From positions 1 through 34,242 of the forward strand of contig CAMCCH010000005.1 of assembly GCA_945873335.1 (NCBI GenBank): a stretch of 34,242 bases of DNA, in the 5' to 3' direction. The position numbers and the translations under genes are program-made. Shown in pieces: positions 1 to 34,242 of this stretch. Each line of letters starts with the position of its first letter. The stretch's first letter is position 1. Source of the stretch: Bifidobacterium breve. GTDB taxonomy: Bacteria > Actinomycetota > Actinomycetes > Nanopelagicales > Nanopelagicaceae. The notes under the pieces were generated by a model. That model was not told where the DNA came from. It saw nothing but the letters and a program-made list of their open reading frames with translations, and did not search any database.

Positions 1-30
1 TCGGTGCCTTTCACACCGGGGGCTTTTCTT
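1..30 (+). terminator. Probable rho-independent terminator, cut by the window edge
   Basis: CGGTG (2-6) pairs with CACCG (14-18) around a 7-nt loop. It is followed by GGGGGC and the T-rich run CTTTTCTTCTTT. The G-run would pair with a C-run just outside the window, so the visible stem is probably the top of a longer hairpin. It would end a plus-strand gene to the left and faces the 3' end of the SDR gene. The position is seen; the terminator role is inferred. Confidence 0.5.
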
Positions 31-36
31 CTTTAA

Positions 37-792
37 CTATCTAATTGTGTATCCACCATCGACAACTAAATCAGCGCCATTAATCATGTCTGCACCATCT
101 GAAGATAAGAAAATTACGGCAGCAGCAACTTCTTCTGGTTCAGCGAAACGGCCAACAGGAATCTGTGCTTTGTGTGCATCGCCTTTTTCGCCGGCCCATG
201 CTTTCTTACCTAATTCCGTAAGTACAACAGTAGGAGAGACAGAATTTACATTGATTCCGCGGCCGCCCCATTCAGATGCTAAAACTTTTGTTACACCGAG
301 AACACCAAATTTAGAGGCGCAATATGCAACATGATCTGTAAGCGCAACGCTGGCAGCCTGGGATGCCAAGTTAATGATTTTTCCTTTTCCAACTTTTAAC
401 ATTTCTCGTCCAACACTTTGAGAAACAAAGAATGTACCGCTGAGATTTACGGCGATTGTTGTGTTCCAGTCTGATGCTTTAACGGATTCAGCCGGATCTA
501 GCACGGCCATTCCTGCACTGTTTACCAAAATATCGATACGTCCATGTACTGAGATGACTTCCGCAACTGCTTTATCTATTGAGGCGATATCAGTTACATT
601 GCACACGTGTGCAGTTGAACCATTCTTGATATCAGATGCTACTTTTTGAGCAGCATCAATATTCATATCAACAACAGCAACGGTTACTCCCTTTTTAGCA
701 AAGTTTTCGCAAATTGATTTGCCAATTCCAGAGGCACCGCCAGTAACAAGTGCAATCTTGTTAGCGAGAGAAAAGTTCATATCAACGGTCAT
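37..792 (-). CDS. SDR-family NAD(P)-dependent polyol dehydrogenase (D-threitol/erythritol dehydrogenase-like)
   Basis: This is a classical short-chain dehydrogenase/reductase of 251 aa, the usual family length. The Rossmann motif TGGASGIG is at residues 17-24. Asp42 sits at the end of the second beta strand, which favours NAD over NADP. NSAG is at 91-94 and the catalytic Ser144, Tyr157 and Lys161 (YCASK) are all present. It probably oxidises a polyol hydroxyl to a ketose in the cytoplasm. It is divergent from an erythrulose-kinase-like operon, so a role as threitol or erythritol dehydrogenase is the best contextual guess. SDR sequence alone does not fix the substrate, and xylitol-, sorbitol- or glucose-type dehydrogenases look similar. 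An alternative start is Met5 at 780. Neither start has a strong Shine-Dalgarno. Confidence 0.85.
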   Translation of the reverse strand: MTVDMNFSLANKIALVTGGASGIGKSICENFAKKGVTVAVVDMNIDAAQKVASDIKNGSTAHVCNVTDIASIDKAVAEVISVHGRIDILVNSAGMAVLDPAESVKASDWNTTIAVNLSGTFFVSQSVGREMLKVGKGKIINLASQAASVALTDHVAYCASKFGVLGVTKVLASEWGGRGINVNSVSPTVVLTELGKKAWAGEKGDAHKAQIPVGRFAEPEEVAAAVIFLSSDGADMINGADLVVDGGYTIR

Positions 793-900
793 AGCGAGCC
801 CCAGCTTTCATATAAGCAGTATTTTACTCTGGCAACTTTACTGGCAATCTGGAATACTTCAACATAGGTTTTAGCCGTCGAAGAATGGATTGGTTACACA
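793..900. promoter_or_regulatory. Divergent promoter region of the polyol cluster, with CTGGCAA direct repeats
   Basis: This 108-nt region separates the divergent SDR gene and the kinase operon, so it must carry both promoters. It contains two copies of CTGGCAA, at 829-835 and 841-847, spaced 12 nt start to start. They could be tandem binding sites for a regulator, which is inference. I see no convincing long palindrome and no regulator gene in the visible part of the cluster. Confidence 0.35.
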
Positions 901-2619
901 TTGCCATATGTACTAAATGATCCTGAAGATTTTGTTGATGAAGCTACCGAAGGATTTGTAACCGCACACTCTCACCTAGTAAGGCGAGTACAAGGTGGCG
1001 TTGTTAGAAATCAAGAGAAAACACAAGGACAAGTTGCTGTTGTCATTGGTGGCGGCTCAGGACATTACCCTGCATTTGCTGGAATTGTGGGCCCCGGATT
1101 AGCACACGGCGCAGTAGTAGGAAATGTTTTTTCTTCACCATCAACACAGCGCGTACATACTGTTTGTAAAGCTGTAGAAGCAGGCGGCGGAGTTCTGTTG
1201 AGTTATGGAAATTACGCTGGCGATGTTATGAATTTCAACTTGGCACAATCACAACTCAATGCCGAAGGAATTCCGTGTAAAACAGTTCTTGTTACAGATG
1301 ACATTATGAGTGCGAGCAAAGAAGAATTTCATAAGCGCCGAGGAATTGCTGGCGATCTATTTGTATTCAAAGTTGCAGCGGCCGCTGCTGAAGCAGGATA
1401 TTCACTCGATGAGGTTTACAGAGTTGCAGTCGAAGCGAATGAGCGCACCCGCACAATTGGCGTTGCATTCTCTGGTTGTACTTTGCCGGGCAAAACCGAA
1501 CCGTTATTTACTGTTCTAAAAGGACGCATGGCACTCGGCTTAGGTATTCATGGAGAACCTGGACTTAGCGAAAGCGACATTCCAACATCTAAAGAACTAG
1601 CCCTAGAACTTGTAACTCACTTGCTGGAAGAGACGCCTGATTCATGTCGAAATGATTCAAAGATTCGACTGTGTGTCTTGGTCAACGGCTTGGGTGGAGT
1701 TAAGTATGAAGAGCTCTATGTGCTCTATAACAATATTTCTGCAATCCTAAAAGAGAAAAATATCGAAATTGTTGAGCCAGAAGTTGGGGAACTTGTTACC
1801 AGCTTTGAAATGGCAGGCGCATCACTTACTTTTACATGGCTCAATGAGGAACAAGAAGGATTTTGGAAGAAGCCAACATATACACCGGGGTATAAAAAAG
1901 GCACCGTCTCTCTAGGTTCTGGCTCATCTCAATCTAATGCCCTACAGGATGAGAAGAAAGAAATCTCTAAAGGAAGTTCAGAATCACAGGAATGTGCAAA
2001 AAATGTTCTAAAAATATTGCAACTCATGGAAACCAACACCGTGCAGCGTGCAGATGAGTATGGACTCTTAGATTCATATGCTGGCGATGGAGATCATGGA
2101 ATCGGTATGGCGCGCGGTGCACATGCTGCAGCTAGTGCAGCGAAGCAATATGTAGATGCCGGTGCAGGCGCTGGATCTACCCTTGAAGCAGCAGCAGATT
2201 CTTGGTCTGATAAAGCAGGAGGAACTTCAGGAATTATCTGGGGAATTATCTTGCGAGAAATTGGTAAAGAGTTTGGTGATTCAGTAAAGCCATCGGCGCA
2301 AGTAGTAGCTAGTGCAGTTGCAAGAGCCTCCGCCGAAGTTACAAAATTTGGAAAAGCGCAGATTGGCGATAAGACACTCGTAGATGTGCTCATTCCATTT
2401 TCACAGAAATTAGTAAGTGAAAACGGAAAGTCACTTCCAGAGGCTTGGCGCAGTGCAAGTGGCGTAGCTTTAAGCTCGGCAGCAGATACAGCCAACTTAC
2501 TTCCAAAAATTGGTCGCGCACGCCCACATGCGGAGAAGAGCTTGGGGCATCAAGATCCAGGGGCAACATCACTAGCAATGATTATTTCCACAATCGCTAA
2601 TTTCTTGGAAGGAAAATGA
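901..2619 (+). CDS. Fused DhaK-DhaL dihydroxyacetone/erythrulose kinase (DAK family, LerK/DerK-like)
   Basis: This is a single-chain ATP-dependent ketose kinase of 572 aa. The DhaK half (about 1-330) has GGGSGHYP at 50-57 and the substrate-binding His217 in GLGIHGEPG, which forms a hemiaminal with the ketose in this family. After a Ser/Lys-rich linker (about 335-365), the DhaL half carries the ATP/Mg motif GDGDHG at about 395-400 and GGTSG at 440-444. The enzyme phosphorylates dihydroxyacetone or a longer ketose. Because RpiB- and TIM-type isomerases and polyol dehydrogenases follow, erythrulose is the likelier substrate. The start is TTG: the N-terminus aligns with the family there, and the nearby ATG at 885 is out of frame. 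The downstream gene begins 2 nt after the stop, so they form an operon. Confidence 0.9.
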
Positions 2620-2620
2620 T

Positions 2621-3085
2621 ATGACCAAGAAATTTCGCGTAGTAATCGGTAGCGACGATGCAGGTTTCCAATATAAAGAGATCTTGAAAAAACAGTTGCA
2701 AAGTGATGCCAACGTTGACTCAGTTGTAGATGTTGGAGTCGATGCATCAAGTAAGACTCCTTACCCAGATGTTGCAATTGCTGCAGCGCAGATGATTGCT
2801 GATGGAAAAGCTGACAGAGCGCTGTTGATTTGCGGTACTGGTCTTGGAGTTGCAATCTCTGCCAATAAAGTAAAAGGAATACGGGCAGCTACGGCCCACG
2901 ATAGTTATTCAGTAGAGCGACTTGTGCTTAGTAATAATGCGCAAGTTCTGACTTTTGGTCAACGTGTTATTGGTATTGAATTAGCCTCACGATTAGCAAA
3001 AGAGTGGCTTACATATCATTTTGATGAAAGTTCGGCATCAGCACAAAAAGTTGCACTTATTACTGAATTTGAAAATAAAGATTAA
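2621..3085 (+). CDS. RpiB/LacAB-family sugar-phosphate isomerase (ribose-5-phosphate isomerase B-like; probable erythrulose-4-P isomerase)
   Basis: This 154-aa protein has the RpiB/LacA/LacB fold: an N-terminal GSDDAGF loop, the active-site motif [21 protein letters not shown] with the catalytic Cys, and a C-terminal helix. Canonical RpiB has SDHAG near the N-terminus; here the His is Asp (SDDAG), which points to a different substrate from ribose 5-phosphate. In known tetritol pathways an RpiB homologue converts D-erythrulose 4-phosphate to D-erythrose 4-phosphate, and the neighbours fit that. The ATG follows the kinase stop by 2 nt and has the Shine-Dalgarno AAGGA upstream, so translation is probably coupled. 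A housekeeping RpiB role cannot be excluded from this window. Confidence 0.88.
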
Positions 3086-3088
3086 TAG

Positions 3089-3853
3089 ATGGCAAGTCGC
3101 GCAGGCAAACTACTAGTAGGCGTAAATCTCAAGATGTATATGGATAGAGAACAGACCCTCTCATGGTTAGATGCAGCAGTTACTGGCTTAGGTAGTATCA
3201 ATAGTGACGACGTTGAACTCTTTCTTCTTCCATCAGCGCCACTTATTTCCGACTGCATAGAAAGAACATCAGCTTCTCTTCTTGCAATCGGAGCCCAAAA
3301 TATAAGCGCGCATGATTCTGGTGCCTTTACTGGTGAGATTAGCCCCCAATTGCTTGCTCAAATGGGTTGTGAATATGCACTCATTGGTCACCACGAAAGA
3401 CGAACACTCTTTGGTGAAAGCAACGATGTAATTTCTCAAAAGATTGCGGCGGGCAATAGAAATAATCTCATTCCGATTGTGTGTATCGGCGAGATCAGCA
3501 AAGAGGATAAGTCAGCTGCGGTAGAGGTAAAAACTCAGATTAGAAGCGCTGTGAAGGAGCAAAAGAATCTAAAGAAGTTAGTTATTGCATATGAGCCAAC
3601 GTGGGCGATTGGGGTAGATCAGCCAGCCTCAGCCGAACATATAAATAAAATGTGCTCGCTCATCCGCACAGAATTAGAGGATATGAATATTCAAAATTTT
3701 CGTATACTTTATGGGGGCAGCGCGGGTGAGGGTCTATTTGAATTAATCTCTCAAACATGTGATGGATTATTTCTTGGTCGCAGATCTCATAACCCTCAAA
3801 CTTATATTTCAATAGTTCAAGAATGTATTTCAATCAAAGCGGCAAACCTATGA
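3089..3853 (+). CDS. Triosephosphate isomerase-family protein (probable L-erythrulose-1-P isomerase)
   Basis: This is a TIM-barrel isomerase of 254 aa, normal TpiA length. Catalytic residues are present: Asn13/Lys15 (NLKMY), His101 in IGHHERR, and Glu169 in the signature AYEPTWAIG. The phosphate-binding loop YGGSAGE lies near residue 208. Canonical TpiA has NWKMN and GHSERR, so Trp to Leu and Ser to His are deviations at active-site positions. The gene starts 3 nt after the RpiB-type gene in an operon with a ketose kinase. The parsimonious role is isomerising L-erythrulose 1-phosphate to D-erythrulose 4-phosphate, as the TIM homologues of tetritol operons do. Glycolytic TpiA is the alternative; a second tpiA elsewhere in the genome would support the specialised role. 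Confidence 0.88.
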   Translation: MASRAGKLLVGVNLKMYMDREQTLSWLDAAVTGLGSINSDDVELFLLPSAPLISDCIERTSASLLAIGAQNISAHDSGAFTGEISPQLLAQMGCEYALIGHHERRTLFGESNDVISQKIAAGNRNNLIPIVCIGEISKEDKSAAVEVKTQIRSAVKEQKNLKKLVIAYEPTWAIGVDQPASAEHINKMCSLIRTELEDMNIQNFRILYGGSAGEGLFELISQTCDGLFLGRRSHNPQTYISIVQECISIKAANL

Positions 3854-3872
3854 AAATGAAAGAGGACCACAA

Positions 3873-4946
3873 ATGAGCCCAACAATGAAGGCAGTCGTAT
3901 GTCATGGTCCAATGGATTACAAGTTAGAGGATGTAGAAATACCTACGCCATCTAAGGGCGAAGCACTTGTACGAGTAGAAGCTGTTGGTATTTGCGCTAG
4001 TGATTTGAAGTGTTATCACGGTGCATCAAAGTTTTGGGGAGATGCAAATAGACCTGCTTGGGCTGAGACTGAAGTAATTCCAGGTCATGAATTCGTAGGC
4101 GAGATTGCGCAAATTGATGAAGAAGCAAGCAAGCGCTGGGGAGTAGTAGTGGGTGACCGAGTTGTGGCAGAACAGATTGTTCCTTGCGAAGAGTGTCGCT
4201 ATTGCAAGCGCGGTGAATATTGGATGTGTGCACCCCACGGAATGTTTGGTTTCAAGAGAAAAACTCCCGGTGCTATGGCTTCGTATATGGTTTTTTCAAA
4301 GCATTCTCGTGTTCACAAAATTTCGAAGAGTGTAAAACCAGCGCATGCTGCATATGCAGAACCGTTGTCATGCGCACTTCATGCTGTGGAGCGAGCCAAT
4401 ATCAAAAATACCGATGTCGTTGTTGTTGCAGGATGCGGTCCTATTGGTCTTGGAATGATTGCTGGCGCTGCTGTGAAAAAACCTGCAATTCTTATTGCAT
4501 TGGACTTAGATGATCGTAAGTTGGCAGTTGCAAAAGAATGTGGCGCAACGCTTACTATCAATATCGGGCGCGAAAATGCGATTGAAATAGTCAAAGAATT
4601 GACTGAAGGATATGGCGCAGATATTTACTTGGAGGGCACTGGTCATCCAAGTGCAGTTGCGCAAGGTCTACAAATTTTGCGCAAACTTGGAACCTTTGTT
4701 TTGTATAGCGTCTTCAAAGAAGATGTAACTGTTGATTGGAGCATTATCAGCGATGATAAAGAGCTCGATGTTCTAGGTGCTCACCTTGGTCCACATTGCT
4801 GGCCAGCTGCAATTGCCATGATTGAATCAGGAAAATTGCCGTTGGATAAAATCTGTACCCACCAACTTCCACTCGCAGATTTCCAAAAGGGTCTTGATAT
4901 GGTTTCAGCAGGAAACGAATCCATCAAGGTTTCGCTCATACCGTAA
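3873..4946 (+). CDS. Zinc-dependent medium-chain alcohol dehydrogenase (L-threitol/erythritol dehydrogenase-like)
   Basis: This 357-aa MDR-family dehydrogenase has catalytic zinc ligands Cys41 (GICASDLKC) and His72 in PGHEFVG. The structural zinc cluster is Cys105, Cys108, Cys111 and Cys119, and the Rossmann motif VAGCGPIGLG is near residue 187. It belongs to the polyol/threonine dehydrogenase branch and would oxidise a sugar alcohol to a ketose with NAD(P). It is the last gene of the kinase-isomerase operon. With the divergent SDR it gives two polyol dehydrogenases, which would suit two stereoisomeric tetritols. Shine-Dalgarno GAGGA lies before the chosen ATG; Met5 is an alternative. It ends 5 nt from the convergent glutamate dehydrogenase. 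Confidence 0.88.
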   Translation: MSPTMKAVVCHGPMDYKLEDVEIPTPSKGEALVRVEAVGICASDLKCYHGASKFWGDANRPAWAETEVIPGHEFVGEIAQIDEEASKRWGVVVGDRVVAEQIVPCEECRYCKRGEYWMCAPHGMFGFKRKTPGAMASYMVFSKHSRVHKISKSVKPAHAAYAEPLSCALHAVERANIKNTDVVVVAGCGPIGLGMIAGAAVKKPAILIALDLDDRKLAVAKECGATLTINIGRENAIEIVKELTEGYGADIYLEGTGHPSAVAQGLQILRKLGTFVLYSVFKEDVTVDWSIISDDKELDVLGAHLGPHCWPAAIAMIESGKLPLDKICTHQLPLADFQKGLDMVSAGNESIKVSLIP

Positions 4947-4951
4947 TCTTT

Positions 4952-6184
4952 TTATGGATAAAGCCCGCGTAATCTATGGGCTTCTGCAACGCGCGCAACA
5001 CCGATCATATGTGCTGCTTCGCGCCATGAAACCTTCTTAGTGCGAGCCATCTCTTCAACTTCGCGGAAAGAGCGCATCATGATCTCGTTGAGATTTGATT
5101 TCACTTCATCAGCAGTCCAGAAATAATTTTGCTTATCTTGAACCCATTCGAAGTACGAAACGATTACTCCACCTGAGTTTGCCAAGATATCTGGAACAAC
5201 AAGAATGTGATTCGCATTGAGAATTGCATCTCCGCCAGGAGTAGTTGGGGCATTTGCGCCTTCAACAATAACTTTTGCTCGAATTCCTGAGGCATTCTTC
5301 TCAGTGATTGCATCAGCGAGTGCAGCAGGAATAAGAACGTCGACATCTAAATGGATGAGTTCCTCTTGTGTGAGTTTGTCAGTTCCAGGCAAATTTAGAT
5401 TGTTATTAGCTAAGAAATGGTTCCACAACTCATTAACGTTCTTGAAACCTGTAACGCCGCCATTGACATCACTAACAGCAACAATTTTGAGGCCTAAATT
5501 TTCAAGTGCGATAGCAGCCCAATAACCAACTTTTCCAAAGCCTTGAATTGCAACAGTTGCACCCTTGGGATCAATACCCTTTACGAGTAGCGCTTCTATT
5601 GCAGATATTGCAACGCCATCACCAGTTGCAGAAGTTCTACCGAGTGAGCCACCGAGAACAATTGGTTTTCCTGTAACAACACCTGGAACTGCAAAACCAG
5701 CGTTGACAGAATATGTATCCATCATCCACGCCATATTTCTCTCATCTGTTCCAACATCGGGGGCGGGGATATCGCGCTCTGGTCCGATGATTGGTAAAAT
5801 TTCAGATGTGTAACGACGAGTTAGGCGTTCATTTTCAGCGAGCGAAAGAGTGTGCGCATCAACTGCGATTCCGCCTTTAGCCCCGCCATAGGGAAGATTT
5901 GTAAGTGCGCATTTCCAAGTCATCAACATTGCAAGCGCAACGGTTTCATCCATATCAATTGTTGGGTGAAAGCGAACACCGCCCTTTGATGGGCCTCGCG
6001 TTGTTGAATACTGGACTCGAAAGCCTTTATACATCTCCACATTGCCGTTATCTCGGCGAAGCGGAACGGCAACTTCCAAAATACGACGCGGCGTTGAAAG
6101 TGTCTGCCAATCGTTTTCTGTTAGCTCTAATAGTTCTACAGCGCGACGTAATTGTGCACGCGCGGTCTCAAGTGCTGACTCCAT
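4952..6184 (-). CDS. gdhA: Glutamate dehydrogenase (Glu/Leu/Phe/Val dehydrogenase family)
   Basis: The enzyme interconverts glutamate with 2-oxoglutarate and ammonium. The N-terminal dimerisation/catalytic domain has KGFRVQYSTTRGPSKGGVRFHP and the catalytic Lys motif PYGGAKGGI. The C-terminal dinucleotide domain has the motif GFGKVG. Length (about 410 aa) suits the small hexameric NAD-dependent type. The open frame extends to 6238, overlapping the upstream aminotransferase. The ATG at 6184 is preferred because AAAGAG lies 6 nt before it; 6190 is also possible. It follows a class III aminotransferase by about 30 nt and is probably co-transcribed, so it would recycle glutamate made by transamination and release ammonium. 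Confidence 0.92.
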   Translation of the reverse strand: MESALETARAQLRRAVELLELTENDWQTLSTPRRILEVAVPLRRDNGNVEMYKGFRVQYSTTRGPSKGGVRFHPTIDMDETVALAMLMTWKCALTNLPYGGAKGGIAVDAHTLSLAENERLTRRYTSEILPIIGPERDIPAPDVGTDERNMAWMMDTYSVNAGFAVPGVVTGKPIVLGGSLGRTSATGDGVAISAIEALLVKGIDPKGATVAIQGFGKVGYWAAIALENLGLKIVAVSDVNGGVTGFKNVNELWNHFLANNNLNLPGTDKLTQEELIHLDVDVLIPAALADAITEKNASGIRAKVIVEGANAPTTPGGDAILNANHILVVPDILANSGGVIVSYFEWVQDKQNYFWTADEVKSNLNEIMMRSFREVEEMARTKKVSWREAAHMIGVARVAEAHRLRGLYP

Positions 6185-6215
6185 TGTCATCTCTTTTTCG
6201 AAAACGTTATTTGGT

Positions 6216-7619
6216 TTAGCTACGTAGCGCTTCCGCAAGACTGCGGAAATCTTCTACCAAAATATCAATCTCTTCCTGGCCATGTGCCAAGCTGATCAAC
6301 CATTGTTCATCGAGTCCCGGAGGCGTAATTACTCCACGATTGAGCGACCAGAGCCATGAGAGCTCTGCGATTTTGAAATCAGTTGCTTTGTAATCGCGGT
6401 AGTTGCGCACGGGCAGCGTTGACCATGTGATGCAACCTTTTACGCCAAAACCAACAGTGTGCGCTGGTAATTGGTATTGCTCAATAATTTCGGTAATACG
6501 TGCAAGTGCCTGCATGTTGAGAGCCTCTGCTTTCGCAAGTGCTTCTTCAGTACAGATTTTATCAACTGCGCGTACACCAGCCATTGCTAGTGGATTACCG
6601 TTGAAAGTACCAAAGTGTGCAAGACGGCCATCGGCAACTGCATCCATGTACTTCTTCTTGCCACCAAATGCTGCAAGTGGAACTCCACCGCCGATTGATT
6701 TAGCAAGTGTGATCAGATCTGGTTTTACACCAAGACGTTGTGCTGCGCCTTGTGGTCCAGCAGTAAGTCCTGTTTTAACTTCATCAAAAATAAGAATGAT
6801 GTCGTAGTGATCACAGAGTGCGCGAACACCTTCAAGGTATCCAGCATCTGGGAGAACAATCGCAATATTTTCTAGAACTGGTTCGAGAATAAAGCAGGCA
6901 ATATTCTTTGCATGCTCTTCAAATGTCTTTTCAAGTGCTACAAGATTGTTATAAGGAACAACGTAGACATCACCAGGAACTGTTCCAGCGTATGCAACTG
7001 CATTTGGTGATTGTGCATCGCCAGCTTCATCAAGTGCTGGTTTTGCAGAGACCATAAGTGGATCAAATGAACCGTGGTATCCGCCTTCAATCTTTACAAC
7101 GCCATTCTTTCCAGAATATGCGCGAGCAAGTCGAGTCGCATACATTGTTGCTTCAGTACCTGAGTTCGCAAATCGAACTTGGTCAATAGAAAAGCGCTTA
7201 CAGATACGTTCACCTGCATCGCGAGAAATTGGTGATGGTGTAACGAAGAGCATTCCTTCTTTGAGAGATGCCTCAATTTCGCCTACAACAACTGGGTTGA
7301 GGTGGCCAGCGAGCATTGCTCCAAAGCCCATTGATAGGTCGAGTAAGCGACGTCCATCAACATCGATCATCCATGCACCTTGTGCTGAAACGATTGAGAT
7401 TGGATATGGATCCCAGTGTTGGAAGCTAGAAGGAACACCCATAGGCATTGTTCGCAGCGCGAGGGCGCTCTCTTTTTCAGAGGCTGAAGTATTTTCTTTA
7501 AAGCGCGCCCATTCTTGATCTAACAGGGCCTGGACTTTTGTTACTGAGAGCGGCTCGGATGTTGCGGGTACTGATCTAAACGTTTGCGCATGGTTAGCGT
7601 GGGTTTTCATTTTTTGCAT
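6216..7619 (-). CDS. Class III PLP-dependent aminotransferase (glutamate-1-semialdehyde aminomutase-like subgroup)
   Basis: This fold-type I aminotransferase has about 467 aa. Motifs visible are NSGTEA (cofactor phosphate), GGYHG, the PLP-binding Asp in IFDEVKTG and the Schiff-base Lys in TLAKSIGGG (residue 307 from this start). It resembles glutamate-1-semialdehyde aminomutase-like proteins but has an unusual N-terminal extension of about 60 residues, and heme-pathway neighbours are absent. A catabolic role on an omega-amino acid or amine is more likely. The substrate is unknown. The frame opens at a TTG (7631), but the ATG at 7619 is better placed after GGAA. Glutamate dehydrogenase follows closely, fitting amino-acid breakdown. 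Confidence 0.85.
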   Translation of the reverse strand: MQKMKTHANHAQTFRSVPATSEPLSVTKVQALLDQEWARFKENTSASEKESALALRTMPMGVPSSFQHWDPYPISIVSAQGAWMIDVDGRRLLDLSMGFGAMLAGHLNPVVVGEIEASLKEGMLFVTPSPISRDAGERICKRFSIDQVRFANSGTEATMYATRLARAYSGKNGVVKIEGGYHGSFDPLMVSAKPALDEAGDAQSPNAVAYAGTVPGDVYVVPYNNLVALEKTFEEHAKNIACFILEPVLENIAIVLPDAGYLEGVRALCDHYDIILIFDEVKTGLTAGPQGAAQRLGVKPDLITLAKSIGGGVPLAAFGGKKKYMDAVADGRLAHFGTFNGNPLAMAGVRAVDKICTEEALAKAEALNMQALARITEIIEQYQLPAHTVGFGVKGCITWSTLPVRNYRDYKATDFKIAELSWLWSLNRGVITPPGLDEQWLISLAHGQEEIDILVEDFRSLAEALRS

Positions 7620-7721
7620 TTTCGATTCCAAGGCTTTCCCGGAACCCCTAATGCCTTACTCCCTACAGAGTTTGTTACCCCGCGAGTTTAGCAAGTAAAG
7701 ACTTTAAAGCAAGTGCAGAAA

Positions 7722-7745
7722 TTTTATGCGTGTTTACGCATGAAA
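7722..7745. repeat. Inverted repeat (10-bp arms, 4-nt loop) between the exporter and aminotransferase genes
   Basis: ATGCGT-GTTT-ACGCAT is a perfect 6-bp stem. It extends through one G-T pair to TTTTATGCGT/ACGCATGAAAA. It lies just after the stop of the last exporter gene and about 100 nt upstream of the aminotransferase, both on the minus strand. It has no clean T-tract on the minus-strand 3' side, so a classical terminator is only one reading. An operator for the aminotransferase promoter is another. The rest of the 7620-7754 gap holds nothing else I can name. Confidence 0.45.
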
Positions 7746-7754
7746 AAAATGTCC

Positions 7755-8582
7755 TTATTTCATAAAAAGTGCGTTTAATCTTTTTGTTGTGAAAAAAAGT
7801 CCAACAATAATCATGACTATAAAATAGGAAACATGGCCCAAAAGTCCAAGATTTATCTGCCCTAGGGTAAGTCCTCGAACCAGGTGGATTGCTTGTGAAA
7901 GCGGAAGTGCCTTAATAATAAATTGTAACCACTCTGGGAAAACAGTAAGTGGATAAAAAGAACCAGAAAATAGAAACATAGGAAGTAAAAAGATATTGAT
8001 TATTTCTAATTGCTGAAAAGATTTCATATAAGTAGTAAGTGCCATACCAACTGCTGCAAAACCAAATGCAATAAGTACTGCAGCCGGAATCGCCAAGATT
8101 CCCCACAAACTCGGAATCAACCCAAGCGGTGCGACAACGGCCATAAATCCAACCCCGTAAAGAAAACCACGAACAAGTGCTAGTCCAATTTCACCAAGTG
8201 CAACATCTAGTGGACCAAGTGATGTTGCGAGCATGCCGTGGTAAATACGATCGTGTTTGAGTTTGAAGTAGATATTAAAGGTGGAGTCATAAATCGCTCC
8301 ATTCATTGCACTTGTGGCAAGGAGCGCTGGTGCGATGTAGGCGGCATAAGGAATGCTCAAGCCATTACTTTCAATATTGCCAATCAACTCGCCAAGACCA
8401 TAACCGAAAGCAAAGAGGTAGAGCACGGGTTCAACGAATCCAGAGAGGATCACCATCCAGGTGGAAGATTTGAATGCAATGTAACCGCGTTCAAAGATTG
8501 CTCGAGAGCGCCCAGAGTAAACGCGCTCGCCTAATCGCCCTCGACGCGCTTCGGCAATAGCAACGGCTGCACTAATAATCAT
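7755..8582 (-). CDS. ABC-2 type exporter permease (second of two)
   Basis: This 275-aa integral membrane protein has about six hydrophobic segments and the ABC-2 pattern (an amphipathic N-terminus followed by YLFAFGYGLGELIG, and a late segment MFLFSGSFYPLTVFPEWLQ). That last motif, with FSG-FYP and a conserved Pro, is typical of NodJ/DrrB-type permeases. It would pair with the adjacent permease as a heterodimer driven by the upstream ATPase and pump an unknown substrate outward. Its start overlaps the previous gene's stop as ATGA, so expression is translationally coupled. The substrate cannot be inferred from sequence. Confidence 0.88.
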   Translation of the reverse strand: MIISAAVAIAEARRGRLGERVYSGRSRAIFERGYIAFKSSTWMVILSGFVEPVLYLFAFGYGLGELIGNIESNGLSIPYAAYIAPALLATSAMNGAIYDSTFNIYFKLKHDRIYHGMLATSLGPLDVALGEIGLALVRGFLYGVGFMAVVAPLGLIPSLWGILAIPAAVLIAFGFAAVGMALTTYMKSFQQLEIINIFLLPMFLFSGSFYPLTVFPEWLQFIIKALPLSQAIHLVRGLTLGQINLGLLGHVSYFIVMIIVGLFFTTKRLNALFMK

Positions 8583-9418
8583 TTCGCTAGCCTCATAGTG
8601 AATATACGGCGAGAGAAAAATATGCCGAGCGCTAGAAGTGTTAGAAGGAAGACCATGTGAGTTATTGCCATTGTCTGGGTGAGGGCGTGACCATAAGTGA
8701 GATAACGACCGAGTTCAGTGGCATGCCACAGCGGTGAGATCCAACCAATCCATTGCAGATAAATCGGCATCGATGAAAGTGGATAGAAAGTTCCTGAAAA
8801 AAGAAAGAGTGGCATCATCACAAAACGATTGAAAATGACAAAAAACATATTTTCATCTTTTAAAAGTCCTGCTATTGCCTGTGTAATTGAACCAAATGCA
8901 ACACCAGCCATCACAGCAGTTGGAATTGCCAGCCATGCCTTACTGGATTCCAGTGCTCCAAAAGCGAGCATCACAAACCAATAAATAATGACTGTTCCAA
9001 CTACACGAACGAAAGATGCCAGAAAAACACCGGTAGCTATCTGATTTCCAGAAATCGGGGTTGCATTCATGCCCAAGAAATTTTTCCACCAATTGAAACC
9101 TTCAAGTGTGGGGAAAACAGATTCATCTATCGCACCTTGAATTGCAGCAGTAGCGAGTAAAGCCGGCGCTAAAAATGTTAGATATTTAACGCCATCAATA
9201 CCTGCAGCTCCAGCGCTCTTGTCGATGAATGCGCCAACACCTATTCCAATAGATAAAAGATAAAGAACTGGATTGGCAACAGCGATTGCCAAAATCATCC
9301 AAATCCATTTCATCATTGCAGTCAGGCGTGCTTGAGCAACATAGAGAGAGCCGCGAGAGATTATTTTTTCTTGATCAACTATCTCTAATGAGCCTTGGCG
9401 AATATGTGGAGTGCTCAT
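8579..9418 (-). CDS. ABC-2 type exporter permease (first of two)
   Basis: This 279-aa membrane protein belongs to the same family as its downstream neighbour and is clearly a paralogue. It has a cytoplasmic N-terminal helix, about six transmembrane stretches and the motif PLFLFSGTFYPLSSMPIYLQ. The start codon overlaps the ATPase stop by one base (TAATG) and its own stop overlaps the next permease start (ATGA). Tight coupling gives one ATPase and two different permeases, a NodIJ/DrrAB-like exporter with a heterodimeric membrane part. The cargo is unknown. Confidence 0.88.
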   Translation of the reverse strand: MSTPHIRQGSLEIVDQEKIISRGSLYVAQARLTAMMKWIWMILAIAVANPVLYLLSIGIGVGAFIDKSAGAAGIDGVKYLTFLAPALLATAAIQGAIDESVFPTLEGFNWWKNFLGMNATPISGNQIATGVFLASFVRVVGTVIIYWFVMLAFGALESSKAWLAIPTAVMAGVAFGSITQAIAGLLKDENMFFVIFNRFVMMPLFLFSGTFYPLSSMPIYLQWIGWISPLWHATELGRYLTYGHALTQTMAITHMVFLLTLLALGIFFSRRIFTMRLAK

Positions 9419-10344
9419 TAGTCGACAAGAGTTCTTCCTGTAAGACGCAGGAACACATCTTCGAGTGATGATCTGCGCACGAGCGAAGTCTTAGGGTGCA
9501 AGCCTGCGCTGTAAATCTTTTCTAGTAGCGCTTCACCATCTTCGCTATAGAGCAAAATCCGATCTGGTAATTCTTCAATACGGTCGCACATTCCACGTAA
9601 CTGGTCAGCCATTTCACTATTGCGCTCAGAACCAAATCGAATCTCAAGAACTTCCTTCGTTGAATAATCTTTAATCAACTGCGCAGGACTTCCTTCTGCC
9701 ATGATTTTGCCTTTATCCATAACAACAAGGCGATCACAGAGTTGCTCTGCTTCATCCATAAAGTGAGTTGTAATAACGAGTGTTACACCTTGTTCTTTGA
9801 GGCGAAATAAGCGATCCCAAAGAATATGACGCGCTTGTGGGTCTAATCCAGTTGTTGGCTCATCGAGCATCAAAATTTCAGGCTCGCTTACTAATCCACG
9901 AGCAATAGTGAGACGGCGCTTCATTCCACCGCTCAGAGATTCAACTTTTGCATTTCGTTTTTCTTGTAATTGAGCGAACTCAAGGAGCTCTTCGATTTTT
10001 GTTTTAAGGAATTTACGCGAAAGGCCAAAATAACGACCATAGATATATAGATTTTCACTTACCGATAAATTCATATCCAAATTATCTTGCTGAGGAACAA
10101 CACCTAAATGAGCGCGGATTTGTGGACCGAATTTTTCAGGATCCATTCCTAGAATTGTGAGATCACCTGATGTGCGCTGGGAAGTTGCGCCAATAATGCG
10201 CATCGTCGTCGATTTACCCGCACCATTTGGTCCAAGTAGCCCAAAAGATTCGCCTCTAGCTACGTCGAAATCAATCTCATCGACAGCAACGAACTCATCG
10301 AATTTTTTCGTGAGCCCTCGCGCTGTAATCAGTGGTGAAGACAT
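9418..10344 (-). CDS. ABC transporter ATP-binding protein, NodI/DrrA-type exporter
   Basis: This 308-aa cytoplasmic ATPase has Walker A GPNGAGKST (38-46), the signature LSGGMKRRL (137-145), Walker B MLDEPTTGLD (159-168) and the H-loop His194 in TTHFMDE. The C-terminal 80 residues form the small extra domain common in DrrA/NodI-type exporters. It energises the two downstream permeases. It begins 9 nt after the class III aminotransferase stop, so the aminotransferase and exporter are probably one transcript. Drug, polyketide or lipid-like cargo is typical of the family, but nothing here specifies it. Confidence 0.92.
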   Translation of the reverse strand: MSSPLITARGLTKKFDEFVAVDEIDFDVARGESFGLLGPNGAGKSTTMRIIGATSQRTSGDLTILGMDPEKFGPQIRAHLGVVPQQDNLDMNLSVSENLYIYGRYFGLSRKFLKTKIEELLEFAQLQEKRNAKVESLSGGMKRRLTIARGLVSEPEILMLDEPTTGLDPQARHILWDRLFRLKEQGVTLVITTHFMDEAEQLCDRLVVMDKGKIMAEGSPAQLIKDYSTKEVLEIRFGSERNSEMADQLRGMCDRIEELPDRILLYSEDGEALLEKIYSAGLHPKTSLVRRSSLEDVFLRLTGRTLVD

Positions 10345-10353
10345 GCCAGAAGT

Positions 10354-11703
10354 TTATCCCTTGTAGTGATGTGCCATTTCACCTAGCGACTTATCCAAGA
10401 GATCCATTCCTAATTGAGCGTCTGCTTGGCTGATATTCAATGGTGGATTCATATGAATTCTGTTGAAGTTATTGAATGGCATTAGTCCATTCTTTTTGCA
10501 TGTAGCAACAATTTCATTCATGGCAGGACTTGATCCACCATATGCAGCAATTGGCTCGCGGGTAGCGCGATTAGTAACGATATCTAATCCCCAAAAACCA
10601 CCTTGTCCGCGAACATCGCCAACTAGTTGATGCTTTTTGGCAATTGCATGAAGCCCTGGACCAATAATCTTCTCGCCGATAGATGCAATGTTTTCAATCA
10701 TTTTCTCTGACTTCATTACATCAATAGTCGCAACCGCTGTTGCGCAGGCTAACGGGTGACCAGAATAAGTGAGTCCACCAGGGAAGACTCTTTCGTCAAA
10801 TGTTGCAGCAATTGGACCAGAGATTATTACTCCACCAAGTGGTACGTAACCTGAGGTAACACCCTTAGCAAAGACAATGAGATCAGGAGTTGATTTGCTG
10901 TGTTGGTATGCAAACCATTTGCCTGTGCGGCCAAAGCCAGCCATTACTTCATCACTAATCCAGAGAATGCCGTACTTATCGCAGAGGGCACGAATTCCAT
11001 CGAGATATCCAACAGGTGGCACTAATACACCTGCAGTGCCTGGAACGCTCTCAATAAGAATTGCTGCAATTGTTTTTGGACCTTCAAAAATAATTGTCTG
11101 CTCAAGATGTTCTAGCGCTCGCTGGCATTCTTCCGCTTCATTAGTTGCCCAGAATGCAGTGCGATACAGATATGGACCCCAGAAGTGGACGTGACCGAAT
11201 GAGAATTCATTTGGGAATCGACGTGGATCACCAGTAGCGGTAATTGCTGAGCCAGTATTGCCGTGATACGAACGGTAAGTAGAAAGAATTTTATGTCTTC
11301 CTGTGTGAATACGCGCCATACGAATTGCGTTCTCTACTGCATCTGCCCCAGCATTAGTAAAAAATACTTTTTCGAATCCACCATTTGCAACTTCAATAAT
11401 TCGCTTTGCCGCTTCGTTACGGGCAATGTTGGCATGTTGTGGTGCAACTGTTGTAAGAACAGCTGCTTGTTCTTGAATAGCTTTTACAACAGCAGGATGT
11501 TGGTGACCAATATTTGTAAATACTAATTGGCATGAAAAATCTAAAAATAACTTACCGTCGTAATCCCAGAAGTATGAACCTTGTGCCCCAGCGATAGCCA
11601 TTGGCGTAATCTGTTTTTGCGCCGACCATGAGTGAAATACATTCGCACGATCATCTGCGTAGACTTGCGCGCCGAGTTCTGGATTAGCTACTGGTTTTTC
11701 CAC
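10354..11703 (-). CDS. Class III aminotransferase (omega-amino acid/beta-alanine or taurine:pyruvate type)
   Basis: This 449-aa fold-type I PLP enzyme has the cofactor-phosphate motif TNAGADAVE, SYHGNT, the PLP-binding Asp251 in SDEVMAGFGRTG, and the Schiff-base Lys280 in VFAKGVTSG. The pattern fits omega-amino acid:pyruvate transaminases, including beta-alanine and taurine enzymes. The start is GTG, strongly supported by AAAGGGGAT a few nt upstream. It is the first gene of a probable operon with the ABC-2 exporter. It is divergent from a malonate/methylmalonate-semialdehyde dehydrogenase: beta-alanine transamination gives malonate semialdehyde, which that enzyme could take to acetyl-CoA. This pathway link is inferred. 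Confidence 0.88.
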   Translation of the reverse strand: MEKPVANPELGAQVYADDRANVFHSWSAQKQITPMAIAGAQGSYFWDYDGKLFLDFSCQLVFTNIGHQHPAVVKAIQEQAAVLTTVAPQHANIARNEAAKRIIEVANGGFEKVFFTNAGADAVENAIRMARIHTGRHKILSTYRSYHGNTGSAITATGDPRRFPNEFSFGHVHFWGPYLYRTAFWATNEAEECQRALEHLEQTIIFEGPKTIAAILIESVPGTAGVLVPPVGYLDGIRALCDKYGILWISDEVMAGFGRTGKWFAYQHSKSTPDLIVFAKGVTSGYVPLGGVIISGPIAATFDERVFPGGLTYSGHPLACATAVATIDVMKSEKMIENIASIGEKIIGPGLHAIAKKHQLVGDVRGQGGFWGLDIVTNRATREPIAAYGGSSPAMNEIVATCKKNGLMPFNNFNRIHMNPPLNISQADAQLGMDLLDKSLGEMAHHYKG

Positions 11704-11762
11704 GGTATCCCCTTTTATTTGTAACCAATCTAATCATGACCAACACCTAAAGGGGTAGTGGG

Positions 11763-11794
11763 CATGGGTAAAAGCAAAGTAACGTATACCCATG
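11763..11794. promoter_or_regulatory. Operator-like inverted repeat across the mmsA promoter and start codon
   Basis: CATGGGTA (11763-11770) and TACCCATG (11787-11794) are perfect 8-bp inverted arms separated by 16 nt. The right arm includes the start codon of the semialdehyde dehydrogenase. Between the arms is TAACGT (11780-11785), exactly 6 nt before the ATG, a good -10 box for a leaderless transcript. A repressor bound to both arms would cover the promoter. If transcription instead starts farther upstream, the same arms would form an RNA hairpin hiding the start. Confidence 0.5.
11780..11785 (+). promoter_or_regulatory. -10 box TAACGT, leaderless promoter of mmsA
   Basis: TAACGT ends 6 nt before the ATG at 11792, placing transcription start at the A of the start codon. 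No Shine-Dalgarno is present. Confidence 0.5.
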
Positions 11795-13276
11795 AAAAGA
11801 ATCACGCATTGGGTAAATGGCGAATATTCAACAAGTAAGGCTGCTCGTTCCGGCGATATTTACAATCCGGCAACTGGAGAAGTTATTGGAAGTGTGGATT
11901 TTGCAGATATCGCTCTTGTAGATCAAGCAGTTGGAGTTGCCACGGAAGCATTCAAAACATGGCGCCATAGTTCACTCACAAAACGCACACAAGTTCTATT
12001 TGCATTTCGCGAATTACTCAATGAAAATAAAGAAAAGCTTGCGGCAATCATTACTGAAGAGCATGGAAAAGTTCTCAGCGATGCTCTCGGTGAAGTTACT
12101 CGGGGTTTAGAAGTAGTTGAATTTTCTTGCGGTATCCCACACCTTCTCAAAGGTGGTTTCTCAGAAGAGGTTTCAACAGGCGTTGATGTTTATTCCATTC
12201 GTCAGGCACTTGGCCCTGTAGCAATTATTTCCCCATTCAATTTCCCTGCGATGGTTCCAATGTGGTTCTTCCCAGTTGCTATCGCATGTGGCAACACAGT
12301 GATTGTGAAACCTTCAGAGAAGGATCCAAGTGCTGCAATATTTATGGCGGAGTTATGGAAAAAAGCTGGATTGCCAGATGGTGTATTCAATGTTGTCCAT
12401 GGAGATAAAGAGAGCGTTGATGCTCTCCTTACGCACCCAGGGATTAAGTCTGTTTCTTTTGTTGGCTCAACACCTATTGCCCGCTATGTCTACGAAACTG
12501 GAACAAAAGCAGGTAAGCGCGTTCAAGCACTTGGCGGCGCAAAGAATCACATGGTTGTCTTGCCAGATGCTGATTTGGAATTAGCGGCAGATGCAGCAAT
12601 CAATGCAGGCTTTGGTTCAGCAGGTGAGCGTTGCATGGCTATTAGCGCACTCGTTGTAGTGGAACCAGTTGCTGATGCTCTCATTGAAAAAATTAGAACT
12701 CGTATGGCCAAGATTAAAACTGGTGATGGAACAAAAGGTTCAGATATGGGCCCACTAGTTACACGTGTACACCGCGATAAAGTCGCTTCATACATTGAAG
12801 CAGGAGTAAAAGAGGGTGCAACGCTTGTAGAAGATGGTCGCACAGTAAAAGTAGATGGCAATGGTTTTTGGCTTGGGCCAACACTTTTCGACAATGTGAA
12901 ATCTTCAATGAGTATCTATAAAGAAGAAATTTTTGGACCAGTTCTCAGTGTTATTCGCGTAAAGAGTTATGACGAAGCACTTGATCTAGTAAATAAGCAT
13001 GAATATGGAAATGGAACTGCAATATTTACAAATGATGGCGGTGCAGCCCGCCGCTATCAAAATGAAGTAGAAGTTGGAATGGTTGGTATCAACGTTCCAA
13101 TTCCAGTACCTATGGCTTATTACTCATTTGGTGGCTGGAAGAACTCACTCTTTGGTGATTCACACGCACATGGCACTGAAGGAGTTCACTTCTTTACTCG
13201 CGGCAAGGTTGTTACTAGCCGTTGGTTAGATCCAAGTCATGGCGGAATCAATTTAGGTTTCCCACAAAACACATAA
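11792..13276 (+). CDS. mmsA: Methylmalonate/malonate-semialdehyde dehydrogenase (CoA-acylating)
   Basis: This 494-aa aldehyde dehydrogenase has catalytic Cys281 in [11 protein letters not shown] and Asn150 in SPFNFP. The usual general-base Glu motif (ELGGK) is replaced by QALGGAKNH, the hallmark of the CoA-acylating MmsA/IolA branch. The C-terminal [31 protein letters not shown] is also diagnostic. It oxidises methylmalonate semialdehyde to propionyl-CoA, or malonate semialdehyde to acetyl-CoA, with CO2 release and NADH. No other inositol or valine genes are visible, so the divergent omega-aminotransferase (beta-alanine route) is the best local partner. Its stop overlaps the next gene's start (TAATG). 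Confidence 0.93.
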   Translation: [494 protein letters not shown]

Positions 13277-14805
13277 TGAGTTCTACACATTCTTTGTGGC
13301 AAGAGATTGAGTTTACATTTACTTCTTCTAAGCCTTATAAGAATGCATATACCGATGTAGAGGTTTGGGCAGATTTTACGTGTGATGATGGCACGGTAAT
13401 GCGGCGTCCAGGTTTTTGGACAGGTGGAAATAATTGGAAACTTCGTTTTGCTGCGCCGAAGGCTGGAAAATGGAAAGTCACGGTTTTTTCAAGCCATGAA
13501 GATGGCACCTTCAATTTCGAAGAAAATTTTGTAGTTACAAAGGAAAAATCAAGTGAAAATATTTTTTATAGAAAAGGATTTTGGTCGGTATCGCCAGGGG
13601 AGCGCAACCTAAAATTTCGTGACGGAAGTTCTGATCTCATCGTTGCAGATACCGCATGGGCTCTACCGTGGCGCGCAACTGTTGACGATGTAGAGATTTA
13701 TGCAAAAGATCGCAAAACTAAAGGCTTTAATGCAGCTCTTCTTATGGTTGTGCAACCAGATATGGGAGCACGCGGACCGCGCGATCGAAGAGCAGATGAA
13801 GGTTTTGGCGTTGGATTTGAAGATTTACATGAAGGACATATAAATCTTCTCAACCCTGAATATTTTGATTACCTTGATTCACTTATTTCAATACTCATTG
13901 AAAATGAAATCGTTCCTGTGTACTCACCACTATTTTTTGGTTTTGGTTGGAAAGGACTAGGAGTAATTGGACCCGTTGTTGATTCACAAGAGTATGCACG
14001 CTTTTGTCGCTACATCGTTGCACGATATGGCGCACGACCTGCAATCTATTTAGCTGGTGCTGATGGAACAGGCGTTGAAGTGCAGGTAGAAGTTGGTGGA
14101 AAAGAATTCCATGAATGGGATTGCTATTCACAACCAACAGGAATTCATTACAGGCCACATATCCACCCCAATGCGCATCAAAACGCTGACTGGCTAGATT
14201 TTCAGTGGTGCCAAACAGGACATGGTGGTGAACATATACAAGAGCGAGTTGCAGATATGTGGCGCAACCAACCAGAGCGTGCAGTTGCTAATGGCGAACC
14301 GTCATATGAAAACACAGGTGCAATTGGAAAATCTGCAGGGTGGTGGCAAGGACATGAAGCGTGGAGCAATCTCTGTGCTGGTTCAACAATGGGAGTTGTT
14401 TATGGTGCTGCTTGTTTATGGGGATGGCGCTTACATAAAGATGAAGTAGGACATAGCGATTTCTTTCTTGCACCAGGTTGCGGATGGCGCGAAGCACTCG
14501 ATTTTGAAGGAGCAACATATGTTGGTTTAGTTGGAAAAATATTGCGTGGATTATCTATTGCGCAGATACAACCAAGTTGGAGTGAAGCAATTTCACCACG
14601 AGGACTTATTGTCCATGGCAAACTATTTATTGGTTATCAAGAAAATGGTGGCCCACTCGATGTCCGAGGCGATGGAATCCCATTGAATTACAGGGTTATT
14701 GATCCCATGAGTGGAAAAGAATTATTACGTGGTCGGCGCGAGAAAATCGAGTCAATAATCCCAGATACTGGTACTGGCGCGCGAATTTATATCTGCGAAG
14801 CCTAA
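13276..14805 (+). CDS. DUF5060/DUF4038-like putative glycoside hydrolase
   Basis: The protein has 509 aa from the ATG overlapping the mmsA stop. The longer frame from 13222 lies inside mmsA and is rejected. The N-terminus (about 1-95) looks like an immunoglobulin-like DUF5060 domain (FTSSKPYKNAYTDVEVWADF, WKLRFAAPKAGKWKVTV). A TIM-barrel-type region follows (DUF4038-like: LIVADTAWALPWRATVDDVEIYAKDRKTKGFNAALL), with acidic residues in YLAGADGTGVEVQVEVGG and ANGEPSYE as catalytic candidates. The C-terminus has a short beta region. There is no signal peptide, so it is probably cytoplasmic and acts on imported glycosides. The family is recognised by pattern only; the substrate is unknown. Confidence 0.72.
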   Translation: MSSTHSLWQEIEFTFTSSKPYKNAYTDVEVWADFTCDDGTVMRRPGFWTGGNNWKLRFAAPKAGKWKVTVFSSHEDGTFNFEENFVVTKEKSSENIFYRKGFWSVSPGERNLKFRDGSSDLIVADTAWALPWRATVDDVEIYAKDRKTKGFNAALLMVVQPDMGARGPRDRRADEGFGVGFEDLHEGHINLLNPEYFDYLDSLISILIENEIVPVYSPLFFGFGWKGLGVIGPVVDSQEYARFCRYIVARYGARPAIYLAGADGTGVEVQVEVGGKEFHEWDCYSQPTGIHYRPHIHPNAHQNADWLDFQWCQTGHGGEHIQERVADMWRNQPERAVANGEPSYENTGAIGKSAGWWQGHEAWSNLCAGSTMGVVYGAACLWGWRLHKDEVGHSDFFLAPGCGWREALDFEGATYVGLVGKILRGLSIAQIQPSWSEAISPRGLIVHGKLFIGYQENGGPLDVRGDGIPLNYRVIDPMSGKELLRGRREKIESIIPDTGTGARIYICEA

Positions 14806-14808
14806 GAT
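14803..14808 (+). promoter_or_regulatory. -10 box TAAGAT before the orphan sugar permease
   Basis: TAAGAT overlaps the TAA stop of the glycosidase-like gene and ends 6 nt before the GTG at 14815. This is the leaderless spacing seen elsewhere in the window, so the permease may have its own promoter. Confidence 0.4.
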
Positions 14809-14814
14809 ACGTAA

Positions 14815-15636
14815 GTGCAAAAAGGACTTCAGGCAAAGAGCAAGATAGTCAATATCTTTCTCGTTGTTTCAATTATCTATTTTGCAATTCCAATTATGTT
14901 TCTCTTTGTTAGCTCAACAAAACCGCCGCAGGATTTTGGAAATACATTTTCATTATGGTTTGGAAATTCATTTAGCTTCTTCCAAAACCTCCAATGGTTA
15001 GTAGATTCAAATGGCGGTATTTATGTTGTGTGGCTGAAAAACACTATTTTTTATTCATTCACTGGTGCTATCGGCGCACTTTTGTGTTCGGCAATGGCAG
15101 GCTTTGCGATTGCTGTTTATAATTTTCACGGTGTACGACAGTTACAGGCCTTTATTCTATTTCTTGTAATGGTTCCAGCCAATACCCTCGTGCTCCCGCT
15201 CTTTATTTATTTTGCAAATTTGAATCTAATCAATACACCGTGGTCGGTTATTTTACCTTCACTCGTAAATCCATTGGGAACTTTTATTATTGCTTATTAC
15301 GCAAAAGAAAATTTACCTAAGGAACTCATCCAAGCGGCAAGACTTGATCGTGCAAGTGAAATCCGTATTTTTCTTCAACTATCAATTCCTATTTTGCGCC
15401 CCGCGCTTGCAACAGTCTTTCTACTTAATTTAGTAACTAACTGGAATAATTTTTATCTACCTTTGCTTATGTTCAATGAGACGAAGATGTTCCCATTATC
15501 AGTAGGCCTTGGAACTTCATATGGTGGGCCAGGATTGATTATGGGCGCTTTTGTTGCCATGGCCCCTATCTTGGTTGCATTTCTCTTCCTGCAACGCTTC
15601 TGGCTCAAAAATATTACTGCAGGTTCAGGCGTATAA
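14815..15636 (+). CDS. Carbohydrate ABC transporter permease (MalG-type), orphan
   Basis: This 273-aa inner-membrane permease has six predicted transmembrane segments. The ATPase-coupling EAA loop is visible in ELIQAARLDRASEIRIFLQLSIPILRPAL (about 180-208). The N-terminal segment IFLVVSIIYFAIPIMFLFVSSTKPPQDF is typical of MalG/UgpE-like proteins importing sugars with a binding protein. The start is GTG without a Shine-Dalgarno. No MalF-type partner, binding protein or sugar ATPase lies nearby; the flanks are a glycosidase-like gene and guaB1. It either works with a partner encoded elsewhere or is the last remnant of a lost operon. It is intact in frame with no sign of decay. Confidence 0.88.
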   Translation: MQKGLQAKSKIVNIFLVVSIIYFAIPIMFLFVSSTKPPQDFGNTFSLWFGNSFSFFQNLQWLVDSNGGIYVVWLKNTIFYSFTGAIGALLCSAMAGFAIAVYNFHGVRQLQAFILFLVMVPANTLVLPLFIYFANLNLINTPWSVILPSLVNPLGTFIIAYYAKENLPKELIQAARLDRASEIRIFLQLSIPILRPALATVFLLNLVTNWNNFYLPLLMFNETKMFPLSVGLGTSYGGPGLIMGAFVAMAPILVAFLFLQRFWLKNITAGSGV

Positions 15637-15654
15637 GCCTGAGTGCGTTTTATC
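15624..15654 (+). terminator. Rho-independent terminator overlapping the permease stop codon
   Basis: TCAGGC (15625-15630) and GCCTGA (15637-15642) form a perfect 6-bp stem around the loop GTATAA, which contains the permease stop codon. GTGCGTTTTATC follows. The T-run is short, so efficiency is uncertain. It would separate the mmsA-glycosidase-permease unit from guaB1. Confidence 0.5.
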
Positions 15655-15673
15655 TAATAGCGCTCTTCTCATC

Positions 15674-17124
<1,451 letters not shown>

Positions 17125-17128
17125 GTTC

Positions 17129-17134
17129 TAGCAT
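17129..17134 (+). promoter_or_regulatory. -10 box TAGCAT before the exported EEP-family gene
   Basis: TAGCAT ends 7 nt before the ATG at 17142, and no Shine-Dalgarno is present. It fits the leaderless pattern of the window. Confidence 0.4.
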
Positions 17135-17141
17135 TGCCTGC

Positions 17142-18584
17142 ATGAAGCGCTCTTTCTTCGCCATCGCTTTAGTATTTTCATTACTTGCACCGGTATCAGC
17201 TCAAGCTGGAGATAACCAAGTAACTGTTTTATCCCGAAATCTCTACTTAGGTGCAGATGTTGGGATAGCACTCGAACTAATTCCTGATTTTCCTGCTGCT
17301 GCGCAGTTCATGTGGAACCAAGTAAAGGCTAATGATTTCGCCCAACGCGCACCAAAATTAGCGCAAGAAGCAATAAGCAATGATGCCGATGTCATAGGAA
17401 TTCAAGAAGCAACTATTTGGTATTGTAAAAAGAATGCATGGAGCAAAAAAGTCGAAGTTCTAAATTTTACGAAGCAATTTCTTGAAGCTACAAAAGCACA
17501 AGGAAGTGAATATGTGCTGGCAAAATTTGAGGGTAGAGAGGCCTTCAATCCTGGTTATTCAATAGCTGCAGTCCCTTTCCTAACGATGGTCAACGATCCT
17601 TCAACTTTTCAACCCCTATTCAGTCAAGATCAAGCTGCATGCGGTTTTGTTATTGGTGATGCTCTAGCAATCAAGAAAGAGTTAGCAGATAAAGTTCTAA
17701 AAGTTGGAAACACTGAATATGTAGATACATACAGCATCGTTCCAACATTGATGACTATTTATCGTGGTTATACCTGGGCAGATATAACTATTGGAAACCA
17801 ACCAGTGCGATTTGTTACAACACACTTAGAATCTATTTGGGATGAAGGAAAAATTCCTAATGCAGCTAAGCAGGCTGGACAATTAGTAAAAGATCTTCAA
17901 AATACGACAATGCCCGTGGTAGTAATCGGTGATTTCAATTCTGATCCACGTGATCCACGTCCGCTAGATGCACCGAATCCGGGTGAGCAACCAATTGCCA
18001 GTGATGTGTGTCCTGTACAAAAAAATAATTGCAGTGCTTATTGGATTATGCGTGATGCCGGATTCATTGAGGCGGATCCAAACCCATTACTTCCGGAGAA
18101 CTATTCATGGGGAACGAGCGCACTACTAGCTGGTCCAGACGCTGCGAGATTTGAAGAAGCTGCGAAAATGGGTAATGAATATGGATTTAGTGACCGTTTG
18201 GATTATGTCTTTATTAAGAATGGAATCAAAGAGCTCTCTTCTACAATAATTGGAAACACCTGGCCAGAAAATGAGAATGTATGGCAATGTTCCAATGAAG
18301 AACAGATTAATAACACACAAGAAATAGCACAGCGTATGGGTATCGCAGCTCCAGATTCTGGAATTTGTTTAGCTACAGATCACGCAGGAGTCCTTTCTAC
18401 TTTAGTTCTTGATGGCTCGGAAAGCGCTCGCAGCGCTGATTTACCTGAACACAAGCCATTCCCAATTTCCTTTTGGCAGTGGGTTGGCTTAGCGCTACTT
18501 ACTACTTTGGCTCTTCTAATCCTTAGGAAGAATTCCAAGTTGCTGTCTAAATCCAAGAGAATCCCACGCATCAAATCCATCTAG
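17142..18584 (+). CDS. Exported, membrane-anchored endonuclease/exonuclease/phosphatase-family protein
   Basis: The protein has 480 aa from the ATG that gives a clean signal peptide (KRSFFAIALVFSLLAPVSAQA). The longer frame from 17112 starts inside guaB1. The EEP-fold motifs occur in order: RNLYLG, GIQEAT (metal-binding Glu), TTHLES, VIGDFNSDPRD, FSDRLDYVF and ATDHAGV (catalytic Asp-His). The C-terminus has a transmembrane helix (FWQWVGLALLTTLALLIL) and a basic tail, so the enzyme domain faces outside. Six mature-region cysteines could form disulfides. The family includes DNases, phospholipases C and phosphodiesterases. Phosphate or nucleotide scavenging is plausible; the substrate is unknown. 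Its last 69 nt overlap the convergent SnoaL-like gene. Confidence 0.85.
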   Translation: MKRSFFAIALVFSLLAPVSAQAGDNQVTVLSRNLYLGADVGIALELIPDFPAAAQFMWNQVKANDFAQRAPKLAQEAISNDADVIGIQEATIWYCKKNAWSKKVEVLNFTKQFLEATKAQGSEYVLAKFEGREAFNPGYSIAAVPFLTMVNDPSTFQPLFSQDQAACGFVIGDALAIKKELADKVLKVGNTEYVDTYSIVPTLMTIYRGYTWADITIGNQPVRFVTTHLESIWDEGKIPNAAKQAGQLVKDLQNTTMPVVVIGDFNSDPRDPRPLDAPNPGEQPIASDVCPVQKNNCSAYWIMRDAGFIEADPNPLLPENYSWGTSALLAGPDAARFEEAAKMGNEYGFSDRLDYVFIKNGIKELSSTIIGNTWPENENVWQCSNEEQINNTQEIAQRMGIAAPDSGICLATDHAGVLSTLVLDGSESARSADLPEHKPFPISFWQWVGLALLTTLALLILRKNSKLLSKSKRIPRIKSI

Positions 18585-18932
18585 AACAATTCCATCTTTG
18601 ATTGTGTCAATACTGACACCGTCAACAGATACTTTATTTCCAGTTGGTGCCTGACCTAGAAATTCCGCACCAGTATGTGTTCCTGTTAGATGCCAGCGTG
18701 ATACGACGCGGTTACCTTCAACAATTACCTCTTGAACATCAAAGTGGAGATCAGGAAAAGCTACCTGCCACTTTTTCCATTGTTCTCTAAAACTCTCGCG
18801 ACCAACACCAAATTTTGGATCATTGCCAGCGGCATCGAGTGCAATAAAGCGGTCGATTGCGCTCTCATCTTTCTTATTCCATATTTGATCAAAGAAGTCA
18901 TAAGCAGCCTTGCGATTATTTTCTAGTGTCAT
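18516..18932 (-). CDS. SnoaL-like / ester cyclase-family protein (NTF2-like fold)
   Basis: This 138-aa protein has the NTF2-like SnoaL pattern: an N-terminal helix (NNRKAAYDFFDQIWNKKD), GRESFREQWKKWQVAFPDLHFDVQEVIVEGNRVVSRWHLTGTHTGAEFLGQAPTGNKVSVDGV and a C-terminal DGFDAWDSLGFRQQLG. Such proteins are small cyclases, isomerases or hydrolases, and many have no known function. Its start overlaps the NagA-type gene stop (ATGA), making it the last gene of the amino-sugar operon. The overlap of its 3' end with the EEP gene is antisense. A role in the amino-sugar pathway is not supported beyond position. Confidence 0.8.
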   Translation of the reverse strand: MTLENNRKAAYDFFDQIWNKKDESAIDRFIALDAAGNDPKFGVGRESFREQWKKWQVAFPDLHFDVQEVIVEGNRVVSRWHLTGTHTGAEFLGQAPTGNKVSVDGVSIDTIKDGIVLDGFDAWDSLGFRQQLGILPKD

Positions 18933-20026
18933 GAGTCAATTACAACTACCTCTCCGCTTTGTGTGAGTTCCAACAGATCTGCACTCATTCCAAGTGCAAT
19001 TTCACCGACATTGCCCATACCAATCTCCCCAGCAGCAAGTGCTGAAGAACAATTAACTGCATCTTCAATGGAAACCTTGAAATCTTTATACAATTTCAAG
19101 AATGCACGGTCCATTGTCAATGTGCTTCCAGCAAGTGATTTATTGCTAACAAGCCTTGCCACCCCTTTGGAAACCTCAACATCGAGTTCACCGATTTTGT
19201 ATTGTCCATCGCCCGTACCTGCAGCAGAGATTGCATCTGTTACAAGTATGGATCGATGCGATGCCAAAGCGAGAATCTCTTCGGTATCTTCCTTCTTTAT
19301 ATGCGTTCCGTCCAGAATCAATTCAAGAGATAGTCGATCATCGGCAAGTGCTACTTCAGTAATAGTTCCTGCATCATGGCCAAGCTTTGGCATGCCATTT
19401 GTGAAGTGCGTAATGATCGTTGCGCCGTAATCAATTGCTTGAAGCGCGATATGGGTCGATGCTTCTGTGTGACCAAGGGCGACAACTACTCCTTCTTCAA
19501 CAAGGAAATCAATTGCATCGAGTGCACCTTCTAATTCAGGGGCCAATGTCATCATTGAAATATTGCCTTGCCCGGCATCTAATAAGCGTTGCAATTCTTT
19601 CACAGAAGGGGTGCGCAACAGAGAAGGGTCGTGTGCCCCGCAGCGAGCATGTGAAAGATAGGGACCCTCTAGATGGATTCCCTTTATCGCACTTGTACCT
19701 ACATATGGATTAATTCTTTTGATTTGCTCAATGAGAATTTCAATAGGCTCGCTCACCAAACTTGCAAGCAGCGAAGTTGTTCCATACTTCTTATGCGCTT
19801 TAATAACTCGATCAATATCGTCGCTATCGTGGGATGAAAAATATGCACCGCCACCGCCATGACAATGAATATCTACAAAACCGGGAATAAGAATTCCTTT
19901 AACTACTTTCTCGGCCTTTTCATTAGCCCCATCTTCAATATGAGAAATCGTCTTATTTGATATCTCTAACCAAAAATTCTTTCGCAAGACTCCTTCAACT
20001 ACCCCAGATGCTGCTTGAATAATCAT
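18929..20026 (-). CDS. N-acetylglucosamine/galactosamine-6-phosphate deacetylase (NagA/AgaA family)
   Basis: This 365-aa amidohydrolase removes acetate from N-acetylhexosamine 6-phosphate. Metal and active-site motifs are visible in order: VDIHCHGGGG, the Glu in HLEGPYL, GHTEAS, THFTNGM and VTDAISAAG (catalytic Asp). The open frame begins at 20056, but the ATG at 20026 is chosen because GGGAGG lies 8 nt upstream. It overlaps nothing and starts 1 nt after the ROK kinase stop. The SIS protein and class II aldolase in the cluster suggest the galactosamine (AgaA) rather than the glucosamine (NagA) branch, but sequence alone does not decide. Confidence 0.92.
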   Translation of the reverse strand: MIIQAASGVVEGVLRKNFWLEISNKTISHIEDGANEKAEKVVKGILIPGFVDIHCHGGGGAYFSSHDSDDIDRVIKAHKKYGTTSLLASLVSEPIEILIEQIKRINPYVGTSAIKGIHLEGPYLSHARCGAHDPSLLRTPSVKELQRLLDAGQGNISMMTLAPELEGALDAIDFLVEEGVVVALGHTEASTHIALQAIDYGATIITHFTNGMPKLGHDAGTITEVALADDRLSLELILDGTHIKKEDTEEILALASHRSILVTDAISAAGTGDGQYKIGELDVEVSKGVARLVSNKSLAGSTLTMDRAFLKLYKDFKVSIEDAVNCSSALAAGEIGMGNVGEIALGMSADLLELTQSGEVVVIDS

Positions 20027-20027
20027 T

Positions 20028-20933
20028 TTAGTTACCTCCCTCAGGAAGTAAATCAAGTGCCATCATTGCGCAACCGATAGTTCCCGCTTGAGCCCCATAG
20101 TGCGCGATGACTAATCGTGGGACTCTTTGGAAAGTAAGTGAACCCGCTAGAGCTTTTGTAATTGGGTTGATCAATAAATTACCGGATTGTGATAGACCGC
20201 CACCAAAGATAATTACTTCTGGGGCAAGAACAGTGACAAGCATTTGGCAGGCCGTAGCGATTGAAGCCATTGCATCATTCCAAATTTTTTCAGCAAGAAC
20301 ATCACCACTGTGCGCAAGCGTTGCTATTTCTTCACTGCTGATGCCTGTTTTCCCAGATGCGTGCGCATAAGCCGATGTAATCGCTAAAGCAGAAGAAGCA
20401 GCTTCCAAGCATCCCTTTTTCCCACAGACACAATCAAATTTTGCGCCAACATCGACGTGGCCAATTTCTCCAGCAAAACCATCAGAGGATCTAATCTTTC
20501 CATCGATGATTAGCGCAGCAGCAATACCAGTACCTATTGGAATAAAGATTGCGTTATTGACACCTTTAGCAGCGCCGTTTCGAAGTTCGGCAAGTGCACC
20601 GGTTCGAACATCATGTCCAAATGCAACTGGAATATTTATTTCACGAGCAAGCAAGTCACGAATTGGAAGGTTCTTCCATCCCAAATTTCCTGACCATCTA
20701 GAGATTCCATTTGTCTCATCGAGTGCACCTGGTACTGCTAATCCGACTGCTTTGATTTCTCCAGGTGATGCAATTTTTGAAAGTAGCTCACTAATCACTT
20801 TTACGGTTTTGTTGCCATCTAAATCATTATGTGGAGTTGGTGCGTTAGCTGTTGCAATAATGCGCAAGTCTGCATCTACTAAGGCACTCTTGATACTTGT
20901 CCCACCAACATCAACAGCCGCGACAAGTTTCAC
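20028..20933 (-). CDS. ROK-family sugar kinase (N-acetylhexosamine kinase or glucokinase-like)
   Basis: This 301-aa protein has the ATP-binding motif VDVGGTSIKSAL at the N-terminus, the catalytic region GHDVRTGALAEL, the ROK signature around GEIGHVDVG, and a zinc cluster CVCGKKGCLE. It phosphorylates a hexose or N-acetylhexosamine at C6. It sits between a SIS isomerase/deaminase and a deacetylase, so it most likely makes GalNAc-6-P or GlcNAc-6-P from sugar imported without a PTS. GTG start; a TAGACT box ends 7 nt upstream, so an internal leaderless promoter is possible. ManNAc or glucose are other possible substrates. Confidence 0.9.
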   Translation of the reverse strand: MKLVAAVDVGGTSIKSALVDADLRIIATANAPTPHNDLDGNKTVKVISELLSKIASPGEIKAVGLAVPGALDETNGISRWSGNLGWKNLPIRDLLAREINIPVAFGHDVRTGALAELRNGAAKGVNNAIFIPIGTGIAAALIIDGKIRSSDGFAGEIGHVDVGAKFDCVCGKKGCLEAASSALAITSAYAHASGKTGISSEEIATLAHSGDVLAEKIWNDAMASIATACQMLVTVLAPEVIIFGGGLSQSGNLLINPITKALAGSLTFQRVPRLVIAHYGAQAGTIGCAMMALDLLPEGGN

Positions 20934-20940
20934 GCTGGCT

Positions 20941-20946
20941 AGTCTA
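20941..20946 (-). promoter_or_regulatory. Possible internal -10 box TAGACT before the ROK kinase
   Basis: On the minus strand TAGACT ends 7 nt before the GTG of the ROK gene, which lacks a Shine-Dalgarno. It lies in the 15-nt gap after the SIS gene, so it would add to, not replace, the upstream operon promoter. Confidence 0.3.
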
Positions 20947-20948
20947 AA

Positions 20949-21839
20949 TCACTTATCTAAAATGATGGATCTTGACAGACCTCGTGGGTTATCTGCATCT
21001 AACCCACGCTTCTTCGCGGTGGCGATAGCAACGCGGTGTGCTTTGATTAGATGAGCCATTGGGTCCAGCGTGCTGTTTTCAAATAGCGCGCCAGTCTTTT
21101 TGATATCACGAATCAAATCATCTGGAATCTCACCAAATGCCCACACAGCGCGACCCGGTTCTGAAATTGAAAGTGGTCCATGGCGGTAATCAAGTGCAGG
21201 GTATGCCTCTGCCCAAAATTGTGAAGATTCGCGAGTTTTGAGCGCTGCTTCTTGAGCAAGGCCGACTGTCCATCCACGACCAAGAAAAGTTATTTGCTCA
21301 ACATTTACTAAATCGCCAAGGTCACAGGTGAGCGCCTCTTGCGCATCTTTAATAATGGAACGAAGATCAAATCCTAAATGTATTCGCAATAAACCAAGAG
21401 CTGCTGTCGCCCAACGAGTTTGCAGCACTGATTTTTCATCAGCGAAAGGCATAACAATCGAATGCGTTGCATGTTCAGTTACAGGTGAGCCGTGAACTGA
21501 AGTCAACATAACAGAAGGAATTTTTGTTTTTTCAAGCATCTTTACAACTTCGGTTGTTGTTCCTGATCGCGAAATTGAAACAATTTTGTCGTACTTACGT
21601 TCGTAATTCATTTCGGATCCAACATAAACATCAGTTTCACCATGGCCAGCAGCTTCACGAAGTGACGCGTAAGCCATAGACATGAACCAAGAACTTCCAC
21701 AACCAACTACTGCAACCTTCTCGCCCTTTTCGGGTAATAGATGGAGTGAACTTGGCGCGAAGTCAGCAACTTGTGCCCAGATAGATGGTTGCGACGCTAT
21801 CTCTGCATCTGCATATTCGCAGGCAACTTTGATGCTCAT
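20949..21839 (-). CDS. SIS-domain sugar-phosphate isomerase/deaminase (AgaS or GlmS-C-like)
   Basis: This 296-aa protein consists of two SIS domains without the glutaminase domain of GlmS. The first contains VAVVGCGSSWFM and SISRSGTTTEVV (phosphosugar-binding Ser/Thr loop). The second spans about 150-290 with FLGRGWTVGLAQEAALKTRE, and EAYPALDYRHGPLS corresponds to the C-terminal GlmS active-site region. It probably deaminates and isomerises galactosamine 6-phosphate to tagatose 6-phosphate (AgaS) or glucosamine 6-phosphate to fructose 6-phosphate (NagB-II). It is first in the operon with the ROK kinase and deacetylase. Confidence 0.88.
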   Translation of the reverse strand: MSIKVACEYADAEIASQPSIWAQVADFAPSSLHLLPEKGEKVAVVGCGSSWFMSMAYASLREAAGHGETDVYVGSEMNYERKYDKIVSISRSGTTTEVVKMLEKTKIPSVMLTSVHGSPVTEHATHSIVMPFADEKSVLQTRWATAALGLLRIHLGFDLRSIIKDAQEALTCDLGDLVNVEQITFLGRGWTVGLAQEAALKTRESSQFWAEAYPALDYRHGPLSISEPGRAVWAFGEIPDDLIRDIKKTGALFENSTLDPMAHLIKAHRVAIATAKKRGLDADNPRGLSRSIILDK

Positions 21840-21847
21840 AATGCGAA

Positions 21848-21853
21848 ACCATA
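21848..21853 (-). promoter_or_regulatory. -10 box TATGGT, promoter of the SIS-ROK-deacetylase operon
   Basis: On the minus strand TATGGT ends 8 nt before the ATG at 21839 and no Shine-Dalgarno is visible. It fits the leaderless pattern. The palindrome at 21871-21888 lies directly upstream of it. Confidence 0.45.
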
Positions 21854-21870
21854 TGCGAGTGATTGGAAAG

Positions 21871-21888
21871 AGTCAAAAAATTTTGACT
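21871..21888. promoter_or_regulatory. Operator-like perfect palindrome AGTCAAAA-AA-TTTTGACT
   Basis: Two perfect 8-bp inverted arms are separated by 2 nt, centred between the divergent amino-sugar operons. The palindrome ends 5 nt before the DeoR gene's -10 box (TATAGT) and lies upstream of the SIS promoter. It is therefore well placed for the adjacent DeoR-family protein to control both directions. Binding is inferred. Confidence 0.6.
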
Positions 21889-21893
21889 ACTTG

Positions 21894-21899
21894 TATAGT
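21894..21899 (+). promoter_or_regulatory. -10 box TATAGT for the DeoR-family regulator gene
   Basis: TATAGT is preceded by TTG. Transcription would begin near 21906, giving a leader of about 50 nt with a good Shine-Dalgarno (GAGGAG, 21947-21952). This gene is therefore leadered, unlike many neighbours. Confidence 0.5.
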
Positions 21900-21918
21900 A
21901 AAGTGAGCATAAACAATC

Positions 21919-21934
21919 ATATGCTTGCGCATAT
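21919..21934. repeat. Inverted repeat ATATGC-TTGC-GCATAT in the DeoR gene leader
   Basis: Two 6-bp perfect inverted arms with a 4-nt spacer sit between the -10 box and the Shine-Dalgarno of the DeoR gene. CATATGC also occurs alone at 21850-21856 near the SIS promoter. It could be a second operator or an mRNA hairpin. Confidence 0.45.
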
Positions 21935-21958
21935 CTATTCATTTACGAGGAGAAATGC

Positions 21959-22753
21959 ATGAATCGTCAACTTCGCCTAAGCAGCATCCTCGAACTTGTC
22001 GTAGAAAAAGGAAGCGTTGAAGTCGATGATGCATCTCGAATTCTTGGAGTATCGGCTGCAACGATCAGACGAGATTTTGATGTTCTAGCAAAGCGCCAAT
22101 TACTCACGCGAACCCACGGCGGAGCTGTAGCAACGGGCAGCTCTCTTGGATTGCCGCTTACTTATAAGGTAGCAAAAGATGACAAAGTAAAACAAAGAAT
22201 TGCAAAAGTAGCGGCTGAAATGGTTACACGCCATCAAATAATTGGAATTAATGGCGGTACAACATCTACCGAAGTTGCACGTGCGCTCGCTGCAAGAACT
22301 GAGTTCGCAGCTAGAGATGCCCAAGAACATTCACCAGCACTGACAGTTGTAACAAATGCGGTAAATATTGCAGCAGAGTTGACTGTCCGCCACCAAATAA
22401 AAATCGTTGTTACCGGTGGTGTAGCACGCCCACAATCATATGAATTGACTGGCCCTTTCGCAGAAGAGGTACTGAAGGAAGTAAATATTGACATAACATT
22501 TCTTGGTGTTAGCGCATTCAATACAACTATGGGAGCTGCGGCCAATCATGAAGATGAAGCAAAAGTAAATCGTCAAATGGTTCAGCGATCAAAAAGAGTT
22601 GTAGTCGTTGCAGATAGCTCGAAATTTACACGATCTGCTTTTGCGACAATCTGTGCTGCAGATCAAATTAATACGATTATCACTGATTCCGGAACAGATG
22701 AAAAAATGCTCGAAGAATTACGCCAACTCGGAATAGAAATAGTTATAGCCTAA
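21959..22753 (+). CDS. DeoR/GlpR-family transcriptional regulator (probable amino-sugar repressor)
   Basis: This 264-aa protein has an N-terminal winged helix-turn-helix (VEVDDASRILGVSAATIRRDFDVLAKRQLLTRTHGGA, about 19-55) with the family's TIRRD recognition helix. The C-terminal sugar-phosphate sensor has GINGGTTSTEVA (about 99-110), ADSSKF and a Rossmann-like pattern. It probably represses the flanking operons until a phosphosugar binds. The ATG at 21959 is 6 nt after GAGGAG; the ATG at 21955 is too close and out of frame. It is followed 1 nt later by the aldolase gene. The E. coli analogue in an Aga cluster would be AgaR. Confidence 0.92.
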   Translation: MNRQLRLSSILELVVEKGSVEVDDASRILGVSAATIRRDFDVLAKRQLLTRTHGGAVATGSSLGLPLTYKVAKDDKVKQRIAKVAAEMVTRHQIIGINGGTTSTEVARALAARTEFAARDAQEHSPALTVVTNAVNIAAELTVRHQIKIVVTGGVARPQSYELTGPFAEEVLKEVNIDITFLGVSAFNTTMGAAANHEDEAKVNRQMVQRSKRVVVVADSSKFTRSAFATICAADQINTIITDSGTDEKMLEELRQLGIEIVIA

Positions 22754-22754
22754 A

Positions 22755-23591
22755 ATGACTCAACTTAACCCACATAAAATAATTACAGGAGAGTTAAAAA
22801 ATGCCGCTGCAGTAGGAGCATTCAATGTAATCCTTCTTGAACATGCAGAGGCTATTGTCGCTGGTGCAGAAAAAGTGAAACTGCCTGTCGTTCTACAAAT
22901 TAGCCAGAATTGCGTTGATTACCATGGCAGCCTTAAACCAATTGCACTTGCATCTAAAGCTATTGCGCAAGATTCTTTGGTAAATGTCTCTTTGCATTTA
23001 GATCACGCAGAGAGCGAATTATTAGTTCAGGAGGCACTCGATTTAGGCTTCGACAGCGTTATGTTTGATGGTTCTAAGTTGGACTATGCAAGCAATGTGC
23101 AGGCAAGTATTCGAATGGCACAACTATGCCGACAATACGGAGCAACAATCGAGGTAGAACTTGGTGAAGTTGGCGGCAAAGATGGAGTTCACGCACCAGG
23201 GATTCGAACTAATCCTGCTGAGGCACAGGCATTTGTTGAAGCTACAGGAGTGGATTTATTGGCGGTAGCGGTTGGAAGTTCACATGCGATGACAACTCGT
23301 GATGCCACTTTAGATTTTGAATTGATTTCTCAGATTGCCAAGACTGTAAGTGTCCCATTGGTTCTACATGGATCATCCGGGGTAAGTGATGAAGATTTAC
23401 AAAGGGCAGTGAGAGCTGGAATGCGCAAGGTAAATATTGCAACACATCTCAATCATCTTTTTACCGATGAAATTCGTGAAATTCTAAACTCGGATTCAAA
23501 AATTGTAGATCCTCGAAAGTATGTGAAAAGTGCTAGAAATAAAGTTGCCGATGAATGTGGGCGACTATTGCAGTTACTAGCCCTTTCCTAA
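22755..23591 (+). CDS. Class II fructose/tagatose-bisphosphate aldolase (GatY/KbaY-like)
   Basis: This 278-aa zinc aldolase has the catalytic and metal motif SLHLDHAES, a second metal region EVELGEVGG, VLHGSSGV and the phosphate-binding end KVNIATHLN. Length and motifs match the short GatY/KbaY/AgaY branch better than the longer FbaA type. It cleaves tagatose 1,6-bisphosphate, or fructose 1,6-bisphosphate, into dihydroxyacetone phosphate and glyceraldehyde 3-phosphate. It is coupled to the DeoR regulator gene and completes the amino-sugar route except for a tagatose-6-phosphate kinase, which is not in the window. Confidence 0.9.
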   Translation: MTQLNPHKIITGELKNAAAVGAFNVILLEHAEAIVAGAEKVKLPVVLQISQNCVDYHGSLKPIALASKAIAQDSLVNVSLHLDHAESELLVQEALDLGFDSVMFDGSKLDYASNVQASIRMAQLCRQYGATIEVELGEVGGKDGVHAPGIRTNPAEAQAFVEATGVDLLAVAVGSSHAMTTRDATLDFELISQIAKTVSVPLVLHGSSGVSDEDLQRAVRAGMRKVNIATHLNHLFTDEIREILNSDSKIVDPRKYVKSARNKVADECGRLLQLLALS

Positions 23592-23614
23592 GGAAAATAA
23601 CCATCCCAATTCGG

Positions 23615-23620
23615 TAGGCT
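23615..23620 (+). promoter_or_regulatory. -10 box TAGGCT before the glycosyltransferase gene
   Basis: TAGGCT ends 7 nt before the ATG at 23628 with no Shine-Dalgarno, fitting a leaderless start. The gene is therefore probably not only read from the DeoR-aldolase transcript. Confidence 0.4.
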
Positions 23621-23627
23621 ACGAAAC

Positions 23628-25049
23628 ATGACAAAGCCCACCATAATTCTCGCAACCAGTAATGGTGTGGGCATGGGCCACTTAGCGCGCGCAAGTGCAA
23701 TCGCTGTCGCACTCAAAGAGATTGCAAATCCAATAATTGTTTCAATGGCTGGTGGAATTGCAGATCTTCCTTCATATATGGGAATTCGTTGTGAATACAT
23801 TCCCGGCCGCGATCGTGGGTGGATGTCACGTGAAAAATGGGATAAATATCTGCGCGACCGTTTACTTGCTTTAGTAGAAGAGACAGGCGCAACTGTTCTC
23901 TCATTTGATGGCGTCGCACCTTATCCAGGAGTTATTGCTGCAAAGAATTCAAATTCAAATCTGGCTCTTGTCTGGGTTCGTCGTGGCTTATGGCAGAAAA
24001 AACCACAGAGATTTGTTTTAGGTTTGCAATCGCAAATGATGGATCAGATTATTGAACCTGGTGACATTGCTCGCGAATATGATCACGGTCCTACTTCAAC
24101 TCGCCAAGATGCAGTAATTACTTCGCCGGTTTCACTTTTTCAACCATCACATGCAATGTCTCGTGAAGATGCGCGCAAAGCATTAGGTCTAGATCTAAAT
24201 CGTCCAACTGCATTAGTTCAATTAGGTACGGGCGATAGCGATGTAAATGAGAAGATGAGTGCAGCGTTATCAGGTTTACTTGGTTGGAAAGATTTACAAG
24301 TAATACTGACAAAAGCGCCTACAGATAAAAGCGGTAAATCATTAGCGCCAGATGGCTTGGATATAAAAGTGTTGCGATATTTTCCACTCGCGAATGTGCT
24401 CCATGCATTTGATGCAGGAGTGTGCGCAACAGGATATAACGGAGTGCATGAGCTACTACCTGCTGGGATACCAACAGTCTTTGTCTCAAATATTCGAGGA
24501 ACAGATGATCAGGAAGCCCGTGCTCAGTGGTGTCATGACAGAGGTTTCGCGCTAAGGGCTGATCAAAGCAATTTAGCTGATATCACTGAAAAGGTGCGCC
24601 AATTGCAAGATTCCGCAACGCGTCAGCGCCTTTCAGAAAAATGCAAAGAATTGCCGGCCTCAAATGGAGGAGCTGAAATTGCAAAAATTCTCTTCGAGTT
24701 AGCAACAAAATCAGATACGAATAAGCCTGCCAAATTCACTTACGCACGCTTGATTGTTCAAGATCATGTAAACCGTGGATTGCGCCACGTTGCGAATTTA
24801 GGATTGCGCCGAGTTGCACTTGTATATCGATTCTTGAACCCGCATATTGTTACTGAAATAGTCAAAGAAGCGGAACCTGTTTTTGGTGATCAGACTGATG
24901 CGGCTCAACTTAGGGAACTCATCAGAGGTGAAACACGATTTGAGCATCTCATTTCTGAAGCATCAGAAAAATATAGACATAGAAGAATTGAAATTGCAGC
25001 TACTGCATATGGAGAGAAAACAGTAATTACGAAGTCGCGCCCGCTCTAA
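23628..25049 (+). CDS. GT-B fold glycosyltransferase-like protein (MurG/GT28-like)
   Basis: This 473-aa protein opens with a Gly-rich acceptor loop (ATSNGVGMGHLARASAIAVAL) as in MurG-type GT-B enzymes. The second domain has LVQLGTGD and a nucleotide-sugar-binding stretch VCATGYNGVHELLPAGIPTVFVSN with the family Glu. A C-terminal region of about 110 residues, rich in Arg and His (ARLIVQDHVNRGLRHVANLGLRRVALVYRF), is extra to the core. No transmembrane segment is seen. The donor and acceptor are unknown. Position after an amino-sugar catabolic unit hints at UDP-hexosamine chemistry, but its own -10 box weakens that link. Confidence 0.7.
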   Translation: MTKPTIILATSNGVGMGHLARASAIAVALKEIANPIIVSMAGGIADLPSYMGIRCEYIPGRDRGWMSREKWDKYLRDRLLALVEETGATVLSFDGVAPYPGVIAAKNSNSNLALVWVRRGLWQKKPQRFVLGLQSQMMDQIIEPGDIAREYDHGPTSTRQDAVITSPVSLFQPSHAMSREDARKALGLDLNRPTALVQLGTGDSDVNEKMSAALSGLLGWKDLQVILTKAPTDKSGKSLAPDGLDIKVLRYFPLANVLHAFDAGVCATGYNGVHELLPAGIPTVFVSNIRGTDDQEARAQWCHDRGFALRADQSNLADITEKVRQLQDSATRQRLSEKCKELPASNGGAEIAKILFELATKSDTNKPAKFTYARLIVQDHVNRGLRHVANLGLRRVALVYRFLNPHIVTEIVKEAEPVFGDQTDAAQLRELIRGETRFEHLISEASEKYRHRRIEIAATAYGEKTVITKSRPL

Positions 25050-25055
25050 ATCTCA

Positions 25056-25061
25056 TATACT
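25056..25061 (+). promoter_or_regulatory. -10 box TATACT before the nitroreductase gene
   Basis: TATACT ends 10 nt before the ATG at 25072. No Shine-Dalgarno lies between, so the leader would be only a few nt. Confidence 0.4.
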
Positions 25062-25071
25062 GTTACTTCTT

Positions 25072-25644
25072 ATGAGCGCTGACACATCTGTACCAATTTA
25101 TCCATTGCTTGCAGAGAGAAAGAGCCCTCGCTCACTCGACGAATCTGTAACGCTATCGCCAGATGAAATAAGAGCGCTACTCGAAGCAGCGCGATGGGCG
25201 CCATCAGCAAATAATTTACAACCTTGGCGTTTTTTTGTTGGCCAACGTGGAGATTCAGTATTTACAAATATTTTGGAATCACTACGCCCCTTCAATCAAG
25301 GCTGGGCAAAGAGAGCATCGCTACTTGCGCTAGTTGCTGGAGTTACAAAGAATGAAGATGGAAGTGAGAACAATTCTTATATGTATGACTGTGGGCTAGC
25401 AGTTTCTCAATTTACACTGGAAGCACATAGTCGTGGATATGTCGCACACCAAATGGCAGGGTTTGAAAAAGATGTAGCCATCGGCAAACTTTCGATAGCA
25501 CCTGGTTTAATTCCAGTCGTTGTTATTGCGATAGGCAAGCAATCTGGAGTCGAGCAATTAGATGAAGCAACTGCGCAACGAGAATTAGCGCCTAGGGTGC
25601 GCAAACCTTTGGAAGAAATCGTTGTTATTGGTTTAGAGCACTAA
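25072..25644 (+). CDS. Nitroreductase-family FMN oxidoreductase
   Basis: This 190-aa protein has the family's N-terminal FMN motif (ERKSPRSLDES), the conserved RWAPSANNLQPWRFFVG and a C-terminal FMN-binding region near ELAPRVRKPLEEIV. It would be a homodimeric NAD(P)H-dependent reductase of nitro-aromatics, quinones or similar acceptors; the physiological substrate is unknown. Its stop overlaps the convergent kynA end by 4 nt. No functional link to tryptophan degradation is proven. Confidence 0.88.
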   Translation: MSADTSVPIYPLLAERKSPRSLDESVTLSPDEIRALLEAARWAPSANNLQPWRFFVGQRGDSVFTNILESLRPFNQGWAKRASLLALVAGVTKNEDGSENNSYMYDCGLAVSQFTLEAHSRGYVAHQMAGFEKDVAIGKLSIAPGLIPVVVIAIGKQSGVEQLDEATAQRELAPRVRKPLEEIVVIGLEH

Positions 25645-26438
25645 AAGCGAGATCTAATCCCCCATAGATCAACAAATACAGGATTGAAAAGAGTGCTTTG
25701 TAAGTAACTAGCACCACTGGAACCACCACTACCCACTTTGTGGCCGATAGTTCGCTCCACCATCTTTACATGGCGGTATCGCCACTCTTGAATTCCTTCA
25801 TCGATATCTACAAGGCGCTCACACACCATTGCGCTCTCCGGGCTATTTCTATGTATCTCTAGCAACACATCTTGTACGGATGAGTTAGTTTCATAAACTT
25901 TACTCTTGTCGCGATCTAGAACATCACTTGGTATTGGATGACCTTGCTTGCTCAAATACACAAGCAAGGAATCCCAAAGCGAATTACCGCTAGTGATTAC
26001 GGCTATCTCGGTTTGAATTTCAACAGGTAAGTGTCCCGCCATTTTGCTATCGCGTCGCCCAAGGATTGCTTCCACTTTTCTAAATTGTGCTGATTGGAAA
26101 CCACTTGATGAAGATAAATAACTTCGGAATGAGTTGAATTGAAGTGGTGTCATTGTTTCTAAGATATCAATTTGCGCAACGCATACTTTCATAATTGTTC
26201 GAATGCGACCCAATAGCGAAAGTGAATAGTGAGTATCGCCGCCCTCTAATGATTTTTGAGCCGCTTGAAATTCATGAATAAGTTCCTTGAACCACAACTC
26301 ATAGGTTTGGTGAATGATAATAAAGAGCATTTCGTCATGCTCTGGTCCAACCGAAAGAGGACGTTGTAACTTTAGTAATTCATCAACAGCTAAATATGAT
26401 GTGTACGTTAGCGCAGAATCAAAGTTTTCTTCGCTCAT
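25641..26438 (-). CDS. kynA: Tryptophan 2,3-dioxygenase
   Basis: This 265-aa heme dioxygenase opens the indole ring of tryptophan to N-formylkynurenine. Diagnostic motifs are YTSYLAVDELLKLQ near the N-terminus, HDEMLFIIIHQTYELWFKELIHE (distal His43) and the C-terminal WRYRHVKMVERTIGHKVGSGGSSGASYL, with the axial heme His in RYRH and the substrate-binding GTGGS-like loop. Length is within the short bacterial TDO range. Its ATG overlaps the kynU stop (ATGA), so the two are co-expressed. No kynurenine formamidase gene is in the window. Confidence 0.94.
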   Translation of the reverse strand: MSEENFDSALTYTSYLAVDELLKLQRPLSVGPEHDEMLFIIIHQTYELWFKELIHEFQAAQKSLEGGDTHYSLSLLGRIRTIMKVCVAQIDILETMTPLQFNSFRSYLSSSSGFQSAQFRKVEAILGRRDSKMAGHLPVEIQTEIAVITSGNSLWDSLLVYLSKQGHPIPSDVLDRDKSKVYETNSSVQDVLLEIHRNSPESAMVCERLVDIDEGIQEWRYRHVKMVERTIGHKVGSGGSSGASYLQSTLFNPVFVDLWGIRSRF

Positions 26439-27709
26439 GTGACTCGAGAACCGCCTTCTTCAACTTTTTCAAATTGGCGCGATGCCACTAGATCTCTAAT
26501 TCTCTGGAATCCATCCCAGACTTCAACATATGAAGTAGGTAGAGGTGAGATTGCTAGACGTATTGAATTCGGAGTTCTGTAATCTGGAATTACATTTGCG
26601 AATTGGCGAAGTGCAACACAAATTCGCGCAGCATCGGGATGACCAAGAGTGATATGGCCACCACGTTCTTTCGCATTTCGTGATGTTAGAAGCGTGATTC
26701 CAAGGTCTGCAAGCCATGCGTCGTATAAATCAATCATCATTTGAGTACCAATAGCAGCTTTAGAAGCGATTGCATCGATACCTGCCTCTTCGATTATTTC
26801 AAAGGCACTCTTCACACAACGAAGTCCCATCAGGGAAGGGCTTGCAATTTGGTAGCCGCGGATACCTTCGGCACGTTCGAAGACTGGCCCCATTCCAAAT
26901 TGATCACCTTGTGAGAACCAACCCTGGATCGGAACTTGTAATTCTTTTTGGATTCTTTTGCTCACATACAGCCATGCTGGTGATCCAGGACCTGAGTTTC
27001 CATATTTGTATGTACAACCAACAACGAGATCTGCACCATTTGCATCGAGATTCATTTCTATAGCGCCAACGGCATGACTTGCATCCCATAAGAGAAGCGC
27101 GCCATATTTTCTTGTGAGATCTGTTAATGACTTTATATCATTGCGGGCACCAGATCTATATTGAATTACTTCTAGAGTTACCAGAGCAACATCATCACTG
27201 AGATACTTTTCTAAAATTTCAGGTGTAATACGTTCGCAATCTGCCGAACCAGCACTTTCGTTATCAATGATTACTAAATTGAGACCTAATTGTTGTGCAA
27301 TTCCTTCAAGAATATATCGATCTGTTGGAAAATTGGCAGCATCGGTGATAATAGTTTTACGGCCAGGACGAGCATTGATGGCTGCAAGTGCCAATTGATA
27401 AAAATTTACAGATGTTGTATCGCAGGCAAGCATTTGCCCTGGCCCCGCACCGAGTGCGGAACGTCCAATGAGATCTCCTATTGGTTGTGCCTCATCGACC
27501 CAATGACTCCACCCTGTTACAACTTCGCGGCCCCACTCTTGAGTCATATATTCATTTACTGCAATAACAGTTGAATGCGGCAAGCGACCTAGTGAATTTC
27601 CATCGAGGTAACACATATCGGGGTCAGTAATTACAAATCGAGAACGAAAATGAGCTAATGGGTCATTTCGATCGAGTTCAAGTGCGTATTCGCGGTCAGT
27701 GATAGCCAT
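26435..27709 (-). CDS. kynU: Kynureninase
   Basis: This 424-aa PLP enzyme hydrolyses kynurenine to anthranilate and alanine. The N-terminal CYLDGNSLGRLP, TDAANFPTDRY, PLP-contacting LLWDASHAVGA and Schiff-base Lys235 in GCTYKYGNSGPGSPAW are all family motifs. Most kynureninases read YKYLNGGPG; here it is YKYGNSGPG, a modest change beside the active-site Lys. It is upstream of kynA in a two-gene operon. The ATG is preceded by TACCTT ending 6 nt upstream, suggesting a leaderless transcript from a 24-nt region shared with the divergent ABC-F gene. Confidence 0.94.
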   Translation of the reverse strand: MAITDREYALELDRNDPLAHFRSRFVITDPDMCYLDGNSLGRLPHSTVIAVNEYMTQEWGREVVTGWSHWVDEAQPIGDLIGRSALGAGPGQMLACDTTSVNFYQLALAAINARPGRKTIITDAANFPTDRYILEGIAQQLGLNLVIIDNESAGSADCERITPEILEKYLSDDVALVTLEVIQYRSGARNDIKSLTDLTRKYGALLLWDASHAVGAIEMNLDANGADLVVGCTYKYGNSGPGSPAWLYVSKRIQKELQVPIQGWFSQGDQFGMGPVFERAEGIRGYQIASPSLMGLRCVKSAFEIIEEAGIDAIASKAAIGTQMMIDLYDAWLADLGITLLTSRNAKERGGHITLGHPDAARICVALRQFANVIPDYRTPNSIRLAISPLPTSYVEVWDGFQRIRDLVASRQFEKVEEGGSRVT

Positions 27710-27715
27710 GCTTCA

Positions 27716-27721
27716 AAGGTA
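27716..27721 (-). promoter_or_regulatory. -10 box TACCTT, leaderless promoter of kynU-kynA
   Basis: On the minus strand TACCTT ends exactly 6 nt before the ATG at 27709. It overlaps the opposite-strand -10 box of the ABC-F gene by 2 bp. Confidence 0.5.
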
Positions 27722-27725
27722 CGCT
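27720..27725 (+). promoter_or_regulatory. -10 box TACGCT before the ABC-F gene
   Basis: TACGCT ends 8 nt before the GTG start at 27734 with no Shine-Dalgarno. The whole space between the divergent start codons is 24 nt. Confidence 0.45.
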
Positions 27726-27733
27726 CTCCTATC

Positions 27734-29506
27734 GTGGCGCGCAACGTTGTAAACATCGAAGAGGTCTCCAAGGCCTTTGATATCAAAGCGCTATTAAATA
27801 GCGTCTCAATTGGAATATCTGAAGGTGATCGAATCGGCATTGTTGGCCGAAATGGTTGCGGCAAGAGCACACTCATGAAAGTTATCGCAGGAATTGAATC
27901 ACCCGATAGCGGACGTGTTACCCGATCAAACTCCGCGCACATTGGAGTACTTTCACAAATCGATTATGCAGATCCAGAAAGCACAGTTCGAGATGTCGTT
28001 CTTGGCGATACAGCAACTCATGAATGGGCAAGTGATGCGGGAATTCGCGAAGTCTTTACTGGTCTCTTCGGTGGATTTGATGATCATTTATTTGAAAGAA
28101 AATTTGAATCATTATCAGGTGGAGAGAAAAGACGTGTAGGTCTTGCAAAATTACTTATTGCAAACCTAGACCTAATTCTGCTCGATGAACCTACGAACCA
28201 CTTAGATGTTGAAGGAGTTGCTTGGCTTGCAGAGCATCTGAATAATCGCAAAAACTTAGCTGTTGCAGTTGTAACTCACGATCGTTGGTTCCTAGATGCA
28301 GTCACTGATAGAACGTGGGAAGTAGTCGGAGGAAAAATTGAAGAATATGACGGTGGCTACTCTGCCTATGTTTTAGCGAAGGCAGAAAGATCGCGTCAAG
28401 CATCCGTACTTGATGGCCGCCGCAACGCGCTCATTCGAAAAGAATTGGCATGGTTGCGCCGTGGTGCACCTGCACGAACAACAAAACCAAAATTTCGTGT
28501 AGATGCTGCCAATGAACTTATTTCAGCCGAGCCAGCTCCGCGTGATAAAACTGAACTTCTAAAATTTGCGCGTAATCGTTTAGGAAATACTGTGTATGAG
28601 GCGCACCATATGCAAGTAAAAATTGGCGATATAGAACTCATTGATAACCTAACGTGGAATGTCGGCCCAGGTGATCGAATAGGAATTGTCGGCGTTAATG
28701 GTGCTGGCAAAACAACATTGATGCGCACGCTAGCGGGTGAGCTAAAACCAAGTGGCGGAAAATTGGTTACAGGAATAACTGTTGCATCTGCATTTCTTAC
28801 ACAACATCTGACCGAACTCGACCCAACATGGCGCGTACTTGAAGCAGTTGAAAAAGTCGCAAACCATATTGAGCTAGGTAAAGGAAAGTCGCTTTCTGCC
28901 TCACAGTTGTGCGAAAGATTAGGTTTTGATCGTGATTCTCAATGGACTCCAGTAGGGGACTTATCTGGAGGAGAGAGACGCCGCTTACAACTCACTCGCT
29001 TATTGATGGATAGTCCAAACGTTTTATTACTTGATGAACCTACAAATGATTTTGATATTGAAACTCTCAACGAACTTGAAGACTTGCTCGATAGTTATAC
29101 AGGAACACTTCTCGTGATCTCCCACGATAGATTCTTTTTAGAAAGAGTATGCGATCGCTTTGTTGGATTACTTGGAGATAAGGAAGTCCGAGATCTTCCT
29201 CGCGGCGTTGATGAGTATTTGGAGCAACGCGAAGCATCTATCAATGCTGCAATCGCATCTAATACCCCAAAGAAAACTCAATCGAATGCTGCTGAACAGC
29301 GCCAGATAAAGAAAGATATCGTTAGGTTAGAGCGACAGATTGAAAAACTAAAAGAGCTCATCGCCACATTAGAGAGAGAACAACAGGAGGCTGGGTCAGA
29401 TTCGGGCCGCCTACTTGAAGTTACAAATCAACTGGAAAAAGCTCATAAGGAGTTCAACACCCGCGAAGAAGAGTGGTTAGAAGCTACGCTCAAAGTCGAG
29501 CCTTAG
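27734..29506 (+). CDS. ABC-F family ATPase (Uup/TlrC/EttA-like ribosome-associated)
   Basis: This 590-aa protein has two ABC ATPase domains in tandem and no membrane segments. Walker A motifs are GRNGCGKST and GVNGAGKTT; signatures are LSGGEKRRV and LSGGERRRL; Walker B regions are ILLDEPTNHLD and LLLDEPTNDFD. The two domains are joined by a basic linker (RKELAWLRRGAPARTTK). The C-terminus (about 520-590) is a charged coiled coil (QIKKDIVRLERQIEKLKELIATLERE), as in Uup. ABC-F proteins act on the ribosomal E site or give antibiotic resistance. The C-terminal coil favours a housekeeping Uup-like role, but resistance is not excluded. Start is GTG. Confidence 0.92.
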   Translation: MARNVVNIEEVSKAFDIKALLNSVSIGISEGDRIGIVGRNGCGKSTLMKVIAGIESPDSGRVTRSNSAHIGVLSQIDYADPESTVRDVVLGDTATHEWASDAGIREVFTGLFGGFDDHLFERKFESLSGGEKRRVGLAKLLIANLDLILLDEPTNHLDVEGVAWLAEHLNNRKNLAVAVVTHDRWFLDAVTDRTWEVVGGKIEEYDGGYSAYVLAKAERSRQASVLDGRRNALIRKELAWLRRGAPARTTKPKFRVDAANELISAEPAPRDKTELLKFARNRLGNTVYEAHHMQVKIGDIELIDNLTWNVGPGDRIGIVGVNGAGKTTLMRTLAGELKPSGGKLVTGITVASAFLTQHLTELDPTWRVLEAVEKVANHIELGKGKSLSASQLCERLGFDRDSQWTPVGDLSGGERRRLQLTRLLMDSPNVLLLDEPTNDFDIETLNELEDLLDSYTGTLLVISHDRFFLERVCDRFVGLLGDKEVRDLPRGVDEYLEQREASINAAIASNTPKKTQSNAAEQRQIKKDIVRLERQIEKLKELIATLEREQQEAGSDSGRLLEVTNQLEKAHKEFNTREEEWLEATLKVEP

Positions 29507-29508
29507 GA

Positions 29509-29514
29509 TAAAGT
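29509..29514 (+). promoter_or_regulatory. -10 box TAAAGT before the UPF0114 gene
   Basis: TAAAGT ends exactly 6 nt before the ATG at 29521, just after the ABC-F stop. No Shine-Dalgarno is present, consistent with a leaderless start. Confidence 0.45.
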
Positions 29515-29520
29515 TTGTAC

Positions 29521-30051
29521 ATGGGCAAAATCTCACATTACGTCGAAGTTATTCTCTTCCGTTCTCGCTTTCTATTGGCTCCTTTGTACTTGGGGCTTGT
29601 TGGAGCATTAGCACTGCTTGGCTATCGTTTTATAATCGAATTTATTCACTTGGCGGAAAAGATTGATAAAGCAACACCACAATCTTTCACACTTGATTTG
29701 CTAGCACTTCTAGATCTAACACTTCTTGCTAACTTGATTCTCATGGTGATTTTTGCGGGATACGAAAACTTTGTATCTCGAATCGATGTTGCAACAGAAT
29801 CTAAAGATCGACCACACTGGATGGGTACCATCGATTTTAGTGGTCTGAAAATCAAACTTATCGGTTCACTCGTAGCAATCTCTGTAATCGAACTTCTCAA
29901 AGATTTCATTGAACTCTCTGGCCAAGATGAGGTTGGAGGAGGCACTAAATGGAGAATCGTTATACATATTACATTTGTTGCATCCGGCGTGCTCTTTGCT
30001 CTTATGGATTGGATCGCAGATAAGAGAGATTTTGACGGCACACACGCTTAA
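29521..30051 (+). CDS. UPF0114 (YqhA-like) membrane protein
   Basis: This protein of about 176 aa has four hydrophobic segments (LLAPLYLGLVGALALLGYRF, LLALLDLTLLANLILMVIFAG, IKLIGSLVAISVIELLKDFI and a C-terminal IVIHITFVASGVLFALMDWI). The N-terminus (RSRFLLAPLYLGL) and the central MVIFAGYENFVSRID match the UPF0114/YqhA family, whose function is not established. The open frame begins at a TTG (29515), but the ATG at 29521 fits the family N-terminus and the leaderless -10. Its stop overlaps the next start (TAATG). Confidence 0.85.
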   Translation: MGKISHYVEVILFRSRFLLAPLYLGLVGALALLGYRFIIEFIHLAEKIDKATPQSFTLDLLALLDLTLLANLILMVIFAGYENFVSRIDVATESKDRPHWMGTIDFSGLKIKLIGSLVAISVIELLKDFIELSGQDEVGGGTKWRIVIHITFVASGVLFALMDWIADKRDFDGTHA

Positions 30052-30995
30052 TGCGTCTTGATTTATTAGCGGCGCTATCAGGCATACTTATTGCGCTCCA
30101 AGCGCGCGCAAATGGTGAACTCTCACACCAACTCGGAAATGGGCTACAGGCAGCATTAGTCTCCTTTGGTTCAGGACTTATCATCATTGTTTTTATCTCT
30201 CTATTTAGTCCTTCAATCAAAGAAGGAATTCATAATTTACGAGGTGCGGTACAAGAAAAAAAGATCGCTCGTTGGAAACTTTCTGCAGGCATGCTGGGCG
30301 GAACCTGGGTTGCGGTTCAAACTCATATCGTTCCGTTGATCGGTGTTGCAATATTTTCAGTGGCATCAATTGCAGGGCAAGCAACTGCATCACTAATTGT
30401 GGATCGAATTGGCCTTACCGGTGGCGGAAAGAAATTACTTTCAAAGCGCCGAGTTGCTGCTGCGCTCATTACAGTTTTAGCTGTTCTACTCTCTGTGCTT
30501 GACCGACTTGATGCAAGCAACCTCTCAAAATTTGCCGTATTTCTTGGAGTAATTACTGGTGCTCTTGGTGGAATTCAGAGGGCAATGAACGGAGAGATCA
30601 ATGAATACTCTCAGCAGAGTTTTACTACTTCTCTGCTCAATTTTATTATGGGTACAACTTTCTTAGTAGTGCTACTCATTGTCATGATTCTTGCTAAAAG
30701 AATTGAACTTGTTCCGCTACCAAGTGGGCCATGGTGGATTTATACAGGTGGAGTAATTGGGGTTATTTACATTGCTTTTTCTTCAACAATTGTTCAACAC
30801 CTTGGTGTACTAAATTTCACACTCTTTAGCGTTGGTGGCCAACTAGTTGGATCACTTGCAATCGATATTTTGTATCCGACAGATGGTGTTCAAATCAGTG
30901 CATATCTAATTAGCGGAATTGTAATGACATACCTTGGCGTTATCGTCGGTGGCGTAAGTAGTTCCAGAGTGCGGAAACCAGCGACGCCCCAATAA
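30051..30995 (+). CDS. DUF606/YdcZ-like DMT-superfamily transporter, duplicated form
   Basis: This 314-aa membrane protein has about ten transmembrane segments in two homologous halves (LDLLAALSGILIALQARANGELS-QLGNGLQAALVSFGSGL and FLGVITGALGGIQRAMNGEINEYSQQSFTTSLLNFIMG). That internal repeat is typical of two-domain DUF606 proteins in the drug/metabolite transporter superfamily. The substrate is unknown. It is translationally coupled to the UPF0114 gene by TAATG. Its last 56 nt overlap the convergent DedA gene, so the two transcripts are antisense at their ends. Confidence 0.85.
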   Translation: MRLDLLAALSGILIALQARANGELSHQLGNGLQAALVSFGSGLIIIVFISLFSPSIKEGIHNLRGAVQEKKIARWKLSAGMLGGTWVAVQTHIVPLIGVAIFSVASIAGQATASLIVDRIGLTGGGKKLLSKRRVAAALITVLAVLLSVLDRLDASNLSKFAVFLGVITGALGGIQRAMNGEINEYSQQSFTTSLLNFIMGTTFLVVLLIVMILAKRIELVPLPSGPWWIYTGGVIGVIYIAFSSTIVQHLGVLNFTLFSVGGQLVGSLAIDILYPTDGVQISAYLISGIVMTYLGVIVGGVSSSRVRKPATPQ

Positions 30996-31545
30996 AGAAT
31001 GCTGCAATCGCGTATGACCAAGTCTTTACCCAAGGCAGACTTGCTGCGTAATATCCTGCCAATGTAATTCCTACGCCCCATAAGAGTGCGCCAAGTACAT
31101 TTGCACTGAGAAATTTGTAGTAATTCATATGTGAAGCGCCAGCAATTGGTGGCACAAATGTACGAAGCCAGGGGAAGAAGCGTGCTGCAACAACTGCCCA
31201 CCATCCCGTCTGTTCATAAAAGCGTTCTGAGCGCTCAATCATTTTCTTTATTCGAGGTGAAGAATGACGCTCTAGATAGGGCCGGCCAACTAATCGACCT
31301 AGGACAAAACCAACTTGATCACCCATAAATGCAGCAATAAATATCACTGTTACCAAGATGACGATGTTTGCTTCACTATGAGCCGCGGCTACTAACCCCG
31401 CACTAAAGAGAATTGAATCACCGGGTAAGAAGAAACCTAGCAAGATACCTGTTTCAACAAAGACGATTACGCCAACCAATAAATAGAGAATTATTGGAGC
31501 AAGTGTTGAAAATTGTTCGTCAAAGGAAGCAGCTAGCTCGATCAT
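30940..31545 (-). CDS. DedA/VTT-domain family membrane protein
   Basis: This 201-aa protein has the DedA signature: a re-entrant region GFFLPGDSILFSAGLVAA with the conserved acidic residue, GDQVGFVLGR, and the basic ARFFPWLRTFVPPIAGASHMNYYKF motif. Four or five transmembrane segments are visible. DedA proteins are implicated in polyprenyl-phosphate or phospholipid flipping and membrane homeostasis. It starts inside the malic enzyme stop (ATGA overlap), so it is the last gene of the upp-malic enzyme-dedA unit. Its 3' end overlaps the convergent DUF606 gene. Confidence 0.9.
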   Translation of the reverse strand: MIELAASFDEQFSTLAPIILYLLVGVIVFVETGILLGFFLPGDSILFSAGLVAAAHSEANIVILVTVIFIAAFMGDQVGFVLGRLVGRPYLERHSSPRIKKMIERSERFYEQTGWWAVVAARFFPWLRTFVPPIAGASHMNYYKFLSANVLGALLWGVGITLAGYYAASLPWVKTWSYAIAAFFIGASLVSALWNYLRHRR

Positions 31546-32918
31546 ACGGACTTCTTTACGGCAGCAGCAACAGCGGTGACAACGTGTGGATCAAAGACAC
31601 TGGGAACAATAAATGAGGCATTGAGTTGTTCTGGAGAAACGCAATCAGCAATTGCTTCTGCAGCAGCGATGAGAAGCTCATCAGTAATTTTGCTCGCATT
31701 TGCATCAAGTAATCCTCTAAAAATTCCAGGGAAAGCCAGAACATTATTTATCTGATTCGGTTGATCACTTCGACCCGTTGCTACGACTGCTGCATACTTT
31801 CGAGCAATCACTGGATCGATTTCAGGATCTGGGTTAGCTAGTGCAAAAACTATTGAACCCTTCGCCATAGAGGCAACATCGGATTCCGAAATGACATTAG
31901 GTGCGCTGACACCAATAAAGATATCAGCCCCATTCATTGCATCTGAGATATTGCCTGAAAAGTTATTTGGATTGCAATTATCTATAAACCAGGTGCGCAT
32001 CGGATCATCGCTCTTGGTATCTCTACAGATAACCCCATCTTTATCAAAACCAATTATGTTCTTAGCGCCACTCTTCACTAGTAGACGTGCAATTGCAGTT
32101 CCTGCTGCACCAGCACCACTCATGACGATTTTTACATCAGAGAGATTCTTCTTTACTAATTTCAAAGAGTTTCTTAGTGCGGCAGATACAACTATTGCTG
32201 TTCCATGTTGATCGTCATGAAAAACAGGAATATCTAGAAGTTCGCGCAGACGACGTTCAATTTCAAAACAACGAGGAGCCGAAATATCTTCTAGATTTAT
32301 ACCGCCATAAACGGGAGCAATCAATTGAACAGTACGAACGATTTCATCAATATCTTGGGAATCAATACAGACTGGCCACGCATCAACATCTGCAAAACGC
32401 TTGAAGAGTGCAGCTTTACCCTCCATCACCGGAAGTGCTGCAGCAGGTCCAATATTTCCAAGCCCTAATACAGCTGAACCATCCGTTACGACAGCAACAG
32501 TATTTCGTTTGATTGTGAGGCGACGGGCATTTGCTGGCTCATCGGCAATTGCCTGACAAATACGCGCAACTCCAGGTGTATAGGCACGGGATAGATCATC
32601 ACGCGTCTTTAGCGGAACTTTAGATTGAATCTCAATTTTGCCACCGAGGTGTAATAAGAATGTTCGATCGCTAACTTTGCGAACCGTAAGCTCTGGTTTC
32701 TTATCAATTGCCTCTGTTATTTCCTCGGCATGGGCAGCATCAATTGTGTCGCAAGTTATATCTATTACAACTTTTTCTAATAATGATTCAACGACATCGA
32801 GTGCGGTAATAGTCGCGCCCGCACCAGTAATTACTGCAGTTGCGAGGGCTACTGGCTGACTAGAAGGATGACCTTCAACGCGAATCGTAATTCCATAGCC
32901 GGGGCTAGTGGATGCCAT
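31542..32918 (-). CDS. NAD-dependent malic enzyme with N-terminal ACT-like domain
   Basis: This 458-aa protein converts malate to pyruvate and CO2. Residues 1-85 resemble an ACT regulatory domain (ITIRVEGHPSSQPVALATAVITGAGATITALDVVE), which suggests amino-acid or metabolite control. The catalytic part contains the substrate motif RAYTPGVA, VTDGSAVLGLGNIGP, the metal-binding stretch INLEDISAPRCFEIE, FHDDQHGTAIV and the nucleotide loop GAGAAGTAI. A short bacterial malic enzyme with no phosphotransacetylase tail is expected at this length. It starts directly after the upp stop (TAGATG) and is translationally coupled to dedA. Confidence 0.93.
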   Translation of the reverse strand: MASTSPGYGITIRVEGHPSSQPVALATAVITGAGATITALDVVESLLEKVVIDITCDTIDAAHAEEITEAIDKKPELTVRKVSDRTFLLHLGGKIEIQSKVPLKTRDDLSRAYTPGVARICQAIADEPANARRLTIKRNTVAVVTDGSAVLGLGNIGPAAALPVMEGKAALFKRFADVDAWPVCIDSQDIDEIVRTVQLIAPVYGGINLEDISAPRCFEIERRLRELLDIPVFHDDQHGTAIVVSAALRNSLKLVKKNLSDVKIVMSGAGAAGTAIARLLVKSGAKNIIGFDKDGVICRDTKSDDPMRTWFIDNCNPNNFSGNISDAMNGADIFIGVSAPNVISESDVASMAKGSIVFALANPDPEIDPVIARKYAAVVATGRSDQPNQINNVLAFPGIFRGLLDANASKITDELLIAAAEAIADCVSPEQLNASFIVPSVFDPHVVTAVAAAVKKSV

Positions 32919-33557
32919 CTAGACAACTCCGTAAAGTCGATCACCGGCATCGCCGAGCCCAGGAACAATGTAACCATGTTCATTTAGTTTTTCGTCGAGC
33001 GCACCTGTAACAAGTGTGATTGGTACTTTGTTATTAGCAAACTCTTTTTCAACCGCTGCGATACCTTCAGGTGCTGCGAGGATACAAATTGCAGTGATAT
33101 CTGTTGCGCCAAGATCTATAAGGAAATGAAAGGCAGCGATAAGAGTTCCGCCCGTTGCAAGCATGGGATCTAAAACAAAACATTGACGTCCTGAGAGATC
33201 TTCAGGAAGACGATTTGCATAAGTACTAGCTTGTAAAGTTTTTTCATCGCGAACCATTCCAAGAAAACCGATTTCTGCGGTAGGAACTAGTTTCGCCATT
33301 CCTTCGAGCATTCCAAGTCCAGCACGAAGAATAGGAACAACAACAGGACGAGGCTCGGCCATTTTCTTGCCCTCTGTCTTTGTAACAGGAGTGGTAATTT
33401 TCACCGTCATAGTGCGCACATCGCGTGTGGCTTCATATGCCAACAGAGTTACAAGTTCTTCGACGAGTCGCCGGAATGTCGGTGAATCAGTCCTTTCATC
33501 ACGCAGAACCGTCAACTTGTGTGAAATCAGTGGATGATCGGCGACATGTACTTTCAT
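32919..33557 (-). CDS. upp: Uracil phosphoribosyltransferase
   Basis: This 212-aa salvage enzyme makes UMP from uracil and PRPP. Motifs include the N-terminal [29 protein letters not shown], the PRPP-binding [11 protein letters not shown] and the uracil-binding C-terminus [16 protein letters not shown]. Length is standard. It is the first gene of the upp-malic enzyme-dedA run. TAAGGT on the minus strand ends 7 nt before its ATG, so it is probably leaderless, although AGGA also lies in that gap. Confidence 0.97.
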
Positions 33558-33564
33558 GCTTCCT

Positions 33565-33570
33565 ACCTTA
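33565..33570 (-). promoter_or_regulatory. -10 box TAAGGT before upp
   Basis: TAAGGT on the minus strand ends 7 nt before the upp ATG at 33557. The intervening AGGAAGC contains AGGA but too close for an ideal Shine-Dalgarno. Confidence 0.4.
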
Positions 33571-33617
33571 CAGGGCTTTCTTTCTCATTCAATAAGTGAA
33601 ACTATGTGCATGCGAAA

Positions 33618-33625
33618 GGGGGGGG
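33618..33625 (+). repeat. Homopolymer of eight G in the ribosome-binding region
   Basis: AAAGGGGGGGG sits 6 nt before the ATG at 33632 and serves as an exceptionally G-rich Shine-Dalgarno. A run this long is prone to slippage or to sequencing error. It lies within the alternative upstream reading frame (GTG at 33596), whose frame would depend on the run length. Confidence 0.6.
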
Positions 33626-33631
33626 TGCGGA

Positions 33632-34183
33632 ATGGCAGATATATTGGACGATCACGATGACGATATCGAAGAGTTCGACGACTTAGATGCAGTCGAAGAT
33701 AAAACTGAACCAGAGACCCACCTCACAGATGAAAGCGATATTGCTGTTGCTGCGTGGCATGAAGATGGACGATGGACACTTGCCACATTGCCAGATGCTC
33801 ACGATATTCCACAAATAATTACTCGCCTTAAAGCACAACAAACAAATGGTGGCGCACTCGCACTTATTGCAATTGATGAAGAATTCTTTATTTTAGTGAG
33901 AGTTTTAGGAACTCACATATCTCTATTTCTTAGTGATGCAACGTGTGCCCTCGATTATGAAGTTGCAGAAGAATTCCTAGAAATTGCAGATTTACCAATG
34001 CCCGAAGATGATGATGAAAGTTTCCCTGTCGGAAACCTGGATATTTTTTCTGATTTAGGAATGAATCAAATGGAAATCGAGGCAATTTGTGCTGATGAAG
34101 AATTATTTCCAGATGAGCAACTAGAGGCGATTGCATCACGACTTGGTTTTGGCGATCAGTTTGCAGAGTTACTAGGACTGTGA
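33632..34183 (+). CDS. tRNA adenosine deaminase-associated protein (actinobacterial)
   Basis: This acidic protein of about 183 aa begins MADILDDHDDDIEEFDDLD. It contains AVAAWHEDGRWTLATLP and FFILVRVLGTHISLFLSDATCALDYEVAEEFLEI, matching the actinobacterial protein found next to tadA. Its role is not established; constant linkage to tadA suggests a partner or regulator of the tRNA-editing enzyme. The ATG at 33632 is chosen over the GTG at 33596 because the poly-G Shine-Dalgarno sits 6 nt upstream. The tadA start overlaps its stop (GTGA). Confidence 0.88.
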   Translation: MADILDDHDDDIEEFDDLDAVEDKTEPETHLTDESDIAVAAWHEDGRWTLATLPDAHDIPQIITRLKAQQTNGGALALIAIDEEFFILVRVLGTHISLFLSDATCALDYEVAEEFLEIADLPMPEDDDESFPVGNLDIFSDLGMNQMEIEAICADEELFPDEQLEAIASRLGFGDQFAELLGL

Positions 34184-34242
34184 ACGATCAAGAATCTATG
34201 CGAGCAGCTCTAGCTGTTGCGCAAGAAGCGCTACGTACAGGT
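34180..34242 (+). CDS. tadA: tRNA-specific adenosine deaminase, 5' part (runs off the window)
   Basis: Only the first 21 codons are present (GTG start, MNDQESMRAALAVAQEALRTG). This matches the first helix of TadA, which deaminates A34 to inosine in tRNA-Arg. The GTG overlaps the TGA of the preceding gene, so translation is coupled. The catalytic HAE and PCxxC motifs would lie beyond the window. Identification rests mostly on the associated protein upstream and the helix pattern. Confidence 0.7.
   Translation, partial: MNDQESMRAALAVAQEALRTG

Follow-up and report, generated by a model that had tools for sequence, protein, structure and literature searches.

A candidate tetritol catabolic cassette of mosaic build in a small-genome actinobacterium

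The window analysed here, 34,242 nucleotides long, is an entire contig (C5) of a 1.30 Mb genome that is 84% complete and comprises 101 contigs. Five intact open reading frames occupy its positions 37-4946. The first (37-792, minus strand) encodes a short-chain dehydrogenase (SDR) which falls, with 365.6 bits against a cut-off of 286 for NCBIfam NF005309, into the GolD/DthD family, a feature shared with the Mycobacterium-type tetritol pathway. It is divergent from the remaining four genes, which follow on the plus strand: a fused Dak1-Dak2 (DAK) kinase with a TTG start (901-2619; PRK14479, 715.6 bits, cut-off 492), an RpiB-type isomerase (2621-3085; TIGR02133, 196 bits, cut-off 168), a TIM-type isomerase with a LerI-like loop 8, GLFLGRRSH (3089-3853), and a medium-chain zinc dehydrogenase (ZnDH, 3873-4946) whose orthologues adjoin DAK and RpiB genes. 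The initial annotation had described five genes packed with gaps of 2-19 nt; this applies to the plus-strand run, with intergenic gaps of 1, 3 and 19 nt, but not to the SDR gene, which lies 108 bp from the kinase gene. The region between them (793-900) is partly conserved in three relatives and contains one promoter-like match of putative function, oriented towards the SDR. The proposed families of all five proteins were borne out by profile and domain matches.

The cassette is also present in three further species of the genus, with all five genes identically ordered and 62-99% identical. Comparisons with these sister species gave dN/dS values of 0.01-0.18 across the five genes, reflecting strong purifying selection; four genes lie at 0.01-0.06 (SDR 0.03-0.05; ZnDH 0.014-0.021, the strongest constraint in the cassette) and the TIM-type gene at 0.13-0.18. 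We further inspected the gene neighborhoods of 79 named loci retrieved by means of the kinase. In 66 of these, RpiB was located within 7 kb of the kinase, in 56 directly downstream of it, and in 57 a TIM lay within 7 kb. A DAK-RpiB(-TIM) block is found repeatedly in Actinomycetota and occurs in some Proteobacteria as well.

Each of the proteins, taken singly, has a common fold and a generic annotation, so that redundant or housekeeping copies of TIM and RpiB might have come to lie beside two unrelated dehydrogenases by chance. We consider this extremely improbable, because the gene order is kept in the sister species, four species in all, dN/dS is low and the block recurs in many families among the 79 loci. 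The isomerases themselves also argue against it. The genome has separate housekeeping copies of both, a TIM on contig C94, 34% identical to the cluster TIM, and an RpiB on contig C9. The cluster enzymes are therefore paralogues and not the genome's only tpiA and rpiB, which the initial annotation had named as an outcome that would count against it. A complete genome of the genus that lacks both the cassette and a fused DAK (G013) has a single TIM and a single RpiB, and in phylogenetic trees the cluster forms of both isomerases separate from the housekeeping ones. For RpiB, the cluster proteins, including the RpiB of the Klebsiella ery-type locus, are divided from housekeeping RpiBs by long branches with 100/100 support. 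Among PDB entries, the RpiB of the window matched 3qd5 and 3sdw best (203 bits), both labeled ‘putative ribose-5-phosphate isomerase’ and presumably of fungal origin; against the rhizobial DerI model NF051858 it scored 152 bits, below the cut-off of 240.

The TIM-type protein retains the catalytic lysine, histidine and glutamate. It scored below every triosephosphate isomerase cut-off (best 166.7 against 293; tim 110.8 against 130.6). In the TIM tree it belongs to a clade of 64 DAK-linked TIMs (support 100/99), apart from 20 housekeeping TIMs. Among its members is the TIM of an ery-type locus on a plasmid of Klebsiella; this locus comprises genes for an FGGY kinase, a glycerol-3-phosphate dehydrogenase-like protein, a TIM-barrel protein and RpiB. 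The solved L-erythrulose-1-phosphate isomerase, PDB 11ef, is found in a different clade. Nevertheless, the two groups have the same loop 8: the motif F-x-G-R occurs in 64/64 members of the DAK-linked clade and 4/4 of the 11ef group (68/68 together) and in 0/20 housekeeping TIMs, all 20 of which have L-x-G-G. Three further DAK-RpiB-TIM loci likewise show F-x-G-R. Since the last loop of the TIM fold holds the phosphate of the substrate, the altered loop would fit an altered substrate.

The kinase (Dak1 domain 949-1887, Dak2 domain 2080-2598) is the sole Dak1 gene found in the 84% complete genome. With 364 bits it scored well below the cut-off of 575 for the glycerone kinase model TIGR02361, and in the kinase tree it groups among fused kinases linked to RpiB and TIM, apart from two-subunit DhaK (SH-aLRT 99). 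It thus does not cluster with plain dihydroxyacetone (DHA) kinases, the second outcome that had been named as adverse. We propose that it is a DAK-type erythrulose kinase and probably not a plain glycerone kinase.

Rhizobial proteins share 60-63% identity with the SDR, and two of them are annotated as D-threitol dehydrogenase; in the two such rhizobial loci that we inspected, a sugar ABC transporter and DhaK/DhaL adjoin the SDR. Of 297 genomes sampled from the class, 12 have ZnDH, the window's own among them, with 53-76% identity apart from the window. DAK and RpiB adjoin it in nine of the twelve and also in G008, a member of the genus with 82% identity, and orthologues in this setting come from ten actinobacterial genomes at 62-82% identity. 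ZnDH is thus a member of a DAK/RpiB-linked dehydrogenase family. Most of the nine genomes have a sugar ABC transporter nearby, either CUT1 or CUT2 with DUF2291, and in two genomes (G246, G224) the TIM neighboring ZnDH belongs to the 11ef group.

Taken together, the cassette quite probably oxidizes tetritols to erythrulose and feeds the pentose phosphate pathway in five proposed steps. The SDR would convert D-threitol to D-erythrulose, and ZnDH would produce D- and/or L-erythrulose from erythritol and/or L-threitol. Both ketoses would then be phosphorylated by the one fused DAK kinase, yielding D-erythrulose-4-phosphate and L-erythrulose-1-phosphate; the TIM-type enzyme would isomerize the latter to the former, and the RpiB-type enzyme would form D-erythrose-4-phosphate. 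Substrates, stereochemistry, direction and uptake are inferred from protein families, gene context and published work on Mycobacterium. A complete route from erythrulose to erythrose-4-phosphate, as originally claimed, is upheld by the position of kinase, TIM and RpiB in clades distinct from housekeeping enzymes, by the GolD/DthD family of the SDR and by the DAK/RpiB linkage of ZnDH. To judge from the sequences, the erythrulose-phosphate core appears well supported, the tetritol taken by each dehydrogenase less so. The idea that two dehydrogenases serve two stereoisomers is consistent with the two-module build described below, and the isomer named for each enzyme is a tentative assignment. The TIM-type gene evolves faster than its neighbors, a hint that the L-branch may see little use.

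The gene set recalls the gol operon of Listeria, and the SDR family name, GolD/DthD, itself spans glycerol and threitol enzymes. The operon likewise unites an SDR (50% identical to that of the window), DhaK, DhaL, TIM and RpiB, together with tal and tkt. Going by the title cited in PMC11575702, its published description is that of a glycerol dehydrogenase/DHA kinase system. By analogy, the SDR would oxidize glycerol to dihydroxyacetone, the kinase would form DHAP and the TIM would convert this to GAP. We regard such a function of the window cassette as unlikely. Its kinase is fused, remains below the glycerone kinase cut-off and is separated in the tree from two-subunit DhaK, whereas the DHA kinase of Listeria gol is of the two-subunit, PTS type and was published as PEP-dependent; the genome already has a housekeeping TIM; and the cluster TIM carries the LerI-type loop 8. 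The Listeria operon further differs by lacking a ZnDH. The gol TIM has the same loop-8 signature, which points, if anything, to possible C4 substrates for gol as well.

The erythrulose core could also be fed in another way than by tetritols, with L-erythrulose derived from apionate-like sugar acids or with free tetruloses, while the dehydrogenases act on other polyols. Such feeders are conceivable in view of other kinase loci: 28 have an MFS transporter, a PGDH_C protein and an AP_endonuc_2 protein linked to the block, and 24 a 3HCDH protein; others have CUT2 ABC transporters, some with DUF2291. The first set may resemble a D-apionate route with L-erythrulose as product; NCBIfam profiles left its PGDH_C and AP_endonuc_2 members unnamed, and a literature search on apionate and erythrulose returned nothing useful. 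Next to the window's cluster, no gene for a PGDH_C, AP_endonuc_2 or 3HCDH protein was observed. The two dehydrogenases that it does contain are of the polyol type, and in unrelated genomes the orthologues of ZnDH accompany the same set of kinase and isomerases. We therefore hold this origin of erythrulose to be improbable and retain tetritol oxidation as the preferred reading.

The gene trees of the cassette members disagree, which led us to reject inheritance as a single operon. Kinase and RpiB have their sisters in L053 (MAG A14_bin-3190), where the locus consists of SDR, DAK and RpiB only. TIM and ZnDH have theirs in G008, which has a DAK-RpiB-TIM-ZnDH cluster with a different kinase and RpiB. 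The cassette is therefore a mosaic, apparently joining an SDR module to a TIM-ZnDH module. Such a build agrees with the pathway logic laid out in the literature: for D-erythrulose a kinase and an RpiB-type enzyme suffice and L-erythrulose requires a TIM-type enzyme in addition (PMC10733421). Two genomes that combine ZnDH-DAK-RpiB with a single TIM (G199, G138) have the gene content expected if the D branch alone runs there.

Within the genus, the cassette is distributed patchily, with a full-length fused DAK in 4 of 36 other genomes. G014 has the flanking genes and lacks the cassette. In G004 and G008 a cassette lies near the same ferredoxin-reductase-like gene, beside which G013 has a DhaK/DhaL and ABC cassette; the site thus houses different carbon-use cassettes in different species. 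Most likely, the cassette is a horizontally patchy, swappable catabolic unit.

A transporter and a regulator had initially been expected just left of the SDR gene. As the window is the whole contig, the assembly GCA_945873335.1 has no further DNA there, and the relatives speak against this location: the two with long flanks have unrelated neighbors, a UDP-GlcNAc 2-epimerase and others in G006 and a GH3 enzyme in G004, and in the third (G035) 1.4 kb of contig is readable. We found no linked or encoded tetritol ABC transporter in the carriers G000, G004, G006 and G035 (84-95% complete). Two binding proteins served as queries, that of the CUT2 transporter adjoining the cluster of G008, a 69% match to the cluster protein of G246, and the CUT1 binding protein of G055; both lack homologues in these four genomes, the window's own included. 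The permease hits in the window's own genome look, as judged by eye from neighboring genes, like systems for amino acids and nucleosides and like rhamnose-, fucose- and xylose-type systems, and none resembles a tetritol transporter. An aquaglyceroporin was rejected as importer due to its inconsistent occurrence, being present in G004 and G035 and not found in G000 and G006. The cassette thus appears to be one without a recognizable importer.

The names DthD, EltD, LerK, DerK, LerI and DerI are those used for the tetritol pathway of Mycobacterium (Mycolicibacterium) smegmatis. This organism likewise oxidizes first and uses a dehydrogenase, a DAK-type kinase and TIM-type and RpiB-type isomerases to reach erythrose-4-phosphate (PMC12780249, PMC10733421); EltD, LerK, LerI and DerI jointly turn L-threitol and erythritol into erythrose-4-phosphate in E. 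coli (PMC10733421). In contrast to M. smegmatis, the window has one kinase gene for both branches and brings both dehydrogenases and the whole core together at one locus, and its genome shows no recognizable tetritol ABC transporter and no regulator was seen. The likeness is one of enzyme families and published roles rather than of direct sequence comparison with EltD, LerK, DerK, LerI and DerI.

The ery systems of Brucella and rhizobia (EryA, EryB, EryC, EryH, EryI) also reach erythrose-4-phosphate with TIM-type and RpiB-type isomerases, and their TIMs have the F-x-G-R loop 8 in common with that of the window. They differ in phosphorylating the polyol first (PMC5992420), and no EryA, EryB or EryC was found among the ORFs adjoining the window cluster. 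In the eukaryote Yarrowia, as described in the same paper, genes for a dehydrogenase, an erythrulose kinase, an RpiB-type and a TIM-type enzyme (EYD1, EYK1, EYI1 and a TIM-type gene) are clustered and cover the same four enzyme roles; an additional, ZnDH-type dehydrogenase is not mentioned in the description consulted.

The pathway chemistry is already known, and what deserves following up is how the mosaic arose, what the loop-8 signature of the isomerase means and why no importer is recognizable. Possibly, though we would not expect all of it to hold, a D-threitol module (SDR-DAK-RpiB) has been fused with one for erythritol and L-threitol (TIM-ZnDH), so that a single streamlined cell passes all three tetritols through one kinase and takes them up by a type of transporter as yet unconnected with tetritols, with the loop-8 change from glycine to arginine marking erythrulose-phosphate isomerases generally and Listeria gol acting on C4 substrates.

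A literature search returned nothing useful tying Nanopelagicales to erythritol or polyols. The loop-8 signature would provide a simple sequence test for separating erythrulose-phosphate isomerases from the many genes labeled triosephosphate isomerase, and it makes the published assignment of Listeria gol re-testable. If our reading of the cassette is correct, a genus of actinobacteria with small genomes, apparently from fresh water, would have tetritols as additional carbon sources.

Within the operon, the TIM-type gene (window 3089-3853) is changing several times more quickly than the adjoining genes, with an omega of 0.13-0.18 compared with 0.01-0.06 for its neighbours. Between the window and G035, a genus member with the same five-gene cassette, identity is 61-62% for the TIM-type gene and 97% for the zinc dehydrogenase.

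A Glu/Leu-dehydrogenase-like gene (window 4952-6238) separates the cassette from an aminotransferase gene in the window and in the cassette carriers G006 and G035; in G004, a further carrier, it is absent from this interval (L032:4252-4286 compared). In G013, a genus member lacking the cassette, the ferredoxin-reductase-like gene that flanks the cassette site is adjoined by a DhaK/DhaL pair, a CUT2 ABC transporter and an FGGY-like kinase (L039:8736-15154). The site at this gene looks like a slot for interchangeable carbon-use cassettes. Elsewhere in the window, a sugar ABC permease gene (14815-15636) adjoins a glycoside-hydrolase-like gene, and partner transporter genes were not found among its immediate neighbours.

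The MAG A14_bin-3190 carries a minimal SDR-DAK-RpiB unit (L053:8121-11179) without TIM or zinc dehydrogenase, the content expected for a route using D-erythrulose only. On a mobilizable IncR plasmid of Klebsiella quasipneumoniae, a cluster (L248:4147-13347) of tkt, tal, an RpiB-type gene, a zinc dehydrogenase homologue (51%), an MFS gene, DhaK, DhaL and a sugar-binding regulator is possibly a further tetritol or ketose cassette.

The Listeria monocytogenes gol operon (L246:5324-9001) is described, in a title cited in PMC11575702, as a glycerol/dihydroxyacetone system. Its TIM, whose loop 8 (GLFVGRFGH) has the F-x-G-R signature, clusters in our tree with the DAK-linked TIMs (support 98/95), on a long branch. 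C4 compounds may be the substrates of this operon.

Follow-up and report, generated by a model that had tools for sequence, protein, structure and literature searches.

We propose that a divergent five-gene cluster probably encodes a streamlined route from N-acetylgalactosamine (GalNAc) to triose phosphates, in which AgaS would have been replaced by a non-orthologous SIS-domain protein and for which an importer and a tagatose-6-phosphate kinase would now be borrowed. The window, i.e. the whole stretch of DNA that was analysed (34,242 nucleotides), is contig C5 of a host genome of 1.30 Mb that is 84% complete (G000). Relatives of the window include a Candidatus Planktophila record, which makes an acI-type freshwater actinobacterium of the Planktophila type the most likely host. 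Three MAGs titled Bifidobacterium breve (L032, L037 and L039) are very close to the acI-type lineage and look mislabelled.

A first-pass annotation had described a ROK kinase, a deacetylase, a SIS protein and an aldolase around a DeoR regulator, and this description was borne out, as all five ORFs are intact and their families matched. The genes form a minus-strand unit in the order SIS-ROK-NagA and a plus-strand unit of DeoR-aldolase, separated by a divergent gap of 119 bases:

18929 to 20026, minus strand: NagA/AgaA-like HexNAc-6-phosphate deacetylase (TIGR00221, PDB relative, motifs)
20028 to 20933, minus strand: ROK-family sugar kinase, proposed GalNAc (HexNAc) kinase (PF00480, 187 bits)
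20949 to 21839, minus strand: SIS-domain protein of 296 residues, proposed GalN-6-P deaminase/isomerase, not AgaS (PF01380; GlmD, 90 bits)
21840 to 21958, no strand: divergent intergenic control region with promoter-like hexamers before the SIS start
21959 to 22753, plus strand: AgaR-like DeoR-family regulator (NF040755, 196 bits; HTH_DeoR and DeoRC domains)
22755 to 23591, plus strand: class II aldolase of the tagatose-1,6-bisphosphate type (PF01116, 273 bits; motif and clade)

The grouping is not due to chance, as no more than 5 kb separate the aldolase gene from the SIS gene in 37/37 loci of a neighbourhood table, which holds the 17 loci closest to the window and 20 more distant actinomycete loci, usually together with ROK and DeoR genes. 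Exceptions were seen outside this table: the decayed copies at L039:5604-6697 and in L006 (G002) keep a complete SIS gene and, after it, a ROK stub of some 70 residues, L043 and L078 have no aldolase nearby, and some contigs end early. NagA is missing from the vicinity of some distant clusters, which may share one encoded elsewhere. In another part of the window, a single sugar ABC permease gene comes after an apiosidase-like glycosidase gene (13222-15636), with neither a binding protein nor a partner permease adjoining it.

In a profile search, the deacetylase scored 219 bits against TIGR00221, just below the cutoff of 226, and its best solved relative was the NagA structure 6fv3 (240 bits). 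Its sequence, in which the motifs GFVDIHCHG, HLEGP, LGHTEAS, THFTNGM and VTDAISAAG were read, is that of a NagA-like HexNAc-6-phosphate deacetylase, an enzyme that an Aga pathway needs. As its start, the ATG at 20026 is preferred over the TTG at 20056, the listed ORF end, because the TTG overlaps the ROK gene and relatives such as L035 start at the ATG. The best subfamily of the ROK kinase was TIGR00744 (165 bits, cutoff 260), followed by NanK at 111 bits, and the regulator matched NCBIfam AgaR best, but below its cutoff (196 against 260 bits). Directly before the SIS start, the control region carries TTGACT (21876-21871), a spacer of 17 bases and TATGGT (21853-21848); TTGACT and a -10-like hexamer were read by eye at the same place in relatives. 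The position of this putative promoter suggests that the SIS transcript may be leaderless.

The cluster aldolase scores almost equally against Fba (233 bits) and GatY (226 bits); its assignment was made on the active-site signature and the tree. FbaA Asp288 mediates FBP cleavage (PMC5434028). In the alignment, its column holds Ala or Ser in all 40 cluster aldolases, the window enzyme having Ala in the motif KVNIATHLN, whereas it holds Asp in 24/24 Fba proteins of related genomes and Ala in both KbaY and GatY of E. coli. The window aldolase thus lacks the Asp that marks a housekeeping Fba. The host genome's own Fba fragment reads KMNIDTDTQ, so the genome has in the cluster a second aldolase, distinct from its Fba. 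In a tree that has deep joins on long branches and was used for the separation from Fba and the placement of G039 only, the cluster aldolases are set off from Fba in a single clade, which also takes in the G039 aldolase. In G039 (L245:6990-11189), that aldolase gene stands beside genes for AgaS (452 bits) and KbaZ (630 bits). Because of the Ala at the Asp288 column and the clade shared with an AgaS-linked aldolase, we assign the cluster aldolase, by its sequence, to the tagatose-1,6-bisphosphate type and not to housekeeping Fba.

The SIS protein is not AgaS. It scored 90 bits against GlmD, 84 bits against the GlmS type and 24 bits against AgaS (TIGR02815/cd05010), for which the cutoff is 529, and it reached 33 bits against NagB-II, with a cutoff of 430; it carries DYRHGPLS where AgaS has GFRHGPKS. 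In a tree made by a quick method, with long branches flagged, it groups with proteins of Jiangella, Amycolatopsis, Knoellia, Mycetocola, Aquiluna and others, apart from AgaS, GlmS and the NagB-II-like proteins of 345 residues from the same genus. Its predicted structure (pLDDT 90.7) best matched 2cb0, the glucosamine-6-phosphate deaminase of P. furiosus, among PDB entries (TM 0.81). The protein is thus of its own family, with a fold nearest to an archaeal glucosamine-6-phosphate deaminase. A GlmD-like fold therefore appears to occupy the position at which the neighbouring genes imply an AgaS step, and the best reading is a non-orthologous replacement of AgaS. A NagS-like dehydratase was considered as its identity and rejected, as that enzyme is described as MurQ-related (PMC12680351) and so belongs to another family.

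The proposed GalNAc pathway was accordingly upheld in part: the aldolase signature and clade, the linkage to AgaS and KbaZ in G039 and the PfkB gene of full clusters speak for it, but the SIS protein is not the expected AgaS. The first-pass annotation had also named a grouping that would tell against GalNAc, namely the SIS protein with glucosamine-6-phosphate deaminases and the aldolase with fructose-bisphosphate aldolases. The former does lie nearer to GlmD and the GlmS type than to AgaS, but the latter does not group with Fba, and the readings that involve GlcNAc are therefore weakened. In the first of these, which we consider unlikely, the SIS protein would be a GlcN-6-P deaminase yielding fructose-6-phosphate, from which PFK would make FBP for the cluster aldolase as a second FBP aldolase. 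This would agree with the best family and fold matches of the SIS protein, whose closest characterised relatives act on glucosamine-6-phosphate, and with the gene content of G000, where no NagB was found and the only other SIS match is GlmS-sized; GlcNAc uptake by acI bacteria is also reported in literature cited by PMC5574706. However, the genome has an Fba of its own that bears the FBP signature, the FBP-contacting Asp is missing from the cluster aldolases, and GlcNAc can be catabolised without a dedicated aldolase and without a PfkB in the cluster. Moreover, G036 of the same genus has a different locus, apparently for GlcNAc, in which a NagB-II-like SIS gene (NagB-II, 218 bits) is convergent with a NagA gene (L233:8046-10167).

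GH20 hexosaminidases often act on both epimers, and the GH20 and NagA genes of the host fit GlcNAc as well as GalNAc. The ROK kinase, deacetylase and SIS protein could then take both sugars, GlcNAc to fructose-6-phosphate and GalNAc to tagatose-6-phosphate, as would suit a genome with a single candidate hexosamine-6-phosphate deaminase. NagA of S. coelicolor is active on GalNAc-6-P (PMC12680351), but agaS and nagB of E. coli do not cross-complement (PMC3668189), and we regard such a dual pathway as quite unlikely.

Returning to the GalNAc pathway, relatives indicate which of its genes have gone. Of the 20 distant actinomycete loci, 19 include a PfkB kinase gene of the 1-PFK/LacC type in the cluster, against 0 of the 17 closest ones. 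In many loci, among them L038, L040, L047 and L072, genes for an importer (one binding protein and two permeases) separate DeoR from SIS; the window lineage has none there. Because the locus of other actinobacteria holds both, we infer that importer and PfkB kinase are ancestral and were lost in the window lineage. The earlier statement that importer and tagatose-6-phosphate kinase are missing thus holds for the window but not as a trait of the locus. Targeted searches of the 84% complete G000 gave no orthologue of the cluster PfkB (best 25 bits), and none was found in G002, G004, G006, G020 or G035; G004 (94% complete) and G035 (95%) thus agree on the missing kinase. Among the genomes of L032-L047, only a distant orthologue was found, in that of L043. 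The search of G000 for the cluster binding protein likewise gave no orthologue, its best match (116 bits) lying beside apparent arabinose genes. Neither a dedicated tagatose-6-phosphate kinase of the LacC/PfkB type nor a dedicated importer was thus found in the cluster or in G000.

Several substitutes were considered. Four binding proteins of the same class in G000 adjoin other glycosidase or arabinose-type genes, none of them for amino sugars by sequence, and were rejected as parts of an importer serving the locus. The 1-PFK-like kinase of G001 belongs to an apparent operon with DeoR and PTS genes (L232:5665-9328), though HPr is rare in the genus, and those in the genomes of L043, L050, L051 and L052 (L240-L243) lie away from the cluster beside an apparent class I aldolase. 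The KbaZ/GatZ route, a tagatose-6-phosphate/fructose-6-phosphate epimerase route shown for E. coli (PMC11907403), was set aside, as no KbaZ (PF08013) was found in G000 or the genus sample, G004 and G006 included. The suggestion to look elsewhere for a phosphofructokinase or tagatose-6-phosphate kinase yielded, besides the lack of a PfkB orthologue, a single PFK in G000 (L230:2736-3761; C67:2739-3623), which by its motifs GGEDT and PKTIDND and its mixed family TIGR02483 may use pyrophosphate.

With no dedicated kinase or importer left, two steps lack genes of their own and the cluster could be decaying. That it is a remnant supporting growth on no amino sugar is very unlikely: losses do vary among relatives, from the PfkB and ABC genes to most of the cluster in L039/G002, but the five ORFs are intact and conserved in the window lineage (SIS 92-99%, aldolase 75-98%), and GH20 is retained together with them.

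In the GalNAc pathway that we propose, an imported beta-HexNAc glycoside would be cut by the GH20 hexosaminidase encoded at C51, probably in the cytosol, as no obvious signal peptide was seen by eye. In the genus sample, which did not include G035, GH20 is confined to three genomes that each have the complete cluster (G000, G004 and G006), and G020 carries the cluster but lacks GH20. GH20 adjoins the aldolase in L038, L040, L042 and L072. The ROK kinase would phosphorylate GalNAc at O6, the NagA-like enzyme would deacetylate the product, and the SIS protein would deaminate and isomerise GalN-6-P to tagatose-6-phosphate. Tagatose-1,6-bisphosphate would be formed by a borrowed kinase, for which the single PFK is the likeliest candidate, and cleaved by the cluster aldolase to DHAP and glyceraldehyde-3-phosphate, while the AgaR-like regulator may control the divergent promoters. 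A PfkB-type kinase gene and a three-gene ABC importer would have belonged to the ancestral locus as well and disappeared later in this lineage.

A broader proposal is offered tentatively, as a serious possibility: that this SIS family, to which no function has been assigned, supplies the galactosamine-6-phosphate deaminase for a GalNAc pathway of the ABC type that is widespread among actinobacteria but escapes annotation based on AgaS, and that streamlined freshwater lineages still run the pathway with no tagatose-6-phosphate kinase of its own, the PFK of the cell acting on tagatose-6-phosphate. If true, counts of GalNAc use among actinobacteria are too low, since the AgaS-family deaminase serves as the signature gene of the GalNAc pathway in at least one published pipeline (PMC5583593). 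Another gain would be a testable class of substrates for the acI-type bacteria that abound in fresh water, together with an example of gene-by-gene paring of a pathway during genome streamlining.

With the E. coli aga/kba regulon, the window cluster shares a regulator that is AgaR-like by its best family match, a deacetylase and a KbaY-type aldolase with the same Ala signature, but it has no PTS and no KbaZ, and its SIS protein is not AgaS. Neither a PTS nor an importer was found in the cluster interval, and neither HPr nor NagB (PF01182) was found in G000, G004 or G006; together with the ROK kinase, the lack of HPr confirms the PTS-free layout noted in the first-pass annotation. This layout is already known from the Shewanella Aga pathway of AgaP, AgaK, AgaA-II and AgaS (PMC2996990; Leyn et al. 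2012, via PMC12118421), where a sugar kinase also replaces uptake-coupled phosphorylation; Shewanella relies on AgaS and a dedicated permease, whereas the window locus encodes another SIS family and lacks a permease gene. The Aga locus of G039 shares the aldolase clade and a DeoR-type regulator, but has true AgaS and KbaZ instead of the window SIS family. Before the (K/R)HGP motif, two residues upstream, most members of the SIS group have Asp and some have Glu, in contrast with the Glu of GlmS. With the archaeal GlmD and NagB-II glucosamine-6-phosphate deaminases of the SIS type, the window protein shares its fold and the SIS sequence motifs, but at about 26% identity it stands in a group of its own that is linked to a tagatose-1,6-bisphosphate-type aldolase.
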